This document shows positions 1 through 64,000 of a stretch of DNA of 64,000 bases, one piece after another (the stretch's first letter is position 1; every line of letters starts with the position of its first letter). Position numbers and translations under genes: made by a program. The notes under the pieces were generated by a model, which was not told the origin of the DNA, did not search any database, and saw nothing but the letters and a program-made list of their open reading frames with translations. The stretch comes from an uncultured Dehalococcoidia bacterium (GTDB lineage Bacteria > Chloroflexota > Dehalococcoidia > Lucifugimonadales > CATOSD01): contig CATOSD010000002.1 in the NCBI GenBank assembly GCA_951812395.1, positions 672,442-736,441 on the forward strand. Direction: 5' to 3'.

Positions 1-993
1 GGTCATCGACATGGTGAACATCTGGGGGAAGCCGGCGCCGACCAGGATGAGCAGCGTGAGCCAGAGCTGTGTCGACCAGCCGAACAGTATCAGCATTATG
101 CCCATCGCCACGCCGCTGAGAAGCAGCAGCAGGCCCTTGCGCTTGCTTCGGCCCAGCGAGGCCACGGTGAAGGTGCCGGCCAGGGAGCCGATGCCGGCGA
201 AGGTGTAGAGCATACCCATGCCCTCGGGGCCGATGCCGTAGACCTCGTCCGCGAACACCGGCATGAACGCCATCATGTACGGCATGGACACCAGCATGGG
301 GATGAGCGCAAGCAGCAGCAGCGCGAGCACGGTGGGGTTGCCCCTCACGTACTCGAAGCCCCCCATCATGCTGCGGAGGATGCTTTCGCGGCGGGCGCGG
401 CGCTGAATGGGCGGGACCCGCATGAAGATGATCATGCCGATGACGCCGACATAGGCGATGGCCTTGGCGGCGAACGCGCCCTCGGCGCCCACGCCGGCGA
501 TGATGAACCCGGCGGCGATCGGACCCACCAGTCGAGTGAGGTTGAAGGCGCTGGAGGTGAGCGCGACGGCGTTGGTGATTTCGTGGCGCGGCACCAGGTT
601 GGGCACGATCGCCTGGCGCACCGGCTGGTTGAACGCCCAGGTGAGGCCCGAGGTCATCGTGAAGGCGAAGACCATCCAGAGCTCTATCACGTCCAGATAG
701 AGCAGTAGCGCCATCGAGGCGGACAGCACCATCACCGCAACCTGGGTCAGCAGCATCAGCAGCTTGCGATCGATGCGGTCCGCGGCCACACCGCCCAGGG
801 GGCTGAGCAGGAAGGGGATGGCCCGCGCGCCGTTTATGAGGCCCAGCATGAGCGGGTCGTTGGTCAGGTCCCAGACCAGCCAGCTCAGGGCGACCTGCTC
901 CATCCATTGGCCGGAGCTGGAGAAGACCATGCTCCCCCACAGGAAGCGGAAGTCCCTGTACTGGAAGGAAGAGAACGTGGAGATTCTTAGCAT
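1..993 (-). CDS. MFS transporter (EntS/MFS_3-like), C-terminus off window
   Basis: Reading the minus strand from the ATG at 993 gives a hydrophobic protein that runs off the window edge still open. The N-terminus has a short cytoplasmic stretch with FxxYRDFRFLWGS, then a membrane helix with SxxGQWMEQVALSWLVWDLT. A loop follows with the classic GG-x3-ADRIDRK pattern of the TM2-TM3 loop of drug/siderophore exporters of the MFS_3 group. Later segments are again Leu/Ala/Gly-rich helices, the last visible one reading GAGFPQMFTMSM. Known members export small molecules by proton antiport; the substrate cannot be read here. At least 331 residues are present, against about 400-430 in the family. It lies 115 bp downstream of the rhomboid gene on the same strand. 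Confidence 0.85.
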   Translation of the reverse strand, partial: MLRISTFSSFQYRDFRFLWGSMVFSSSGQWMEQVALSWLVWDLTNDPLMLGLINGARAIPFLLSPLGGVAADRIDRKLLMLLTQVAVMVLSASMALLLYLDVIELWMVFAFTMTSGLTWAFNQPVRQAIVPNLVPRHEITNAVALTSSAFNLTRLVGPIAAGFIIAGVGAEGAFAAKAIAYVGVIGMIIFMRVPPIQRRARRESILRSMMGGFEYVRGNPTVLALLLLALIPMLVSMPYMMAFMPVFADEVYGIGPEGMGMLYTFAGIGSLAGTFTVASLGRSKRKGLLLLLSGVAMGIMLILFGWSTQLWLTLLILVGAGFPQMFTMSMT

Positions 994-1108
994 GTACGCC
1001 TTTGGGGGCTTATCGGTCTGGACGGCAGGGGGGATCCGGCGCAAGTATAGACGCCGAACGAGTGGGCCGCAACTTGGCGACAGCGAAATCGCAGCGCGGC
1101 GGCGATTG

Positions 1109-1699
1109 TCATACGGCGTGGGTTGAACTGGAATCCTGGCTCTTATCGCCGCGACGGCCGCTTAGCCAGGCGAACGCGATGCCGCCGATGAGACCAAACA
1201 GGTGTGCTTCCCACGAGACGAACTCCCTCAGCGGAAGCAGGCCCAAGAAGATGGTCAGTCCGTACACGGATATCACTACCACTGAGATGACGATGGACAG
1301 GCAGCCTCTGTCGATAAACCCGTGCGCCGCCAGATAGCCAAAGAGGCCGAACACCAGCCCGCTTGCGCCTATGTGTATGGCGGACCCGCCGACCAGCCAG
1401 ACTGAGGCCCCCGAGAACAGCACTATGAACGCCGAACCCGCAATCAGGAATCGCTCGCCCCGAATCGACGCCAGACCGCCCAGAATCAACAGAGGGATCG
1501 AATTCGACAGCAGATGTCCGTATCCGGAGTGGATGAATACGTGGAGCGGAATACCACGGAGGCCAACTCTGTCGCGCGGCACGACACCGAATTGCGCAAG
1601 GTCCAAGCCTGGAACAAGATCTACGATGGTGACAGCCCACAACAACGCAACGAAGCCAAACAGCCAGGCGAGCGAGCGCAGGACCATCACTATATTCAC
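1109..1699 (-). CDS. Rhomboid-family intramembrane serine protease
   Basis: The 196-residue membrane protein has about six hydrophobic segments. Three rhomboid signatures are visible: HSGYGHLLSNSIPLLILG in helix 2, the nucleophile motif HIGASGLVFG (Ser about residue 113) in helix 4, and WEAHLFGLIGG with the catalytic His (about 166) in the last helix. Rhomboids cleave transmembrane substrates within the bilayer; the substrate is unknown. I place the start at the GTG at 1699, which has a GGAGG-like site about 10 bases upstream. Reading through to an upstream ATG would cross the hairpin at 1711-1725. The ATG at 1687 is an alternative. The gene follows the phosphoesterase gene on the same strand. 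Confidence 0.85.
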   Translation of the reverse strand: MNIVMVLRSLAWLFGFVALLWAVTIVDLVPGLDLAQFGVVPRDRVGLRGIPLHVFIHSGYGHLLSNSIPLLILGGLASIRGERFLIAGSAFIVLFSGASVWLVGGSAIHIGASGLVFGLFGYLAAHGFIDRGCLSIVISVVVISVYGLTIFLGLLPLREFVSWEAHLFGLIGGIAFAWLSGRRGDKSQDSSSTHAV

Positions 1700-1710
1700 A
1701 TCATGTTCCC

Positions 1711-1725
1711 CTCCCTTAAGGGGAG
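1711..1725. terminator. Short hairpin between phosphoesterase and rhomboid genes
   Basis: An inverted CTCCC-TTAA-GGGGAG sequence lies at the junction; the phosphoesterase stop codon (TAA, 1718-1716) falls inside it. It resembles the stem of the CCCTTCCCC/GGGGAAGGG dispersed repeats seen elsewhere but lacks their flanks, so membership is uncertain. Confidence 0.35.
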
Positions 1726-2360
1726 GAGATCGGGACTTGCGACAAGCCTGCCGAACGGAGAGTGGGAGACACCGAGTCAGCACCTTCCCGGGCTGAAACC
1801 ATCCTACCGTTCTCGATGTCCAGTGAGAGCGTTTCGCAGGGATTGGGGCGGCCGGGCGTCTCGCCTAGCGGCCAGACGCGGGCGCTGAGGTGATCGGGGG
1901 CAAGCTCCAATAGGCCTACTCCGCCCAACCGCAACTCTTTGTGGCGCGGGAAGGTGATGCTGCCGGTGTTGATCAGCACCACGCCGTCGCGGTACTCGAG
2001 CGCCTCCATGTGGGTGTGGCCCGCGATCATGACGTCAACAGGCGCCGGAAAGTGGCGCTGGAGCTCGCTCATTGGGCGGAACTGCCGGTCGAGACTGTGC
2101 ACCATGCCGATGCTCCAGCCGTGGATCTCGAGGGTCTGCACGTCCTGGATGCGCGGGTCGGGAATCGGGTCGTTGTTTCCGGTGGCGCAGAGCACGGGGG
2201 CAAACTGCTCGAGCCAGTCCAACACGATGGGGGAGGTAAGGTCGCCGGCGTGAAGAATCAGGTCGACGGTGGAGAAGAAGCGGGCGGGCTCCGGCCCAAG
2301 CTCGTCGAGGGTGCGGATTCGCCCGGGCAGGTGGGTGTCGGCCAGCAGTCCGATGCGCAT
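1716..2360 (-). CDS. YfcE/MJ0936-type metallophosphoesterase
   Basis: The 214-residue protein carries the calcineurin-like metal motifs in order: LLADTHLPG (D-x-H, residues 7-9), LHAGDLTS (GD-x), CATGNNDP (GNxD), and a later IAGHTHMEALEYRDGVVLINTGS (GHTH followed by NTGS). These ligate a two-metal centre, as in YfcE/MJ0936 phosphodiesterases; the physiological substrate is unknown. The start is taken at the ATG at 2360, immediately before the first beta strand; ATG 2369 is an alternative. The C-terminal 30 residues after the fold are low complexity and end inside the intergenic hairpin at 1711-1725, suggesting the original stop may have been displaced. Confidence 0.85.
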   Translation of the reverse strand: MRIGLLADTHLPGRIRTLDELGPEPARFFSTVDLILHAGDLTSPIVLDWLEQFAPVLCATGNNDPIPDPRIQDVQTLEIHGWSIGMVHSLDRQFRPMSELQRHFPAPVDVMIAGHTHMEALEYRDGVVLINTGSITFPRHKELRLGGVGLLELAPDHLSARVWPLGETPGRPNPCETLSLDIENGRMVSAREGADSVSPTLRSAGLSQVPISSP

Positions 2361-2757
2361 ATGGAGCATGGTAGGCGAAAGGTCGGGGGCCGTCAATGCG
2401 GGGAAGGGGCCGCGCTGGGGCGAGTAGGTCGCGAAGAGTGCCCCAAATTGCACCATTCCGCACCGTTCGTAGCTGGGAGGGCTGGGCGAAAGGTGTGTCA
2501 AATCGGGACTCTTGGGGACATTCCGTAGCTGGGAGGGTCGAGAATGGCACAGCGGGCGGGAGGCCCCAACGGGGTGCACGTGGTGGCGATTGGGTTGTGT
2601 AGGTGCGTTGTGAAGAGACGGTAGCACGGATGTGCGGGGTGGGTCAAGGGGGGTGTGGCGATTGGGCGGCGGGGTATAGGATGCAGCAGGGCGGGTCGAA
2701 AGGCAGGCCAGGTCATGATAGTCAAACACTGTGTCCTACCAGGACCGCATTCACCAT
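2361..2757. other. Intergenic region with 14-bp direct repeat, no gene seen
   Basis: I see no convincing reading frame here. The sequence CGTAGCTGGGAGGG occurs at 2468-2481 and again at 2524-2537, 56 bp apart. From about 2590 to 2700 the plus strand is strongly G-rich, with many GGG/GGGG runs. No promoter is obvious for the minus-strand phosphoesterase. Confidence 0.4.
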
Positions 2758-2899
2758 GCAGACCCTCGGTAAGGCAAAGCGCCGTCATAACCGCAAAGCA
2801 ATGTCTCCCCGTACCTGGAAAGGCGCGGGTGTTCACAATGGCGGGGGCGTCACTCTCATTTGAGACTGAACAGTTACCACGTTCGCTTGGCGCTTGACA
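2758..2899 (+). repeat. Promoter-bearing repeat, copy A, left of islet
   Basis: This segment is homologous along its length to 5247-5410, on the other side of the two-gene islet. Shared blocks include GACCCTCGGT, AAGCGCCGTCAT/GAGCGCCGTCAT, CAATGTC, a CTCTCAT block followed by ACTGAA and TTACC/CTACC, and a terminal TTGAC that is the -35 box of a promoter in both copies. Identity is roughly two thirds by eye, with copy B carrying an insertion. No protein is encoded. Confidence 0.6.
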
Positions 2900-2922
2900 C
2901 CTCCATACCTCGGGGATACCAT
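2894..2922 (+). promoter_or_regulatory. Promoter of the plsY-like / fusion-gene islet
   Basis: TTGACA (2894-2899), a 17-bp spacer and TACCAT (2917-2922) match the sigma-70-type consensus and lie 40 bp upstream of the ATG at 2962. The -35 box is the last conserved part of repeat copy A. Confidence 0.6.
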
Positions 2923-2961
2923 CACCGCCGGCACTCTTAGAATCTCAATCATCGGAAGCAA

Positions 2962-3564
2962 ATGGACTGGTACCTACGAGAGACGACGCTGATTGCGGCG
3001 TCCTACGTCCTCGGATGTCTGTCAACGGGCTACTACCTGGTGCGCTTCCGCCTCGGGGTTGACGTGCGCCACTTAAGGAGCGGCAATGTCGGCGCTCGCA
3101 ATGTGGGCAGGACGCTCGGCAAAAGCGCCTTCGTCATCACACTTGTTGGCGACACAGCCAAGGGTGCGATTCCAGTTGCGGCGGCATTGCTGCTTGACGT
3201 GGAGCAGTGGGTGGTCATGGCGGCTATGGTTGCGGCGATGGCCGGGCACATCTGGCCTTTGCAGCTCGGATTGCGAGGCGGCAAGGGACTAGCGACAGCG
3301 ATGGGAGCGCTGTTCGCATTAGACTTCAGGCTTGTACTTTTGGCGCTTGCGGTGGCAGGCGTCGCGTGGATTATCTCTCGGAATACGACCGGCAGCGGCC
3401 TAAGCGCCGTCCTTCTCACGCCCATTGTTGCGCTCTTTTCCGGGCACGCTACGTTAACTGCCGCGTCCCTCGGTTTCATTGCCGTGGTCATAATTTTCAC
3501 TCATCGATCGAACTTGCGAGTGATAATCAGGGGAGAGAACATCCCGTTCAGTGAGGAAACATGA
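2962..3564 (+). CDS. plsY: PlsY-family acyl-phosphate:glycerol-3-phosphate acyltransferase
   Basis: The 200-residue polytopic protein has the PlsY signature motifs: SGNVGARNVGRTLGK (residues about 40-54), GDTAKG (about 63-68) and GHIWPLQLGLRGGKGLATAMG (about 93-113). PlsY enzymes transfer an acyl group from acyl-phosphate to glycerol 3-phosphate in the membrane to make lysophosphatidate. Motif 1 has GNVGARN where GNPGATN is commoner, so this may be a paralogue with a different acceptor. The next gene, 26 bp downstream, encodes a GNAT/aminotransferase fusion and probably shares its promoter. Base composition is visibly less GC-rich than the flanking genes, and the pair is bracketed by repeats. 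Confidence 0.85.
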   Translation: MDWYLRETTLIAASYVLGCLSTGYYLVRFRLGVDVRHLRSGNVGARNVGRTLGKSAFVITLVGDTAKGAIPVAAALLLDVEQWVVMAAMVAAMAGHIWPLQLGLRGGKGLATAMGALFALDFRLVLLALAVAGVAWIISRNTTGSGLSAVLLTPIVALFSGHATLTAASLGFIAVVIIFTHRSNLRVIIRGENIPFSEET

Positions 3565-3590
3565 GCCGATAGGCAGGTGGGGAGAAGGCA

Positions 3591-5225
3591 ATGGAAAGTG
3601 AGTCAGGCTTCACTTTCAAGGTAGCCACCGAAGAGTGGGAGCTTGAGCAGATACACGAGCTCAACTATGCTACTTTCGTTGAGGAAGTTCCGCAGCACAG
3701 CCGCAACGCGTCGAGGCGATTGATTGACCAGTTCCACGACGAGAACACTTACTTTATCTGCCTGAAGGGAGAGGAGTTGGCCGGAATGGTGGCGCTGCGC
3801 AGCCGGCGCCCGTTCTCGCTGGATAAGAAACTGGGCAGTATAGACAAGTATCTGCCACCTGGGTTGCAGGTGTGCGAGATAAGGCTTCTGTCGGTCAAGA
3901 AAGAGCGGCGCAACGGGCGTGTAATCCAAGGCTTGTTGTCTCTATTGGCGAGGCGCTGCATTGAGGTCGGCTACGACATCGCAGTGATTTCGGGAAATGT
4001 ATCGCAGCTGAAATTGTATCGTGGGTTGGGCTTTGTGTCGTTCGGCCCGATAGTAGGCACGCCGGATGCCTCGTTCCAGCCGATGTATCTGAGGTTCGAC
4101 AATCTGGACCTGGACCTAATGGGGCGATTCCGCCCTTCGAACCTGCGCAGCCGTGCTCCGAATGTGAACCTGATGCCGGGCCCGGTTGCCATCCGTCCTG
4201 AAGTGAGGAAGGCGTTCGCAGGTGCTCCAGTTTCTCACAGGTCGCCTGTTTTCATGGAGGATGTGCGACGCACTAAACGACGCCTTCTCGGACTGGTGGG
4301 TGCGCGTAGAGTCGAGATACTGCTCGGCTCTGGCACTCTAGCCAATGATGTCATCGCCGGGCAGCTTTCGCTCGTGGAAGGACCAGGGCTTGTATTAGCA
4401 AACGGCGAGTTCGGCGAGAGGCTTCTGGATCACACGGCGAGGATGGGCCTCGAATTCGACGCTCTAAAGCAGGAGTGGGGCAGTAGATTCGACACTGCCG
4501 CCGTCCGTTCGGCGATAACGAACGGCTCCTACTCGTGGCTGTGGGCGGTCCACTGTGAGACTTCGACCGGCGTGCTTAACAACATCGACAGTCTCAAGGA
4601 GTGCTGCGCCCGGGGAGGCGTGAAGCTCGCCCTGGACTGCATTAGCTCTATCGGCATGCTGCCAGTCGATCTCTCCGGCGTCTTTCTCGCTTCGGGCGTG
4701 AGCGGCAAGTGCCTGGGCTCATACCCGGGCTTAGCGATGGTCTTCTACAACCATGAGTTAGAGCCACGGCCTGACAGGCTGCCCCGATACCTGGACCTCG
4801 GTTTCCATGCGGCGAAGGGGGGCATACCCTTCACAATGTCATCCAACCTTGTACACGCGCTGGACGCAGCGCTCGACCGCTTCGACTCAATGCAAGTATT
4901 CGATGAGATACGAGAGACTTCGTCACGTCTCAGGGAACGGCTGCGCGGCATGGGTCTGCAAATAGTCGCAGAGGATTGCGGCGCTGCGCCGGCCGTGACA
5001 ACAGTGGCCCTTCCGCCGCAAGTAAACTCGATGGACTTCGGCGATAGTCTAGAAAACGCCGGATTCTCGCTGAGCTACAACAGCGCGTACCTGCGAGAGC
5101 AGAATTGGATACAGATATGCCTTATGGGGGTCTTTTCCTGGCGCGACATAGAGCTTTTGCTAGACGCAATGTCCCTCACCTCCAAAGGTCGGGAGGTTCC
5201 GAGCATTTCAGCGCGAACACCGTAA
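3591..5225 (+). CDS. GNAT acyltransferase fused to class V aminotransferase
   Basis: The 544-residue protein has two domains. Residues about 8-175 form a GNAT/acyl-amino-acid-synthase-like fold, with an early LNYATFVEEVPQH helix region, a conserved RPFSLD stretch and a CEIRLLSVKKERR acetyl/acyl-CoA loop. Residues about 190-530 are a fold-type I class V aminotransferase of the alanine-glyoxylate/serine-pyruvate type. It opens with NLMPGPVAIRPEV and carries SGTLANDV, the cofactor aspartate in LALDCISSIG (Asp349) and the PLP lysine in SGKCLGSYPG (Lys373). The start at 3591 has a GGGGAGA site. The likely chemistry is amination of a small keto compound followed by N-acylation. Paired with a PlsY homologue, this suggests an amino-containing lipid, but that is inference. 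Composition is lower in GC than its neighbours. Confidence 0.8.
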   Translation: MESESGFTFKVATEEWELEQIHELNYATFVEEVPQHSRNASRRLIDQFHDENTYFICLKGEELAGMVALRSRRPFSLDKKLGSIDKYLPPGLQVCEIRLLSVKKERRNGRVIQGLLSLLARRCIEVGYDIAVISGNVSQLKLYRGLGFVSFGPIVGTPDASFQPMYLRFDNLDLDLMGRFRPSNLRSRAPNVNLMPGPVAIRPEVRKAFAGAPVSHRSPVFMEDVRRTKRRLLGLVGARRVEILLGSGTLANDVIAGQLSLVEGPGLVLANGEFGERLLDHTARMGLEFDALKQEWGSRFDTAAVRSAITNGSYSWLWAVHCETSTGVLNNIDSLKECCARGGVKLALDCISSIGMLPVDLSGVFLASGVSGKCLGSYPGLAMVFYNHELEPRPDRLPRYLDLGFHAAKGGIPFTMSSNLVHALDAALDRFDSMQVFDEIRETSSRLRERLRGMGLQIVAEDCGAAPAVTTVALPPQVNSMDFGDSLENAGFSLSYNSAYLREQNWIQICLMGVFSWRDIELLLDAMSLTSKGREVPSISARTP

Positions 5226-5233
5226 CTGTTCAG
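5222..5233. repeat. 12-bp inverted repeat bracketing the islet (partner 2866-2877)
   Basis: CTGAACAGTTAC at 2866-2877 occurs as its exact reverse complement GTAACTGTTCAG at 5222-5233. The right arm contains the stop codon of the fusion gene and the left arm lies just before the islet promoter. No transposase or target duplication was found. Confidence 0.45.
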
Positions 5234-5246
5234 AGTCAGTGAGAGA

Positions 5247-5410
5247 CCCTCGGTCAAGCAGAGCGCCGTCATGACACGCGAGAGAACTTTCTTCCGCGCC
5301 CAAACAATGTCACGCCATGTACCAGGAGGATAAGGGACGCGTATCCACAGAGGCGAGGACGCTCCTCTCATCAAAACTGAAGAGCTACCTCCTAGGTTCC
5401 CGCGTTGACT
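5247..5410 (+). repeat. Promoter-bearing repeat, copy B, right of islet
   Basis: This is the second copy of the sequence at 2758-2899, in the same orientation. It begins with GACCCTCGGTCAAGC and ends with the -35 box TTGACT of the thiolase-like gene promoter. It contains extra sequence after the GTCATGAC block relative to copy A. Confidence 0.6.
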
Positions 5411-5433
5411 AGGCTACTGGCGTGTGCTACGTT
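5405..5433 (+). promoter_or_regulatory. Promoter of thiolase-like/DUF35 genes
   Basis: TTGACT (5405-5410), a 17-bp spacer and TACGTT (5428-5433) lie 47 bp upstream of the ATG at 5480. The geometry is the same as in copy A at 2894-2922. Confidence 0.5.
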
Positions 5434-5479
5434 CTCGGCGCACTTTGGTGTACCGATCTGAGCTCGAAAGGAGCAGCCT

Positions 5480-6673
5480 ATGGCCGGAAGCAGAGACGCA
5501 GCCATCGTCGGCATTCACGAGTATCCCCTCAGGGTTACGGGCGGGGGGGTTAGCGCACTTCAGATCAAGGCATCCTCGGCCGCGAAGGCGCTGGAGGACG
5601 CGGGCCTGTCGTGGCGGGACGTGGACGCCATCTACGACAACGGTAGCCACCAGGGCATCGGCGGCCTCGGAATATCCGAGTACCTGGGACTGAAGCCCAA
5701 CGTCATCGACAACACTGCGGTCGGCGGCTCGTCCTACGAGTTCCAAGCCAACCACGCGCGGGAGATGATCGCCGCCGGCAAGTGCAAGGTGGCGCTGCTC
5801 ACCTACGGCTCCACAGCCCACGCAGACCGCCGGGCCATCGGCACCGCGGGCGCGACGGGGCAGGGGCCGGCGAATCCGCTGAACAACATGGAAGACCCGT
5901 GGGGGCTGACGCTGATCAGCAACTACGCGATGGTCAAGCAGCGGCACATGCACCAGTACGGCACCACGGACGAGCAATTCGCGGCCATCTCGGTCACCAC
6001 GCGCAAGCACGCAATGCGAAATCCCGAGGCGGTGAAGGCGATGACCGACCTGGAGTTCGTGGGCGTGCGCGAGATAACGGTGCAGGACGTGCTCGACTCG
6101 CGGATGATAGCCCACCCGCTGCATCTGCTGGAGTGCTGCATGGTGTCCGACGGCGGCGGCGCGGTGGTGATCGCGTCCCCGGACGTTGTGCGGGACACGC
6201 GCAAGAAGCCGGTGTGGATCATCGGCACGGGCGAGGCGACCAAGTACACCGAGAACGGCGGCGACATCACCGTCAGCGCGGGCGCGCAGGCGGCGCCGGT
6301 GGCGTTCGGCGAGGCGGGCGTTTCGCCGTCCGAGATCGACGTGTTGATGGCCTACGACTCGTTCTCGATCACGGTGATGTGCATGATCGAGGACCTAGGC
6401 TTTTGCACGAAGGGTGAGGGCGGCGCGTATGTGGAGGATCTGCACCTCGCCTTCGACGCGCCAGGCAAGCCCGCCATGAACACCGACGGCGGCGGGCTGT
6501 CGTCGAACCATCCCGGGGAGCGGGGCATCTTCCTGCTGCTGGAGGCGACGCGGCAGCTACGGGGCGAGTCCACCTCGCAGGTCGACGACCCCAAGCTGGC
6601 GGTAGCGGTCGGCAACGGTGGGCAGCTCGGTTCGCGGCACGCGACGGGCGTGACCATACTTGCGGCGGACTGA
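5480..6673 (+). CDS. Thiolase-like protein (SCP-x/Ltp2 type), catalytic Cys absent
   Basis: The 397-residue thiolase-superfamily protein starts at an ATG with an AAAGGAG site. The nucleophilic Cys region of true thiolases reads NTAVGGSSYEFQ, so a Ser occupies the site. The His motif is kept as SSNHPGERG (near residue 340), and the C-terminal Cys motif reads GNGGQLGSRHATG with no Cys. This pattern fits non-thiolytic SCP-x/Ltp2-like members that act as retro-aldolases or acyl-CoA binding proteins rather than acetyl-CoA acetyltransferases. The next gene is a DUF35 protein, the known partner type of Ltp2 in steroid side-chain cleavage. A role in degrading branched or steroid-like acyl-CoAs is therefore possible but unproven. 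Confidence 0.8.
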   Translation: MAGSRDAAIVGIHEYPLRVTGGGVSALQIKASSAAKALEDAGLSWRDVDAIYDNGSHQGIGGLGISEYLGLKPNVIDNTAVGGSSYEFQANHAREMIAAGKCKVALLTYGSTAHADRRAIGTAGATGQGPANPLNNMEDPWGLTLISNYAMVKQRHMHQYGTTDEQFAAISVTTRKHAMRNPEAVKAMTDLEFVGVREITVQDVLDSRMIAHPLHLLECCMVSDGGGAVVIASPDVVRDTRKKPVWIIGTGEATKYTENGGDITVSAGAQAAPVAFGEAGVSPSEIDVLMAYDSFSITVMCMIEDLGFCTKGEGGAYVEDLHLAFDAPGKPAMNTDGGGLSSNHPGERGIFLLLEATRQLRGESTSQVDDPKLAVAVGNGGQLGSRHATGVTILAAD

Positions 6674-6686
6674 GGAGATGGCGCTT

Positions 6687-6730
6687 TCACCCCCATCCTA
6701 ACCTTCCCGCTTCAAGGTGGAAGGGAACTT
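6687..6730 (+). repeat. Dispersed hairpin repeat, copy 1
   Basis: The sequence TCACCCCCATCCTAACC is followed by a CCTTCCC-loop-GGAAGGG hairpin and a GAACTT tail. It lies between the thiolase-like and DUF35 genes. The same module recurs at 16791, 16849, 26717, 35028, 35222, 50904 and 52581. Confidence 0.8.
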
Positions 6731-6774
6731 GCAGTAAAGGGCGGGCGCCAAGCCTGCCCGAGGAGCGACGCAAA

Positions 6775-7197
6775 ATGACCAGCATGCCGTTGAGGCCGCA
6801 GCCCCGCTTTCCCGAGCCGGACACCGAGCCGTTCTGGGAGGCGACCAAGAGCCACGAACTGACCTACCAGACCTGCGACGACTGCGAAAACGTCATCTTC
6901 TTCCCGCGCAGGCACTGCACCGTGTGCGGTTCCGACAACAACACCTGGAAGGTGTCCAAGGGCGAGGGAACGGTCTACACGTTCAGCGTGGTGATGCAGA
7001 GCAGGCACCCGGCGTTCAAAGACCTGGGCGCCTACGCGGTGGCCTACGTCGACCTGGACGAGGGATTCCGCATCATGACCAACGTCGTCGGTGTAGACGA
7101 CCCGGTGAATGACATCCAGTGCGGGATGCGGGTGAGGCTGCGCTGGGAGGACCAGGGAGAGGGCGGAATCTCCCTCCCCATGTTCGAGCCGGCCTGA
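6775..7197 (+). CDS. DUF35 OB-fold protein with N-terminal zinc ribbon
   Basis: The 140-residue protein has an N-terminal helix (FPEPDTEPFWEATKSHEL) and then a four-Cys zinc ribbon (Cys34, Cys37, Cys48, Cys51; TCDDC and HCTVCGS). The remainder is the OB-fold typical of DUF35, with the motif GTVYTFSVV and a C-terminal GMRVRLRWE strand. DUF35 proteins bind thiolase-like partners and acyl-CoA, as in ChsH2-Ltp2 aldolases and archaeal HMG-CoA synthase complexes. Adjacency to the thiolase-like gene strongly implies a complex. The start has a GAGGAG site 9 bases upstream. Confidence 0.88.
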   Translation: MTSMPLRPQPRFPEPDTEPFWEATKSHELTYQTCDDCENVIFFPRRHCTVCGSDNNTWKVSKGEGTVYTFSVVMQSRHPAFKDLGAYAVAYVDLDEGFRIMTNVVGVDDPVNDIQCGMRVRLRWEDQGEGGISLPMFEPA

Positions 7198-7324
7198 TCG
7201 AGGGCTGCTGCGGGCAGCTAACCAAAACGAAAAGTCAGGGCGCGGCAGCTACGGCCGCGCAGGATCGCGCGCCGGCCACAACCTGGCCCGGCGCGCGCTA
7301 GCTTTGAATAGGGAGCGGATCAGT

Positions 7325-8788
7325 ATGGCAGCATTCACTTCGGCGGACATCGACCGCGTGCGAGCTACGGCGGCGGCGCTGGTGGACGAGTACAACGTTC
7401 CCGGCATGTCGATAGGCGTCGTCTACGGGGACGAGCTGGTCTACTCCCAGGGGTTCGGCTACGCGGATATCGAGTCCGGCAGGAGGCAGGCCCCGGAGCT
7501 GCGGCAGCGCATCGGCTCCATCACCAAGACCATGGTTGGCCTTTGCGCCCTTGCGCTCGTGGACGAGGGCAAGCTGAGCCTGGACGAGCGGGTGGTGGAT
7601 CGTCTACCCGACATCCGCCTCAACGGCCCGGGCGACACGCTTCTGGTGCGCCACCTGATGACGCACACCAACGGCATAGGCGAAGCGCCCACGATGAACG
7701 ACTACCGCGACGCCCTGGGCAAGCTGTGGTCCAACAGCCCCACGCCGACGCCCGTGAACCAGATGTATCCCGACGGCATCGACATCGAGGCGCCGCCCGA
7801 CACGAAGTGGGCTTACGCGAACCACGCGTTCTGCCTGCTTGGCGAGATCGTCGCCAGGACGGAGGGACGGCGCATCGAGGAGGTCCTGGAGCGGCGGGTG
7901 TTCGGGCCGCTGGGCATGGTGAACAGCGACTGCTGGGACCAGCAGCGCCCGGACATGACTACGGGTTATCACCACGCGCCCGACCACGACGATTTGGACG
8001 ACCTGGCGATTCTGGGAATCGCGCCGCCGGATGCGCCCACGGTCGATGGCCAAAACATACGTGGCGAGTACATATACGTGGCGACGCGGGCTGCGGGGGC
8101 CGTACAGTCCACGATTCCGGACATGGCCCGCTACGCATCGGCGCTGCTGGCCAAGGGCAAGGGGATCGTAAGCCCCGAAACGTTCGACCTGATGACCGCG
8201 CCCCAGTGGCGCCCTGACGAACGCCTTCTCAGCCTGGGCCTCACGTTCATGCGCGTGGAGCGGTTCGGCAGGCGCTCCATCGGCCACGGCGGCGGCATCT
8301 CAGGCGGGTGGAACACGCATATCGACGTGTTCCCGTCGGACAACCTTGCGGTGTTGACGCACCTGAACATCAGCTTCGACCGGTCGGACGCCATATTCTC
8401 GAAGGTCATCCAGTCGGTGCTGAACGAGCCGGACCCCGACACCACGGGCAGTCCCATATCGGCCGACGCGGCTGCGGCTGCGGTGGGGGTGTACGAGCCG
8501 CCCGCCGGTTTCCTGACCAGCTATCGGATCATCCGGGGCGTTGGTCGCATCCAGATAACGGAGAGGGACGGCGGGCTTGAGCTGCGGTCTAGGCGGGGCG
8601 CGTGGCGGGAGGGGGTGCGGCTCTACCAGCCGGACGCGAACGACCCGGGCTTCTTCCGGCTGGACACCGGAGCGCCGGAGCCGCCCGGCCTCGTGCTGCA
8701 GTTCGGAGAGGGTGACGGCAAGGCGACCGGTATTCTGCTGCCGCGCATGAACCTTCTGCGCAACGACAGCTTGGTCGCCTGGGCCTAG
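7325..8788 (+). CDS. Serine hydrolase of the class C beta-lactamase/esterase family
   Basis: The 487-residue protein has the penicillin-binding fold motifs: Ser65-x-x-Lys68 (GSITKTM), YAN in KWAYANHAF for the YxN motif, and HGGGISGG in place of the KTG box. Such proteins are esterases, D-aminopeptidases or amidases; true beta-lactamase activity is unlikely to be the main role. Residues after about 390 form an extra C-terminal domain like that of other long family members. No signal peptide is seen, so the enzyme appears cytosolic. The start at 7325 has GGGAG 8-9 bases upstream. Following the thiolase-like/DUF35 pair, it may act on the same catabolic substrates. Confidence 0.85.
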   Translation: MAAFTSADIDRVRATAAALVDEYNVPGMSIGVVYGDELVYSQGFGYADIESGRRQAPELRQRIGSITKTMVGLCALALVDEGKLSLDERVVDRLPDIRLNGPGDTLLVRHLMTHTNGIGEAPTMNDYRDALGKLWSNSPTPTPVNQMYPDGIDIEAPPDTKWAYANHAFCLLGEIVARTEGRRIEEVLERRVFGPLGMVNSDCWDQQRPDMTTGYHHAPDHDDLDDLAILGIAPPDAPTVDGQNIRGEYIYVATRAAGAVQSTIPDMARYASALLAKGKGIVSPETFDLMTAPQWRPDERLLSLGLTFMRVERFGRRSIGHGGGISGGWNTHIDVFPSDNLAVLTHLNISFDRSDAIFSKVIQSVLNEPDPDTTGSPISADAAAAAVGVYEPPAGFLTSYRIIRGVGRIQITERDGGLELRSRRGAWREGVRLYQPDANDPGFFRLDTGAPEPPGLVLQFGEGDGKATGILLPRMNLLRNDSLVAWA

Positions 8789-9660
8789 CCGCCCAGAAAC
8801 GCCACGCCAAGCAGCCCCGGGCCGATGTGCGCTCCCATCACGGGAGCGAACTGAGCCACAAACATCTGTTCGCACTCGAACGCGGCCTCCACCTCCGCGC
8901 GCAACTTCTGCGCCGCGTCCTCGGCGTCGGCGTGCATCACGCACGCGCTGATCGGCCCTTCGCCTGCGCGCTCGCGCATTAGCTCGACCAGCCGCCGGGT
9001 CGCGCGGTTCAGCGTCCGGGGACGCGCCACCGTGCTCACCGTGCCGCGGTACAACTCGAATATGGGCTTCACGCCCACCAGCGCCGAACCCGCGTGCGCG
9101 ACTACAGGCACGCGGCCGCTTTTCCAGAGGTAGTAGAGCGTGTCCGGGAAGGCCAGCAGCCGCACGCGGGCGATGGCCCGCAGCGCGACGCATGCCGCCT
9201 TCTCCAGACCCGCGCCGGCCCGCGCCGCCCGCAGCGCCTCCAGCGTGGCCAGTCCCTGGCCGCCCGCCGCGCTCTCGGAGTCCAGCACGCGCACGTCCAC
9301 ACCCGGCAGGGCGTCCGCCGCCAAGCGCGCCGCCACGGTCGCCGAGTCGTGTGACGCGCTTACGCTCGCTGACACCGTCAGGCACAGTATCGACGACGCG
9401 CCTCGGGCCGCGCGCCGGTAGGCGTGGAGAAAAGCGGCGGGCGAGGGCGCGGACGTCGTAGGCGGGGAGGGCGCGCGCCTCAGCATACGGTAGAACTCGG
9501 ACGGCGAAACATCCTCGCCGTCCAGGTACGTGCGGCCGGCGAGGGTCAGGCTCATCGGCGCGACGTGGAGATTGGGGCTGGCGAGCGCCTGGTCGGGCAG
9601 GGTGGCCGCGCTGTCGACGACCAGCGACACCCCTCCGGGAGCGGGCGGCTCACTCGTCAT
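8785..9660 (-). CDS. DegV family fatty-acid-binding protein
   Basis: The roughly 291-residue protein has the DegV opening SLVVDSAATLP, the VAPMSLTLAGRTYLDGEDVSPSEFY segment and the TSAPSPAAF block, then the SxSxSxSHDSA region and VRVLDSESAAGGQGL. Family members bind a fatty acid in a cleft between two domains, and in firmicutes (FakB) they present it to a fatty acid kinase. No kinase (FakA/Dak-like) is in the window. The start is uncertain: ATG 9660 is used here, while GTG 9675 would lengthen it by five residues. The gene overlaps the end of the upstream GT2 gene, implying translational coupling. It is convergent with the serine hydrolase, the two overlapping by 4 bp. Confidence 0.88.
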   Translation of the reverse strand: MTSEPPAPGGVSLVVDSAATLPDQALASPNLHVAPMSLTLAGRTYLDGEDVSPSEFYRMLRRAPSPPTTSAPSPAAFLHAYRRAARGASSILCLTVSASVSASHDSATVAARLAADALPGVDVRVLDSESAAGGQGLATLEALRAARAGAGLEKAACVALRAIARVRLLAFPDTLYYLWKSGRVPVVAHAGSALVGVKPIFELYRGTVSTVARPRTLNRATRRLVELMRERAGEGPISACVMHADAEDAAQKLRAEVEAAFECEQMFVAQFAPVMGAHIGPGLLGVAFLGG

Positions 9661-10441
9661 CGGCAGATACGCCACTCAAGCGACGCCGGGACTGTGAACG
9701 CTTGAAGCGATAGGGCAGCAGCCGCCAGATCGCTTCGACCACTATGAGCCCGCTCATCTTGGAGCGGCCCTTGGTCCGGTCCACGAACAGAATCGGCTCC
9801 TCGACGACACGTAGGCCCAACCGCTGGCAAGAGTGGGCCACCTCCGCCTGGAAGCCGAAACCCGCGCAGAGAAACTCGCTCATGTCCAGACGTGAGAGCG
9901 CCGAGGCGCGAAACGCCTTGAACCCTGAAGTGGCGTCTCGCACTGCCAGTCCCCCAACAAACCTTATGCCCAGGTTCCCCAGCGAGCTGAGCAGCCGGCG
10001 GGAAAGGCCCCACGATTCGTCCACGCCGCCGCCCTTGGTGTAGCGGGAACCGACGACGACGTCGGCGTCGCGGAGAGCGTTCAGCATTGCCGGGATGTAC
10101 TCCGGCGAGTGGGAGAGATCGGCGTCCATCTGGACGACGTGGGAGGCGCCGGAAGCCAGCGCGCGGCCAAACCCCTCGACGTAGGCGGTGCCCAGACCCT
10201 GCTTGCTGCCACGCTGCACCACCTCCACGCGGCCCGCGAACTCGCTGTCGAGGCTCGTCGCGAGCTCGGCGGTGCCGTCGGGCGAGCCGTCGTCCACGAC
10301 GATGAGGCGCACCTCGGGGATGCCGAGCGAGGACAGCCGGGCGAACAGTTCGGGCAGATTCTCGGCCTCGTTGTACGTGGGCACCACCACGGCCACCGGC
10401 CCCGCCGCGGGAGCGCTGCCGTGTTGCGATGGATGCGCCAA
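9650..10441 (-). CDS. GT2 polyprenol-phosphate (dolichol-P) mannosyl/glucosyltransferase
   Basis: The 263-residue protein has the GT-A opening VVVPTYNEAENLPEL, VVDDGSPDGT for nucleotide-sugar binding, and the DxD-type motif QMDADLSHSPEYI. This is the DPM1 subfamily, which transfers mannose or glucose from GDP/UDP-sugar to polyprenyl phosphate. It lacks the C-terminal membrane anchor found in some bacterial members, so it resembles the short, peripheral form. The start is a TTG at 10441 with a GAGGT site 6 bases upstream. It probably supplies lipid-linked sugar for envelope glycans. It overlaps the DegV gene. Confidence 0.85.
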   Translation of the reverse strand: MAHPSQHGSAPAAGPVAVVVPTYNEAENLPELFARLSSLGIPEVRLIVVDDGSPDGTAELATSLDSEFAGRVEVVQRGSKQGLGTAYVEGFGRALASGASHVVQMDADLSHSPEYIPAMLNALRDADVVVGSRYTKGGGVDESWGLSRRLLSSLGNLGIRFVGGLAVRDATSGFKAFRASALSRLDMSEFLCAGFGFQAEVAHSCQRLGLRVVEEPILFVDRTKGRSKMSGLIVVEAIWRLLPYRFKRSQSRRRLSGVSADDE

Positions 10442-10698
10442 GCTCTACCTCGCCTAAGGAAATGCGCCCTTGGGCGCAGCCGAAAAGTCGCCGTCAATCC
10501 TACTTATGACCCGCCCCCAAGTCAAACGTCCGCACCGTAGCGAGACGCGCGCGCTCCGCCACACTTTCATTGACACGACCCTTCGCGTTATACTTTCTGC
10601 GACCGAAAAGGCAGGGCATCGCCGGCCCGCGAGTCCGGCTGCGGTCTCGTCGGGCCGCCGGCCGCCGTGCCGCAGCCTTGCCGAAACAGGAGTGATCC
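10442..10698. other. Intergenic region, divergent GT2 and his operon
   Basis: This 257-bp divergent region must hold promoters for both directions. TTGACA (10570-10575) and TATACT (10589-10594) are present on the plus strand, but the 13-bp spacing is too short for a normal promoter. No his attenuator or T-box could be recognised. Confidence 0.3.
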
Positions 10699-11919
10699 TT
10701 GTCAAGACGACCTATAGGCCGGCTCCCCGGAATGCGTGACGTGACCGCGGCGCAGCGCGACCGCATGATCGGGCTCGCGTCGGCCACCGCGGCCTACTTC
10801 GAAGAGCAGGGCTACCAGGCGGTCCACACGCCGCTGCTTGAGCAAACAGAGCTGTTCGTCCGAAAGTCGGGCGGCGACCTTGTCAACAGCCTGTACAGCT
10901 TTCAGGACCCCGGTGGCAACACCGTAAGCCTGCGCCCGGAGTTCACGTCCTCGGTCATTCGCCACTATGTGGAGGTTGCGGACACGCTCAGCGGCCCCGT
11001 GCGCTGGCAGTACGGCGGCCCAGTCTTTCGCTACGAGACGGACGGCCCCGAAGTCTCCCTACGCGAGTTCACGCAGCTTGGCGCGGAGCTTGTGGGGGCG
11101 AGAGGCGCGGACGCGGACGCGGAGATCATCCACCTGGCCTGGAGCGGGCTCGCCCGCGCGGGCCTGACGCGCTGCACGCTGCGAATCGGCCACCTGGGCG
11201 CTGTCAACGCGCTGCTGGCGGAGCACGATCTGTCCGACGCCGCCAAGCTGTTCATAGTGGGAAACCTGCGCCCGCTCAAGGAGGGCACGACCGACGTGGA
11301 TGAGCTGAAGCGCCGGGCCCAGGGCGCCGGCCTGCTGAGAGAGCAGGCCGAGGACGGCATCGGCGAGGCGGGCTCGATGGACCTGAGGGCGGCGCAGGAG
11401 TTGGTGCGGCGTGTGGTCCAGGAACCGGGCGCGGCCAGGATGGGCCAGCGGACGCCGGAGGAGATCGCCTCGCGGCTGCTGCGCAAGATGCGCCGCGCCC
11501 ACGACCCGGCAGTGTTCGAGGATGCGCTGGAGATGGTGGACGAGCTCGCCCGTGTGGAAGGCTCGCCCGGTGTCGCGCTCACGGCGCTCAGGAACGCCGC
11601 GGGCGGCGCGGCGGTCCGGTGCGGCGCGTACGACGACCTGTCGCGGCTGTTGGACGCGCTGGGCGAACGCGGCGTGCCCGAAGACGCCTTGTCTCTGGAC
11701 GTTGGCCTGGCAAGGGGCATCGCCTACTACACGGGCGCCATATTCGAGATGTATGCCGGCCCCGGGGGCGGTCCGTCGCTGGGCGGCGGTGGCCGCTACG
11801 ACGGGTTGGTCAGGGCGCTGGGCGGAGAGGGCGACGTGCCGGCAATGGGTTTCGCGTACAACATGGAGGGCGTTTTGGAGGCGCTGGCCGGCGCGGCCGA
11901 AGCGGCGGTGGCGCAATGA
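10699..11919 (+). CDS. hisZ: ATP phosphoribosyltransferase regulatory subunit HisZ
   Basis: The 406-residue protein is a HisRS-like paralogue lacking the anticodon-binding domain. It starts GRLPGMRDVTA, has the class II motif TPLLEQTELFVRKSGGDLV, RPEFTSSVIRHYVE, and the C-terminal GGGGRYDGLVRALGG motif 3 region. HisZ binds HisG and is required for its catalysis and feedback inhibition by histidine. The start is a TTG at 10699 with AGGAG 7 bases upstream. Its stop overlaps the hisG start (ATGA). HisZ normally accompanies short HisG, but the HisG here is long. Confidence 0.88.
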   Translation: MSRRPIGRLPGMRDVTAAQRDRMIGLASATAAYFEEQGYQAVHTPLLEQTELFVRKSGGDLVNSLYSFQDPGGNTVSLRPEFTSSVIRHYVEVADTLSGPVRWQYGGPVFRYETDGPEVSLREFTQLGAELVGARGADADAEIIHLAWSGLARAGLTRCTLRIGHLGAVNALLAEHDLSDAAKLFIVGNLRPLKEGTTDVDELKRRAQGAGLLREQAEDGIGEAGSMDLRAAQELVRRVVQEPGAARMGQRTPEEIASRLLRKMRRAHDPAVFEDALEMVDELARVEGSPGVALTALRNAAGGAAVRCGAYDDLSRLLDALGERGVPEDALSLDVGLARGIAYYTGAIFEMYAGPGGGPSLGGGGRYDGLVRALGGEGDVPAMGFAYNMEGVLEALAGAAEAAVAQ

Positions 11920-12911
11920 ACCACAAAGCGCCGGTGCTGAGGCTGGCGATTCCCAGCGACGGCGCGCTTCACGAGTCCACGCTCATGTTTCTGCGCTCCT
12001 GCGGACTGGGCGTTGTTCGCCCGAACTCCCGCAGGTACACCGCGGCCATTCCTGCCCTGGACGGCGTTGCGGTGCTCTTCCAGCGCGGCTCCGACATCAC
12101 CTCCAAGGTGGAGGAGGGCAGCACCGACATGGGCATCGTCGGACACGACCGCTACCTGGACTCGCGGCGCGAGGGCGGCGACGCCATAATCGTTATCGAC
12201 ACGCTCGGCTACGGCAATTCCCAGCTGGTTCTCGCCGTGCCCGATTCCTGGGTGGACGTGTCCTCGCTCGCCGACCTCGCGGAGCTTTCCGTCGAGATGC
12301 GGGAGGAGGGCAGGGACATCCGTATCGCTACCAAGTACCCCCGGCTGGTCGAGCGTTTTCTGCTGGGGAACGGCGTGAACTACTTCACGCTGGTGCAGTC
12401 CAGCGGCACGCTCGAGGCCGCGCCCACTATGGGATTCGCGGACATCATCGCCGACATAACCGAGAGCGGCGTGACGATGCGCGAGAACCACCTCAAGAAC
12501 GTCCACGGCGGCACCATCATGACAACCAGCGCCTGCCTCATAGGCAACAAGGCGCTGCTGTCGGCCGACCCCGAAAAGCTGCGGCTTGCGAAGGGCATGG
12601 CGGAACTGATGGAGGGACGGCTTCAGTCGCAGGAGTTCTACAGCGTCACGGCCAATATGCAGGGCGAAAACCCCGAGGAAATAGCGGGGTACGTGTTCAG
12701 GCACGCCGAGATTGCGGGTCTGCGCGGCCCCACCATCGCCAAGGTGTACACGCCGGACGGCGGGGACTGGTACGCGGTGACCGTCGTGGTGCAGAAGGAC
12801 AAGCTACTCGACGCCGTGGCGCACCTGCGGAGGGTGGGCGGCAGTGTTACGGTGTCCCAGCCCAGCTACGTGTTTGGCTCGGCCTGCGAGGCGCACGCCC
12901 GCCTCGGCTGA
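11916..12911 (+). CDS. hisG: ATP phosphoribosyltransferase HisG, long form
   Basis: The 331-residue enzyme catalyses ATP + PRPP to N1-phosphoribosyl-ATP, the first step of histidine synthesis. Visible motifs are LRLAIPSDGALHEST, DMGIVGHDRYLD, RIATKYPRL and the PRPP loop with SGTLEAAPTMGFADIIADIT. The last 75 residues (from GENPEEIAGYVF to SQPSYVFGS) match the C-terminal histidine-binding ACT-like domain of HisG_L. The start ATG overlaps the hisZ stop. A long HisG next to HisZ is unusual because the two regulatory solutions are normally alternatives. Confidence 0.92.
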   Translation: MNHKAPVLRLAIPSDGALHESTLMFLRSCGLGVVRPNSRRYTAAIPALDGVAVLFQRGSDITSKVEEGSTDMGIVGHDRYLDSRREGGDAIIVIDTLGYGNSQLVLAVPDSWVDVSSLADLAELSVEMREEGRDIRIATKYPRLVERFLLGNGVNYFTLVQSSGTLEAAPTMGFADIIADITESGVTMRENHLKNVHGGTIMTTSACLIGNKALLSADPEKLRLAKGMAELMEGRLQSQEFYSVTANMQGENPEEIAGYVFRHAEIAGLRGPTIAKVYTPDGGDWYAVTVVVQKDKLLDAVAHLRRVGGSVTVSQPSYVFGSACEAHARLG

Positions 12912-12931
12912 CGGGCGTTCAGGAGTAACGA

Positions 12932-13678
12932 TTGCCCAATCTTCGCGCACATATCGACCTCGCGCACCGCGCCGCGGAGCGCCTGTCCCACCCGACGCTC
13001 GACGCCAACATGGGCTGCTTTCTATTCGGCTCCACGTCCCCCGACATCCGAGTTATCACGCGCCGAAAGCGCGAAGTCTACCACTTCGCCCTCCTGGACT
13101 TCGAGACCCTGGGTTCCGGCATCGAGGGCCTGTTCGCCGCACATCCCGGCCTCAAGCCGTCCGGCGACCAAAACGAGCAGACCAGGGCGTTCATGTGCGG
13201 TTATCTGACGCACCTCATCGTGGACGAGTCCTGGATCGTGGACATGTACCGTCCCTATTTCGGCAATCCGGAGGTGTTTCAGGACAGCGCGAAGGGAAAC
13301 GTGTATGATCGCGCGCTGCAACTGGAACTGGACCGGCAGAGCACTCGGCCGCCGGACGCCGACGCGATACTCGGCCGGCTGCCGGTAGACGACATAGAAG
13401 TGGGCTTCATCCCGACGGAAACGCTCCACGAATGGCGCGAGTGGGTAGTGTCCAGCCTGGCGCGCGGCTTCACCTGGGATCGGCTCCACTTCATGGCGCG
13501 CCGGATCTCGCGAGGCGACGAGTCCCACCCCGCGCACGCGCTTGCCGAAGATTTCGTGCGCAGCGCGCCCAGCGGGCTCGCGAGCCTGTACGGCTACGTG
13601 CCTCTGGATAGCCTGGACGAGTACAGGGAGCGCTCGGTCGATGCGTTGGTGAAGACTATCGAAGAGTACCTGCCATGA
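12932..13678 (+). CDS. Zinc-dependent phospholipase C-like (PF00882-type) protein
   Basis: The 248-residue protein has an N-terminal HIDLAHRAAERL helix with His, the GSTSPDIRVITRR segment, a YHFALLDFE region and the helix motif CGYLTHLIVDESWIVDMY (H-x3-D). These are typical ligands of the zinc-dependent phospholipase C/S1-P1-like all-helical fold. No signal peptide is visible, unlike secreted PLCs, so a cytosolic hydrolase role is likely but the substrate is unknown. The start is a TTG with an AGGAG site. The gene lies inside the his operon, 20 bp after hisG and overlapping the hisD start by 4 bp, so it is translationally coupled to histidine enzymes. Confidence 0.7.
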   Translation: MPNLRAHIDLAHRAAERLSHPTLDANMGCFLFGSTSPDIRVITRRKREVYHFALLDFETLGSGIEGLFAAHPGLKPSGDQNEQTRAFMCGYLTHLIVDESWIVDMYRPYFGNPEVFQDSAKGNVYDRALQLELDRQSTRPPDADAILGRLPVDDIEVGFIPTETLHEWREWVVSSLARGFTWDRLHFMARRISRGDESHPAHALAEDFVRSAPSGLASLYGYVPLDSLDEYRERSVDALVKTIEEYLP

Positions 13679-14997
13679 GGGTGGTCCGGGGACTGCCGGA
13701 CGCCCGGGCGCTCCTGTGCGAGGGCAGGGGACTGGACCTCGACGATACCAGGCCGCACCTCTCAGCGTCTATCGAGAGGATGTTTGGGGAGCCTCTGTCT
13801 GTCGCCCAGGTCGTGGACCACATCATCGCGCAGGTGCGCTCGCGCGGCGACGACGCCTTGCGAGAGCTCGCGGCGACGCTCGACGGCGCGCAGCTCGACG
13901 AGCTGCGGGTGCCGCCGAGCGAGCTGGCGAACGCCCAGGATGCGGCGCCGCCGCAGGTCGTCGAGGCGCTGGAGCTGGCGGCAGGACGCATCGCCGAGTT
14001 CCACGAGGCCAGTCTCAGGCGCAGCTGGTTCGACTTCCGCAAGGGATACGGCGAACTGGTCAACCCTGTCGAGCGCGTGGGCGTCTACGTGCCCGGCGGC
14101 ACGGCCCTGTACCCGTCGACGCTGCTGATGGCCGCGGTGCCCGCCAAGGTCGCCGGCGTCCGGGAGGTGATCGTGTGCACCCCCACGCGTGGAGAGGACA
14201 ACCCCCACCCCGCGCTGCTCGCTGCCGCCAGGCTGGCCGGCGTCGACGGCGTGTACCGCATCGGCGGCGCACAGGCGATCGCGGCGATGGCGTACGGCAC
14301 TGAGTCGGTGCCGCGAGTCGACCTAATCTGCGGGCCGGGCAACCAGTTCGTCACGCTGGCGAAGAAGCGCGTTTACGGCGACGTGGGCATCGACGGGCTG
14401 TACGGCCCCACCGAGACCATGATAATCGCCGACGATTCCGCCAACCCCACGCTGTGCGCAGTCGACCTGCTGGCGCAGGCGGAGCATGACGCGCTTGCCA
14501 AGCCGGTGCTGGCCACGACGTCGGAGCGTCTCGCGACCGCCGTGCAGGCGGAGGTGCGGTCGCGGTTGGTGCGACTGGACCGCAGCGCCATTGCGGCGGC
14601 GTCCGTGAACGAGCAGGGGTGCGTGGCGATTCTGGACCGGCTGGACGACGCGCTGGAGCTTGCCAACGCGTTCGCGCCGGAGCACGTGTGCCTCATGGTC
14701 GAGGACGCGTGGACGCACGTGGGGCGCATCAGGCACGCGGGGGCGGTGTTCGTGGGCGAGATGTCGCACGAGGTGCTCGGCGACTACGTGGCCGGACCGA
14801 GCCACATCATGCCGACGGCGGGAACGGCGCGCTTCAATTCGGGCGTGGGCGTTCACACTTTCGTAAAGACAAGCCCTATACTGGCACTGGACGACGCGAC
14901 TGCAAGCGGCATATCCAGCGCGGCCTCTACCATCGCTCGCGTGGAGGGCCTGACGGCCCACGCGGAGGCGGCGGAGGTGCGGGAGGAGTTGGCGTAG
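13675..14997 (+). CDS. hisD: Histidinol dehydrogenase
   Basis: The 440-residue enzyme oxidises L-histidinol to L-histidine with two NAD+ and a zinc. Motifs in order: ERVGVYVPGGTALYPSTLLM, ICGPGNQFVTLAKK (NAD binding), DGLYGPTETMIIAD, LAQAEHDA (catalytic/zinc region), AFAPEHVCLM, GEMSHEVLGDYVAGPSHIMPT and the C-terminal region with FNSGVGVHTFVK. The length is normal. The ATG overlaps the stop of the phospholipase-like gene. hisC follows 66 bp downstream. Confidence 0.95.
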   Translation: MRVVRGLPDARALLCEGRGLDLDDTRPHLSASIERMFGEPLSVAQVVDHIIAQVRSRGDDALRELAATLDGAQLDELRVPPSELANAQDAAPPQVVEALELAAGRIAEFHEASLRRSWFDFRKGYGELVNPVERVGVYVPGGTALYPSTLLMAAVPAKVAGVREVIVCTPTRGEDNPHPALLAAARLAGVDGVYRIGGAQAIAAMAYGTESVPRVDLICGPGNQFVTLAKKRVYGDVGIDGLYGPTETMIIADDSANPTLCAVDLLAQAEHDALAKPVLATTSERLATAVQAEVRSRLVRLDRSAIAAASVNEQGCVAILDRLDDALELANAFAPEHVCLMVEDAWTHVGRIRHAGAVFVGEMSHEVLGDYVAGPSHIMPTAGTARFNSGVGVHTFVKTSPILALDDATASGISSAASTIARVEGLTAHAEAAEVREELA

Positions 14998-15063
14998 CGC
15001 CGGCTCAGCCAGCTCAACGGAAACGGACAGGGAAAAGAGAGAACTCGAAGCAGGGGAAGTGCA

Positions 15064-16152
15064 ATGACGGTGGACCTGACAAAACTGATGCGACCGCACC
15101 TGGCCGGAGACGTACAGACCTACGACTCGATGGACCCGCCGGAGGTGCTGGCGCAGCAGTACGGCGTCGCTCCTGAGGACGTGATCAAGCTGAACGGCAA
15201 CGAGAACCCATACGGCTACTCGCCAAAGGTGAGGGACGCAGTCGCGAACGCGCCACTGCAGCACTACCCGGACCCGATGCAGCGCCGGATGCGGGACGCG
15301 CTGTCGGACTACACCGGACTAGGTCCGGAGCACATCATCCTGGGCGCGGGCAGCGACGAGCTGATTCACCTGGTGTTCCAGATGTTCGTGGCCCCGGGAG
15401 ACAAGATCCTGGACTTCGACCCCACGTTCGGCATGTACAACTTCTGCGCCAGGGTCGCCGGCGCGACTATCGAAATGGTGCCGAGGGACGAGCTGTTCGA
15501 GATCGACCTGGACGCCGCCCGCTCCGCAATCGACGACCGCACGAAGATTATATTCGTCGCCACGCCAAACAACCCGACGGGCAACCTCGCCTCCGACGAC
15601 CAGATAGCCGGCCTGCTGGACACCGGAAGGGTGGTGGTGGTGGACGAGGCATACTTCGAGTTCTGCGGTGAGACGTCCGCGTCCATGATCGCCGAGCACG
15701 ACAACCTCGTCATCCTGCGGACGATGAGCAAGTGGGCAGGGCTGGCCGGGCTGCGAATCGGCTACGGGATGATGAGCGAGGACCTCGTGAGGCGAATCTT
15801 CGACATCAAGCCACCCTACAACATCAACGTAGCCGCGGAGGCGGCGCTGCTGGCCTCGCTTGAGGACGCCCCCGCGCTGCAGGAAAACGTCCAGCTGATA
15901 GTCGACGAACGCGAAAGGCTGACCTCGCTGCTGAACGAGCTGCCCGGCGTCACATGCTGGCCGTCGTCCGGCAACTACGTTCTCTGCCAGTTCGCCCCGG
16001 GCAGGGCTCCCGAGCTGTACCAGGGGCTGGCGCGAAAAGGCATATTCGTGCGCTTCTTCAACACCGACAGGCTGCGGGACTGCTTCCGGGCCGCCATAGG
16101 CACGCCGGAGCAGACCGACGCGCTGGTGGACGCGCTGCGAGAGCTGGTCTAG
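15064..16152 (+). CDS. hisC: Histidinol-phosphate aminotransferase
   Basis: The 362-residue class I/II aminotransferase converts imidazole acetol phosphate to histidinol phosphate. Motifs: KLNGNENPYGYSP, LGAGSDELIHLVFQ, ATPNNPTGN, DEAYFEFCGE and the PLP lysine in RTMSKWAGLAGLRIGYG. The start at 15064 is preceded by an AGGGGAAG site. Its place between hisD and hisB supports the assignment over related phenylalanine aminotransferases. Confidence 0.93.
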   Translation: MTVDLTKLMRPHLAGDVQTYDSMDPPEVLAQQYGVAPEDVIKLNGNENPYGYSPKVRDAVANAPLQHYPDPMQRRMRDALSDYTGLGPEHIILGAGSDELIHLVFQMFVAPGDKILDFDPTFGMYNFCARVAGATIEMVPRDELFEIDLDAARSAIDDRTKIIFVATPNNPTGNLASDDQIAGLLDTGRVVVVDEAYFEFCGETSASMIAEHDNLVILRTMSKWAGLAGLRIGYGMMSEDLVRRIFDIKPPYNINVAAEAALLASLEDAPALQENVQLIVDERERLTSLLNELPGVTCWPSSGNYVLCQFAPGRAPELYQGLARKGIFVRFFNTDRLRDCFRAAIGTPEQTDALVDALRELV

Positions 16153-16186
16153 CCGCCGATACGACACAAGGCACCTGGAGCCGATA

Positions 16187-16783
16187 TTGTCCAAGCGCAC
16201 AAGCACCCTGTCACGCAACACCAACGAGACCCAGATAGAGGTCGCGCTGGACCTGGACGGGCAGGGGACCTACGAGCTCGACACACCGAACGGGATGCTG
16301 AACCACCTGCTGGCGCAGTTGGCGCGGCACGGCCTGTTCGACCTGCGCGTCACGGCGACCGGCGACGTGGACGTTGGCTGGCACCACCTGGTGGAGGATC
16401 TGGGCATCCTGCTGGGGAGGGCGTTCCGCGAGGCGGTGGGCGAGGGCCGGGGCATCACGCGCATGGGGCACGCCTACGTGCCGCTGGACGAGGCGCTGGC
16501 GTTGGTGGTGGTGGACTTTGGCGGGCGGGGCTACGCGGTGATCGACGCGGAGATTGGCGACAGCGACCTGGGCGACCTGCCGGCGGACCTCGTTCGCCAC
16601 TTCATCGAGTCTCTTGCCCGCGAGGGCGGTTTCAATCTACACGTCCGCATCCTCACTGGCGTCAACAACCACCACAAAGCCGAAGCCATCTTCAAGGCGT
16701 TGGCACGGGCCGCGAGGGCAGCGCTCACCCCCGACCCCAGGCAGGCGGGCGAGGTGCCGAGCACGAAGGGAACGATTTCGTGA
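16187..16783 (+). CDS. hisB: Imidazoleglycerol-phosphate dehydratase
   Basis: The 198-residue monofunctional HisB starts at TTG 16187 after a GGAGC site. It has the RNTNETQIEVALDLDG opening, MLNHLLAQLARHG, the manganese motif WHHLVEDLGI and the second motif GVNNHHKAEAIFKALARA. It dehydrates imidazole glycerol phosphate to imidazole acetol phosphate. It lacks the N-terminal phosphatase domain of enterobacterial HisB. hisH, hisA, hisF and hisI are not in the window; the gene run ends here at a pair of dispersed repeats. Confidence 0.95.
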   Translation: MSKRTSTLSRNTNETQIEVALDLDGQGTYELDTPNGMLNHLLAQLARHGLFDLRVTATGDVDVGWHHLVEDLGILLGRAFREAVGEGRGITRMGHAYVPLDEALALVVVDFGGRGYAVIDAEIGDSDLGDLPADLVRHFIESLAREGGFNLHVRILTGVNNHHKAEAIFKALARAARAALTPDPRQAGEVPSTKGTIS

Positions 16784-16790
16784 AAGCGGC

Positions 16791-16834
16791 GTCACCCCCA
16801 TCCTAACCTTCCCCCTGCGAGGGGGAAGGGACAG
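16791..16834 (+). repeat. Dispersed hairpin repeat, copy 2 (tandem pair)
   Basis: TCACCCCCATCCTAACC is followed by CCTTCCCCC-TGCGA-GGGGGAAGG and GACAG. It is the first of two adjacent copies between the convergent hisB and purS genes, where the hairpins could also end transcription. Confidence 0.85.
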
Positions 16835-16848
16835 TGATAAATGCGGCA

Positions 16849-16890
16849 TCACCCTCATCCAAACCTTCCCTCTGCGAGGGGAAGGGACAG
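16849..16890 (+). repeat. Dispersed hairpin repeat, copy 3 (tandem pair)
   Basis: TCACCCTCATCCAAACC is followed by CTTCCCTC-TGC-GAGGGGAAG and GGACAG. It is a diverged second copy 14 bp after copy 2, in the same orientation. Confidence 0.8.
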
Positions 16891-16914
16891 TTCGGGACCC
16901 CACGTCGCCGTAAC

Positions 16915-17166
16915 CTAGTCCAGGCGCTCCAGGTCGAAGGTGTAGTCTTCGATAACGGGGTTGGCGAGCAGGCGGTCGCACAAATCCTCGACCGTGCGCC
17001 GAGCCTGGGCCTCGTCGTCGGCTTGGACGCGCAGCTCGATGTACTTGCCCACGCGTACCGAGTCCACGCCCTCGAAGCCGAGCTGGCGCAGTCCGCCCTC
17101 CACGGTCTGGCCCTGGGGGTCGCTTACGTCGGACCTGAGCAGAACGCGAATCCTGGCTAGGTACAT
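16915..17166 (-). CDS. purS: Phosphoribosylformylglycinamidine synthase subunit PurS
   Basis: The 83-residue protein matches PurS throughout: ARIRVLLRSDVSDPQGQTVEGGLRQLGF, VDSVRVGKYIELRV, and the C-terminal LCDRLLANPVIEDYTFDLE. PurS bridges PurL and PurQ in the formylglycinamidine ribonucleotide synthase complex of most bacteria. It is the last gene of the minus-strand purine run. purQ and purL, which usually follow immediately, are absent and must lie elsewhere. Confidence 0.93.
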   Translation of the reverse strand: MYLARIRVLLRSDVSDPQGQTVEGGLRQLGFEGVDSVRVGKYIELRVQADDEAQARRTVEDLCDRLLANPVIEDYTFDLERLD

Positions 17167-17244
17167 GGGCGCACCATGAGTCGTGGCGGATAGCCGACCG
17201 GCGCCGCAGCGCCCGCGTGGTGGGCGGCCTCCGGCGCGTCCCCG

Positions 17245-17811
17245 CTACGGAACGAAGAATTCGGGAGCATTGGGCGAACTCTCGTGGGCTTCGATAAAGG
17301 CGACAATTCTGTTCTCGTCGAACTCGTCGAAAGTGTCCAGGTAGTTCCAAGCGGTGAGCGCGATGCGGCTTTCCATTCCGGGGTAGGGGGACATGACGAT
17401 CTTAGTCGCGTCCGCCACGGTGGCCGCGATCTTCCCGACCAGGTCGGCGCAACCGGCAGGGCAGTTGTAGTGAACGCCGATGCCGCCGTGCTCCAGGTTG
17501 TGAATCAGCACCTCGTCGGGGAGCGGCTCAGGGTAGAATCCCCAGGGCACGGGCGCCAGCGGCCCGCCGTAGTGCCATCCCGAGGTTGCGGGCGTGGAGC
17601 TGTACGGGGGATGGGCGGCGCCCAGCTCGATGTGGGCATTTCCATGGTCCGGGTAGAGCACGCCGGGCGTCTCCGGGGGTGGTTCGCTGCCACACGCGAA
17701 GACCAGCGCCATCAGCGCCGGGCCGAGCAGGGCGCCCAGCGGCCTGGCCGCCCCGTCGGACGCGCGGCGGGAAGCGATTGGCCCGCCCGCCGCGTGAGAG
17801 CCAGACCTCAC
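17245..17811 (-). CDS. DUF3105 lipoprotein, paralogue 2
   Basis: The 188-residue protein has a hydrophobic N-terminal segment ending in a lipobox-like LVFACGS, so it is probably lipid-anchored. The body is the DUF3105 domain: PPYSSTPATSGWHY, LIHNLEHGGIGVHYNCPAGC and MESRIALTAWNYLDTFDEFDENRI. Function is unknown; the conserved His and paired Cys residues suggest metal or redox chemistry. The GTG start overlaps the stop of the neighbouring paralogue by 4 bp (GTGA). It sits within the purine gene run. Confidence 0.8.
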   Translation of the reverse strand: MRSGSHAAGGPIASRRASDGAARPLGALLGPALMALVFACGSEPPPETPGVLYPDHGNAHIELGAAHPPYSSTPATSGWHYGGPLAPVPWGFYPEPLPDEVLIHNLEHGGIGVHYNCPAGCADLVGKIAATVADATKIVMSPYPGMESRIALTAWNYLDTFDEFDENRIVAFIEAHESSPNAPEFFVP

Positions 17812-18449
17812 CGGGCCTGGTTCTCGGGCGCGTTCGGCGAGCTCTCGTGGGTCTCGATGAACTCGATTATCCTGTCCTCGTCGTACTCCTCGAAAGCGTC
17901 AAGGAACGTCCACGCCGTGAGCGCTATGCGCGTCGGCATGTCCGGATTGGGCGAGAGCACAACTTTGAGGTTCCCCGCGAGCGACCTGTTGGCAATGCGC
18001 TCCAGGTCACCCAACAGCTCGTCGCAGCCGTCGGGGCAGTTGTAGTGAATCCCGATGCCGCCGTGCTCCAGGTTGTGGAGTAGGTACTCGTCCGCCACTG
18101 GTTCGTCGTAGATACCCCAGTCTACGGGCGCGATGGGCAGGTTGTAGTGCCAGCCCGACGTGGCGGGCGTCGTGCTGTACCCCGGGTGTTCCTCGCCGGG
18201 CGCCACGTGGTTGCGCCCCTGGCTCGTGATCTTCTCGCCGGGGCCGTCGGGCGTGTCGTCACCTAGTAAGTCCAAAGACAGGCCTGGCGTAATGATAAGC
18301 GACAGGATGAAAAAGCCGGCGATGAGCCCGACGGCGGTGAACGCGGCGATGCGCTTCAGGCGGCTCCGCGAGCGTTGCCTGGCGCGCCGTGCCGCCCTCG
18401 CCTGTGTGGGCGTGGGTCTGTTTCGAGAGCGTCGTTGACTGGACGCCAT
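17808..18449 (-). CDS. DUF3105 membrane-anchored protein, paralogue 1
   Basis: The 213-residue protein has a very basic N-terminus (Arg-rich residues 5-32), a single membrane helix (about 34-56) and a DUF3105 domain outside: GYSTTPATSGWHYNLP, LLHNLEHGGIGIHYNCPDGC and TRIALTAWTFLDAFEEYDEDRI. It is clearly a tandem duplicate of the following gene but is anchored by a transmembrane helix rather than a lipid. The function of DUF3105 is not known. It follows purC by 60 bp. Confidence 0.8.
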   Translation of the reverse strand: MASSQRRSRNRPTPTQARAARRARQRSRSRLKRIAAFTAVGLIAGFFILSLIITPGLSLDLLGDDTPDGPGEKITSQGRNHVAPGEEHPGYSTTPATSGWHYNLPIAPVDWGIYDEPVADEYLLHNLEHGGIGIHYNCPDGCDELLGDLERIANRSLAGNLKVVLSPNPDMPTRIALTAWTFLDAFEEYDEDRIIEFIETHESSPNAPENQAR

Positions 18450-18509
18450 GTGTCTCCCTCATGTGGCCCGGATTGCTCCGACGGTGCGGAGGATCCGGGA
18501 CGGATTCCG

Positions 18510-19385
18510 CTAGGCCGGGTCGAGCCCCGTGAGCTTACGGTGCGCCTCGAGATAGCGCTCGGTGGTGCGCCGCACGACGTCGTCTGGCAGGTCGGGCGCG
18601 GGCGGCTCGTGGTCCCAACCCTGGTCGTCCAGCCAGTCGCGGACGAACTGCTTGTCGAAGTTTGGCTGGGACTTTCCGGGCGCGTAACCGTCGGCGTCCC
18701 AGAACCGGCTGGAGTCCGGCGTGAGCAGCTCGTCTATGAGCGTCAGCTCGCCGTCGACCAAGCCGAACTCCAGCTTGGTGTCGGCGAGCACGATTCCGCG
18801 CTCCAGCACGTAGTCGCGCGCGTGGCTGTAGACCGCTATGGTGGTCTCCTCCAGCCGCGACGTAAGCTCCGAGCCCACCATGTCACGCATCTGGTCCATG
18901 GTGATGTTCTCGTCGTGGCCGACCTCAGCCTTCGTCGTGGGCGTAAACAGCGGCTCGGGGAAGCGGTCGCCCTCCTGCAGCCCGGACGGCATGTCCATGC
19001 CGGACACCGTCCCCACGCGGCGGTACTCCGCCCAGGCGGAGCCGGTGATGTAGCCGCGCACCACGCACTCGACGTCGATGCGCTCGGCGCGCTTCACCAC
19101 CATCGCGCGCCTGGCCACCTCGTTTGGCAGCGAAAGATCGTCTCGGCCCGCGGCAAGGGCTATCAGGTGATTCGGCACGATATGGCCGGTCCTCTCGAAC
19201 CAGAAGGCGGACATGCTGTTCAGCACCACGCCCTTCTCGGGTATGGCGGTTGGCAGCACCACGTCGAACGCCGAAATGCGGTCGGTGGCCACAATCAGCA
19301 GTCGTCCTTCGCCAAGGTCGTAGGTGTCCCTCACCTTGCCCCGGTACAGCATGTTGTCAAGATTCGTCTCTCTAATCGCGGTCAT
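18510..19385 (-). CDS. purC: SAICAR synthase (PurC)
   Basis: The 291-residue enzyme joins CAIR and aspartate using ATP in purine synthesis. Motifs: YRGKVRDTYDLGEGRLLIVATDRISAFDVVLPT, ECVVRGYITGSAWAEYRR, DTKLEFGLVDGELTLIDELLTPDSSRFWD and KQFVRDWL. This is the longer PurC type. The ATG at 19385 overlaps the purB stop (ATGA), so the upstream in-frame codons are not part of the gene. Confidence 0.95.
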   Translation of the reverse strand: MTAIRETNLDNMLYRGKVRDTYDLGEGRLLIVATDRISAFDVVLPTAIPEKGVVLNSMSAFWFERTGHIVPNHLIALAAGRDDLSLPNEVARRAMVVKRAERIDVECVVRGYITGSAWAEYRRVGTVSGMDMPSGLQEGDRFPEPLFTPTTKAEVGHDENITMDQMRDMVGSELTSRLEETTIAVYSHARDYVLERGIVLADTKLEFGLVDGELTLIDELLTPDSSRFWDADGYAPGKSQPNFDKQFVRDWLDDQGWDHEPPAPDLPDDVVRRTTERYLEAHRKLTGLDPA

Positions 19386-20671
19386 AGTCCCACCCTCTCG
19401 AAGATTTCGTCTACGTGACGAACGTAGTAGCCGTAATCGAAGATTTCGTCCAGCTCGGCGGCGGCGATCCGGCAATTGACCTCTGGATCGTCTCTCACTA
19501 GCTGGCGGAAGTCGCTGTCCTCGTCCCAGGTGCGCATCGAGTTGGCCTGAACGACCTTGTAGGCGTCCTCTCGGCTCATGCCGCGCTCGACCAGCGACAG
19601 CAGGACGCGCTGGGAGAAGAGCAGTCCGCGCGTCAGCTCCATATTGGACGCCATGCGGTCGGGGTAGACGCGCATTCCGCGCACCACGCCCGCGAGCAGG
19701 TCCAGCGAGTAGTCCAGGGCCATGCAGGAGTCGGGCAGGATGATGCGCTCGGCGGACGAGTGGCTGATGTCGCGCTCGCCCCACAGCGCCACGTTCTCCA
19801 GCGCCGTCACCGCGTGGCCACGCACCAGGCGGGCCAGCCCGCACACGCGCTCGGTCAATTCCGGGTTGCGCTTGTGCGGCATGGACGACGATCCGGTCTG
19901 CCCCTCGCGGAAGGGCTCTTCCACCTCGCGCACTTCGGTGCGCTGCAGGCCGCGAATCTCTGTCGCGATCTTCTCCAGGGAGGCGGCGACGAGCGCGAGC
20001 GTGGTGACGAACTGCGCGTGGCGGTCTCGCTGGATTATCTGGTTAGACACCGGCGCGGACGCTATGCCCAGCGCCTCGCAGACGCGCGCCTCGATGGACG
20101 GCGGCGCGGTGGCATGGGTGCCGACCGGCCCAGATATCTTGCCGACGGCGATGGCCTCGCGCGCCTGGGACAGCCGCGTCCGGTTGCGTCGCATCTCGTC
20201 CCACCACAGGGCCAGCTTCAGCCCGAAGGTCACCGGCTCGGCGTGGACGCCATGGGTGCGGCCCATCATCGGCGTGTGCTTGTGTTCCTGTGCTCGCTGT
20301 TTCAGGGCATCCAGCAGCGCATCGACCTCAGAGTCCAGCAGGTCGGCGGCGTCAATCAGTTGCAGGTTGGTGGCCGTGTCCCAGACGTCGCTTGAGGTTA
20401 GGCCCAGGTGTATCCAGCGTCCCTCCGGGCCCAACTGCTCGGTGATGGACGACAGAAACGCGGTGACGTCGTGGCGCGTACGAGCCAGAATCTCGTTGAG
20501 GCGGGTCATGTCGTGCCGGGCGCCACGCAGCTTGGCCATGTCGTCGGCGGGAATGACGCCCTCCGCCGTCCATGCCTCGCAGACTGCCAGCTCGACCTCG
20601 AGCCACCTGTCGTACTTGTTCTCTTCGGACCAGACCTGCTTCATTTTGGGCCTGGCGTATCGGTCAATCAT
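19382..20671 (-). CDS. purB: Adenylosuccinate lyase
   Basis: The 429-residue enzyme acts twice in purine synthesis, cleaving SAICAR and adenylosuccinate to release fumarate. It has MIDRYARPKMKQVWSEENKYDRWLEVELAVCEAW, the catalytic TSSDVWDTATNLQL and GRTHGVHAEPVTFGLK regions, and the fumarase-superfamily signature GSSSMPHKRNPELTERV. The length is normal. purE is 40 bp upstream and purC overlaps the 3' end. Confidence 0.95.
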   Translation of the reverse strand: MIDRYARPKMKQVWSEENKYDRWLEVELAVCEAWTAEGVIPADDMAKLRGARHDMTRLNEILARTRHDVTAFLSSITEQLGPEGRWIHLGLTSSDVWDTATNLQLIDAADLLDSEVDALLDALKQRAQEHKHTPMMGRTHGVHAEPVTFGLKLALWWDEMRRNRTRLSQAREAIAVGKISGPVGTHATAPPSIEARVCEALGIASAPVSNQIIQRDRHAQFVTTLALVAASLEKIATEIRGLQRTEVREVEEPFREGQTGSSSMPHKRNPELTERVCGLARLVRGHAVTALENVALWGERDISHSSAERIILPDSCMALDYSLDLLAGVVRGMRVYPDRMASNMELTRGLLFSQRVLLSLVERGMSREDAYKVVQANSMRTWDEDSDFRQLVRDDPEVNCRIAAAELDEIFDYGYYVRHVDEIFERVGL

Positions 20672-20711
20672 CTGGTCTCCGCGGGTTGGAAAGCGCTAGC
20701 CGGCGCTTGGT

Positions 20712-21167
20712 TTATCCTCTGAGGCCTTCGCGGTAGTCGTCGTAGGCTTTGCGAATGTCCTCGTGCTTGATGCCAACGATCTGCGCCGCGAGAAACGCGG
20801 CGTTGCGCGCGCCCCAGCTTCCGACGGCCACGGCGGCCACCGGGACGCCTGGGGGCATCTGGGCGATGGCGTAGAGCGCGTCCACGCCCTTCAGCTCGCT
20901 CGACGCGATGGGTACGCCTATGATTGGGACCGTGGTCCAGGACGCCAGCACCCCGGGCAGCCCGGCGGAGCCGCCGGCGCCCGCGATAATGACCTCGACG
21001 CCGCGCTCCCGTGCCGAGATACCGTAGCTGCGCACCTTGTCCGGCGTGCGGTGCGCGGACATGACCTCGACCTCGTGGCTCACGCCCAACTGCTCGAGAA
21101 CGGCGGCAGTTTCGCGCATTATCGGTTCGTCCGAGGCGCTGCCCATCAACACTCCCACCAGTGGCAT
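20712..21167 (-). CDS. purE: N5-carboxyaminoimidazole ribonucleotide mutase (PurE)
   Basis: The 151-residue protein has the PurE motifs VGVLMGSASDEPIMRET, VMSAHRTPDKV, VIIAGAGGSAGLPGVLASWT and VPIASSELKGVDALYAIAQMPPGVPVA. It moves the carboxyl group of N5-CAIR to give CAIR. The bacterial class I form usually works with PurK, which is not in the window. The sequence around the active site does not let me exclude the class II form, which carboxylates AIR directly. Confidence 0.95.
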   Translation of the reverse strand: MPLVGVLMGSASDEPIMRETAAVLEQLGVSHEVEVMSAHRTPDKVRSYGISARERGVEVIIAGAGGSAGLPGVLASWTTVPIIGVPIASSELKGVDALYAIAQMPPGVPVAAVAVGSWGARNAAFLAAQIVGIKHEDIRKAYDDYREGLRG

Positions 21168-21260
21168 TGGCTGTACCCCTTTCTGTCTATCACAGTTGCC
21201 CGTCGACTCGCCGCCGGGCCTGCCCTCGCCGCATACGGGAGGACTTTACGTTTTGGTTTG

Positions 21261-22532
21261 CTACCTCAGAAGAGGTCCCTCGGAGGCGATGTCGCCGCGA
21301 AACTGTGCTTCATCGAAGCTGACGCGATTCGCAGCCTCGTAGGCCCCCTCCCGTGCCTCGGCCAAGTCGTCGCCGAGAGCGCACACGGTGAGCACGCGGC
21401 CCCCGTCGGTCGCGACTGTGTCGTCATCGCCGAGCCGCGTGCCCGCGTGGAATACCAGGGCATCTTCGCCCGCGTGTTCCAGGCCGCGAATCTCGCACGC
21501 GGTCCGGTACGCTCCGGGATAGCCGCCCGATGCGAGCACCACGCCCACGCAGGGTCGATCGTCCCACTCCAGCGAAAGGCCCTCGAGCTTTCCGGTGACA
21601 ACATCAATCATAATTGCGGCAAGGTCGGTTTTCAATCTCGGAAGCACGACCTGGGCCTCCGGATCGCCCATCCTGCAGTTGAACTCCACGACCTTGGGGC
21701 CGTCGGAGGTGAGCATCAGGCCGCCGTACAGTATGCCGCGGAAGGGCGAGCCGAGTTCCGCCAGCGCCCTGGCCGCGGGGACCATGATCCGCTCGCGCAC
21801 CTCGGACTCCAGCTCCTCGTTCCACGCGACAGGCGGACTGTATGCGCCCATGCCGCCGGTGTTAGGCCCCTCGTCGCCGTCGAGCGCGCGCTTGTAGTCG
21901 CAGGCCGCCGCCAGTCCGGAGACCTGTTCGCCGTCCACGAACGCGAACACGCTAATCTCGCTGCCCTCCAGGTATTCCTCGATCAGCACGCGCCGCCCGG
22001 CGTCGCCGAACTCCAGCTCCACCATCTGTCTGCGGAGCGCGTCACGCGCCTCCTCTAGCGTGCGGGCCACGACCACGCCCTTGCCGGCCGCCAGGCCGTC
22101 GGCCTTCACCACGATTGGCAGGGAGGCGGCGGTGAGGTATTCGAGCGCCTCGCCGTAGTCGGTGAACGTCTCGGCGCGAGCGGTGGGGATGCCGTTGCGC
22201 ACCATCAGCTCTTTGGCGAACATCTTGCTGCTCTCGATGCGGGCGGCTGCGGCGGTCGGCCCGAAAATGAGCGCTCCGGCCTGCCGAAAGCGGTCCACGA
22301 TTCCGGTGGCGAGCGGCGCCTCCGGTCCGACGACGGTGAACTCGATGCCCTCGTCCTGAGCGAGCGCAAGCAACCCGTCCACGTCCTCGGCGCCGACCGG
22401 CGCGTTCCTGCCGAGCTTGGCCGTGCCCGCGTTGCCGGGGGCGACGATCAACTCGCTTACCAGCGGGCTTTGCGCCAGCTTCCAGGCGATGGCGTGCTCG
22501 CGCGCACCGTTCCCCACCAGCAGCGTCTTCAT
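21261..22532 (-). CDS. purD: Phosphoribosylamine-glycine ligase
   Basis: The 423-residue ATP-grasp enzyme forms GAR from phosphoribosylamine, glycine and ATP. It shows MKTLLVGNGAREHAIAWKLAQS, the FGPTAAAARIESSK region, VKADGLAAGKGVVVA, LIEEYLEGSEISVFAFVDG, GPNTGGMGAYSPP and EFNCRMGDPEAQVVLPRL. The ATG at 22532 overlaps the stop of the MazG-like gene (ATGA), fixing the start. Confidence 0.95.
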   Translation of the reverse strand: MKTLLVGNGAREHAIAWKLAQSPLVSELIVAPGNAGTAKLGRNAPVGAEDVDGLLALAQDEGIEFTVVGPEAPLATGIVDRFRQAGALIFGPTAAAARIESSKMFAKELMVRNGIPTARAETFTDYGEALEYLTAASLPIVVKADGLAAGKGVVVARTLEEARDALRRQMVELEFGDAGRRVLIEEYLEGSEISVFAFVDGEQVSGLAAACDYKRALDGDEGPNTGGMGAYSPPVAWNEELESEVRERIMVPAARALAELGSPFRGILYGGLMLTSDGPKVVEFNCRMGDPEAQVVLPRLKTDLAAIMIDVVTGKLEGLSLEWDDRPCVGVVLASGGYPGAYRTACEIRGLEHAGEDALVFHAGTRLGDDDTVATDGGRVLTVCALGDDLAEAREGAYEAANRVSFDEAQFRGDIASEGPLLR

Positions 22533-22948
22533 GCTCGGTCTGCGTCGCGGCACGGCCTGCGCAGCACCTTGCCGGACGACGCCTCCAAGTAGTGGGTGTC
22601 GGACGTCTTGGCGTCGTTCTTGGCCGCCACCTCGCGGCAGGCGGACAGGGCCGGCGCGCCCGCGGTGAGCACGCTTCCGGCGGCGACGAACGCGACGTCG
22701 GCAAGCTCCAGCAGCGCGTCGGCGAGGTCGTCGTTGTTGAGCGCCTTCGAGTGTTCGCCCAGCTCCTCCACCAGGTAGGGCAGGCGCGCCCTCAGCGCAT
22801 CCAGCCCCTGCTCAGAGGAGAGACCCGCGCCCACCATCGGCAGGCCGAACCTGGAGTGGAAGTCGTACACGCTCTCGGCGATTCGCGACATCGCCGCGAC
22901 GAACTCCTCCCGCGACGCTGCTCCGTGTTGGGAATCGAAAAGCGTCAT
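22529..22948 (-). CDS. MazG-like NTP pyrophosphohydrolase domain protein
   Basis: The 139-residue helical protein carries the MazG/PRA-PH-like metal motif as YLVEELGEHSKAL (ExxxE) followed by DALLELADVAFVAAGSVL (ExxD). The length matches single-domain all-alpha NTP pyrophosphatases that hydrolyse (d)NTPs or modified nucleotides. The start ATG at 22948 overlaps the stop of the upstream gene and its own stop overlaps purD, so it is translationally coupled to purine synthesis. A housecleaning role is the simplest idea. HisE activity (phosphoribosyl-ATP pyrophosphohydrolase) is an alternative, since hisE/hisI is not otherwise seen in this window. Confidence 0.65.
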   Translation of the reverse strand: MTLFDSQHGAASREEFVAAMSRIAESVYDFHSRFGLPMVGAGLSSEQGLDALRARLPYLVEELGEHSKALNNDDLADALLELADVAFVAAGSVLTAGAPALSACREVAAKNDAKTSDTHYLEASSGKVLRRPCRDADRA

Positions 22949-23322
22949 GCGGCGCCCTCCGGCTGAGCCGACACGTGGTCGTAGGAGGCCTTGAGCCACG
23001 GCATCACGGCGTCCACGTCCTCCGGCAACAGAAGCAGGAACTGCGTCCAGCCGGTGAAGCGGGGGTCGTCACTGGCCGCGGGGAGAGGCGAAACGCCGGC
23101 GAGAGTGAGCGCCCTGGCGGTCAGCTCGCGGGGCAGGGACATGGCAACCACGCCCTCCAGCAGCGCCGCGAAGGACCGGCCCTCCACGGCGTAGCCCGCG
23201 CCGCCCAGCAGCCGGGCGGTCGACGCGCCGGGCCACTCCAGCAGCCGGGCGTCCAGCGCCGCGCGCACCTCGGCGTCGATCTCGAACTCGTCATCCAGGT
23301 AGTCCGTGTCCATTACGGGCAC
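22945..23322 (-). CDS. TfoX/YjbR-like small domain protein
   Basis: The 125-residue protein begins with an acidic stretch (DTDYLDDEFEID). A compact alpha/beta domain follows with TARLLGGAGYAVEGRSFAALLEGVVAMSLPRELTARAL, then the pattern FTGWTQFLLLLPEDVDAVMPWLKASYDHV. This arrangement (a beta-hairpin, an 'ML(L)EG' strand and a final W-x7-10-Ax4-SY helix) resembles the TfoX N-terminal/MmcQ-YjbR fold. Family identity is tentative and function unknown. The start may be GTG 23322 or ATG 23313. It lies between guaA and the MazG-like gene with 4-bp overlap to the latter. Confidence 0.55.
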   Translation of the reverse strand: MPVMDTDYLDDEFEIDAEVRAALDARLLEWPGASTARLLGGAGYAVEGRSFAALLEGVVAMSLPRELTARALTLAGVSPLPAASDDPRFTGWTQFLLLLPEDVDAVMPWLKASYDHVSAQPEGAA

Positions 23323-23350
23323 TCGTGGTGCTTTGGAGCGGTAGCGCAGA

Positions 23351-24910
23351 TTACTCCCACTCTATCGTCCCCGGCGGCTTGCTGGTGATGTCGTAGACGA
23401 CCCTGTTCACGCCCGGCACCTCGTTGGCGATGCGGCTGGAGATGCGTGCCAGCACATCGTATGGAAGGCGCGCCCAGTCGGCAGTCATGGCGTCGCTGCT
23501 GGTCACAGCGCGCACAGCAATTACATAGTCGTAGGTGCGATAGTCGCCCATCACGCCCACCGTGTGCGTGTCGGTTAGCACGGCGAAGCTCTGCCACAGC
23601 TCGCGGTAGAGGCCGGCGACCTCAATCTCACGCATGACGATCCAGTCGGCGGCCCGCAGCGTCTCCAGCTTCTCGTGGGTGACGTCGCCGATGATGCGAA
23701 TCGCGAGGCCGGGGCCGGGGAACGGCTGGCGGTACACGATGTCCTCGGACAGGCCGAGCTCCAGTCCGACGTTCCGCGCCTCGTCCTTGAATAGGTAGCG
23801 CAGCGGCTCGACCAGCTTGAGCCTCATGCGTTCGGGCAGACCGCCCACGTTGTGGTGGGACTTGATCCTGGCGCCCTCCTTGCTTTCGGGCGTCTTGCTC
23901 TCAATGACGTCGGGGTAGAGCGTGCCCTGAGCCAGGTAGTCCACGCTGCCGATACCGGCGGCCTGCTCGTCGAACACGCGGATGAACTCCTCGCCGATGA
24001 TCAGCCGCTTCCGCTCAGGGTCGGTGACGCCGCGGAGCGCGCCGAGAAAGCCCTCGGTGGCGTCGACGTGCACCAGGTTGAGGTCCAGGCGCTGGAACAC
24101 GTCCACGATGGCCTCGGGCTCGCCGCGCCGCATCAGGCCGTTGTTCACGAACACGCAGGTGAGCTGGTCGCCGATGGCGCGGTGCACCAGCGCCGCCGTG
24201 ACGGCGGAGTCGACGCCGCCGGAGAGCGCGCAGATGACCCTGCCGTCCCCAACGGTCTCGCGGATTTCGTTCACGGAGCGCTCCACGAAGTTGGCCGCGG
24301 ACCATTCGCCCTCGCAGCCGCAGACCTTGAACAGGAAGTTCTCCAGTAGCGCTTTACCCAGCGGCGTGTGCTCGACCTCGGCGTGGAACTGGATTCCGAA
24401 AGCGCCGCTGCCGTTGCCGAGCGCCGCTATGGGGGAGTTGTCGGAGTGGGCCAGCGGCTCGAATCCGGGCGGAGTTGCGGTGATGTGGTCGCCGTGGCTC
24501 ATCCACACGGGAAAAGAGCCGGGCAGCCCGTCGAATAAGGGACTTCCGGCGCCGTTCAGGTGGAGCGTGGCGGGCCCATACTCCCTGGCGTCGGTGCGGC
24601 CCACGCCGCCGCCCAGCTGGTGCACCATTGCCTGCATCCCGTAGCAGATGCCCAGCAACGGCAAGCCGCCGTCGTACACCCAACCGGGGGCAAGCGGCGC
24701 GCCCTGTTCGTAGACGCTGGCCGGTCCGCCGGAGAGGATGACGCCCTTGGGGTTGAGGCGCTCGACGTCCTCCCAGGCGGCGTCGTGCGGCACAATCTCG
24801 CAGAACACCCGGCACTCGCGCACCCTCCGCGCGATGAGGTGGCTGTACTGCGACCCGAAGTCGATTACCAGCACCGCCTCGCGCGGTGAGGTTTCGGTTG
24901 GCTCGACCAA
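23351..24910 (-). CDS. guaA: GMP synthase (glutamine-hydrolysing)
   Basis: The 519-residue two-domain enzyme converts XMP to GMP. The class I amidotransferase domain has [20 protein letters not shown], the nucleophile motif [15 protein letters not shown] and FHAEVEHTP. The PP-loop ATP pyrophosphatase domain has [15 protein letters not shown]. The C-terminal dimerisation domain ends KPPGTIEWE, the family's invariant tail. I choose TTG 24910, which has GAGGTGA upstream; ATG 24937 would add nine residues but has no good ribosome site. It heads the minus-strand purine run. Confidence 0.95.
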
Positions 24911-24960
24911 ACTACTCACCTCTGTAAGCAGGCCCATGGCCGCTCGGCTGAAGCCAAATG

Positions 24961-24989
24961 AACGTAACATTTATGCTACAATCTATCAA
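24961..24989 (-). promoter_or_regulatory. Promoter of guaA/purine operon
   Basis: On the minus strand TTGATA (24989-24984), a 17-bp spacer and TACGTT (24966-24961) lie about 50 bp upstream of guaA. The plus-strand tsaC gene starts at 24995, so its promoter must overlap or precede this one. Confidence 0.5.
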
Positions 24990-24994
24990 CCTTG

Positions 24995-25651
24995 ATGCCG
25001 AACCAACCCCCCACCCCCGACCCCTCCGCCAACCCCCTTCCTGCACACATAGAGGCGGCCGCAGAACACCTGCGGCGCGGCGGCGTGGCGGCGATACCGA
25101 CCGACACCATATACGGCCTGGCGGCGAACGCGCTGAACGAGCGCGCAGTGGAGCGCGTGTTCCGGCTGAAGCGCCGGCCCGCGGGCATGGCGCTGCCGCT
25201 GCTCATCGCCGACGCCACCGACCTGGACCGCTGGGCGCTCGACGTCCCGGACGACGCGCGACGTCTGGCCGAGCGCTTCTGGCCGGGCGCGCTGACGCTG
25301 GTGGTGCGCAAGGCGCCGGACATCCCGCACGCCGCGACGGGCGGGCTGGACACGGTGGCGTTGCGGGCGCCCGCGCACGACGCGCCGCGCGCGCTGGCGC
25401 GGCTGCTGGGCCGCCCCGTGACGGGCACCAGCGCCAACCGCAGCGGACGCCCGGGACTGACTGACGCGGACGATGTGCGCCGCGAGTTTGAGGGCGAGTG
25501 CTGCATGGTGCTGGACGGCCGCTGCGACGGTGGCGTCGCGTCCACGCTGGTCGACCTGACGGGCGCCGAGCCGCGAATCCTCCGCGAGGGGGCGGTCTCG
25601 CGGGAGGAACTTTCCGAAGTGTGCGCCGCGTTCGCGGCCGGAGTCGGGTAG
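24995..25651 (+). CDS. tsaC: Threonylcarbamoyl-AMP synthase (TsaC/Sua5/YrdC family)
   Basis: The 218-residue protein has the YrdC fold motifs: AAEHLRRGGVAAIPTDTIYGLAANAL, VFRLKRRPAGMALPLLI (the KxR/P-loop-like patch), RFWPGALTLVV, DTVALRAPAH and VTGTSANRSGRPGLTDADDV. It makes threonylcarbamoyl-AMP for tRNA t6A37. It lacks the long Sua5 C-terminal domain. ATG 24995 is used; a TTG directly before it is in frame. No Shine-Dalgarno site is seen, so the mRNA may be nearly leaderless. Confidence 0.9.
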   Translation: MPNQPPTPDPSANPLPAHIEAAAEHLRRGGVAAIPTDTIYGLAANALNERAVERVFRLKRRPAGMALPLLIADATDLDRWALDVPDDARRLAERFWPGALTLVVRKAPDIPHAATGGLDTVALRAPAHDAPRALARLLGRPVTGTSANRSGRPGLTDADDVRREFEGECCMVLDGRCDGGVASTLVDLTGAEPRILREGAVSREELSEVCAAFAAGVG

Positions 25652-25678
25652 GGCGGCCAGCCCTTCTTGAGGATGCAA

Positions 25679-26683
25679 TTGACTACCATCGAGGACTTGT
25701 CCCCCCAGATAGAGGATGCGCTCCGGCGCGTCGTCGCCGGCCGGGACATGCCCTTCTACCAGATGATGACGTACCACATGGGCTGGACCGGCGAGCCGGG
25801 CGAACCCGTGCCTGCACGGACTAGCCCTCGTGCGCTCGGGGCGCTGTGTCTGCTGGCGTGCCGCGCCGCCGGAGGGGACGCCACGTTCGCGCTACCGGCC
25901 GCCGCAGCGATCGAACTCGTAGCCGGCTTCTGCGAGATCCATGCGGACGTGCAGGCTGGCACACCGACGAGGGACGGCCGGGACACCGTGTGGTGGAAGT
26001 GGGGGCCCGCGCAGGCGATCAACGCCGGTGACGGGATGCACGCGCTCGCCAGGCTCGCGCTGTTCGGGCTGCAGGACGCCGGGCTATCGGCTGAGGCCAC
26101 ATTCCGCAGCGTGCAGGTGCTGGATGAGGCGAGTCTTCGCACTTGCGAGGGGCGATTTCTCGACCTGCAGGCGCAGGAGCGCATAGACCTTGGACTGGAC
26201 GAGTACCTCGAGATGGTGCGACTGAAGTCGGGATCTCTCGCCGCGTGCGCCGCGCGGCTCGGAGCGCTCGCGGCTTCCGCGGACGCGAGGGTGTTGGACG
26301 CACTGGCGTCGAGCGGCGAGAGCATTGGAGTCGCTTGGCAGCTCCGCGAGGACGTCCGGCTCTTCTGGGACCTGTCGCCCAGTGGGTCGGAGCCCTACCC
26401 GGAAGTGGCCAACAAGATGAAGCTGCTACCGGTGGTGTACGCGTTCTCCAACGCCAACGCGAACCAGAAGCGCCGCATGGGAGAGTTCTACTTCAAGCGT
26501 GTGCTCGAGCCTTCCGACGTGGGCCGCCTGCGCGAGCTCGTGGATGAGATGGAGGTGCGCGACGCCTGCGAGGATCTGATAGCGGGATACCGCGAGAGAT
26601 ACGCCCAAGGGCTCGCCGCCGCTGACGTTTCGGAAGAGGGCAGGGCGGCGATACTGGCGCTTTCCGACGAGTTGACAGGTTAG
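25679..26683 (+). CDS. Degenerate polyprenyl synthetase family protein
   Basis: The roughly 334-residue protein aligns with trans-prenyl diphosphate synthases: a helix with HMGW, then SPRALGALCLLACRAAGG, and the first-Asp-rich region. That region reads EIHADVQAGTPTRDGRDTVWWKWGPAQAINAGDGMHALA. The expected DDxxD before GxPT is reduced to HADVQAG, and the second motif is REDVRLFWD instead of DDxxD. The G-x-A-x-AINAGD helix is intact. Catalysis of normal chain elongation is therefore doubtful. It could be an inactive subunit or a diverged enzyme. TTG 25679 is chosen for its GAGGA site 5 bases upstream; TTG 25667 and ATG 25673 are in frame. Confidence 0.7.
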   Translation: MTTIEDLSPQIEDALRRVVAGRDMPFYQMMTYHMGWTGEPGEPVPARTSPRALGALCLLACRAAGGDATFALPAAAAIELVAGFCEIHADVQAGTPTRDGRDTVWWKWGPAQAINAGDGMHALARLALFGLQDAGLSAEATFRSVQVLDEASLRTCEGRFLDLQAQERIDLGLDEYLEMVRLKSGSLAACAARLGALAASADARVLDALASSGESIGVAWQLREDVRLFWDLSPSGSEPYPEVANKMKLLPVVYAFSNANANQKRRMGEFYFKRVLEPSDVGRLRELVDEMEVRDACEDLIAGYRERYAQGLAAADVSEEGRAAILALSDELTG

Positions 26684-26716
26684 GTGTTGAGAAATCAAGG
26701 CGGTTGTGTCCCATTC

Positions 26717-26789
26717 GTCACCCCCATCGCAACCCTACGGCAGGCTCAGGGCAAGCCCTTCCCCCATCAAGGGTGAAGGGACCTTTCGG
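26717..26789 (+). repeat. Dispersed hairpin repeat, copy 4 with insertion
   Basis: TCACCCCCATCGCAACCC is followed by about 22 extra bases (TACGGCAGGCTCAGGGCAAG) and then CCCTTCCCCCATCAAGGGTGAAGGGAC. It sits between the polyprenyl synthase-like gene and pgk. Confidence 0.75.
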
Positions 26790-26813
26790 TAGGGACACCC
26801 ACAGGAGCATCGC

Positions 26814-28010
26814 TTGGCCGCTAAGCAGACTTTAGAGGACATCCGCGTTGACGGGCGCACCGTCCTGGTGCGCGTCGACTACAACGTGCCGTTCCGCCCG
26901 GGCAGCGTCGAAATTTCGGACGACAGCCGCATCGCGGCATCGCTGCCCACGCTCCGCTACCTGCTCGAGCGCGAGTGCAGGCTGATCGTCTGCTCGCACC
27001 TGGGCCGGCCAAGTGGGCGCGTCGTGGAAGAGCTGCGCATGGCGCCCGTGTCGGCGCGGCTGGCCGAACTGCTGGGCGTGCCCATCCGCCAACTGGACGA
27101 CTGCGTGGGCCCCGAGGTTATGGACGCCGTGAACGCCATGCGGGCCGGTGACGTCGTGATGCTAGAGAACCTGCGATTTCACGCGGGCGAAGAGGCCAAC
27201 GACATGGAGTTCGCCACGGCCCTCGCCATGCCGGCGGACCTGTACGTCAACGACGCGTTCGGCGCGGCCCACAGAGCGCACGCCTCTACCGAGGGCGTGG
27301 CGCGCCTGCTGCCTGCGGCGGCCGGCTTCCTCATGGCGAGGGAGCTAGCCATGCTGGGGCAGGCGCTCGACGAGCCTCGCCGCCCGTTCGCCGCCATCAT
27401 GGGCGGCGCCAAGGTGTCGGACAAGATAGCCGTGCTCGAAAGCCTGGCGGGCAAAGTGGACAAGCTCATCATAGGCGGCGGCATGGCGGCGACGTTCTTC
27501 AAGGCGCAGGGCTTGCCCATTGGCGACTCACTCGTGGAGGACGAGTGGGTCCCATTCGCGCGCGACTTCCTGCTAAAGGCAGGCGAGACCGGCCTGGAGC
27601 TTCTGCTGCCAGACGACGTCGTGATCGCCAATGAGTTCTCCGTCCACGCCGACAGCCGCGTGGTCGGCGTGGACGGAATACCGGGTGGATGGCGCGTGAT
27701 GGACGTGGGGCCGGGAACCGCCGACGCCTTGGCGCGCGCGGTCGGTGACTGCGGGACGGTGCTGTGGAACGGCCCGATGGGCGTATTCGAATGGAGCAAC
27801 TTCTCGCACGGCACGGTGCGGCTTGCCGAGGCGCTGTCCGCGCTGGGCGACGCCACGACCGTCGTGGGCGGCGGCTCGACCGCGGAGGCCGTGCAGTCGC
27901 TGGGATACGCTGAGCGCATGACGCACGTCTCCACCGGCGGCGGCGCGTCCCTCGAGTTCCTGGAGGGCAGGGAGCTACCCGGCGTCGCCGCCCTGCCGGA
28001 CAAGGAGTAA
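26814..28010 (+). CDS. pgk: Phosphoglycerate kinase
   Basis: The 398-residue glycolytic enzyme interconverts 1,3-bisphosphoglycerate/ADP and 3-phosphoglycerate/ATP. Motifs: TVLVRVDYNVPF, IVCSHLGRPSGRVVEELRM, DAFGAAHRAHASTEGV, AIMGGAKVSDKIAVLE, WNGPMGVFEW and VVGGGSTAEAV with the closing VSTGGGASLEFLEGRELPGV. The start is a TTG at 26814 with AGGAG 5 bases upstream. apgM and, beyond mcrBC, tpiA continue the glycolytic run. Confidence 0.95.
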   Translation: MAAKQTLEDIRVDGRTVLVRVDYNVPFRPGSVEISDDSRIAASLPTLRYLLERECRLIVCSHLGRPSGRVVEELRMAPVSARLAELLGVPIRQLDDCVGPEVMDAVNAMRAGDVVMLENLRFHAGEEANDMEFATALAMPADLYVNDAFGAAHRAHASTEGVARLLPAAAGFLMARELAMLGQALDEPRRPFAAIMGGAKVSDKIAVLESLAGKVDKLIIGGGMAATFFKAQGLPIGDSLVEDEWVPFARDFLLKAGETGLELLLPDDVVIANEFSVHADSRVVGVDGIPGGWRVMDVGPGTADALARAVGDCGTVLWNGPMGVFEWSNFSHGTVRLAEALSALGDATTVVGGGSTAEAVQSLGYAERMTHVSTGGGASLEFLEGRELPGVAALPDKE

Positions 28011-28118
28011 CAGCCCTGCCGCACCGGGCACATCAGCCCTGCCGCACCTGGCACAACAGCCCTGCCAGGCTGGGTGTAGCCAACCTGTCATTCTGAGCAT
28101 AGCCGAAGAATCCGGAGA
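28011..28118 (+). repeat. 23-bp tandem repeats and TCATTCTGAGC-type repeat after pgk
   Basis: Three units starting CAGCCCTGCC at 28011, 28034 and 28057 form a 23-bp tandem; the third is diverged. From 28086 the sequence TGTCATTCTGAGCATAGCC followed by GAAGAATCCGG resembles a short interspersed motif common in many bacterial genomes. Confidence 0.6.
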
Positions 28119-28124
28119 CCAACC

Positions 28125-29330
28125 GTGATCGACCTTCCCTTTCTGGACGAAATCGCTCGCCCCACGCCCACTCGCATCCTCATGCTCGTCGTCGACGGCC
28201 TGGGCGGCGCCCCTCACCCCGACACGGGCAAGTCGGAGCTTGAGACGGCGCGGCTGCCCAACCTGGACGCGTTGGCGGCCGAGAGCGCGTGCGGCCTTAC
28301 GACTCCCGTGCTCCCGGGGATTACGCCTGGCAGCGGACCGGGCCACATGGCGCTCTTCGGCTACGATCCCGTGAAGTACCTGATGGGCCGTGGCGTGCTG
28401 GAGGCGCTGGGCTCCGGCATCGAGATGGCCGAGGGCGACGTGGCCGCGCGCGGCAACCTGTGCACCATCGACGACAGCGGCCTGATAACGGATCGCCGCG
28501 CCGGACGCATCCCGACGGTCGAGAGCGCCCCGGTGGTCGAGCTGCTGGACGGCATAGACGTGCCGGGCGTTGAGGTGTCCGTGTACCCCGTACAGGACTA
28601 CCGCCTCGTCCTGCTGCTCCGCGGCGAGTCCCTGAGCGACGCCATCACCGGCACCGACCCGCAAGTCGAGGGCGCGGCGCCTCTGGAGTCGCAGCCGCTC
28701 GCGGAGGACGCCCTCAAGACGGCCAAGGCGGTGAACCGGTTCGCGGCGTCCGCGCGCGCCGTCCTCGCGGGCCGCGAGCGCGCCAACATGGTTGTGATGC
28801 GCGGGTTCTCCGGCGTGCCCAACCTGCCGGACTTCGGGGCGAGCTACAGGCTCGACCCGGCGGCCATCGCCGCCTATCCGATGTACCGCGGGCTCGCGCA
28901 GCTTGTGGGCATGAAGATCATCCGGACGGGCGGAGACTTCGACGCGGAGCTCGAGACGCTGGAGTCCGTCTCCGCCGACCACGACTTCATCTTCCTGCAC
29001 TACAAGCCCGCCGACGCCGCGGGCGAAGACGGCGACTTCGACGCCAAGGTCCACTGGCTCGAGGAGCTGGACACCCGGATTCCGCGCGTGCTGGCGACCG
29101 AGCCGGACGTGCTGGTGGTGGCCGGCGACCACTCCACGCCCGCGATCATGGCGGGCCACAGTTGGCACCCCGTGCCGCTGCTCATCCGCTCGCGGTACAC
29201 CCGCGGCGATGGGGTAGGGCAGTTCTCGGAGCGCGCCTTCCGCGGCGGGTCGCTCGGCTCGCTCTCTGCGCAAAACGTCATGCTCCTCGCCATGGCCCAC
29301 GCCGGCAAGCTCAACAAGTACGGGCCGTAG
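28125..29330 (+). CDS. apgM: Archaeal-type cofactor-independent phosphoglycerate mutase (ApgM)
   Basis: The 401-residue protein belongs to the alkaline-phosphatase superfamily branch ApgM. It has ILMLVVDGLGGAPHPDTGKSELETARLPNLDAL, GITPGSGPGHMALFGYDP with the nucleophilic Ser, YKPADAAGEDGDFDAKV and VVAGDHSTPAIMAGHSWHPVPLLI with metal-binding DH. It converts 3- and 2-phosphoglycerate using two metal ions. The start is GTG 28125. ApgM occurs in archaea and in some bacteria including Chloroflexota relatives. pgk is 114 bp upstream. Confidence 0.92.
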   Translation: MIDLPFLDEIARPTPTRILMLVVDGLGGAPHPDTGKSELETARLPNLDALAAESACGLTTPVLPGITPGSGPGHMALFGYDPVKYLMGRGVLEALGSGIEMAEGDVAARGNLCTIDDSGLITDRRAGRIPTVESAPVVELLDGIDVPGVEVSVYPVQDYRLVLLLRGESLSDAITGTDPQVEGAAPLESQPLAEDALKTAKAVNRFAASARAVLAGRERANMVVMRGFSGVPNLPDFGASYRLDPAAIAAYPMYRGLAQLVGMKIIRTGGDFDAELETLESVSADHDFIFLHYKPADAAGEDGDFDAKVHWLEELDTRIPRVLATEPDVLVVAGDHSTPAIMAGHSWHPVPLLIRSRYTRGDGVGQFSERAFRGGSLGSLSAQNVMLLAMAHAGKLNKYGP

Positions 29331-29365
29331 CTGCGATTTCTGGAAGGGTTTAGCAGGAGAGGACC

Positions 29366-31153
29366 ATGCCAGCCAGACAGAATAGAGTCGGCGTAGAAAG
29401 GGTCTATGCTGCCGCCCAGAAGTGGGTCAATGCCGCACTGCGAAACGACGACTCACTCTTCACCCCCGGTCGTCCAATTTGGACAACCCAACTACTTGGA
29501 GAGATTCACCGTAAATTCCTGGATAGGCCGGATGGGGGAGGTGGTAGTTTCTACGACCAGTTGGAGAAGCAGTTAGCGGGCAGTCTGCCGGATGTTTACC
29601 AACTCATGGGAGAAGTTCTCTACGCTCACTTGCTGATAGTCTCCACTTCTAACGGTACAAATCAGCAAAGGAGGATCGAAACTGTACTCAATTGGTCGCC
29701 ATCACCTGTGCAGATTCCTCAGGAACTTGTCGCCGCGCTGACGCCAGGGCTAGTAACTCCAGGCCAGGCGTATCACACATATCGTCCCTTCCAAGTTGGA
29801 CTTCTCATTGAGTTCGCTGAGCAGTGGAAAGATCTGGCCCTAGAAGAACGCGAACGACGGTTGAATGCCCCTTGGATGTTCAAAGAATTCGTGATGGGGT
29901 TGCAGCCTCGTAGCCGTCTGCTTCGCAGGAATCAGAATACACCGAGGATACAACGGCAGGCATTGCTTCATCTTGTCCACCCCGATACTTTTGAGGCAAT
30001 AGTCAATATAGATCACAAGAACAAGATAGCGGAAGTCTTCGCAGGCTACGTATCAGATCCCGAGGCGGATGTTGACGTAAAGATGACGCAGATTCGCACC
30101 GCCCTCGAGGCCGAACACGGGCAGGACTTCGGCTTCTACAACGATGATATCCGGCCACAGTGGGATGTTAACGGCATCCCGGTTCCCGTGCCAAACCCTC
30201 AACCTGTGAGTGATGAGAGTGTGCGGCCGACAATAGACCTGAACGCTCTCGCCGCCCAACTCTTCCTACCCGCCGCCTTCCTGCGCGAAATCGACGCGCT
30301 CCTCGCCGACAAGAAGCAGGTCATCTTCCAGGGGCCGCCGGGCACAGGCAAAACCTACGTCGCGCAAAAGCTTGCCAGGCACCTCGCCGGGTCGCCGGAC
30401 CGCGTCACGCTGGTGCAGTTTCACCCGTCCTACGCCTACGAGGACTTCGTACAGGGCTTTCGTCCCACGCTGCGGAACGGGCAGGCGGGTTTCGAGCTGA
30501 CGGACGGACCGCTGCTGCGAGCCGCCGAACGGGCGCGGGGAGAGCCGGAAACGAGGCACTTCCTCATCATCGACGAGATTAACCGCGGCAACCTGGCCAA
30601 GGTGTTTGGGGAGTTGTACTACCTGCTGGAGTATCGTGACGAGAAGATCACGCTCCAGTACCAGGTGGAAGAGGATAAGAAATTCTCTCTGCCAGGCAAC
30701 CTGTACATCATCGGGACGATGAACACCGCCGACCGCTCGATCGCGCTGGTGGACCTGGCACTGCGACGACGCTTCTACTTCGTGGAGTTCCACCCGGACT
30801 CCGAGCCGGTCAAGGGCGTGCTACGCCGCTGGCTGGAATCGAACCATCCCGGCATGGGCTGGGTCGCCGACGTGGTCGAGGAGGCGAACAGGCTTCTAGA
30901 GAGCGACCGGCACGCCGCCATCGGGCCGAGCTACTTCATGCGAGACAGACTAGACGACAGCATCGTGAACCGAATCTGGAAGCATAGCGTGCTGCCGTAC
31001 ATCGAGGAGCGGCGGTTTGGCGGCGAGCTGGTCACCGAAGAGTTCGCACTCGAGAGACTCAGGCGCCGCTCCGCTTCGCCTGCACAGCCCGAGGAAAACG
31101 GCGACGACCCGAAGAACGGCGAGGATGGCGACGCGACTGATGCGCCAGCTTGA
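29366..31153 (+). CDS. mcrB: McrB-like AAA+ GTPase of a type IV restriction system
   Basis: The 595-residue protein has an N-terminal domain of about 290 residues with no motif I recognise; by analogy with McrB it should bind modified DNA. The C-terminal motor has VIFQGPPGTGKTYVAQKLA (Walker A), the McrB-typical FHPSYAYEDFVQGFRP, HFLIIDEINRGNLAKVFGEL (Walker B) and the signature TMNTADRSIALVDLALRRRF. McrB translocates DNA using GTP and activates the McrC nuclease. The N-terminal half is visibly poorer in GC (to about 30240) than the motor half, suggesting that the specificity domain was exchanged. mcrC overlaps the 3' end. Confidence 0.9.
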   Translation: MPARQNRVGVERVYAAAQKWVNAALRNDDSLFTPGRPIWTTQLLGEIHRKFLDRPDGGGGSFYDQLEKQLAGSLPDVYQLMGEVLYAHLLIVSTSNGTNQQRRIETVLNWSPSPVQIPQELVAALTPGLVTPGQAYHTYRPFQVGLLIEFAEQWKDLALEERERRLNAPWMFKEFVMGLQPRSRLLRRNQNTPRIQRQALLHLVHPDTFEAIVNIDHKNKIAEVFAGYVSDPEADVDVKMTQIRTALEAEHGQDFGFYNDDIRPQWDVNGIPVPVPNPQPVSDESVRPTIDLNALAAQLFLPAAFLREIDALLADKKQVIFQGPPGTGKTYVAQKLARHLAGSPDRVTLVQFHPSYAYEDFVQGFRPTLRNGQAGFELTDGPLLRAAERARGEPETRHFLIIDEINRGNLAKVFGELYYLLEYRDEKITLQYQVEEDKKFSLPGNLYIIGTMNTADRSIALVDLALRRRFYFVEFHPDSEPVKGVLRRWLESNHPGMGWVADVVEEANRLLESDRHAAIGPSYFMRDRLDDSIVNRIWKHSVLPYIEERRFGGELVTEEFALERLRRRSASPAQPEENGDDPKNGEDGDATDAPA

Positions 31154-32357
31154 TCTTCGCGAGTACGAGCAGAGCGGCCCCCATACCCTCTCGGCCGCCG
31201 AGCGCGACGACCTCCGGGAAGCCGTTTCCTCACTAACAATCGAGCCGGCCGCGGGCGAGCACACCGCCTACCACATCACCCCGTCCGCCACCGTCGGCGC
31301 TGTAGAAATCGGCGACCTGTCCGTCCACATTCAGCCCAAGATCGGCATCCCCCAGCTCCTGTCGCTGGCCTGCTACGCCATGGGCGTGTACAAGCCACAG
31401 GAGCAGCGGCGCTTCGACTTCCGGGAGGAAGCCGCGCTCCCCGACACGCTGGCGCTCGCCCTCGCCGCCGCGGCTCGCGGGGCGTTCGCGCGGGGGCTGC
31501 TGCACGGATACCGCACCGAGGAGGAGGCGCTGTACGCCGTGCGGGGCCGAATCCGGTTTGACGAGCAGGTCCGGCGCAGGTTCGGCATCGCCATGCCGGT
31601 GGAGGTGCGCTACGATGAGTTCACGGACGACATCACGGAGAACCGGCTCGTGAAGGCGGCCGTCGCGCGGCTCGGCGAGATGCGCCTGCGGTCGTCGCGG
31701 GCACGCCGTGGCATGGGCTGGACCGCCGCGATGCTGGAGAACGTATCGCTGGCCGAGTACGGTCCGAGGGACGTGCCCGACGTCACGTTCGACAGGCTGA
31801 ACGAGCATTATCGCGGCGTGGTCGGGCTGTCCCGCCTCATCCTGCGCCACAGCGCGTTCGAGGCGCAGCGGGGCAAGGTGCGGTCCACTGGGTTTCTGAT
31901 GGATATGAACAGGCTATTCCAAGAGTTCGTCACCGCGGCCTTACGAGAATCGCTTCGCGTCTCCGAGCGTGTGTTCCTGGAGAGGAACATCGGCAGCCTC
32001 GATGAAGGGCGTGAGGTGTCGCTCAGGCCCGACCTGACCTGGTGGGAAGGCAACGACTGCACTTTCGTGGGCGACGCTAAGTACAAGCTGGTTAAACCGG
32101 CCGGGGCGCCCAACGCCGACCTGTACCAACTGCTGGCCTACGTGACCGCGCTGGACCTGCCGGGCGGCGTGCTGGTCTACGCGGCGGGCGAGACGGAAGC
32201 GGCCAGCTACCGGGTCCGTCACTCCGGCAAGCTACTCGAAGTGACCACGCTCGACCTGGGCGGGACGCTGGACGACGTGCTCAGGCGCGTCGAGCGTGTG
32301 GCTGACAGGGTCAGGGGACTGCGCGATGAGGCCCGGAGCCTCCGACCTGCCGCGTAA
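31125..32357 (+). CDS. mcrC: McrC-like PD-(D/E)xK nuclease subunit
   Basis: The roughly 410-residue protein opens with RQLDLREYEQSG and has an N-terminal beta-rich McrC domain (AYHITPSATVGAVEIGDLSVHIQPKIGIPQLLSLACYA) and a C-terminal nuclease domain. The active-site pattern is SLRPDLTWWEGNDCTFVGDAKYK (D...DxK), followed by a QLLAYVTAL helix. McrC cuts DNA when driven by McrB at methylated sites. The ATG at 31125 overlaps mcrB by 29 bp; ATG 31140 is an alternative start. GC content matches the mcrB motor half. Confidence 0.9.
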   Translation: MATRLMRQLDLREYEQSGPHTLSAAERDDLREAVSSLTIEPAAGEHTAYHITPSATVGAVEIGDLSVHIQPKIGIPQLLSLACYAMGVYKPQEQRRFDFREEAALPDTLALALAAAARGAFARGLLHGYRTEEEALYAVRGRIRFDEQVRRRFGIAMPVEVRYDEFTDDITENRLVKAAVARLGEMRLRSSRARRGMGWTAAMLENVSLAEYGPRDVPDVTFDRLNEHYRGVVGLSRLILRHSAFEAQRGKVRSTGFLMDMNRLFQEFVTAALRESLRVSERVFLERNIGSLDEGREVSLRPDLTWWEGNDCTFVGDAKYKLVKPAGAPNADLYQLLAYVTALDLPGGVLVYAAGETEAASYRVRHSGKLLEVTTLDLGGTLDDVLRRVERVADRVRGLRDEARSLRPAA

Positions 32358-32425
32358 CCACAGCCGGGCGAAATCGCCTATACTGGACGGCAACGCGGCA
32401 GCACACGCCTGACAGGAGACCCACC

Positions 32426-33181
32426 TTGCCAACCACCATCATCGCCGGCAACTGGAAGATGAACACCACACGCCAGGAGGCCCGCGCGCTCGTGGAGCAG
32501 ATGCGCGACGCCCTGGACGCCGTGGAGGGCGTCACCACGCTGCTGTGCCCGCCGTTCGTGCACCTGGAAACCGTCGCGGACCTGTTGCGCGGCACGTCGG
32601 TCGCGCTGGGCGCGCAGAACATGCACCCCGAGAGCTCCGGAGCGTTCACCGGCGAGGTCTCGCCCGACATGCTCCGCGGCCTGTGCGAGTACGTGATCCT
32701 GGGCCACTCCGAGCGGCGCGAGCTGTTCGGCGAGACCGACGAGTTCGTCAATGCCAAGGTGCGCGCCGCGCTCGCCGCCGGCCTGCGGCCCATCCTGTGC
32801 GTGGGCGAGCGGCTGGAGCAGCGGGAGGGCGGGGAAGCGGATGCCGTCGTCGAGCGCCAGGTGGGAGTTGGCCTCGAGGGCGTGGAGGACGCCTCGGCCC
32901 TGGTCGTCGCCTACGAGCCGGTGTGGGCTATCGGGACGGGCAGGGCGGCCACCCCGGACGTGGCGCAGTCCATGATGGCGACCATACGCGGCGCGCTGGC
33001 GGCGCGGTTCGGCGCCGACGCGGCCGGCGAGGCGCCGCTGCTGTACGGGGGCAGCGTCAATCTCGGCAACGTCGAGGAGTACGCGCGCCAGCCGGACGTG
33101 AACGGCGCGCTCGTCGGCGGCGCCAGTCTCGACGCCGAGGCGTTCACCAAGATAGTGCAGCTCGCCGCCCGGCACTCCTGA
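32426..33181 (+). CDS. tpiA: Triosephosphate isomerase
   Basis: The 251-residue TIM barrel interconverts DHAP and GAP. Motifs: IIAGNWKMNTTRQEA (Lys), ILGHSERRELFGE (catalytic His), VVAYEPVWAIGTGRAATP (catalytic Glu) and LLYGGSVNLGN with phosphate-binding glycines. The start is TTG 32426 with AGGAG 7 bases upstream. It continues the glycolytic run interrupted by mcrBC. Confidence 0.95.
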   Translation: MPTTIIAGNWKMNTTRQEARALVEQMRDALDAVEGVTTLLCPPFVHLETVADLLRGTSVALGAQNMHPESSGAFTGEVSPDMLRGLCEYVILGHSERRELFGETDEFVNAKVRAALAAGLRPILCVGERLEQREGGEADAVVERQVGVGLEGVEDASALVVAYEPVWAIGTGRAATPDVAQSMMATIRGALAARFGADAAGEAPLLYGGSVNLGNVEEYARQPDVNGALVGGASLDAEAFTKIVQLAARHS

Positions 33182-33234
33182 CGCCGCTCCCGGAGCCAGT
33201 GCGCCTCGCAAGGCCGAAAGCGCGTCACACCGCT

Positions 33235-34179
33235 ATGCCCGTGCCACGCGAACAAATCCCTGTCATCGCCGTAGTCGGCCAGACCGCCGTCGGCAAGAGC
33301 AGCCTCGCCATGTGCCTCGCCAGCCGCCTTGGCGGCGAGATCGTGAGCGCTGACAGTCGCCAGGTGTACCGCCGCATGGACATCGGCACAGCCAAACCGC
33401 CGCCGGAGCACCTCGCCGCCATCCGCCACCATCTGATCGACGTCGCGGACCCTGGTGATGAGTACAGCTTAGCTACTTTCTTGCACGAATCGCGGAAAGC
33501 TATCCAAAACGTAAACGAGATTTCCAGGCTTCCGATAGTGGCTGGAGGCGCCGGACAGTACGTGTGGGGACTGCTTGAGGGATGGGATCCTCCTGCGGTC
33601 GCGCCGGACCCGCTGCTCCGCGCGCAGCTTGCGGAACGCCTGGAGTCCGAAGGCGTCGTGGCGCTGTACCGGGAGCTTGCCCAGCGCGCGCCGGACGCCG
33701 CCGCCCGCGTGGATGCCCGCAACCCCAGGCGTGTCGTACGGGCGCTGGAAGTTGCGCTCGCTTCTCCGGGGGCAGACCCGCCACCCCCTCGCCGGACTCC
33801 GCCCCCGTACGAAGTCGCCATCGTGGGGCTGGCGATGTACGACCAGACCCTGAGGCGGCGAATCGACGACCGCGTAGACGCCATGCTCGCCGCCGGTTGG
33901 GTCGACGAGGTTCGCGGCCTGCTCGATTCGGGGTACGGACCGGAGCTGCCCTCCATGTCCAGCCTGGGCTACCGCGAGATCGCGGACTACCTGCATGGCA
34001 GGCTTTCCCTAGAGGAGGCGGCCGACGCGGTGAGGCGCGGCACACGCAGGTTCGCCAGGCGCCAGCGGACGTGGTTCAAGCCGACCGACGCCCGCATACG
34101 CTGGTTCGACGCCGAGACAGAGCGGGACGAGGCGCTCAGGTACGCCGAAGAGTGGCTCAACGGCCTCCGCCCGGATTGA
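33235..34179 (+). CDS. miaA: tRNA dimethylallyltransferase
   Basis: The 314-residue enzyme prenylates A37 of tRNAs reading UNN codons. It has the P-loop VVGQTAVGKSSLAMCLA, EIVSADSRQVYRRMDIGTAKP, HHLIDVADPGDEYSLATF, PIVAGGAGQYVWGLLEGW and the C-terminal SLGYREIADYLHG. Residues about 175-190 are a proline/arginine-rich linker (PGADPPPPRRTPPP). ATG 33235 gives a normal length; the reading frame upstream overlaps tpiA in another frame. Confidence 0.93.
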   Translation: MPVPREQIPVIAVVGQTAVGKSSLAMCLASRLGGEIVSADSRQVYRRMDIGTAKPPPEHLAAIRHHLIDVADPGDEYSLATFLHESRKAIQNVNEISRLPIVAGGAGQYVWGLLEGWDPPAVAPDPLLRAQLAERLESEGVVALYRELAQRAPDAAARVDARNPRRVVRALEVALASPGADPPPPRRTPPPYEVAIVGLAMYDQTLRRRIDDRVDAMLAAGWVDEVRGLLDSGYGPELPSMSSLGYREIADYLHGRLSLEEAADAVRRGTRRFARRQRTWFKPTDARIRWFDAETERDEALRYAEEWLNGLRPD

Positions 34180-34295
34180 ATTTCGCACGCCCGTGCGTAT
34201 ATGGGCGCTTTACGTCTTGGTTAGCTTCCGTTGGGGCCGATGAAGCCTCGTTTCTGTGTTAGAATAGTTGACTGAATCCCCCGTGAGAGGCCCGC

Positions 34296-35189
34296 ATGAA
34301 ATTCACCAAGATGCACGGCGCCGGCAACGACTACGTGTTCGTAGACGGCAGAGACGGCGAGCGCGACTGGCCTGCGCTGTCCATCGCCATGAGCGACCGG
34401 CACCTGGGCGTAGGCTCGGACGGCGTGATAGTGCTCCAGAGCGCCGACGATGCCGACATCCGCATGTCCATGTTCAACGCCGACGGCTCCCAAGGCGAGA
34501 TGTGCGGCAACGGCATCCGGTGCTTCGTGCGATTCGCCATCGACAACGGCGCGGTGCCCGCCGACAGGTCGCCCATCACCGTCGAGACTCTCGCAGGCGT
34601 GCTCGAAGTCGCTCCCGGATGGGACGGCGACGAGTTGACTCACGCCAGCGTGAGCATGGGCGAGCCAATACTGGAACCTGCCAAGGTCCCGGTATCAGCG
34701 CCAGGCGCCGGCCCGGTGCTGGACTATCCGCTCACGGTTTGGGGATGCTCCTTCAACCTCACGTTCGTATCGATGGGCAACCCACACGCCGTCGCCTTCA
34801 TCGACGAGCCTGTGGACGAGGTGCCGCTGCATGAGCTAGGGCCTCTGGTCGAAAACCACCCCATCTTCCCGAACCGCGTGAACTTCGAGATAGTCAACGT
34901 GGTCAGCGAAACGGCCCTGACCGCCCGCGTCTGGGAGCGCGGATCGGGTCTCACCCGGGCCTGCGGCACCGGCGCCTGCGCCATCGCGGTCGCGGCGCGC
35001 CTGCACGGCCTGACCGGCGACGATGCGCACCCCCATCCTGGCCTTCCCCCTGCGAGGGGGAAGGGACAGAAGGAATGGGTCACCGTGGCGCTCCCTGGCG
35101 GCGAGCTGACCGTTCGCTGGCCCGGACACGGCGAAGTCATTCTCAACGGCCCCGTCGCCAAGGTGTACGAAGGCACGTGGCCCGGCTAG
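34296..35189 (+). CDS. dapF: Diaminopimelate epimerase with in-frame repeat insertion
   Basis: The 297-residue enzyme interconverts LL- and meso-diaminopimelate. Motifs: KFTKMHGAGNDYVFVDG, DGSQGEMCGNGIRCFVRF (first catalytic Cys), VSMGNPHAVAF, and GSGLTRACGTGACAIAVAA (second catalytic Cys). Between the ACGTG helix and the VTVALPGGELTVRW strands lies HPHPGLPPARGKGQ, which is the direct translation of a dispersed hairpin repeat (35028-35071). The insertion keeps frame and falls in a surface loop position, so the enzyme could stay active. The partner dapL follows. Confidence 0.93.
   Translation: MKFTKMHGAGNDYVFVDGRDGERDWPALSIAMSDRHLGVGSDGVIVLQSADDADIRMSMFNADGSQGEMCGNGIRCFVRFAIDNGAVPADRSPITVETLAGVLEVAPGWDGDELTHASVSMGEPILEPAKVPVSAPGAGPVLDYPLTVWGCSFNLTFVSMGNPHAVAFIDEPVDEVPLHELGPLVENHPIFPNRVNFEIVNVVSETALTARVWERGSGLTRACGTGACAIAVAARLHGLTGDDAHPHPGLPPARGKGQKEWVTVALPGGELTVRWPGHGEVILNGPVAKVYEGTWPG
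35028..35071 (+). repeat. Dispersed hairpin repeat, copy 5, inside dapF
   Basis: GCACCCCCATCCTGGCC is followed by TTCCCCC-TGCGA-GGGGGAA and GGGACAG. It is nearly identical to copy 2 at 16791-16834 but encodes about 15 residues of DapF. Confidence 0.9.
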
Positions 35190-35204
35190 GCCCACAATCG
35201 CGAC

Positions 35205-35276
35205 CAAATGCACAACCAAAGCACACCCCATCCTAACCTTCCCCCTGCCCAAATGCACAACCAGTGGGAAGGGAGT
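35205..35276 (+). repeat. Hybrid dispersed repeat, copy 6, with 14-bp duplication in the loop
   Basis: The CACCCCATCCTAACCTTCCCCCTG half is present at 35222-35247, but the loop holds CAAATGCACAACCA, an exact duplicate of 35205-35218 just upstream. The right arm GGGAAGGG follows. It lies between dapF and dapL. Confidence 0.7.
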
Positions 35277-35291
35277 AACCGGAGGCTGCCA

Positions 35292-36470
35292 GTGAAGCTC
35301 GCCAGACGTCTAGACAGGATACCGCCGTACCTCTTTGTCGAGATTAGCCGCAAGATCGCTGCGAAGAAGGCGCAGGGTATCGAGGTCATCAGCTTTGGCA
35401 TAGGCGATCCGGACATACCGACGCCTCCCCACGTCGTCGAACGCCTCCGCGAGACCGCCCTGGACGCGCCGAATCACCGCTACCCTGAGACCGACGGTCT
35501 GCCCGAATTCCGGCAGGCCGCCGCCGACTGGTACCAGCGTCGATTCGGCATCTCGCTGAACGCCGACAATGAGGTGCTGTCCCTCATCGGCGCGAAGGAG
35601 GGCATTGGCCACGCCGCGCTCTGCTTCCTGGACCCGGGCGACGTCGCGCTGGTGCCCGACCCCGGCTATCCCGTATACTCCGTGGGCACCTGGTTCGCGG
35701 GCGGCGAGTGCCACTGGATGCCTCTGCAGGAGGAGAACGGCTGGCTGCCCGACCTGGAGGCCATACCGGAGGAAGTGGCGCGGGCGGCCAAGGTGATGTG
35801 GCTAAACTATCCGAACAACCCGACCGGTGCGATTGCCGAGGCCGACTACTTCCGGCAGGTGGTGGAGTTCGCGTCGCGCTACGACATTGCCGTGCTGCAC
35901 GACGCCTCGTACACCGAGGTCGCGTTCGACGGCTACAAGCCCTCCAGCTTCCTGCAGACGCCGGGCGCGATGGAAGTGGGCATGGAGTTTCACTCGCTGT
36001 CTAAGAGCTACAACATGACCGGTTGGCGGCTGGGCGTCGCGGCCGGCAACGCCGACATGATCGACGCGCTGATGGTCGTAAAGTCGAACCTGGACTCGGG
36101 CGTGCCCCAAGCCATCCAGTACATGGGCATCGAGGCACTGAAGGATCCGCTCGACGCGATCGACGAGCGAAACGCCATCTACCAGCGGCGCAGGGACCGC
36201 GTAGTCGAAACGCTGCGCGACATCGGCCTGCACGTCGACCCGCCCAAAGCGGGCCTTTACGTGTGGGCGCGTATCCCGCACGGCTACACGTCTGCCCAGG
36301 TAGCCGAGTCGCTTCTCGAGCAGTGCGACATCGTCGTCACGCCCGGGAACGGCTACGGCGCCTACGGCGAGGGCTACATCCGGCTGACGCTTACGATTGA
36401 CGACGAGGATATGGAGCGGGGCCTTCAGCGCCTGGCAGACTGGAAACTTCCCCCGCCCGAAGGGAGCTAG
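35292..36470 (+). CDS. dapL: LL-diaminopimelate aminotransferase (DapL-type)
   Basis: The 392-residue class I aminotransferase is very close to DapL: RLDRIPPYLFVEISRKIAAKKAQGIEVISFGIGDPDIPTP, YPETDGLPEFRQAAA, PDPGYPVYSVGT, LNYPNNPTGA and the PLP lysine in HSLSKSYNMTGWRLG. DapL makes LL-DAP from tetrahydrodipicolinate in one step. Adjacency to dapF supports this over a general aspartate aminotransferase. The start is GTG 35292 with CGGAGG 7 bases upstream. The longer reading from 35208 would translate the repeat and is rejected. Confidence 0.9.
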   Translation: MKLARRLDRIPPYLFVEISRKIAAKKAQGIEVISFGIGDPDIPTPPHVVERLRETALDAPNHRYPETDGLPEFRQAAADWYQRRFGISLNADNEVLSLIGAKEGIGHAALCFLDPGDVALVPDPGYPVYSVGTWFAGGECHWMPLQEENGWLPDLEAIPEEVARAAKVMWLNYPNNPTGAIAEADYFRQVVEFASRYDIAVLHDASYTEVAFDGYKPSSFLQTPGAMEVGMEFHSLSKSYNMTGWRLGVAAGNADMIDALMVVKSNLDSGVPQAIQYMGIEALKDPLDAIDERNAIYQRRRDRVVETLRDIGLHVDPPKAGLYVWARIPHGYTSAQVAESLLEQCDIVVTPGNGYGAYGEGYIRLTLTIDDEDMERGLQRLADWKLPPPEGS

Positions 36471-36473
36471 GCC

Positions 36474-37712
36474 ATACCGAACAGGACCGTTGAAACAAGG
36501 CGTCGGCGCGAACGGGCGCTGCTGGTGGGCGTGCAGTTGAAGTCCCGCCAAAGGCCGCTCTGGTCGCTTGAAGAGTCGCTCAACGAGCTTGGCGACCTCG
36601 CGGTCAGCGCTGGCGCGCACGTCGTTGGCAGGATGACGCAGCGGCCGGCCAAGCCCGCCAACACGTACCTTGGCAAGGGCAAGCTGGAAGAGCTGCTACG
36701 CCTGGTGCAGCACCGCGAAATCGCAACCGTCATCTGTGACGACGAGCTGACGCCAACTCAGCAACGCAACCTTGAGAACGCGCTGGACGGCGAACGCAAG
36801 GTCATCGACCGCACGGCCCTCATCCTCGATGTCTTCTCGCAAAGGGCGCGCACCAGGGAGGGCCGCCTGCAGGTCGAGTTGGCGCAGCACGAGTACCTGA
36901 TGCCTAGGCTCGCTGGACAATGGTCGCACCTTGAGCGGCTCGGCGGCGGTATCGGCACCCGCGGACCGGGCGAAACCCAGATAGAGACCGACCGTAGACT
37001 CGTGCGCGACCGCATCCTGCGGCTGAAGAAGAGCCTGGACGAGGTCAGGCGCCACCGCGGCGCCTATCGAGCCCGCCGCCGCGAGATGCAACTCCCGGTG
37101 GCCTCGCTGGTCGGATACACCAACGCCGGCAAGAGCACGCTGCTGAACAGCCTCACCGGCGCCGGCGTGCTCGCCGAGGACCGCCTGTTCTCCACCCTCG
37201 ACCCGGTGACACGAAAGGTGCGGCTGCCCTCGGGTCGGACGGTCCTGGTCTCCGACACCGTCGGGTTCATCCAGAAGTTGCCCACGTCACTGGTGGCCGC
37301 GTTCCGGGCCACGCTCGAGGAAATCGAGGAATCGAGCCTGATAATCCACGTCCTGGATATCACCCGGCCCAGCGCCGCAGAGCAGGCCCACGTCGTCACC
37401 GAAATACTCGATGACATGGGACTGACGAACCGGCCGCAGATCCTGGTGCTGAACAAGATCGACCTACTCGATGCCTCCGACGGTCCGCAAGACGGCGAGA
37501 ACGGCGCGGACCGTGGTCCTGTCGATCTCGCCCGGCTGCCGCGTCTAGACGCTGCGTCGCTTAAGTCCGAGCTCCTGGAAGGTCTCATCGATGAGGACGA
37601 CAGGGTTGTCTTTGCATCGGCGCTGACCGGCGATGGCGCGCCGCGGCTGCTCTCGGAGATCGACGACGTGCTGCAACACTCCGAAACCACGGCCGCCGCA
37701 CCGAGCGCCTGA
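36474..37712 (+). CDS. hflX: Ribosome-associated GTPase HflX, possible ATA start
   Basis: The roughly 412-residue protein has the HflX N-terminal domain (ALLVGVQLK, SLEESLNELGDLAVSAGA, NTYLGKGKLEEL) and a glycine-rich linker GGGIGTRGPGETQIETDRR. The G domain follows: VGYTNAGKSTLLNSL, DTVGFIQKLP, LNKIDLL and SALTG-type loops. HflX splits stalled ribosomes. The N-terminal homology extends upstream of GTG 36525, but no ATG/GTG/TTG exists there. An ATA at 36474 with AGGGAG 7 bases upstream is in frame just after the dapL stop. If ATA is not used, the protein starts at 36525 (395 aa). Confidence 0.88.
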   Translation: MPNRTVETRRRRERALLVGVQLKSRQRPLWSLEESLNELGDLAVSAGAHVVGRMTQRPAKPANTYLGKGKLEELLRLVQHREIATVICDDELTPTQQRNLENALDGERKVIDRTALILDVFSQRARTREGRLQVELAQHEYLMPRLAGQWSHLERLGGGIGTRGPGETQIETDRRLVRDRILRLKKSLDEVRRHRGAYRARRREMQLPVASLVGYTNAGKSTLLNSLTGAGVLAEDRLFSTLDPVTRKVRLPSGRTVLVSDTVGFIQKLPTSLVAAFRATLEEIEESSLIIHVLDITRPSAAEQAHVVTEILDDMGLTNRPQILVLNKIDLLDASDGPQDGENGADRGPVDLARLPRLDAASLKSELLEGLIDEDDRVVFASALTGDGAPRLLSEIDDVLQHSETTAAAPSA

Positions 37713-37970
37713 CGGGTCCCGGGGACGGAGTAGGGGGGACTGGAGGGCCCCGGAGGGGCCATGGTGCGATGTTCGCACTATAATTGTTATGTAAACTACA
37801 GCTACCACAGGAACCACAAAGTTGCTTTACATAACATACCAGTCCCGTTTTGACCCTCATTTCCAAAAAGTGGCGACAAGGCCCGGCGACGATTCCAGAC
37901 GCCGGCCGTTCGAACCGGAGCCGGCTTTAGCCGCGCCCCGGTCCGCCGGCTAGTCCCGAACTCCCCTCAA
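37713..37970. other. Regulatory-looking intergenic region upstream of MFS gene
   Basis: An AT-rich patch holds a perfect 15-bp palindrome GTGCGA-TGT-TCGCAC (37764-37778) directly followed by TATAAT (37779-37784). A 10-bp inverted repeat follows, GTTATGTAAA (37786-37795) and TTTACATAAC (37826-37835), separated by 30 bp. No convincing -35 box precedes the TATAAT. The remainder to 37970 shows no feature. Confidence 0.5.
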
Positions 37971-39248
37971 GTGGCCATCCCACCTAGGCTCTCCTCCTTC
38001 CGCCTCGTCCGGGCACCCGCACTCGCCTACCGCGACATGCGGCTGTTGGCGGCGGCTGGCGCGTTCGACGGCGTCGGCTTCCTGGGCGAACACCTCGTGC
38101 TGGGCTGGCTCATGCTGGAGCTGACCGACTCGGCATTCATGGTCGGAGCTGCCCTCGGAATTCGCATGGCCCCGGCCTTCTTCCTCGGCGCGGTCGCCGG
38201 CGCCCTGGCCGACATCGTGGACCGCCGGCTGGCGATGATCCTCATCAATGGACCTCTCGCGGCCACTGCCGCCATCGCGGGCGCGCTGTACCACTTCGAC
38301 GTCTTAGAGGCGTGGCACCTCTTCGTACTGGCCGCGGTGGGCGGCTCCATGCCGCCGCTCAAGATGACGCTCCAGCAGAGCTACGTCGCGGACGTGGTAG
38401 GCCTGCCGAATCTGCTGAACGGCATCGCCTTCCTCAACATCGGAACCAGGGGCGGCGGCTTCGTGGGTTCGTTCCTGCTGGGATTCGTGCTGGAGCGCCT
38501 TGGCGCGGACTACGCCTATTTCACAATGGCCTCCACCTACCTCATGACGGCGGGTATCCTTGTGTTCACGCGCGGCCCAGCGGACGCCGAAGGCGGCGGC
38601 GACAGGCCGCCCCGGGCGCCGCGCGCCGCCGGTCTGGCCGGCGCGCTTGGCGAGGTGGCGGGCAACGTGGCCCGCCTTGCCGCGGAGCTGAGGCGCAACC
38701 GGCTGCTCCTGACGCTCGCCATCACCACCATGATCATCGAATTTGCGGGGTTCTCCCACTTCTCGCTGTATCCCAGCCTCGCGCGGGACGTGCTCGGTGT
38801 CGGTCCCCAAGAGTTGGGCTACATGAACGCGGCGCGCTCGCTCGGAGGAGTTCTCGCCGTGGTGGTGGTAGCGGCCATAGGAGTGCAGAGCCGCCGGGGA
38901 CTCAGCTACATGGCCACCATTCTCGTGTTCGGACTCGGCGTGGTGTTGCTGGCGTTCATCGGCAACTTCTGGCTCGCGCTGGTCGCCATAGCCGTGGTGT
39001 GTGGCATGGCGTCGCTGCAGGACGTCTACTCGCAGAGCATGATGCTGACCATCGTGCCCTCCGAGCTGAGAGGCCGCGCGGCGGGCGCGTGGGTGGTGGC
39101 CACGGGAACCGGACCCCTTGGAAGCCTGCAAATCGGAGCTCTTGCCTCTTCGACTACCATTGCCTTCGCACTGGGCGCGAACGGGGCCGTCCTCGTGGTG
39201 CTGGCGGTCCTAGGGCTTGCGTTTCTGCCCAACCTGCGACGCCTGTAG
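37971..39248 (+). CDS. MFS transporter (MFS_3-like exporter)
   Basis: The 425-residue membrane protein has about 12 hydrophobic segments. It opens with ALAYRDMRLLAAAGAFDGVGFLGEHLVLGWLMLELT and has the TM2-TM3 loop with GALADIVDRRL. The second half has TIVPSELRGRAAGAWVVATGTGPLG near TM10-11, typical of EntS/MFS_3 exporters. Substrate is unknown. The start is GTG 37971. It is convergent with the TIR-like gene, 14 bp apart. Confidence 0.85.
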   Translation: MAIPPRLSSFRLVRAPALAYRDMRLLAAAGAFDGVGFLGEHLVLGWLMLELTDSAFMVGAALGIRMAPAFFLGAVAGALADIVDRRLAMILINGPLAATAAIAGALYHFDVLEAWHLFVLAAVGGSMPPLKMTLQQSYVADVVGLPNLLNGIAFLNIGTRGGGFVGSFLLGFVLERLGADYAYFTMASTYLMTAGILVFTRGPADAEGGGDRPPRAPRAAGLAGALGEVAGNVARLAAELRRNRLLLTLAITTMIIEFAGFSHFSLYPSLARDVLGVGPQELGYMNAARSLGGVLAVVVVAAIGVQSRRGLSYMATILVFGLGVVLLAFIGNFWLALVAIAVVCGMASLQDVYSQSMMLTIVPSELRGRAAGAWVVATGTGPLGSLQIGALASSTTIAFALGANGAVLVVLAVLGLAFLPNLRRL

Positions 39249-39262
39249 GCAGTCCGGGGCAG

Positions 39263-40327
39263 CTAGGTGACCACTCTTATGACCCCCGCGTCCCTCAGTG
39301 ACATGAGCAGCCCCAGTCCTACGTCTTCGGGGCGATTACGGCTGTAGGCAATGGTCTCCAGACCCATGAACGGGCTGTAGCTTTCCGTATCGTTCTCGCA
39401 CAGCACCACCACCTTCTTGCGGTAGAGCGCCGACGCGGCGCCTACGTGGAACAGCATTCTGTCCGGCCCGCGGTCGGGCGGCTCCTCCGTAAGCACCATA
39501 ATGGCCGAGTTGCAGCTCAGCATCGCCTCCGAGACCTTAGTTGACACCGGCTGCGGGCTGTCCGGCTCATCCTCGGCCGAGCAATACGGAATGCCAAACT
39601 CCTGGAGAAGTTCTTTGATAAAGTCCACAACCTCGGTCTCGGCCTGGTAGCCCAAGTACACTTTGCCCGGCGGCGAGAGCCTGGCGTCTCGCTCCGGCTC
39701 GGTGGGGCGCCACCCTACCCTAACGGCGGATGGGGCCGCGTCGCTCGATGGCTGAGGCTCGGAAGCCGCCACCGCGCTGCTGAGGTTCACGCCGAGAACA
39801 CCGGAAGCGTCCACACCAAGGATACCCACGAACTCGCCGTTGGCCCTGATAAGCTCGATGCATTCCGCGGAAATAGAGGGGTCGATGCCCCACTCCCGTT
39901 CCAAGACGTTGCGCGAGAAATCGTCCCTGGGCAGCGGCTGGCCGTCCAGCCCTTCGTAGAATCCCCCGAAAACTTCCGGATTGCAGGCCGCGTCCAGCAA
40001 CGCGCGGCGGCGCTCCTCCTCGGACCTCGGAGAGACTGCGGCCTCCCCCAGGGTAGTCAAGCTGATCGCCTCGTCGTTCACCCCGCCCTCGGTCAGTCCG
40101 TACTTTACGGACGACGTGAGCTTCATCCGGAACGCGCTGCTGCCCCTTGTGGTGCCCATCGCCGCCGCGAGACGGTCGGGCGCGAATGGCTGGCCCCCGT
40201 TGGCCTCGCGTATCGTCTCGGCGGCCGCCAGGGTGTCCTGCAGGCTGTGAGTCGGGTACGGCCGCCTGATGAGCAGCCTCTTGGGCCGCCGACCGGCGCC
40301 CCCGCTCGCGGCAAGTCTCTGCGTCAT
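39263..40327 (-). CDS. TIR-like nucleotide-binding protein with N-terminal helical domain
   Basis: The 354-residue protein has two parts. Residues about 20-165 resemble a winged-helix DUF5343-type module (SLQDTLAAAETI, SSVKYGLTEGGVNDEAISLTTLGEAAV, FGGFYEGLDGQPLPRDDFSRNVLEREWGI). After a Ser/Ala/Pro linker, residues about 225-350 form a TIR/Cap12-like fold: KVYLGYQAETEVVDFIKELLQEFGIPY, a STKVSEAMLSCNSAIMVLTEE strand-helix unit, MLFHVGAASALYRKKVVVLCEN and a C-terminal helix. Such domains often cleave NAD in antiviral or cell-death pathways; the catalytic Glu cannot be assigned with certainty. ATG 40327 has GGGGAG 8 bases upstream; GTG 40336 is an alternative. Function is inferred. Confidence 0.6.
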   Translation of the reverse strand: MTQRLAASGGAGRRPKRLLIRRPYPTHSLQDTLAAAETIREANGGQPFAPDRLAAAMGTTRGSSAFRMKLTSSVKYGLTEGGVNDEAISLTTLGEAAVSPRSEEERRRALLDAACNPEVFGGFYEGLDGQPLPRDDFSRNVLEREWGIDPSISAECIELIRANGEFVGILGVDASGVLGVNLSSAVAASEPQPSSDAAPSAVRVGWRPTEPERDARLSPPGKVYLGYQAETEVVDFIKELLQEFGIPYCSAEDEPDSPQPVSTKVSEAMLSCNSAIMVLTEEPPDRGPDRMLFHVGAASALYRKKVVVLCENDTESYSPFMGLETIAYSRNRPEDVGLGLLMSLRDAGVIRVVT

Positions 40328-40348
40328 TTCACGCACTCCCCAGAAAAG

Positions 40349-40466
40349 TATTTCAGCAGTATTTCAGACAATTCAGGGTTCAGAAATACTAGCACGATCG
40401 CGCCAGGCCGTAAAGCTGTTTCAGGTCGATTTCAGGATTCTATCCGGTCGTGCAGGTGCAGAAATA
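40349..40466. promoter_or_regulatory. Helically phased TTTCAG motif array upstream of TIR-like gene
   Basis: TATTTCAG occurs at 40349-40356 and 40360-40367, 11 bp apart, followed by ATTCAG at 40371-40376. TTTCAG occurs again at 40419-40424 and 40430-40435, also 11 bp apart. The mirror form CAGAAATA occurs at 40381-40388 and 40459-40466. The array lies just upstream of the minus-strand TIR-like gene and looks like a multi-site operator. Confidence 0.55.
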
Positions 40467-40678
40467 CGAACGAGACTGTCCGGCCGGCTGTCAGGAAACC
40501 GAAGTCACGTGCTGAAGTCGCACACCCGCGTCCCGGCGGCCGCACTGCCGCTGGCATTGGCCGCGCGCGCAGCCTCCACATTTCCGGCACAATTCGATGC
40601 CCGCTTTCGGCCCCAAATGTCCGGCCTGACGCCGCCGTGCTATCATGTATTGAAGCACTCTACACGCAGGTGAACGAA

Positions 40679-41977
40679 TTGACACACAGACCGCGAGGGT
40701 TCCGATGGACGACGGCCATCGCCGTCACCTGGATGTTTGCCATCCTCGTGGCGTGCGGCGGCGATACCGCGGCCACTCCCGCCCCGGAGCCCTCCCCTTC
40801 CGCGCTGCCGACGTCCGGCAGCGACCAGCCGGTCGCTCCGGAGGTCATACAACTGGATGAGCCTCTGGACGCGCCGTCCGAGGTGCCCGAGGAGCTGCTG
40901 GCGGTTTGGGAGGCGTGGGCGCTGCTCGCGCGCGAGCATATCGACCGCGAGAACCTGGACCCGGCCGAGGCCACTGAAGAGGCCATTCGTGGCGTCATCG
41001 AGACCCTGGGCGACCCCCACACTCATTACGTCGCGCCCGAAGAGTTCGACATACAGAGCCAGGACCTGCAGGGAGAGTTCGAGGGCATCGGCGCCAGCGT
41101 GTCGATGCGGCTGGACGGCAACCTTGTCGTGGTCGCCCCTATCGCGGGCAGCCCGGCGGAAGCCGCGGGAGTCCGTCCCGGCGACATCATCCTAGAGATC
41201 GACGGCGTCAGCGTCGAAGGGATGAGCCTGTTGGGCGCTGTGAACAAGATCAGGGGCCAGCGCGGCACGAAGGTCACCATCCTGGTGCGCCACCTGGGAG
41301 CCATTGACCCCGTTGCAATCGAGATTGTTAGGGGCATTATTCCCCTGGAAAGCGTGCTACTCCGTAGCGAGCCGGGGGACAGGATAGCGCACATCCGCGT
41401 TACGGAGTTCTTCGCGGACACGCCCGACGACCTGTCCACCATGCTGCTTCAGGTCATGTCGAGCGGCGCCAAGGGCGTCATCCTAGACTTGCGTGACAAT
41501 CCAGGCGGACTGTTGAGCTCCGTGGTCAACGTCGTCAATCTGTTTCTCGACGCCAACAAGCTCAGCGACGGCGCCCTTGTAACCTACGAGATCGACTCCA
41601 GCGGCAAACGCACCAACTTCCAGGTGCAACCGGGTGGCGTAGCCGCTGAGATTCCGCTAGTGATCCTCGCGAACGAGTTCAGCGCCAGCGCGACCGAGAT
41701 TCTCGCCGGCGCGCTCCAGGACCACGGCAGGGCCCAGGTCGTCGGAGCCACAACCTACGGCAAGGGCAGCGTCAACATTCTGCGCCGGCTCAGCAACGGC
41801 GGTGGCCTCATTATAACCTTCGCCCGCTGGTACACGCCGGACGGACGCGTGATCGAGGAGCAGGGCATCACGCCGGACTTCGAGGTCACGTCCAGGGACC
41901 GCCAGACCGCGGAGACTATGCAGCTCGAGAAGGCCAGAGAGGTCATGGAGTCGAAACTGGAGGACCAGGGCCTATAG
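40679..41977 (+). CDS. S41 C-terminal processing protease, lipoprotein form
   Basis: The 432-residue protein has an N-terminal signal with lipobox ILVACGG, a Pro/Ser/Ala-rich tether and an N-terminal helical domain with the GDPHTHYV motif. Next are a PDZ domain (APIAGSPAEAAGVRPGDIILEIDGV) and the peptidase core. The Ser-Lys dyad is visible in NEFSASATEILAGAL and ATTYGKGSV. CtpA-type proteases trim or degrade envelope proteins. The start is TTG 40679, with AGGTGA 5 bases upstream; longer readings run through the operator region and are rejected. smpB follows 11 bp downstream. Confidence 0.9.
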   Translation: MTHRPRGFRWTTAIAVTWMFAILVACGGDTAATPAPEPSPSALPTSGSDQPVAPEVIQLDEPLDAPSEVPEELLAVWEAWALLAREHIDRENLDPAEATEEAIRGVIETLGDPHTHYVAPEEFDIQSQDLQGEFEGIGASVSMRLDGNLVVVAPIAGSPAEAAGVRPGDIILEIDGVSVEGMSLLGAVNKIRGQRGTKVTILVRHLGAIDPVAIEIVRGIIPLESVLLRSEPGDRIAHIRVTEFFADTPDDLSTMLLQVMSSGAKGVILDLRDNPGGLLSSVVNVVNLFLDANKLSDGALVTYEIDSSGKRTNFQVQPGGVAAEIPLVILANEFSASATEILAGALQDHGRAQVVGATTYGKGSVNILRRLSNGGGLIITFARWYTPDGRVIEEQGITPDFEVTSRDRQTAETMQLEKAREVMESKLEDQGL

Positions 41978-41988
41978 CAGGGCGCACC

Positions 41989-42444
41989 ATGAGCCAGTAC
42001 AGAACGATAGCCACTAACAGACGGGCGAGGCATGACTACGACATCCTCGACACGTTCGAGGCCGGAATCGTGCTGACCGGCACGGAGATCAAGTCCCTGC
42101 GCGCGAACCGCGCCAACATCGGAGATTCCTACGCCAAGCCGGAAGCAGGCGAGCTCTGGCTGCACAACCTGCACATATCGCACTACGACGCGGGCAACGC
42201 GGCCAACCACGACCCTACCCGCCCGCGCAAGCTGCTGCTGCACAAGATGCAGATCAGGCGGCTGAGCAGGGACGTTTCCGAGAAGGGCTTCACACTGGTG
42301 CCCCTCCGCGTCTACCTGAAGCGGCACCTCGCCAAGGTCGAGCTCGCTCTGGCGAAGGGACGCCGCCGCCACGACAAGCGCCGCGCCATCATCGACCGCT
42401 ACCGGGAACAGGAGGCGCGCGAAGCGATCGGCAACCGGCGCTAG
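41989..42444 (+). CDS. smpB: SsrA-binding protein SmpB
   Basis: The 151-residue protein has the SmpB motifs ATNRRARHDYDILDTFEAGIVLTGTEIKSLR, IGDSYAKPEAGELWLHNLHISHYDAGN, RPRKLLLHKMQIRRL and the C-terminal KLLLHK-to-RHDKR tail. It delivers tmRNA to stalled ribosomes. The tmRNA gene is not found beside it. It lies 11 bp after the S41 protease and may be cotranscribed. Confidence 0.96.
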   Translation: MSQYRTIATNRRARHDYDILDTFEAGIVLTGTEIKSLRANRANIGDSYAKPEAGELWLHNLHISHYDAGNAANHDPTRPRKLLLHKMQIRRLSRDVSEKGFTLVPLRVYLKRHLAKVELALAKGRRRHDKRRAIIDRYREQEAREAIGNRR

Positions 42445-42769
42445 CGCGCCGGCTGGAGGTCCGTCCACAGCTCTTCCTTCCAACCGCTTTCGCGGCCACC
42501 TGCGGGTCCCCCAAGCCCTCCACTCCGGCCCCCTGCGCTTCCGCCACTCCCGCACCCCATACCCATCCGGCACTCCTTCCCGCTCAAACTCGCCACTCAC
42601 GCCCACCCATCATTCCGGACTCCGAGTCGAAATCCAGGGGCTGATCACCATTCAGCCAACAGCGGCCCCCAACGCACATCGGCGCCGCACACCTCGCATA
42701 CTCGGTGTGTGGCGCCGATGATTGCCGCGGCGAACGCCGGCGGCATTGAGACTTAGGGGACTTGCAGCC
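42445..42769. other. C-rich intergenic region ending in a strong hairpin
   Basis: The plus strand is C-rich with no supportable gene. It ends in the long hairpin described at 42677-42720. I looked for tmRNA and RNase P signatures because smpB is adjacent and found none. Confidence 0.4.
42677..42720. terminator. 17-bp-arm hairpin between convergent smpB and HTH gene
   Basis: Arms CATCGGCGCCGCACACC (42677-42693) and GGTGTGTGGCGCCGATG (42704-42720) pair with one G-T wobble around a 10-base loop. No U-tract follows on either strand, so it is a candidate bidirectional terminator or RNA-stability hairpin. Confidence 0.6.
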
Positions 42770-42997
42770 CTACTTCACCCGGGTCACCTTGATCGTGTCT
42801 CCCGGCGCGAGAGCGATTCTCTGAACGCTGATGCCGAGCTTGAGCAGCCAGTAGCCGAGCGTGGCCTTGCTTACGCCCAGGTGGTCTGCCGTAGCCGTCA
42901 GGCCCATATCAGTGACCATCCCCGGGAGCATCTTTTCCAACGGCTGATCGAACATCGACTCGACTGCCAGCATCTTCTTCGTCTTTTTGGTTGCCAC
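42770..42997 (-). CDS. Small HTH-containing DNA-binding protein
   Basis: The 75-residue basic protein starts MATKKTKKML and has a helix-turn-helix core TDMGLTATADHLGVSKATLGYWLLKLGI, like the HTH of transposase-type or sigma-region-4-like regulators. A short beta tail follows (IALAPGDTIKVTRVK). The GTG start at 42997 has an ideal AAGGAGG site 5 bases upstream. A promoter with an embedded palindrome lies at 43100-43128, consistent with autoregulation. Targets are unknown. Confidence 0.75.
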   Translation of the reverse strand: MATKKTKKMLAVESMFDQPLEKMLPGMVTDMGLTATADHLGVSKATLGYWLLKLGISVQRIALAPGDTIKVTRVK

Positions 42998-43099
42998 GTC
43001 AACCTCCTTAAGGCTGTACTGAGTCCCTGTGACATCGACCCTTTCGAGCCACCTGGTGTGCCACTACTGAAACTTCGTCCGTCCTTGACTGTGCAGCAA

Positions 43100-43128
43100 T
43101 GCTAATCCCCACATTAGGCTAATGTCAA
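43100..43128 (-). promoter_or_regulatory. Promoter with overlapping palindromic operator for HTH gene
   Basis: On the minus strand TTGACA (43128-43123), a 17-bp spacer and TTAGCA (43105-43100) form a promoter. The perfect palindrome ACATTAG-G-CTAATGT (43111-43125) covers the -35 end and spacer, and an extra GCTAAT half-site lies at the -10. This arrangement is typical of repressor operators. Confidence 0.6.
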
Positions 43129-43145
43129 TGCCTCGTCAAGACATT

Positions 43146-43722
43146 TCTGACGCAATTCTAAGATTGTCACCGTGAGTCAGGCAAAGACAAAGGTCACCCG
43201 GCGACGCCTGGCCACCGTCAAGAACAGGGCAACAGAGGGCCTGTCCATCGTCCGCGAGTTCATAGCTGGCCAAAGCAAACACCACGGTGTTTTCGCGTGT
43301 AAGTTAAGGTTATGTCCCGCCTACGCCGGCAGTACAGCTACGAGTCCACAGCCCGTGCGGTCGTCCCTGGCGGGCCAACATCCAGCCACGCAGAGAGTGT
43401 GGGAGCTGAGTCCCGCCTCCAGAGGCAGTCCGGCGCCGCGGCGCTCACCGGCGACACCAGGTAGAGCCCGCCTCCCCGACCCCAGACCGTTTGTCCGACG
43501 TCTCGGCCCCGTCAATCGCGCCTCACGCAGCAAACGCTCCCCGTCGGCGCAAGCGAGTCCCGCGCGGCAGAGAGCCGACAACCGCGCCTAGGCGAGTCGA
43601 CTCCCCTGCCCCAATTCGCGCTCAGGCCGCCGAGATTAGCCGAGCCTGCTACCTTTCATATATCATGGCAGTGTTCCGGCGAGTCGATCGCCGGAATCTA
43701 CGAACGGCAGGAGGAGGCAGTT
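43146..43722. other. Long region without a confident gene
   Basis: A plus-strand frame opens with GTG at 43172 and reads 139 codons. Its first 45 residues look protein-like (KVTRRRLATVKNRATEGL), but the rest is Pro/Ser/Arg/Ala-rich with no recognisable pattern. I do not accept it as a gene. No structured RNA family could be matched. A GGAGGAGG site at about 43710 belongs to the next gene. Confidence 0.3.
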
Positions 43723-44208
43723 TTGGCATCAAGTCTGTTGAACAGCGTCCGGCGCAATCACGCCCTGGAGCACGGCACCGTCACCACGCTGCTTGAGGCC
43801 GGAGCGCGGACGCCGCTGGGCGGCTACTCCACGTCCGGGGGGTTCTTCATACTCGGCCGCGCGTCGCTCGAAGAGGTGCGCGCCGCGGCGCAGGAGGCAC
43901 TCACCTCCCTCCAGGGCGGGCGCAAGGAGCTCGCGATCTCTCCCCACTGCGGCACCAACCTCGCGACGGCCGCGCTGCTGGGCGGCCTCCTGGCAAGGGC
44001 GATTCTCGCCCGCGGCCGCTGGTTCGTCCGGCTGCCCCTGGCCTTGGCCGCCATAGTCGGGGCCGGCATTCTGAGCAGGCCGATCGGCAACGCGCTGCAG
44101 CGGCGCTTCACTACCCTCTCCGAGCTGGACGGCGTGGAAATCACCCGGGTCAGAAGACTGTGGGCCGGCGGACTCTCCCTGTACCGCGTCAGCACGTCGA
44201 CGCGGTAG
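43723..44208 (+). CDS. DUF6391-like membrane protein
   Basis: The 161-residue protein has the N-terminal motif NHALEHGTVTTLLEAG, followed by LGGYSTSGGFFILGRAS, typical of DUF6391 proteins. A conserved SPHCGTNLATAALLGGL segment leads into two membrane helices (about residues 80-97 and 104-124). Function is unknown. The start is TTG 43723 with an AGGAGGAGG site. It stands alone between an unassigned region and tRNA-Arg. Confidence 0.75.
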   Translation: MASSLLNSVRRNHALEHGTVTTLLEAGARTPLGGYSTSGGFFILGRASLEEVRAAAQEALTSLQGGRKELAISPHCGTNLATAALLGGLLARAILARGRWFVRLPLALAAIVGAGILSRPIGNALQRRFTTLSELDGVEITRVRRLWAGGLSLYRVSTSTR

Positions 44209-44322
44209 CACGCTACGCGAAGCAGCGGCGCAGGAGCCCCACGCGCTGCGAAGTGCCGGCATGGAAGCGGAAAGCCGTGCGACTCTGCTGTTGTATGCTA
44301 AACTTGGTATGGGCCTCAGTTC

Positions 44323-44399
44323 GTCCCTGTAGCTCAGATGGACAGAGCGGCTGCCTTCTAAGCAGCGGGTCGCGGGTTCGAATCCTGCCAGGGACGCCA
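44323..44399 (+). tRNA. tRNA-Arg (anticodon TCT)
   Basis: The acceptor stem is GTCCCTG/CAGGGAC, the anticodon stem GCTGC/GCAGC with loop CTTCTAA gives anticodon TCT (44357-44359), and the T arm contains GGTTCGAAT. Discriminator G and an encoded CCA (44397-44399) follow. It reads AGA/AGG codons. Confidence 0.97.
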
Positions 44400-44672
44400 A
44401 CCGAATCGCGTTCTGATATTCAAATATGTGCCTGCTTGCAGCCACCCGCGTTTCGCGATATGTACTTTGCAAAACCGCACCGTGGCCGCCGGTCGCGGAC
44501 TGCTGGACGAGTCGCAAGGCGCCAATTCGCCACAGTAGACGGCAGTGTTTGCGAAATGCGGATGTAGCGCTATTCGATCTAATGACCCATGGCTTAGTGA
44601 AGATATCGAAACAGCATATGCGGTTCGTGTCACTAACTGTAAGAATATCCCAATTGGCAAAGAGGAGTGGAA

Positions 44673-45335
44673 ATGAGCGCCAGTTTTTCGGCCGAACTGC
44701 GGCAAGAAGCCGCTTCCATATGGGGCGACATCATGGAGCATCCCTTCCTGCTGGAGCTGCAGCGGGGCTCCCTGCCTGTAGAGAGCTTCCGATACTACGT
44801 GATCCAGGACTACCACTATATGGAAGGGTTCGGCCGGGTCGTTTCGATAGCCCTGTCCAAGGCCCCGGACACCGAGGCCATCCGGCAGCTCGCGAGGCGC
44901 GTCACCACGCCCGTCGAACGTCCCCTGCACTCCCGCATGTTCGACCTGCTCGGCGTCACGGAGGAGGAGGCCGAGGCCGCCAACGCATCGCCGACCAACC
45001 TCGCCTACGTCAATCACATGCTCACCGCCGCCTCCATGGGCGGCGTCGGCGAGGCCGCCGCGGCCATACTCCCCTGCCCCTGGAGCTACCACGAGATAGG
45101 CCGGCAACTCCAGCCATCGCCCCATCCCGTCTATGGCCGTTGGGTCGAGGCCTACTCCTCTGGTATCCTTGAGGAGAGCACGGCGGCCTGGCGCGAACTG
45201 GTGGACCGATTCGGCGTGGAGGGCGGCCCTGCCGTAAGGTCGGCGATGCGCGAGGCGTTCCTGGCCAGCTCGCGCTACGAGCACATGTTTTGGTCGATGG
45301 CCTACTCGCAAGAGCAGTGGCCGGTGGCCTTGTAG
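44673..45335 (+). CDS. tenA: TenA-family thiaminase II / aminopyrimidine aminohydrolase
   Basis: The 220-residue all-helical protein has the TenA motifs HPFLLELQRGSLPVESFRYYVIQDYHYMEGFGR, the nucleophile Cys in AILPCPWSYHEIG and the late SSRYEHMFWSMAY with the acidic/aromatic active-site residues. TenA hydrolyses thiamin breakdown products (aminopyrimidines) to recycle them into thiamin. The ATG at 44673 follows an AGAGGAG site; GTG 44667 is also in frame. No TPP riboswitch is visible in the 270 bp upstream. Confidence 0.9.
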   Translation: MSASFSAELRQEAASIWGDIMEHPFLLELQRGSLPVESFRYYVIQDYHYMEGFGRVVSIALSKAPDTEAIRQLARRVTTPVERPLHSRMFDLLGVTEEEAEAANASPTNLAYVNHMLTAASMGGVGEAAAAILPCPWSYHEIGRQLQPSPHPVYGRWVEAYSSGILEESTAAWRELVDRFGVEGGPAVRSAMREAFLASSRYEHMFWSMAYSQEQWPVAL

Positions 45336-45385
45336 CCAATTCTGGGGAGAGGGCGCCTTGAGAGCGCCGAAAGGGTGATTTTGCC

Positions 45386-46876
45386 ATGAGGACACAGAGC
45401 TACGCGGGCACCGTCAACGCCCCGGAATTCCCGAAAGGAATGGACTGGCTGAACACCGAGCAGCCCCTCTCGCTGGAGGACCTGCGGGGGAAGATCGTCA
45501 TCCTGGACTTCTGGACCTACTGTTGAGTCAACTGCATGCACGTATTTCCGCAGTTGCGGAAACTGGAAGAGAAGTACAGCAACGAGCTGGTGGTCGTGGG
45601 TGTGCACTCCGCGAAGTTCACCGCCGAGAAAGACACCGAGAACGTGCGCAGGGCGATCCTGCGCTACGAGATCGAACACCCCGTCGCCAACGACTCCGAC
45701 TTCGTAATCTGGCAGACCTACGCCGTCAGGGCGTGGCCCACGCTCATGTTCGTCGACCCCCGCGGCAAGGTCATCGGCAAGCACGAGGGTGAGATTGTCC
45801 TGGAGCCGTTCGACAACATCATCGCCGAGATGGTGCGCGAGTTCGACGGCGACGGCCTAATCGACCGCCGCCCCATGACCTTCAAGCTCGAAAGCGAGAA
45901 GGAATGGGAGCGGCCCCTGTCCTTCCCGGGCAAGGTGATGGCGGACGCCGCCTCCGGCCGGCTGTTCATAGCCGACTCCAACCACAACCGCGTGCTGGTG
46001 ACGACGCTGGATGGCGATGTCACTCAGGTCATAGGCAGCGGCGAGCGTGGCCTTGCCGATGGCCAAGCGCACGACGCGCAGTTCGACGACCCTCAGGGCA
46101 TGGCGCTCGACGGCGACACTCTGTACGTCGCGGACACCAAGAACCACTCGATTCGCCGCGTCGCGCTCGACTCCGGGCGCGTTGACACCATCGCGGGCGT
46201 GGGCGAGCAGGCGATGCGCTTCCACTCCGGAGGGGACGGGCCTTCCACGGCGCTGAACTCACCCTGGGACCTTGAGCTGCGCGACGGCACGCTCTACGTC
46301 GCCATGGCCGGCTTCCACCAGCTCTGGCGGATTCGCCTGGACACGGGCGAGGTCCTGCCCCACGCCGGATCGGGACGCGAGAACATCGTGGACGGACCCC
46401 TGAACTCCGCCCAGCTCGCCCAGCCCAGCGGGATCGCTGCCATCGACGACAAGCTGTACTTTACCGACAGCGAGACCAGCGCAATTCGCTCCTCCGACGT
46501 CGACCCGGGCGGCCGCGTCCAGACCGTAGTCGGCCAGGGACTGTTCACGTTCGGCGACGCCGACGGCGTGGGCGACGATGTGCGGCTCCAGCACCCCATC
46601 GGCATCGACGCCGCCGACGGCGTCCTCTACATCACCGACAGCTACAACAACAAGATCAAGCGCGTGTATCCCGCCACGCGAGGCTGCATGACGATGCTGG
46701 GCAGCGGCGCCGCCGGCCACAAGGACGGCCCGGCGCGCGAGGCTGAGTTCTACGAGCCTTCCGGCGTGAGCGCGGCGGCGGGCAAACTCTACGTCGCCGA
46801 CACCAATAACCACTCCATACGCGTAGCCGACCTCGAAACCGGTCACGTAGAGACACTGGAGCTGCGAGGCCTCTAG
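45386..46876 (+). CDS. Selenocysteine-containing thioredoxin/NHL-repeat protein
   Basis: The gene reads 496 residues if TGA at 45524-45526 (codon 47) is decoded as selenocysteine. The N-terminal thioredoxin fold (about 1-150) has [21 protein letters not shown]; relatives have WTYCCINCMH, so Sec replaces the first Cys of the CxxC redox site (UVNC). The fold continues through VVGVHSAKF and [11 protein letters not shown]. Residues about 165-496 are an NHL beta-propeller with repeats such as [22 protein letters not shown] and [18 protein letters not shown]. Both sides of the TGA are needed for a complete fold. A SECIS-like hairpin lies 18-36 bases downstream and selC is in the same window. The start has GGTGA 7 bases upstream. 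Annotators would usually call a truncated gene at 45536. Confidence 0.88.
45545..45562 (+). promoter_or_regulatory. SECIS-like element in the selenoprotein reading frame
   Basis: TTTCCGC (45545-45551), loop AGTT and GCGGAAA (45556-45562) form a perfect 7-bp stem with a G in the second loop position. The apical loop begins 25 bases after the TGA, within the range expected for bacterial SECIS hairpins. A competing pairing CAACTGC (45529-45535) with GCAGTTG (45550-45556) is also possible. Confidence 0.7.
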
Positions 46877-48168
46877 CTGCGTTCCGGCCCCATCGCCCCT
46901 CCCTGTCCTCCCCGCGCGGCGGCCCGCCGCAGCTCCTCCGGCGCCTTGATCGACCGGAACTGCCAGTACATCGCCGCGTTGTACACCAGCTTGCAGCCCG
47001 CGCCGATGACGAACGGCGCGCCCAGCGTCGTCACGCTCGCGATCGCCCCCGCCAGCCCAGGGCTGACCGTCTGCGTGATGTTGCGGCCCAGGTTCGTCAC
47101 CCCCGCCATCGCCATCCGCGACTCCGGAGGCACTATCGCCATCGTGTACGACTGGCGCGTCGGCACGTCCATTTCGTTCGCCAGCTCCTTGGCCAGGTAG
47201 AAGAAGACCGCAAACTGCACGTTCCCAGACACGGCGAGCGCGATGGTGAAGACGTTGGACAGCACCTGGGTGAACACCATCGTGTTCACCAGCCCGATCC
47301 GCGAGGCCACGGGCGCCGCCGCGAGCACGGAGACGACGTTCGCAATCTGGCCCGAGAAGAAGATGAGCGCCACGGCGTTCAGGCCGATGCCGAACCGCGT
47401 CGCGAACCAGTAGGCGATGAAGCTCCTGACGAAGAACCCGCCCCCCAGCGAGTCGATGGAAAAGAGCGCTGCAATCCGGATGATGGCGCTGCGGGCGCTC
47501 AGCCCTCCCTCCGCGACCGGCGCCGGCGTCCTGGCGACCCGCCGCACCTCCGACCGCGGCGTGAGCAGCGCGTAGAACGCCAACGCCCCAGCGGCAACCA
47601 CGGCGTAGCCCAGGAACATCGCGCGGTAGGACGCCAGCTCCTCCATGCCGTATCTGTCCTGCAGAAGCTCCGGTACGGCGATAAGGAGCGCGCCCACGGC
47701 CTTGGTGACGAAACCTACGAGGTTGTAGAAGCTGAAGACGAGCGTGCGCTGCCGGTCGGCAGTGGTCTGTGCCAGAATCGCGGTGTCCAGCGACACGAAC
47801 GCCGTCCGGTCGCCGCCGGTGGTGGTCGTCATGGCGAACAGGCCGACTGCGGCGAGCTGCCACGCGTTCTCGGCCACGGCGAACAGCGCGCCCCCGGCGG
47901 CCATCAGAAGCGTCATGGCCAACAGCATCCGCTTGCGGCCAATCGCGTCGCCCTTCCAGCTCGCCACCACGTTGGACAGCGCGCCCCCAGCCATGATGGC
48001 GCTGAACACGATGCCCGCCTGCAGCGCGTCGAAGTCGAGCACGCTCAGGTACACGCCCAGGAAAACGCTCAGGAAGCTGTAGTCCAGCGCGCGCACGGCG
48101 CTGGCGCCGAACACCATCCGGCCATCGTGGTTGAGTGTGGGTACGACCCGCCGGATGAACGCGGCCAC
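46873..48168 (-). CDS. MFS transporter
   Basis: The 431-residue protein has 12 likely membrane helices. Its start GRMVFGASAVRALDYSFLSVFLGVYLSVLDFD precedes the TM2-TM3 loop KGDAIGRKRMLLAM. The second half contains FYLAKELANEMDVPTRQSYTMAIVPPESRMAMAGVTNLGRNITQTVSPGLAGAI, a pattern shared with SLC46-like and ENTS-like transporters. Substrate is unknown. The start is GTG 48168. It is convergent with the selenoprotein gene, with stops overlapping by 4 bp, and follows valS on the same strand. Confidence 0.82.
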   Translation of the reverse strand: MAAFIRRVVPTLNHDGRMVFGASAVRALDYSFLSVFLGVYLSVLDFDALQAGIVFSAIMAGGALSNVVASWKGDAIGRKRMLLAMTLLMAAGGALFAVAENAWQLAAVGLFAMTTTTGGDRTAFVSLDTAILAQTTADRQRTLVFSFYNLVGFVTKAVGALLIAVPELLQDRYGMEELASYRAMFLGYAVVAAGALAFYALLTPRSEVRRVARTPAPVAEGGLSARSAIIRIAALFSIDSLGGGFFVRSFIAYWFATRFGIGLNAVALIFFSGQIANVVSVLAAAPVASRIGLVNTMVFTQVLSNVFTIALAVSGNVQFAVFFYLAKELANEMDVPTRQSYTMAIVPPESRMAMAGVTNLGRNITQTVSPGLAGAIASVTTLGAPFVIGAGCKLVYNAAMYWQFRSIKAPEELRRAAARGGQGGAMGPERS

Positions 48169-48202
48169 GGGATGCTCCGGATCGACGCCGCGACAGGCGG
48201 CG

Positions 48203-50878
48203 TCAGGCCGTGGCGAGCTTCTCCAGGATGTCGGCCACCCTGGCCTGGCGCTCTTCTATGGTGCGCCTACGCTCCCGCTCCCTCTCGACCACCTCTTCTG
48301 GCGCGCGCGACAGGAAGTTCTCGTTGGCCAGCAGCTGGGACAGCTTGTCCATCTGCCCCTCGAGCTGCCGCTGCTCCTCGGCCAGCCTCTCCCGCTCTTG
48401 TCCGACGTCGATCAGCCCGCCCAGCGGCACTCTGACCGTTGCGCGCTCAAGCACCAGCGACACGGTGTCCGGCTCGTCCCCGCCCGGCTCCCGCGCCACG
48501 CTGAGCGGCTCGATCCGGCCCAGCGCGGCGATAGCCCCGGACTCGCGGCCCAGCGCGTCGTCCAGCGGTCCGGCCTCCACGGTCGCGGCCACCTGCCGGC
48601 TCGGCTGAATCTTGAACTCGGCCCGCAGATTGCGCACGGCGCGCACGATGTCGATCAGCGCGCCCATCTCGGCCTCGGCGTCCGCGTCGAATCGGCCCAC
48701 GTCCGGCGCCGGGTATGCCGCCGCGATGAGCGCGTCGGACCGTCCCGGCTCGTCCGGCAGCATACGCGTCAGCATCTGCCAAAGCTCCTCGGTGACGAAG
48801 GGCAGGAACGGATGCAGCAGCCGCAGGATGCGCTCCAGCACATATGCAAGCGTCGGAAGCGGCGAGGGCTCGTCCTGTTTCTCGGACCGCACCCGTATCT
48901 TGGCGAGCTCAATGTACCAGTCGGCGAACTCGTGCCACATGAAGTCGTGGATCGCCCGCTGGGCCTCGCCGAAGTTATACTCGCCCATGAACCGCTCCAC
49001 CTGCTCCGAGGCGCGGTTGAGTCGGCTGATGATCCAGCGGTCGTGGCGGTGGGACGGGCTGGGGTCCCACCAGTCCTCCAGGTCGTCCGCGCCCTCCAGG
49101 TTCTGCATGGCGAAGCGAGCCGCGTTCCACAGCTTGTTGGCGAAGTTCCGGCTCGCCTCCAGCTTGCCCTGGTTCAACCGCATGTCGTTGCCCGGCGAGT
49201 TGCCGGTCGTGAGTGCGAAGCGGAGCGCGTCCGCGCCGTACATGTCTATGAGCTCCAGTGGGTCCACCACGTTGCCCCTGGACTTGCTCATCTTCAGACC
49301 CTCAGGATCAACCACCAGGCCGTGCAGGTACACCGTGCGGAACGGCACGTCGCCCATGTTCTCCAGCCCCATCACAATCATGCGGGCCACCCAGAAGAAC
49401 AGGATGTCGTAGCCGGTCTCCAGCACACTGCCCGGGTAGAAGTAGTCGAGGTCCTCCGTCTCGTCGGGCCACCCCAGCGTCGAATGTGGCCACAGCCCGG
49501 AGCTGAACCACGTGTCCAGCACGTCCTGGTCGCGCTCCAGGTCGGCGGAGCCGCAGTCCGGGCAGGCCGTGGGATCCGTCTCCTCCACGATGACACCCTC
49601 ACACCCCTGGCAGTACCACACCGGGATGCGGTGGCCCCACCAGAGCTGGCGGCTGATGCACCAGTCCCGGATGTTGTCCATCCAGTTGAAGTACACCCGC
49701 GTGAAGCGCTCCGGTACGATCTGTATCGAGCCGTCAGCCACGCGGTCTCTCGCCGGCCTGGCCAGCGGCTCCATGCGAACGTACCACTGCCGGCTGATGA
49801 TCGGCTCCACCACCTCGTCGCAGCGGTCACAGTGACCGACCGAGTGGCGGTGCGGTTCGTTCTTCTCGAGCCGACCCTCCGCCTCCAGTTGCGCGACGAT
49901 GTTCTCGCGCGCCTCCATGCGGTCCTGGCCCTCGTAGGGGCCGGCGTTCTCGTTAAGCGTGCCGTCCAGGTTCAGTATGCTGACCGTCGGCAGGTCGTGG
50001 CGTGCGCCTATCTCGAAGTCGTTCGGGTCGTGGCCGGGCGTAACCTTGAGCGCGCCGGTGCCGAATCCAAGCTCCACCGCCTCGTCGGCAACGACCGGCA
50101 GCCGCCGTCCCAACACGGGCAGCACTGCGGTGCGCCCCACGAGCTGGTTCGCGCGCTCGTCCTCAGGGTTGACGGCGACCGCGGTGTCGCCCAGCAGCGT
50201 CTCCGGCCGCGTGGTGGCGATGGTTACCGAGCCTCCGCCCTCCAGGTCGTATCGGATGTCGTACAGTCGCCCGTCCTCGTCCCGGTGTTTCACCTCCAGG
50301 TCCGACAGCGCGGTGCGGCAGCGCGGGCACCAGTTGGTGATGCGCTCGCCCCGGTAGATCAGCCCCTTCTTGTACAGGCTGACAAACGTCTTCCGCACCG
50401 CTCTCGCCGGGCCGGCGTCCAGCGTGAAGGCCGTCCGCGTCCAGTCGCACGACGCCCCGAGCCGTCTGAGCTGCTGGTATATCCGGTCGCCGTACTGGTC
50501 CACCCACTGCCACACGCGCTCGACGAACTTCTGCCTGCCCAGGTCGTGCCGGGTGATGCCGTCGGACGCCAGCGCGCGCTCCACCACCACCTGCGTGGCG
50601 ATGCCCGCGTGGTCCGAGCCGGGCAGGTACAGCGCCGGGTCGCCCTTCATCCTGTGCCAGCGGATCATCAGGTCTTCCAGCGCGGTGGTGAGCGCGTGGC
50701 CCATGTGCAGCTCGCCGGTCACGTTGGGCGGCGGCATGATGATGACGAACGGCTCTTTGTCGCGGTCTATCTCGGGTGTGAAGTGGCCGCTGTCGAGCCA
50801 CAGGTCGTAGATGCGCCGCTCCACGGCCTGCGGATCGTATGCCTTCGGGACGTTGCTTCTGCGGGCGGTCTGGGTCAT
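48203..50878 (-). CDS. valS: Valyl-tRNA synthetase
   Basis: The 891-residue class Ia synthetase has the HIGH motif as PPPNVTGELHMGHALTTALED, the editing (CP1) domain with TTRPETLLGDTAVAV, the KMSKS loop in LKMSKSRGNVVDPLELIDMYGADALRF, and a zinc-like CxxC pair in WYCQGCEGV. The C-terminal coiled coil ends in the ERERLAEEQRQLEGQMDKLSQLLANENFL arm typical of ValS. Length is normal. Transcription enters from the dispersed repeat at 50904. Confidence 0.96.
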   Translation of the reverse strand: MTQTARRSNVPKAYDPQAVERRIYDLWLDSGHFTPEIDRDKEPFVIIMPPPNVTGELHMGHALTTALEDLMIRWHRMKGDPALYLPGSDHAGIATQVVVERALASDGITRHDLGRQKFVERVWQWVDQYGDRIYQQLRRLGASCDWTRTAFTLDAGPARAVRKTFVSLYKKGLIYRGERITNWCPRCRTALSDLEVKHRDEDGRLYDIRYDLEGGGSVTIATTRPETLLGDTAVAVNPEDERANQLVGRTAVLPVLGRRLPVVADEAVELGFGTGALKVTPGHDPNDFEIGARHDLPTVSILNLDGTLNENAGPYEGQDRMEARENIVAQLEAEGRLEKNEPHRHSVGHCDRCDEVVEPIISRQWYVRMEPLARPARDRVADGSIQIVPERFTRVYFNWMDNIRDWCISRQLWWGHRIPVWYCQGCEGVIVEETDPTACPDCGSADLERDQDVLDTWFSSGLWPHSTLGWPDETEDLDYFYPGSVLETGYDILFFWVARMIVMGLENMGDVPFRTVYLHGLVVDPEGLKMSKSRGNVVDPLELIDMYGADALRFALTTGNSPGNDMRLNQGKLEASRNFANKLWNAARFAMQNLEGADDLEDWWDPSPSHRHDRWIISRLNRASEQVERFMGEYNFGEAQRAIHDFMWHEFADWYIELAKIRVRSEKQDEPSPLPTLAYVLERILRLLHPFLPFVTEELWQMLTRMLPDEPGRSDALIAAAYPAPDVGRFDADAEAEMGALIDIVRAVRNLRAEFKIQPSRQVAATVEAGPLDDALGRESGAIAALGRIEPLSVAREPGGDEPDTVSLVLERATVRVPLGGLIDVGQERERLAEEQRQLEGQMDKLSQLLANENFLSRAPEEVVERERERRRTIEERQARVADILEKLATA

Positions 50879-50903
50879 GCGTTCTTCCTGGGTGTATCAG
50901 TAA

Positions 50904-50945
50904 AGTCCCTTCCCCCTTGATGGGGGAAGGTTAGGATGGGGGTGA
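50904..50945 (-). repeat. Dispersed hairpin repeat, copy 7 (reverse orientation)
   Basis: The minus strand reads TCACCCCCATCCTAACC followed by CTTCCCCCATCAAGGGGGAAG and GGAC. It lies between valS and the MoxR-like gene. Confidence 0.85.
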
Positions 50946-50986
50946 CGTTCCAAGCGCAACCGCTGAAGTCCCAAGGCCTACGCCTC

Positions 50987-52390
50987 TTAACCCCTGTAGA
51001 GGAACTGCCCGGACACCTGGTCGCGGTTCAGTTTGCGATTGAGGTGCAACCCCTCCAACAGGAACTCGATGGCGGACGCCATCGCAGACGGGTCGTCGGA
51101 CGGCTCGATGCGCCTGATCAGGTCGCCGATGTTGCCGAGCGCCTCCGCCGCCTCGCCGTAGGCCGCGGACGGCAAATCGCTGCCCGTGCGCACCTCGTAC
51201 CCCTCCTCGAACCGCTCCAGCACCTCGTCGAACTCCGCCGGGCTGTAGTAGCGCCTGAAGACGTTTGTGACGCCCTTCTTGATCAGATCCTCTACCACCT
51301 TGAACTCCCTGCCCTCTTCCACGCTCTCCAGCTCGATCTTGCCGGTGGTGGAGGCGACGATGGCGGGAAGGTCGCTCACCCTGGGCGAGGTCGGCTCCCC
51401 GCTCCTCAGGCTGCGCTTGAAGGCGTTGCCCACCATCGTCTCGTAGTTGGCGATGGACACGCGCAGGCTCACCCCGGAGCGCTGATTGACCTCGGGACTG
51501 CGCCGCGCGAGCGACGTGATCTCGGCCACGATCTCCTTCATGTACGGCGGCACCGACACGCGCTCGGCGGTGTCCGGGAATCGGACGTACTCTTGCTCGA
51601 CGATCTCGATTTCCTGGTCGAGCGACCTGGGATAGTGGGTGCGGATCTGCGCCCCGAACCGGTCCTTCAGCGGCGTCACGATTCGGCCGCGGTTGGTGTA
51701 GTCCTCGGGATTCGCGCTCGACACCAGCATCACGTCCAGCGGAAGCATGATCCGGTAGCCCTTGATCTGGACGTCCCGCTCCTCCATCAGATTGAACAGG
51801 CTCACCTGGATGCGCTCGGACAGGTCGGGGAGCTCGTTTATGCAGAAGATGCCGCGGTTGGTCCGCGGAATCAGCCCGTAGTGGATGGTTAGCTCGTCGG
51901 ACAGGTAGCGCCCCTCAGCAACCTTTATCGGGTCGATCTCGCCTATCAGGTCCGCGACCGATATGTCCGGCGTGGCCAGCTTCTCGGAGTAGCGCATGTC
52001 GCGCGCCATCCACTGGATAGCCGCGCCGTCGCCCTTCTCCCCGATGCTCTGCTTGCAGGCAGTGCAGATGGGAGCGAACGGGTCGTCGTTCAACTCGCAA
52101 CCCGCCATCACCGGAATCTCATCGTCCAGCAGCGACACCAGGCGGCGAATGAGCCGCGACTTCGCCTGGCCCCGCTCGCCCAGCAGAATTATGTCCTGGC
52201 CCGCCAGAACCGCGTTCTCGAGCTGCGGGATTACGCTCTCGTCGAAGCCCACTATGCCCGGAAACAGCTCGTCCGACTTCTCGATCTTGCGTATGAGATT
52301 CCTGCGGACTTCTTGCTTCACGGACTGAGCGGTGTAACCGCTGCTCCGCAACTCGCCAATCGTACACGGCTTGACAGGGCCTTTGGGCAT
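50987..52390 (-). CDS. MoxR/ChlI-like AAA+ ATPase
   Basis: The 467-residue protein has a variant Walker A loop IILLGERGQAKSRLIRRL, an insert with two CxxC-like cysteines (CTACKQ), a GIFCINELPDLSERIQVSLFNLMEERDVQI Walker B/arginine region and SANPEDYTNRGRIVTPLKDRFGAQIRTHYP. These match the magnesium-chelatase subunit I/MoxR clade of chaperone ATPases. Such ATPases usually work with a VWA-domain partner, but none is adjacent. No porphyrin genes are near, so a metal-chelatase role is not supported. ATG 52390 has GGAGA upstream. Confidence 0.8.
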   Translation of the reverse strand: MPKGPVKPCTIGELRSSGYTAQSVKQEVRRNLIRKIEKSDELFPGIVGFDESVIPQLENAVLAGQDIILLGERGQAKSRLIRRLVSLLDDEIPVMAGCELNDDPFAPICTACKQSIGEKGDGAAIQWMARDMRYSEKLATPDISVADLIGEIDPIKVAEGRYLSDELTIHYGLIPRTNRGIFCINELPDLSERIQVSLFNLMEERDVQIKGYRIMLPLDVMLVSSANPEDYTNRGRIVTPLKDRFGAQIRTHYPRSLDQEIEIVEQEYVRFPDTAERVSVPPYMKEIVAEITSLARRSPEVNQRSGVSLRVSIANYETMVGNAFKRSLRSGEPTSPRVSDLPAIVASTTGKIELESVEEGREFKVVEDLIKKGVTNVFRRYYSPAEFDEVLERFEEGYEVRTGSDLPSAAYGEAAEALGNIGDLIRRIEPSDDPSAMASAIEFLLEGLHLNRKLNRDQVSGQFLYRG

Positions 52391-52540
52391 ATCTTGTCTC
52401 CTGTTTACGCGAGCGCAGGGGTCGCGCTCCGTCTGCAACGGGGGCTATGATACTACGGATAGGCCAAGTTTGTCAGTTCCAGAGTCCCCTCTCACCAGAT
52501 GGGCTGATACACGATTGCATCGCCAATAGCCGCGCCCAAT

Positions 52541-52620
52541 CGTCCCTTCCCCTCGCAGTCGGAAGGTTAGGCGCTGGTTTGTCCCTTCCCCTCGCAGGGG
52601 GAAGGCTAGGATGGGGGTGA
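52541..52620 (-). repeat. Dispersed hairpin repeat, copies 8 and 9 in tandem (reverse)
   Basis: A truncated copy (52541-52570) and a full copy (52581-52620, minus strand TCACCCCCATCCTAGCC then CTTCCCCCTGCGAGGGGAAG) lie head to tail between the divergent MoxR-like and MBL genes. Confidence 0.8.
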
Positions 52621-52643
52621 CCCACAAAAACGGAGGAGAACCC

Positions 52644-53459
52644 ATGCAAAACTACATCTGCGTCACCTGCGGCGTCGAATACACCGAGAGCGACCAGTCA
52701 CCGCTCCGCTGCCCCATATGCGAGGACCCGAGGCAGTACGTGGGCTGGGACGGCCAGCGCTGGACGACGATGGCGGCAATGAAGGAGGCCGGCCATCGCA
52801 ACGACGTCAGGGAAGAAGAACCGGGCCTGACCGGCATCGGCATCACCCCATCCTTCTCCATCGGGCAGAGAGCGCTGCTGGTGCAGACGCCCGGCGGCAA
52901 CGTGCTATACGACTGCATCAGTTACCTGGACGACGACACCGTCGAGCGCCTGAACGCGCTCGGCGGCGTCCAGGCGATATGCTTCTCGCATCCCCACTTC
53001 TACGACAGCATGGTCTCCTGGAGCCGCGCCTTTGGCGGGGCTACAATCTACGTGCCGGAGGCGGACCGCGAACACGTCATGCGCCCGGACCCATCGATCC
53101 GCTACTGGGACGGCGCCCCGCTGGAATTGGCGCCGGGAGTCACGCTCATCAGGTGCGGCGGCCACTTCGCCGGGAGCGCGGTCCTGCACTGGGCTGGCGG
53201 CGCGGGCGGCAAGGGCGCGCTGTTCGTTGGGGACTCGATTACTGTCGTCCCCGACCGCCGCTTTGTCAGCTTCATGACCAGCTACCCGAACCTCATACCG
53301 CTCTCGGCTGCCGAGGTCAGCGCCATAGTCGAGGCCGTCGAGCCTTACGAGTTCGACCGCATCTACGGCGGCTGGTGGGGGCGCAACGTCATGAGCGGCG
53401 GCAAAGAAGCAGTCCGCGCCTCCGCCGAGCGCTACATTGCCCACATCAGCGGCGCATAG
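52644..53459 (+). CDS. MBL-fold hydrolase with N-terminal rubredoxin-like zinc ribbon
   Basis: The 271-residue protein opens with a rubredoxin-like four-Cys site, YICVTCGVEYTES (CxxCG) and LRCPICED (CxxC). A metallo-beta-lactamase-like domain follows with ALLVQTPGGNVLYDCISYLDDD, FSHPHFYDS, IRCGGHFAGSAVLHW and LFVGDSITVVPD. The HxHxDH motif reads SHPHFYDSM, so one metal His is replaced and the usual DH pair is missing, although the fold is clear. Function is unknown. ATG 52644 has GGAGGAG 6 bases upstream. Confidence 0.78.
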   Translation: MQNYICVTCGVEYTESDQSPLRCPICEDPRQYVGWDGQRWTTMAAMKEAGHRNDVREEEPGLTGIGITPSFSIGQRALLVQTPGGNVLYDCISYLDDDTVERLNALGGVQAICFSHPHFYDSMVSWSRAFGGATIYVPEADREHVMRPDPSIRYWDGAPLELAPGVTLIRCGGHFAGSAVLHWAGGAGGKGALFVGDSITVVPDRRFVSFMTSYPNLIPLSAAEVSAIVEAVEPYEFDRIYGGWWGRNVMSGGKEAVRASAERYIAHISGA

Positions 53460-53470
53460 CACGACCGGTC

Positions 53471-53546
53471 CCCTCTCCCTCAGGGAGAGGGCGCCGCCTA
53501 TGTCCCCGGTCTATACACCCCATCAAGGGGGAAGGAACTTTCGGGG
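53471..53546. terminator. Hairpin CCCTCTCCCT/AGGGAGAGGG and partial dispersed repeat
   Basis: A near-perfect palindrome at 53471-53491 (10-bp arms) lies 11 bp after the MBL gene stop and could end its transcript. At 53513-53546 a CCCATCAAGGGGGAAGGAAC segment is a partial copy of the dispersed hairpin repeat. Confidence 0.55.
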
Positions 53547-53605
53547 TGGGGACCCTCGCCGAGGGAAGAGTAGTACGGATGTGTGGGAAGGCCCAAGAGG
53601 GTCGG

Positions 53606-53633
53606 CTTGACAAAACGAACGCACGTTCTATAA
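53606..53633 (+). promoter_or_regulatory. SOS promoter with LexA box, drives imuB-dnaE2
   Basis: TTGACA (53606-53611), a 16-bp spacer and TATAAT (53628-53633) form a near-consensus promoter. The spacer holds GAAC-GCAC-GTTC (53616-53627), the LexA box type GAAC-N4-GTTC used by Gram-positive-like LexA. Repression by LexA would block polymerase directly. imuB starts 37 bp downstream. Confidence 0.85.
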
Positions 53634-53669
53634 TGGCTTCTGCGTGGATCGTACCGCACAGGAGACGCC

Positions 53670-55145
53670 ATGACCATCGCGTGCATTCTCATAACCCATC
53701 TCAGAGCCAAGGCCGAACTGAAACGGCAACCCGACCTGGCCGACAAGCCCGCGGTCATCGTCGAGCGCCGCTACTCCGGAGCCGGCCCGCTGGTGGTGGA
53801 CCGCTTCCCCAAGGCGCCGCCCGCCGCCGTGGGCCTGTCGCTGGAGCGGGCCGCGTCGCTGAACGCCAACATCGTAGTGCTGGAGGCGGACGAATCCCAC
53901 TACCGGCAGGTGTTCAACGGGGTCGTATCTGCGCTGCAGGGAGTGAGCGACCGCGTGGAGAGGGGCGACCTGGGCGTGGCCTACGCGCGCATGGACGGCC
54001 TGGAGAGGCTGTACCGCGGCGAGGCGGGAGTGGTGTGCGCCTTTCTCAAGGCGGCGCCCGAGCACCTGGGCGCGCGGGTGGGCGTTGCCGAGGGCAAGTT
54101 CCTCGCGTTCGTCGCGGCCCGGTCGAGCGACCCGCTCGGCGCGGCGAGGGTTCCCGAGGACGCCGCGGGCTTCCTCGCGCCCTTCTCCGTGGACCTGCTC
54201 CCCGCGTCGCCGGACGCCCGTGCCAGGATGCGTCGCTTCGGACTTCACACCATGGGAGACGTGGCGGCCATGAGCCAGGCGGCTGTCGTCGACCAGTTCG
54301 GCGCGGACGGCCGCAGGATGTGGATGCTGTGCAACGGGGTCGACGACAGCCCGCTGGCGCCGCTGCCCTACGAAGAGTCCATCGTCGAGCGCATCTCCAT
54401 GCCCTTCTCGTCCACGTCCATGGAGATGCTCCTTGCCGCTCTAGACGCGCTCCTCAAGCGCGCCTACTCCAGGCCCGACCTGGCAGGCAGACACGTGGGC
54501 GCGGCGTCCATCCGGTGCGGAGTGTCCGGCGCGCCGCCCTGGGAAAAGACCATCAACTTCAAACGGCCGCCCGCCTCGTGGGAGGGCGCGTCGTTCGCAG
54601 TGCGCAGCCTGCTGGAAACCGACCGCCCCAGCGTTCCCATCGAGGACGTCACCCTCACCCTGTCGAAGTTCGGCAGCGAAACGGGCGCGCAGCTCGCCAT
54701 GCCGGAACATGCCCTGAGCCTGCCCAACGGATACGCGCGGCAGGACCGGCGCAGGCGGCTCGTCGAGGTGGACAGGCGGCTGCGCGGACGCTCCAACGGC
54801 GACAACTCCCTGTACACGGTAGTGGAGGTCGCGCCCTGGCATCCGGCGCCGGAGATGCGCGCCCTGCAGGTGCCGGTGGAGCCCTCTGCCGGCGACCTGA
54901 TGAAGCCCCTGTATCCGCCGACGCCGGTGGACGTCCGCGAGGGTCGCCGGCATCAGCCCACCGCCGTTCTGCTCAAGCGCGGGTGGAGCCGGGTGGCGCG
55001 CATAGCCGACCTGTGGAGCTTCGACCTGTGGTGGCTCCCCCAGCCCGTCACGCGCGTCTACTACCGGGTGGATTCGGTCGACGGGGAGAGGCTCACCCTC
55101 TTCCGCGACAGGCGCGACGGCCTGTGGTACCGGCAGCGGGCCTGA
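53670..55145 (+). CDS. imuB: ImuB-like Y-family polymerase homologue, catalytic residues absent
   Basis: The 491-residue protein has the Y-family fold: an N-terminal palm/fingers with ACILITHLRAKAELKRQPDLADKPAVIV, LNANIVVLEADESHYRQVFNGVVSAL and a little-finger region after FSSTSMEMLLAALDAL. The catalytic Asp of the palm (DMDxF in DinB) is replaced by ITHLR, and the DE pair is YARMDGL, so polymerase activity is unlikely. This is the hallmark of ImuB, which recruits DnaE2 to the clamp. The C-terminus matches ImuB tails (SRVARIADLWSFDLWWLPQPVTRVYYRV). It follows a LexA-boxed promoter and precedes dnaE2; no ImuA is present. Confidence 0.88.
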   Translation: MTIACILITHLRAKAELKRQPDLADKPAVIVERRYSGAGPLVVDRFPKAPPAAVGLSLERAASLNANIVVLEADESHYRQVFNGVVSALQGVSDRVERGDLGVAYARMDGLERLYRGEAGVVCAFLKAAPEHLGARVGVAEGKFLAFVAARSSDPLGAARVPEDAAGFLAPFSVDLLPASPDARARMRRFGLHTMGDVAAMSQAAVVDQFGADGRRMWMLCNGVDDSPLAPLPYEESIVERISMPFSSTSMEMLLAALDALLKRAYSRPDLAGRHVGAASIRCGVSGAPPWEKTINFKRPPASWEGASFAVRSLLETDRPSVPIEDVTLTLSKFGSETGAQLAMPEHALSLPNGYARQDRRRRLVEVDRRLRGRSNGDNSLYTVVEVAPWHPAPEMRALQVPVEPSAGDLMKPLYPPTPVDVREGRRHQPTAVLLKRGWSRVARIADLWSFDLWWLPQPVTRVYYRVDSVDGERLTLFRDRRDGLWYRQRA

Positions 55146-55161
55146 GTGCGCGAGACGCGCC

Positions 55162-58100
55162 GTGAAACCCTCCTACGTCGAGCTTCGCGCCAAGAGCTTC
55201 TACTCGTTCGGGATGGGAGCTTCCCACGTGCACGAGCTCCTGGCCCGCGCCAAGGAGTGTGGCTACCCCGCCCTGGCGCTCGCGGACACCAACCTCTGCG
55301 GCGCGCTGGAGTTCGCCCGGCTCGCCAAGAGCCTGGGCGTGCGTCCCATCACCGGCGGCGAGCTGAGGCTGCTCGACGGCTCACGCCTGGCCCTGCTCGC
55401 CTGCACCCGCCGAGGCTACTCCAACATCTCCACGCTGTTCACCCTCGCCAACGCCGTAGACCGCCGGGAGCCCAGGCTGGGCCCCGCTCACCTGCCCGCC
55501 CACGCAGACGGCGTAATCGCGCTGACCGGCGGACGCGACGGGCCGCTCTCCGCGCCCGGCGTGCGGCCCGGCCGGGCGCGCGAGCTCCTGCGTAGCTTTA
55601 TGGACTGGTACGGCAAAGATTCGGTCTACGTGGAGCTCCAGCAGGGCTTTCTGGACGGCGACACGGCGCGCAACCGCGAGCTCGCGGCGCTGGCCGACGA
55701 CGCGGGCGCCCGGGTGGTGGCCACCAACGACGCCCTCTACCACGTCCCCGAGCGCTACAGGCTCCAGAACGCGCTGGTCGCCGCCTCTCTCAACATCACC
55801 ATCGACGAGGCGCTGCCCCACCTGCACCCCAACCATCACCTGTACCTGAAAACGCCCGCCCAGATGGAGCGACTCTTCAGGCGCCGCCCCGACGCGCTCG
55901 CCAACACCCTGCGCATAGCGGAGCGGTGCCGCTTCGACCTGAGCACCGACCTCGGCTACCAGCTCCCCTCCCCCGACGTGCCGCAGGGCTACACGCCCGA
56001 CTCCTTCCTGCGCCAGCTCTGCTACGAGGCGGCCGCCCGGCGCTACGGCTCCGTCTCCGGCGAGGTCGACGAGCGGCTGCGCACCGAGCTGGAGCTCATA
56101 CGCAAGCACGGCCTGGCCGGATTTCTGCTGCTGTACAGGGAGATAGCCCTGGTCGCGCAGCAGATCATGCGCGAGCGCGGGCTGGCCGACCCGGAGACGC
56201 CCCTGGAGGAGAGGCCGCCCGGAAGAGGGCGCGGCTCGTCCGTCGCCCTGCTGGCCGGATACCTCATAGGCATCAGCCACGTGGACCCGCTGCGGTGGGA
56301 CCTCACGCTGGAGCGATTCATATCCGACGACATGACGACGCTGCCGGACATAGACCTGGACTTCCCCAGGGGGCTGAGGGACGAGCTGATAGAGCGGGTG
56401 CACAAACGCTTCGGCCCCGAGTTCGCCGTGCTCGCGGGCGCGATCGGCACCTACCGGCTCAAGGGCATAGTGCGGGACCTCGGCAAGGCGCTGGGACTTC
56501 CCCTCGAGCAGATCTCCCTGCTGTCCAAACAGCTCCACTCCCACGACGCCGCCGACCTCCGCACCGAGATGCTGGAGCTCGCGGACTTCAAAGACCGCGT
56601 CGACGCCCCCGGCTGGCGAGACCTCCTCGACCTCGCCCCACAGCTCATGCGCGCCCCCAAGGCGCTGGGCCAGCACGTCGGCGGCATGGTGCTGAGCAAG
56701 TCCCCCATTTCGGAGATGACCCCCATCCGGGCGGGGGCCACGGAAGGCCGCTTCATCATGGACTGGAACAAGGACAGCGTGGCCGACGCCAACTTCGCCA
56801 AAATCGACATCCTGTCGCTGCCGGTGCTGGACCAGATCGAAGAGGCCCTTACGCTCGTGGAGCGCCGCGAGGGGCTGCGCCCCGACGTGAGCCAGATAGA
56901 CCTCGAAGACCCCAACGTTTACGACATGATCAACGAGGGCAAGGCCAAGGGCGTGTTCCTGCTACAGTCGCCGGCGCAGCTCAAGATGGCGCAGCGGCTC
57001 AGGTCGCGCACCCTGCTCGACCTCGCCTACCAGGTGGCGCTCATCAGGCCGGGCGTCGGAGTGCAGGGCAGCTCGGTGTCCCAGTTCGTCGAGCGCTACA
57101 GGCACGGCGCCCAATGGGAGTACGACCACCCGCTGGAAAAACGCGCCCTCGAGCGCGGCTACGGCATCATAGTGTGGCAGGAGCAGGTCGTGCAGCTCAT
57201 CATGGACGTGGCCGGCATGAGCGCCGCCGAGGCCGACGAGGTACGACGCGCCTTCGCCAGACCCAACAACGAGCGCCTCATCGAGATGCAGTGGGAGCGC
57301 TTCCGCGAGGGCGCGCGCTCGAACGGTGTGGACGACGAGACCGCCCACAAGATGTTTTCCAAAATCAACGGCCACTACATGTTCCCCGAGTCCCACTCCC
57401 ACGCCTTCGCCGTCACCGCCTACCAGGCCGCGTGGCTCAAGCGCTACCACCCGCTGGAGTTCTTCGTCGCCCTCATCAACAACCAGCCCATGGGCTTCTA
57501 TCCGCTGGAGACGCTCAAACAGGACGCGCGCCGCTTCGGCGTCCCGTTCGCCAACCCGTGCGTGAACGCGAGCGGCGTGGAGTGCGTCCCCCGCGGCGGC
57601 GCGGTGTTCCTGGGCCTGGGCATGGTGCGCGACGTGGGCGACGCGTCGGCGCGGCTCATCGTGCGCGAGAGGGAACTGCGCGGCCCGTACTCCGGCGCGG
57701 GCGACCTGGTGCGCCGCACCGGACTCGCACCCCAGGCCCTCACGTCGCTGGTCATGGCCGGCGCGTTCGACGGCGCGACGCCCAACCGCAGGGAGGCGCT
57801 CTGGGACGCCGGCCTGTACACGCGGCCCACGCGCGGCGGACAGGCCGCGCTGCCCGTGTCAATGGACGAGAGCCTGCCCAGGCTCGACGACTTCACCGAC
57901 GAGGAGAAGATGGCCGGCGAGTACGCCACTATGGGCATCTATCCCAAGGGCCACCTGATGGAGTTCGTGCGGCCCCGGCTGGACTCCGGCGTGCTGCCCA
58001 CTACCGCCGTCGAACGGCTGGACGACGGCGCGCGAGTGAGGGTTGCGGGCTGGCCGGTGGCGCGGCAGCACCCGCGCGGAAAGGACGGCACGGTGTTCGT

Positions 58101-58302
58101 GACGATAGAGGACGAGGCGGGCGACGTTCAGGTGATCATCTGGCCCAGGGTGTTCGCGCGCCGCCGCAGGGAGCTGAAAAGCCGCGTCATCCTAGTCGAC
58201 GGCGAGGTGTCGCGCTGGGACGGCGCCACGAACGTCATAGCCTCCGACGTCCGGGCCATACACTCGGCGGTGCGAATGCCCCAGTCGCACGACTGGCGCT
58301 AG
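55162..58302 (+). CDS. dnaE2: Error-prone DNA polymerase III alpha subunit DnaE2
   Basis: The 1046-residue enzyme has an N-terminal PHP domain (YVELRAKSFYSFGMGASHVHELLARAKECGYPALALADTNL) and the palm with GRGRGSSVALLAGYLIGISHVDPL. The catalytic aspartates are in TTLPDIDLDFPRG, and the fingers contain the HVGGMVLSKSP and YGIIVWQEQVVQLI regions. A C-terminal OB domain (RVRVAGWPVARQHPRGKDGTVFVTIEDE) follows. DnaE2 performs SOS-induced translesion synthesis with ImuB. The length matches DnaE2, shorter than DnaE1. GTG 55162 is 16 bp after imuB, so both are under LexA. Confidence 0.95.
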   Translation: MKPSYVELRAKSFYSFGMGASHVHELLARAKECGYPALALADTNLCGALEFARLAKSLGVRPITGGELRLLDGSRLALLACTRRGYSNISTLFTLANAVDRREPRLGPAHLPAHADGVIALTGGRDGPLSAPGVRPGRARELLRSFMDWYGKDSVYVELQQGFLDGDTARNRELAALADDAGARVVATNDALYHVPERYRLQNALVAASLNITIDEALPHLHPNHHLYLKTPAQMERLFRRRPDALANTLRIAERCRFDLSTDLGYQLPSPDVPQGYTPDSFLRQLCYEAAARRYGSVSGEVDERLRTELELIRKHGLAGFLLLYREIALVAQQIMRERGLADPETPLEERPPGRGRGSSVALLAGYLIGISHVDPLRWDLTLERFISDDMTTLPDIDLDFPRGLRDELIERVHKRFGPEFAVLAGAIGTYRLKGIVRDLGKALGLPLEQISLLSKQLHSHDAADLRTEMLELADFKDRVDAPGWRDLLDLAPQLMRAPKALGQHVGGMVLSKSPISEMTPIRAGATEGRFIMDWNKDSVADANFAKIDILSLPVLDQIEEALTLVERREGLRPDVSQIDLEDPNVYDMINEGKAKGVFLLQSPAQLKMAQRLRSRTLLDLAYQVALIRPGVGVQGSSVSQFVERYRHGAQWEYDHPLEKRALERGYGIIVWQEQVVQLIMDVAGMSAAEADEVRRAFARPNNERLIEMQWERFREGARSNGVDDETAHKMFSKINGHYMFPESHSHAFAVTAYQAAWLKRYHPLEFFVALINNQPMGFYPLETLKQDARRFGVPFANPCVNASGVECVPRGGAVFLGLGMVRDVGDASARLIVRERELRGPYSGAGDLVRRTGLAPQALTSLVMAGAFDGATPNRREALWDAGLYTRPTRGGQAALPVSMDESLPRLDDFTDEEKMAGEYATMGIYPKGHLMEFVRPRLDSGVLPTTAVERLDDGARVRVAGWPVARQHPRGKDGTVFVTIEDEAGDVQVIIWPRVFARRRRELKSRVILVDGEVSRWDGATNVIASDVRAIHSAVRMPQSHDWR

Positions 58303-58379
58303 GGTTCCAACGCCGCCTCGAGGCATGGGCCGTCCGTGAATCAAGCCCGGCAGCCTCAGGCGTCCCAAAAGATGGCGAC

Positions 58380-58543
58380 CTTCGCGTAGGAAGCTGTCTC
58401 AGATTACTAGGTGCGCGAGGAATCATCTTTCCCAAGCAAGCGGAAACCCGCCCTTAACCCTGCTTCCCGCGTAAGCAGGAACCTAGGGGCGGAGGTCTCC
58501 GTGCGTTGTCCGCCTAGTAATCTGAAACAGGCTCTTCGCGTAG
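58380..58543. mobile_element. MITE-like element with 18-bp TIRs and 10-bp target duplication
   Basis: Terminal inverted repeats CTGTCTCAGATTACTAGG (58394-58411) and CCTAGTAATCTGAAACAG (58513-58530) differ at one base. The element of about 144 bp is flanked by CTTCGCGTAG at 58380-58389 and 58534-58543, a 10-bp target-site duplication. The interior has no gene but holds a nested hairpin (CCTGCTT-CCCGCGT-AAGCAGG inside CCGCCC/GGGCGG). The parent transposon is not in the window. Confidence 0.85.
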
Positions 58544-58635
58544 ACCGCACAAGACACCGCATCCGCGCACGTGCTAAAATACTTTGAGGCGTTCGGCGAG
58601 GCACAGTCGCAGGCGCGATAGATAGAGGCAAACGG

Positions 58636-59829
58636 ATGACGCCAGGCGAAAAGGCCATTTATCTGGACCACTCGGCGACGACCCCGGTCCGCCGGGAGGT
58701 GCTTGAGGCCATGCTCCCCTACTTCGGGGTCAACTTCGGCAACCCGTCAAGTATCTATACGCTCGCGCAGCAGGCGCGGATGGCGATGGATGACGCCCGC
58801 GAAGTCGTCGCCCGGGGTTTGGGAGCCCGCACCGGCGAGATCGTGTTCACCAGCGGGGGTACCGAGTCCGACAACACCGCTATCAAAGGCGCGGCCTTTG
58901 CTCTGCGCCGCCTCGGCAATCACATCATCACCACCGGCATCGAACACCACGCCGTGCTGCACACCTGCCACCAGTTGGAGCAGTTCGGCTTCGACGTGAC
59001 CTACCTGCCAACGGACTCTCATGGCCTCGTCGATCCGGACGACGTTGCCGAGGCGATCACCGACGATACGACCGTGGTGAGCGTGATGCTCGCCAACAAC
59101 GAGATCGGCACTGTACAGCCAATAGCCGAGATAGCGCGCATAGTGAAGGCCGAGGCCGCGCGCAGAGGCCGCACAATCGTCGTTCACACCGACGCGGTGC
59201 AGGCCGCGGGATTTCTCGACCTGGATGTCAAGACGCTCGGCGTGGACATGCTCAGCCTGTCGGCCCACAAGTTCTACGGTCCCAAGGGCGTCGGCGCGCT
59301 CTACATCAAGCGCGGTACGCCCTTCGAGCCGCAGCAGCAGGGCGGCGGCCAGGAGAGGCAGCGCCGCTCCGGCACGGAAAACGTGCCCCTCATCGTGGGA
59401 TTCGCCGAAGCGTTCAGGCTCGCCAACGGGGAGCGGCAGTCCGCGTCGGCGCACTGCGAGGCGCTTCGAGACAGGCTGGCCCGCGGCATACTCGACTCCG
59501 TGTCGGGCGCCCACCTCAACGGCCACCCGACTCTCAGGCTGCCCAACAACCTGAACGTCTCTTTCGAGGGCGTAGAAGGCGAGCCAATCCTGCTCAGCCT
59601 CGACTTTTCCGGCGTCTACGCCTCCAGCGGCAGCGCCTGCTCGTCCGCCAGCCTCGAGCCCTCCCACGTCCTCGTGGCCATCGGTCGCTCCGCGACGCTG
59701 GCGCAGGGCAGTCTGCGCTTCACGTTGGGGCGGGACAACACGGAGGAGGACGTCGATTACGTTCTCTCGGTGCTGCCGGGCATGGTCGAAAAGCTCAGAA
59801 ACATGCCCTCTCTTTCCGCGGTGGAATGA
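58636..59829 (+). CDS. Cysteine desulfurase (IscS/NifS-type)
   Basis: The 397-residue class V PLP enzyme has [82 protein letters not shown] with the PLP lysine, and the flexible loop SGSACSS with the catalytic Cys. It supplies persulfide sulfur for Fe-S clusters and tRNA thiolation. Some homologues also act as selenocysteine lyases, which is notable beside selC, but the loop is the ordinary IscS type. ATG 58636 follows the MITE. Confidence 0.9.
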
Positions 59830-60410
59830 TCCTGCGAATGCGCGCACCACTTCTTTCGTTCGCCGTAGCGCCGTGCTCGTTGCTGAAGGTAGCCCTTTTG
59901 GCGCTTGCCGCCTCCGCGCTACTGTTGGCGGCAGCGGGATGCGGTGGCGGCGACTCGGGCCTGGTCGCCAAGCGAGGCCGCAGCCTGGAGATACACTCCA
60001 CCATGCCGGAAATCGTGGAGAAGGTCGCATACACCGGCCAGGACGGCCGGCACCGCGTGATACGCCCCATTGCCTCAAATCGCCGCATCGCCGTGGCCCA
60101 GGTGACCGTGGTGAACCGGACCACGACCGTCGTTCCGCTGCTGGTGGACGAAGCCGCCGCTGAGATTGGCGACAGGCGTTCCCGCCGCGTGGAGGCGGTC
60201 GACCCGGTGGAAATGGCAGAGGTAGTTGACACCTCCAGCGCCGACTCAAACGTGTTCACCCCTTTCCTGTGGGGCAAGATCGAACTAGCCCGCGATACGC
60301 AGGTGAGCGGCTGGATGGTGTTCGACGTCCCCCAGGGAATGACGCTTGGCACTCTCTGGTGGAACGAAGTGGACGACATCCTGGTAGACTACATCGACTA
60401 TCGCAGATAG
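59826..60410 (+). CDS. Hypothetical lipoprotein
   Basis: The 194-residue protein has a signal sequence with lipobox LLAAAGCGG and then a beta-rich domain containing [36 protein letters not shown] and [21 protein letters not shown]. The shape resembles DUF4352-type beta-sandwich lipoproteins, which bind or shield other envelope proteins, but the family match is not certain. ATG 59826 overlaps the desulfurase stop; ATG 59838 would give a more typical signal peptide. Function is unknown. Confidence 0.7.
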
Positions 60411-60527
60411 GGGCCGGCGCTCTGTTTTCACGCCGTGGGCCGCATGATATATTAGCTTGAGAACGGACGGCAAAACCGGACCGGGCCGTATTGCCACCCG
60501 CCTGGCCCGAGACATTGGAGGAACTCT

Positions 60528-60854
60528 ATGACGCATCCCGTGGACGTAACCGACGCCACGTTCGAGTCCAACGTGCTGAAGGCGGACATTCCAGTGCTGG
60601 TGGACTTCTGGGCCGACTGGTGCGCGCCCTGCAAGATGATCGCGCCCATTGTCGAAGACCTGGCCGAGGAGTATGACGGCCGGGTAAAGTTCGCCAAGCT
60701 CGACGTCGACAGCAATCCCCAGACTGCCATGAACTACGGTGTCCGGGGAATCCCTACACTGCTGATATTCAAAGGCGGCAGTCCCGTCAACCAGGTGGTC
60801 GGGGCGGTGCCCAAGTCCGTGCTCAAGGGCAAGCTGGAAGAGTCGCTGGCGTAG
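60528..60854 (+). CDS. trxA: Thioredoxin
   Basis: The 108-residue protein has DATFESNVLKADIPVLVDFWADWCAPCKMIAPIVEDLAEEY, with redox site WCAPC in place of the common WCGPC, followed by FAKLDVDSNPQTAMNYGVRGIPTLLIFKGG including the cis-Pro. It reduces protein disulfides in the cytosol. It precedes selC and is a canonical Cys-only relative of the selenocysteine thioredoxin at 45386. Confidence 0.95.
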   Translation: MTHPVDVTDATFESNVLKADIPVLVDFWADWCAPCKMIAPIVEDLAEEYDGRVKFAKLDVDSNPQTAMNYGVRGIPTLLIFKGGSPVNQVVGAVPKSVLKGKLEESLA

Positions 60855-60885
60855 TCCCGCGACGGGCCGCCGGCCCGGAGGGCCA

Positions 60886-60903
60886 GCTCGCCGCGCGGCG
60901 AGC
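60886..60903. terminator. 18-bp perfect palindrome between trxA and selC
   Basis: GCTCGCCGC-GCGGCGAGC is a perfect palindrome 31 bp after the trxA stop and 19 bp before selC. There is no U-tract. It may terminate trxA transcription or be a processing site. Confidence 0.5.
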
Positions 60904-60922
60904 GAAGCGGCGGCAATCCCGG

Positions 60923-61020
60923 GGGAGCGAATGGGCCCTGGTGGGTCTCCCGGACTTCAAATCCGTTGGTCCCGGCCCTGCGGTCGGGACGGTGGGTTCG
61001 ACTCCCTCTCGCTCCCGCCA
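60923..61020 (+). tRNA. selC: tRNA-Sec (anticodon TCA)
   Basis: The 8-bp acceptor stem GGGAGCGA/TCGCTCCC (60923-60930, 61009-61016), long D stem (GGGCCC/GGGTCT with a TGGT loop), anticodon loop CTTCAAA with TCA at 60957-60959, and long variable arm with GTCCCG/CGGGAC stem are diagnostic of selenocysteine tRNA. The T arm has GGTTCGACT; its stem has one T-T mismatch. Discriminator G and encoded CCA follow. Confidence 0.95.
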
Positions 61021-61160
61021 GAACCCAACTAGCTTGTCCTTAGGACACCAGTCTCATTGAAGCGAGGCGTCAGGCCTTCATTTAGAGGGCCCGCTGCAAC
61101 CACAGTCCATTGCCACTAAAGTAATCGGAACCCTACAGCTTGCTGGGTCTGGTGACTGAT
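61021..61160. other. Short intergenic region after selC
   Basis: No gene or clear promoter is recognised. TTG 61140 could extend the sulfatase by seven codons but has no ribosome site. Confidence 0.3.
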
Positions 61161-62555
61161 ATGAACGTCATCTGGATAGTTTCCGACACCTTTCGCAGGG
61201 ACCACGTCGGTGCTTACGGCAACCCGCACATCCGGACGCCCTCCCTGGACAGACTGGCAGCGGAGTCGGTACGGTTCGATGCCCATTACTCCGCCGGGTT
61301 CCCCACCATGCCCACGAGGGCAGACCATCAGACGGGAAGATGGACTATGTCCTTCATGGGCTGGCAGCCCCTTCCGGCAGGCGTCACCACGCTGGCGGAA
61401 ATCCTCGCGGGGCACGGTCTTCACACCGCGGCCTCGGTCGATACCCCCTACTACCTCCGGGACGGTATGAATTACGACAGGGGTTTCCAGTCGTTCTTCA
61501 TGAACACGGGTCAGGACACGCTGTGGTCGCTGATCCCGGAGCCGGGCTATCACCACGAGGCGCTGGACGTGAGGGACAGGTGGCGTGTCGAGGCCGACAG
61601 GAACGCGCCGAAGACTTTCATGACCGCCATGCAGTGGCTGGAGCGCCACTACAAGGAAGACTTCTTTCTTTACGTGGACACCTGGGACCCCCACGAGCCC
61701 TGGGACGCTCCGTCCTACTACACCGAGCTCTACATGCCGGACTACGATGGCGAACTGGTGCTGCCAGTCTACGGGAACTGGCACGACGTGCCCGGCTACC
61801 GGGAGTCGCAGCTTCGCAAAGCGCACGCCACTTACTGCGGCGAGATCACCATGGTGGATACCTGGGTGGGCTTTCTGCTGAAGTATGTGGAGAACATGGG
61901 GCTGGCGGACAAGACGGCCGTCATATTCACCACAGACCACGGCTTCTACTTCGGCGAGCACGGAGGGCTCTTCGGCAAGATGAGCTCGGACAAGTACCCG
62001 GATGGCACTCTTCGCCCGTACGACGAGCCGGGGTCGAAATGGAGCTACTCCCCGCTCTTCGAAGAGATAGTGCATCTGCCCCTACTGATCCGCGCTCCCG
62101 GGTTGCCGCCGGGCGTCTACGGTGGCTTGAGCTCCGCGATCGACGTGATGCCCACCGTCCTCGATCTGCTGCGCCTGGATATCCCGGACTTCGTGCAGGG
62201 ACGTTCGCTTGCGCCAGCGATGCGGGATACGACGCGGCCGGGGCGCGAGTACGTGGTCAGCAGCCTCCCGTTCGCGAATCCGGGGGACCCTGTCCAGTCG
62301 GTGGACAACTTCCTGCGCGACCTCGAGGAAGCGCCAATCACAACCGTCACCGCCGGGGGATGGAGCCTGCTCTACAGCCCGGACCCCGGCGTGTCTCAAC
62401 TTTACGACCTGTCGTCCGATCCAAGGCAGCTCGACAACGTGATTGGCAGGCACGCCGACGAGGCGCGGGAGTTGCATCGGCTGCTGGTGGAATTCATGCG
62501 GGAGAACGAGGTTCCGGACCGGCTGCTCCGGCCGCGGCTGGAGCTGCGAATGTGA
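61161..62555 (+). CDS. Sulfatase-superfamily hydrolase with Thr at formylglycine site
   Basis: The 464-residue protein has the sulfatase fold: NVIWIVSDTFRRDHVGAYGNPHIRTPSLDRLAAES (metal Asp), the activation loop GFPTMPTRADHQTGR, DPHEPWDAP, TTDHGFYFGEHGGLFGK (metal DH) and the C-terminal subdomain. In active sulfatases the loop is C/S-x-P-x-R and the Cys or Ser is converted to formylglycine. Here the position is Thr (T-M-P-T-R), so ordinary FGly formation is not expected. It may be a phosphodiesterase-like relative or an inactive paralogue. ATG 61161 has GGTGA upstream. The GMC oxidoreductase follows. Confidence 0.82.
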   Translation: MNVIWIVSDTFRRDHVGAYGNPHIRTPSLDRLAAESVRFDAHYSAGFPTMPTRADHQTGRWTMSFMGWQPLPAGVTTLAEILAGHGLHTAASVDTPYYLRDGMNYDRGFQSFFMNTGQDTLWSLIPEPGYHHEALDVRDRWRVEADRNAPKTFMTAMQWLERHYKEDFFLYVDTWDPHEPWDAPSYYTELYMPDYDGELVLPVYGNWHDVPGYRESQLRKAHATYCGEITMVDTWVGFLLKYVENMGLADKTAVIFTTDHGFYFGEHGGLFGKMSSDKYPDGTLRPYDEPGSKWSYSPLFEEIVHLPLLIRAPGLPPGVYGGLSSAIDVMPTVLDLLRLDIPDFVQGRSLAPAMRDTTRPGREYVVSSLPFANPGDPVQSVDNFLRDLEEAPITTVTAGGWSLLYSPDPGVSQLYDLSSDPRQLDNVIGRHADEARELHRLLVEFMRENEVPDRLLRPRLELRM

Positions 62556-62571
62556 GGGCGTGCGAGAGGCG

Positions 62572-64000
62572 ATGCGCAAGGGATACGACCACATAGTGGT
62601 TGGGGCGGGCTCGGCGGGGGCGGTGCTGGCGGCCCGGCTGACGGAGGACCACCGGCGCTCGGTGCTGCTGCTCGAGGCGGGGCCGGACTATCCCACGCGG
62701 GAACTCATGCCCGACGCGGTGAAGTACGTCTTCGGGGCGGACACGCCTATCCGGGCCGACGGGCACATGTGGAGCTTTAGGGCCAGGGCGACGGATCGCG
62801 CCGACATTGACGTTCCCCGCGGAAGCGTTACCGGCGGCTCGAGCGCGATCAATGACGCGCAGTTCCTGCGCGGGATGCCGGATGACTTCGACCGCTGGGC
62901 AGAGTGGGGGAATTCAGAGTGGAGCTACGAAAAGGTCTTCCCCTACATGCTGAAACTGGAGTCCGATGAGGACTTCGACGATGAGTTTCACGGCTCGGAC
63001 GGCCCCATCGAATGCCGCCGTTACCGTCCCAAAGAGTGGGGTCCTCAGCAGCACGCCTTCTATCGCGCGTGCCTGGATGCCAGGTTTCCCGACTGTCCAG
63101 ACCACAACAAGCCGGGCTCCAACGGAGTCGGCCCTCTGCCCTTCAACATCGCGGGCCGCGTCCGGGTGAGCACGGCGATAGGATACCTCGACCCTGCGCG
63201 CGCTCGGCCGGGACTGACCATCAGGCCACTCAGCTTTGTTTCAGGAATTGTCTTCCGGGGCAGCCGCGCAATCGGCGTGCGAGTACTGAGGGGGCGCGAG
63301 GAGTCTGTCGTCTATGGCGACGAGGTGATTCTCTGCGCCGGAGCCGTAGGAACACCGCATGTGCTCGCCCTATCGGGCATTGGACCTGGAGAGCAACTGC
63401 AGCGGCTGTCCATCCCCGTGGTGCGGGACCTCCCCGGAGTCGGGCGCAATCTCCGGGACCACCCGGACGTTCCGATGGCGTGGCGGACGAGATCGGACTT
63501 TCCGTTAAACACCGAACAGGTTGGCACTGGAAACGTCACGCTACGGTTTACGGCCCCGGGCTCGCCCTTCGAAAACGACCTCGTGATCTACATGGGAAAC
63601 TATGCGGCGGCGCGCCCGATGAGGGGTCTGGACCGTGATCATCCGGTGGGAATAGGCGTGAGCCAGTGCCTGTACATGGCCCTCAGCCAGGGCGAGCTGC
63701 GGATCCGGTCACGCGACCCGGAGCAGCCGCCCGAGCTGGACTTCAACTTACTGGCCGACCCGTTCGACCTGGCGCGGCTGCGGGAGAGCGTCAGGCTATG
63801 CGCCGACCTGTTCAGGCATAGGGCCTTTGAACAGATAACCGAGGAGCGCATCGCCCCTTCTGAGCAGGTCCTGAGTGACGACGACGCCCTAGACGCCTGG
63901 ATGAAGCGGGAGGTTATTACGGCGCATCACGTGTCAAGCACGTGCAAGATGGGAACTTCAGCCGACCAAATGGCGGTCGTGGACCAGTACTGCCGCGTGC
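62572..64000 (+). CDS. GMC-family FAD oxidoreductase, C-terminus off window
   Basis: The first 476 residues show the GMC flavoprotein pattern: YDHIVVGAGSAGAVLAARL (FAD Rossmann), VTGGSSAINDAQFLRG, VILCAGAVGTPHVLALSGIGPGEQL, GRNLRDHPDVP and near the end TAHHVSSTCKMG with the active-site His. Family members (choline or glucose dehydrogenase and alcohol oxidases) oxidise primary alcohols; the substrate is unknown. GTG 62560 is an alternative start. It is 16 bp after the sulfatase gene, suggesting a small catabolic operon acting on sulfated or alcohol-containing organics. Confidence 0.9.
   Translation, partial: MRKGYDHIVVGAGSAGAVLAARLTEDHRRSVLLLEAGPDYPTRELMPDAVKYVFGADTPIRADGHMWSFRARATDRADIDVPRGSVTGGSSAINDAQFLRGMPDDFDRWAEWGNSEWSYEKVFPYMLKLESDEDFDDEFHGSDGPIECRRYRPKEWGPQQHAFYRACLDARFPDCPDHNKPGSNGVGPLPFNIAGRVRVSTAIGYLDPARARPGLTIRPLSFVSGIVFRGSRAIGVRVLRGREESVVYGDEVILCAGAVGTPHVLALSGIGPGEQLQRLSIPVVRDLPGVGRNLRDHPDVPMAWRTRSDFPLNTEQVGTGNVTLRFTAPGSPFENDLVIYMGNYAAARPMRGLDRDHPVGIGVSQCLYMALSQGELRIRSRDPEQPPELDFNLLADPFDLARLRESVRLCADLFRHRAFEQITEERIAPSEQVLSDDDALDAWMKREVITAHHVSSTCKMGTSADQMAVVDQYCRV

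Follow-up and report, generated by a model that had tools for sequence, protein, structure and literature searches.

Does the single TGA inside a thioredoxin-like gene of an uncultured Dehalococcoidia bacterium encode selenocysteine (Sec), and if so, what kind of protein carries it? The gene lies at positions 45386–46876 (plus strand) of the window, which here means the whole 64,000-nucleotide stretch of DNA that we analysed. On comparative evidence, it is a real selenoprotein gene. As far as we could search, its product is an undescribed Sec variant of a known, medically relevant family, that of human NHLRC2 and Arabidopsis SOQ1.

A thioredoxin–propeller gene with one in-frame TGA

The frame ends in TAG and contains one in-frame TGA, at codon 47 (45524–45526, plus strand). 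With Sec at this codon the product has 496 residues and the motif W-T-Y-C-U-V-N-C around the site; the active-site motif itself, C-U-V-N-C (Cys46, Sec47 and Cys50; 45521–45535, plus strand), is assigned from the translation and the alignment of loci. The initial annotation had described a TGA directly after WTYC in a frame that is otherwise open with uniform codon use. That is what we find: third-position GC is 0.91 upstream of the TGA and 0.88 downstream.

The protein has a thioredoxin-like domain and a β-propeller. The former spans residues 10–155 or thereabouts (45413–45850, plus strand), as judged from Pfam Thioredoxin_8 (residues 35–129, E 2e-17) and AlphaFold secondary structure. The NHL-repeat propeller (Pfam NHL, 1.2e-30) spans residues 181–490, again approximately (45926–46855, plus strand), and has 24 strands in six blades in the AlphaFold model. 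The two Pfam matches bear out the architecture proposed initially; no NCBIfam model scored over its cut-off on this protein. The model, built from a 40-row alignment, has a pLDDT of 94.6 and a pTM of 0.92. Foldseek aligns both of its domains with 6gc1 chain A (TM 0.93/0.84 over 512 columns, 1.8 Å) and with 7djk (TM 0.93/0.90 over 515 columns, 2.0 Å). Sec47 is predicted to sit where the thioredoxin helix starts, in the cleft that the thioredoxin domain forms with the six-bladed propeller. Frame, Pfam domains, PDB sequence match, AlphaFold model and fold match thus all point to a Sec-containing gene of the NHLRC2/SOQ1 type. By eye, the N-terminus has no hydrophobic stretch or signal peptide, so that of the two locations first suggested, periplasm and cytosol, the cytosol is the probable one.

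Codon 47 and the hairpin downstream

What stands at codon 47 in the homologues? Scanning a genome collection with residues 1–145 returned 61 loci, and 59 genomes of the same order yielded further ones. Of 111 loci examined, 88 cover codon 47; the remaining 23 (20 sel-gene loci and three matches outside the site) were excluded. TGA occupies the site in 51 of the 88, TGC does so in 25 and TGT in 12; these are the only codons there. Removal of duplicate contexts left 83 distinct ones, 46 with TGA and 37 with Cys. Ten of the Cys contexts (L041–L050) match in the thioredoxin part only and were omitted from the tree described below; they have Thr before CxxC, and 'DipZ-like' is our own label for them. 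The WTYCCINCMH relatives mentioned in the initial annotation are there too, at L084 and L085.

Wider sampling gave the same picture. In the same-order draw, a full-length match occurs in 17 of 59 genomes including the window's own, 15 with one TGA and two without. A phylum-wide draw of 251 genomes gave 50 with a match at E ≤ 1e-70, of which 38 have one internal TGA and 12 have none. Twenty-nine of these 50 matches were read at codon 47: 27 have TGA and two have Cys, at the identical codon position, and 25 of the TGA contexts are new, which brings the set to 71 (46 plus 25). UGA therefore stands where homologues have the catalytic Cys, the mark of a bacterial selenoprotein (51 versus 37 in the 88 loci, 27 versus 2 in 29 more). 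Two ways in which the Sec reading might fail had been named at the outset. Homologues might have a stop or an unrelated codon at this position, and in the loci read we find only TGA or Cys. The TGA might also be a sequencing error, which is very unlikely because the same TGA recurs in dozens of separate genomes.

The carriers of the TGA form include a cultured organism, Thermosporothrix hazakensis ATCC BAA-1881 (L089), in whose genome selA is present. Two Cys-type homologues (L097 and L107) lie on contigs filed as Thermoplasmatota archaea, possibly mis-binned bacterial contigs. The passages of PMC6107167 (2018) that treat the distribution of NHLRC2 homologues report none in archaea and already list Chloroflexi among the groups that have them.

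Downstream of the TGA is a hairpin, TTTCCGC-AGTT-GCGGAAA (45545–45562, plus strand). We confirm the initial description of a 7-bp stem and an AGTT (in RNA, AGUU) loop beginning 18 nt 3′ of the TGA. The section on bacterial SECIS (bSECIS) elements in PMC13188914 gives a loop of 3–9 nt, a stem of 4–16 bp, a G in the first two loop positions, a distance of 16–37 nt from UGA to loop and a minimum free energy of −7.5 kcal/mol or lower. The hairpin here falls within all of these bounds, with a loop of 4 nt, a stem of 7 bp, G at loop position 2, a distance of 25 nt and an energy of −9.3 kcal/mol (33-nt segment).

Folding energy proved too weak to identify a SECIS. The hairpin with its flanks is not unusually stable (dinucleotide-shuffle z = +0.76), and 67% of synonymous shuffles of the window gene (L021) fold at least as well. 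The median synonymous-shuffle z is −0.96 in the 46 TGA contexts and −0.12 in the 37 Cys contexts; 8 and 2 of these contexts, respectively, are at or below 0.05. Because folding energy is unremarkable, the case for a SECIS rests on conservation and covariation.

The codons that form the hairpin are frozen in the TGA contexts. Leu57, inside the hairpin, is TTG in all 71 (46/46 and 25/25). By comparison, TTG makes up 12.6% of the Leu codons in the downstream portion of the first 46 genes, and 3 of the 37 Cys contexts have it. Where residue 54 is Phe, it is encoded by TTT in 39 of 40 TGA contexts (background 24%). In the first 46 TGA contexts, Pro55 is CCG in 45 of 45 (background 34%), Arg58 is CGG in 44 (27%) and Lys59 is AAA in 34 of 44 (22%). 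The loop is AGTT in 69 of the 71 contexts and CGTT in two. The first 46 contexts include 44 with all seven pairs complete, and the 25 new ones include 22; in the folds of L142 and L143 the register of the stem is shifted. Of the hairpin cells in Cys contexts, 48% pair.

Moreover, the stem covaries. The 71 TGA contexts hold 13 distinct hairpins, in which 91% of cells are paired against 80 ± 2% in shuffles. For the covariation test, 16 rows were chosen by hand from the 71 to span this variety. Their score is 0.396 against 0.180 ± 0.033 for shuffles, none of which reached it (0/500), and slid structures score at most 0.157. Two-sided changed cells in these 16 rows number 13, compared with 4.2 in shuffles; the count of pairs with a change on both sides, three, is not above shuffles (154/500). 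A covariance model built partly on the Sec gene and run on the genome gives that gene 60.8 bits and the next match 16.1; such a scan says little about other types of SECIS.

In two Ktedonobacter Cys genes (L087 and L090), whose genomes retain selA, both the AGTT loop and the TTG codon persist, and the stem has one inner mismatch. By its sequence, this hairpin looks like a decaying, relict SECIS.

Sec machinery and the history of the gene

The window's tRNA-Sec gene (selC), noted initially, is indeed present at 60923–61016 on the plus strand (ARAGORN; RF01852, 69.4 bits against a gathering threshold of 47). It is the last in a row of genes at 58636–61016 (plus strand) comprising a NifS-type cysteine desulfurase, an unidentified open reading frame, the thioredoxin TrxA and tRNA-Sec; the desulfurase and TrxA are plausibly selenium-supply or reductant genes. 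Absence of selA, selB and selD from the genome had been named as a reason to reject Sec, and all three score over their curated cut-offs: selA at 541.3 bits (cut-off 267.9), selB at 312.8 bits, or 337.1 with in-frame neighbours (cut-off 242.25), and selD at 396.3 bits (cut-off 125). The selD gene (L013) has one in-frame TGA of its own and probably encodes a selenoprotein itself.

Does the machinery follow the codon in other genomes? We tested for selA in 30 of them: all 17 same-order carriers of the gene, plus 13 selected among the 61 loci. Of the 20 TGA genomes, 19 have selA over the cut-off, as do 6 of the 10 Cys genomes. The one TGA genome in which selA is only a fragment, G040, is 83% complete and in 260 contigs. 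The six Cys genomes with selA belong to Ktedonobacteraceae (four) and Planctomycetota (two). G031 and G041, the Cys genomes of the same order, both lack selA. Their best tRNA-Sec matches (E 1.2e-7 and 50.7 bits) are at a level also reached by second matches, which are probably other long tRNAs. A tRNA-Sec of at least 62 bits is found in 14 of the 15 same-order TGA genomes; the exception, G042, has no strong tRNA-Sec match although selA is present. Over the family cut-off, tRNA-Sec occurs in 52 of the 59 same-order genomes, and in some of them the score is no better than other long tRNAs reach. Its presence is therefore not specific, being common in the order with or without the Sec gene.

On a tree of 73 rows, made by a quick method with residue 47 masked and the hairpin-bound residues unmasked, the TGA/Cys label changes 4 times, against 22.2 times with shuffled labels. 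One reading of this tree, and not a proof, is a single gain of Sec in Chloroflexota followed by reversion in G031, G041 and Ktedonobacteraceae; several of its deep branches are weakly supported. Three of the loci (L065, L059 and L058) come from bins named like SAR202 bins 22, 87 and 90, which are named in the sponge-symbiont study PMC5649159; according to the relevant part of that study, most symbiont bins have SelA and SelB together.

Could the TGA be anything other than a Sec codon? If it were a true stop or a nonsense mutation, translation might restart at the ATG at 45536, where a mechanically called open reading frame (45536–46876) does exist; its product of 446 residues would be without the attacking residue and without the first strand of the thioredoxin domain. 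Yet the codons upstream of the TGA evolve as coding sequence (divergence 0.24, 0.15 and 0.51 at codon positions 1, 2 and 3) and, in the 40-row alignment, line up with the thioredoxin N-terminus. A stop also fits poorly with a TGA fixed at one position in dozens of genomes, where Cys alone alternates with it in the loci read, and with hairpin codons that are frozen in the TGA contexts but not in the Cys contexts. We regard stop and restart as very improbable. Reassignment of TGA to another amino acid (Trp, for instance, as in code 4), or its suppression as Cys, would equally leave the frame open, and is the least probable of the explanations that we considered. Other genes of the window end in TGA, such as those for ValRS and NifS and the open reading frame 29366–31153; the Sec gene itself uses TGG seven times and TGA once; all rows read that lack the TGA have Cys at the aligned position; and the genome has the Sec pathway.

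Relation to NHLRC2 and SOQ1 and likely function

Two structurally characterized proteins share the whole architecture. Human NHLRC2 (6gc1; phmmer 3.8e-114, 40% identity over the 1.8 Å fold alignment) likewise has a thioredoxin-like domain and a six-bladed NHL propeller, with the same CC(I/V)NC site and cleft, and is described as cytosolic in the parts of PMC6107167 concerned. It differs in having Cys90 in place of Sec47 and, according to the same account, an extra C-terminal β-stranded domain. The lumenal domains of Arabidopsis SOQ1 (7djj and 7djk) are the best PDB sequence match (7.8e-135; 44% identity and 2.0 Å for 7djk) and have CCINC at the same site. Unlike the Sec protein, SOQ1 is a Cys form, and these domains are the thylakoid-lumen part of a larger protein with a HAD domain and a transmembrane helix; it acts in the photoprotection process qH. 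The C-terminal domains of DipZ (2hyx and 5cyy) offer a more partial likeness, a related thioredoxin-like module that matches residues 12–136 (2.9e-22), this part only.

At the active site, C-C-(I/V)-N-C of NHLRC2 and SOQ1 becomes C-U-V-N-C here, so that Sec replaces the middle Cys and the rest is kept; the strictly all-Cys site occurs only in the Cys relatives. The initial annotation had Sec replacing the resolving or attacking Cys of the redox pair. Sec47 matches NHLRC2 Cys90, the first and normally attacking Cys of CxxC, and so the second half of that proposal stands and the first does not. Cys50 is present in all 46 of the first TGA contexts. Cys46 is present in 44 and replaced by Ala in two, and residue 46 is Gly in L118, from the phylum-wide set. 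Sec47 and Cys50 are thus the constant pair, and Cys46 is probably auxiliary, since certain Sec forms have Ala or Gly in its place.

In selenoenzymes that have been studied in detail, the reacting atom is that of Sec. Natural exchange of Sec and Cys at the NHLRC2 Cys90 position is for this reason indirect evidence that the site is chemically active, and it names the attacking residue. In NHLRC2, CCINC occupies residues 89–93, and Cys89 and Cys90 are described as exposed near the propeller (PMC6107167, in part).

What might this pair do? UGA47 would be decoded by SelB and tRNA-Sec under the control of the in-gene bSECIS 18 nt downstream, as the comparative evidence suggests. The propeller may then dock a particular client, Sec47 would attack an oxidized sulfur of that client, Cys50 would resolve the intermediate, and the U47/C50 pair could be reset by thioredoxin or another thiol system of the cell. 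The protein would be a cytosolic, client-specific redox enzyme; we do not claim general disulfide reduction. Taken whole, a Sec form of NHLRC2/SOQ1 with UGA47 recoded through a bSECIS and a client-specific redox activity is in our judgement a highly probable explanation of the gene.

There is one serious rival, and it concerns the function and not the codon. Instead of carrying out thiol-disulfide exchange with a client, Sec47 might react with peroxides or oxidants as a sensor, or might gate binding according to its redox state; the propeller would then serve as an interaction platform. According to the biochemical passages of PMC6107167, neither full-length NHLRC2 nor its isolated thioredoxin-like domain reduced insulin in the classical assay. 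Its authors took this to suggest the absence of thiol-disulfide exchange, though they still called the family a likely conserved redox enzyme; they also note that NHL propellers are often protein-binding modules. The lack of a conserved neighbour gene that points to a substrate is compatible with a sensor as well. On the other side, the invariance of the resolving Cys50 in the first 46 TGA contexts fits a redox pair that cycles. Insulin, moreover, is a generic substrate that a client-specific enzyme may not reduce, and later SOQ1 work is cited in a passage of PMC10173003 as supporting transfer of reducing power to a target. With NHLRC2 negative on insulin and a reducing role argued for SOQ1, we propose the client-specific redox enzyme and consider the sensor or switch rather unlikely, though far less so than a misread codon. 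The 'highly reactive oxidoreductase' of the initial annotation may prove apt for the Sec protein, with the insulin result for human NHLRC2 to be set beside it.

We also searched the gene neighbourhood for clues to function. A TenA/THI-4/PQQC-family gene (44667–45335, plus strand; Pfam 3.7e-43) ends 50 nt upstream of the Sec gene, and a TenA-like gene precedes the homologue in 8 of the 61 loci; it is a possible operon partner, in some relatives only. Recurrent neighbours other than the TenA-like gene each occur in at most 10 of the 61 loci; nine recurrent ones were scanned, including dienelactone hydrolase, class-III aminotransferase, NUDIX and aldehyde dehydrogenase genes. No partner is family-wide in these loci, and we therefore propose no substrate. 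A DUF6391 gene lies at 43723–44208, on the same strand as the Sec gene; upstream genes in L060 (DUF6391), L051, L056 and L058 are DUF6391-like.

Two other thioredoxin-like genes have a TGA at a comparable site. L113 (G022:C5:11800–13700, minus strand, TGA 1066–1064) encodes a small thioredoxin with a signal-like N-terminus and WTYG-TGA-INC. The TGA is followed by a hairpin found by eye (CCCAC-AGTTG-GTGGG), which the SECIS model scores at 23 bits (E 9.5e-5); the same order may have in L113 a second Sec thioredoxin, a secreted one. L112 (G006:C49:29000–30900, TGA 866–868) encodes a thioredoxin-like protein with WTYT-TGA-INC and has no clear copy of the AGTT hairpin. It is possibly a third Sec form of the superfamily.

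Has a Sec form of NHLRC2/SOQ1 been described before? The initial annotation called the selenoprotein undescribed. We found no report of the Sec form in open-licence PMC papers (main texts, without supplements), but the architecture is already known from the NHLRC2/SOQ1 family. Table 1 of PMC13188914, a catalogue from May 2026 that covers 119 families and subfamilies of prokaryotic selenoproteins, lists UxxC thioredoxin-like selenoproteins that, like ours, have Sec first in UxxC, a thioredoxin fold and a downstream bSECIS. By the names and domain identifiers given there, none of the entries is of the NHL or NHLRC2 type. Two generic ones, 'Thiol-disulfide isomerase-like' and 'Redoxin family', were compared by name, not by sequence, and a passage of the 2022 review PMC9312934 assigns one of these two to PF13905, the same Pfam domain as in the Sec gene. 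The term 'NHL' is absent from the main texts of PMC13188914, PMC12013277, PMC9312934, PMC2398784, PMC5029168, PMC1088965, PMC4807772 and PMC1794560. The single paper found to contain both 'NHLRC2' and 'selenocysteine', PMC7479077, mentions them in the passages concerned as two separate structural templates, and the 'selen' words in the passages of PMC6107167 refer to selenomethionine or selenomethionyl.

We think it likely that the Sec form of NHLRC2/SOQ1 is a common, old and previously unreported selenoprotein of Chloroflexota, which arose once and on several occasions went back to Cys, a change that in the window's order was accompanied by loss of the Sec machinery. Its Sec position would then mark NHLRC2 Cys90 and the corresponding SOQ1 residue as the reactive redox site in a family common to bacteria, plants and animals, despite the failed insulin assay. 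NHLRC2 is essential and is mutated in FINCA disease, and its biochemical activity was still unknown in 2018, as stated in the portion of PMC6107167 on its background. That question becomes testable through a naturally more reactive form with a cultured carrier. For selenium biology, the gene adds a selenoprotein found across many Chloroflexota, one in which the RNA signal visibly constrains the surrounding codons and residues.
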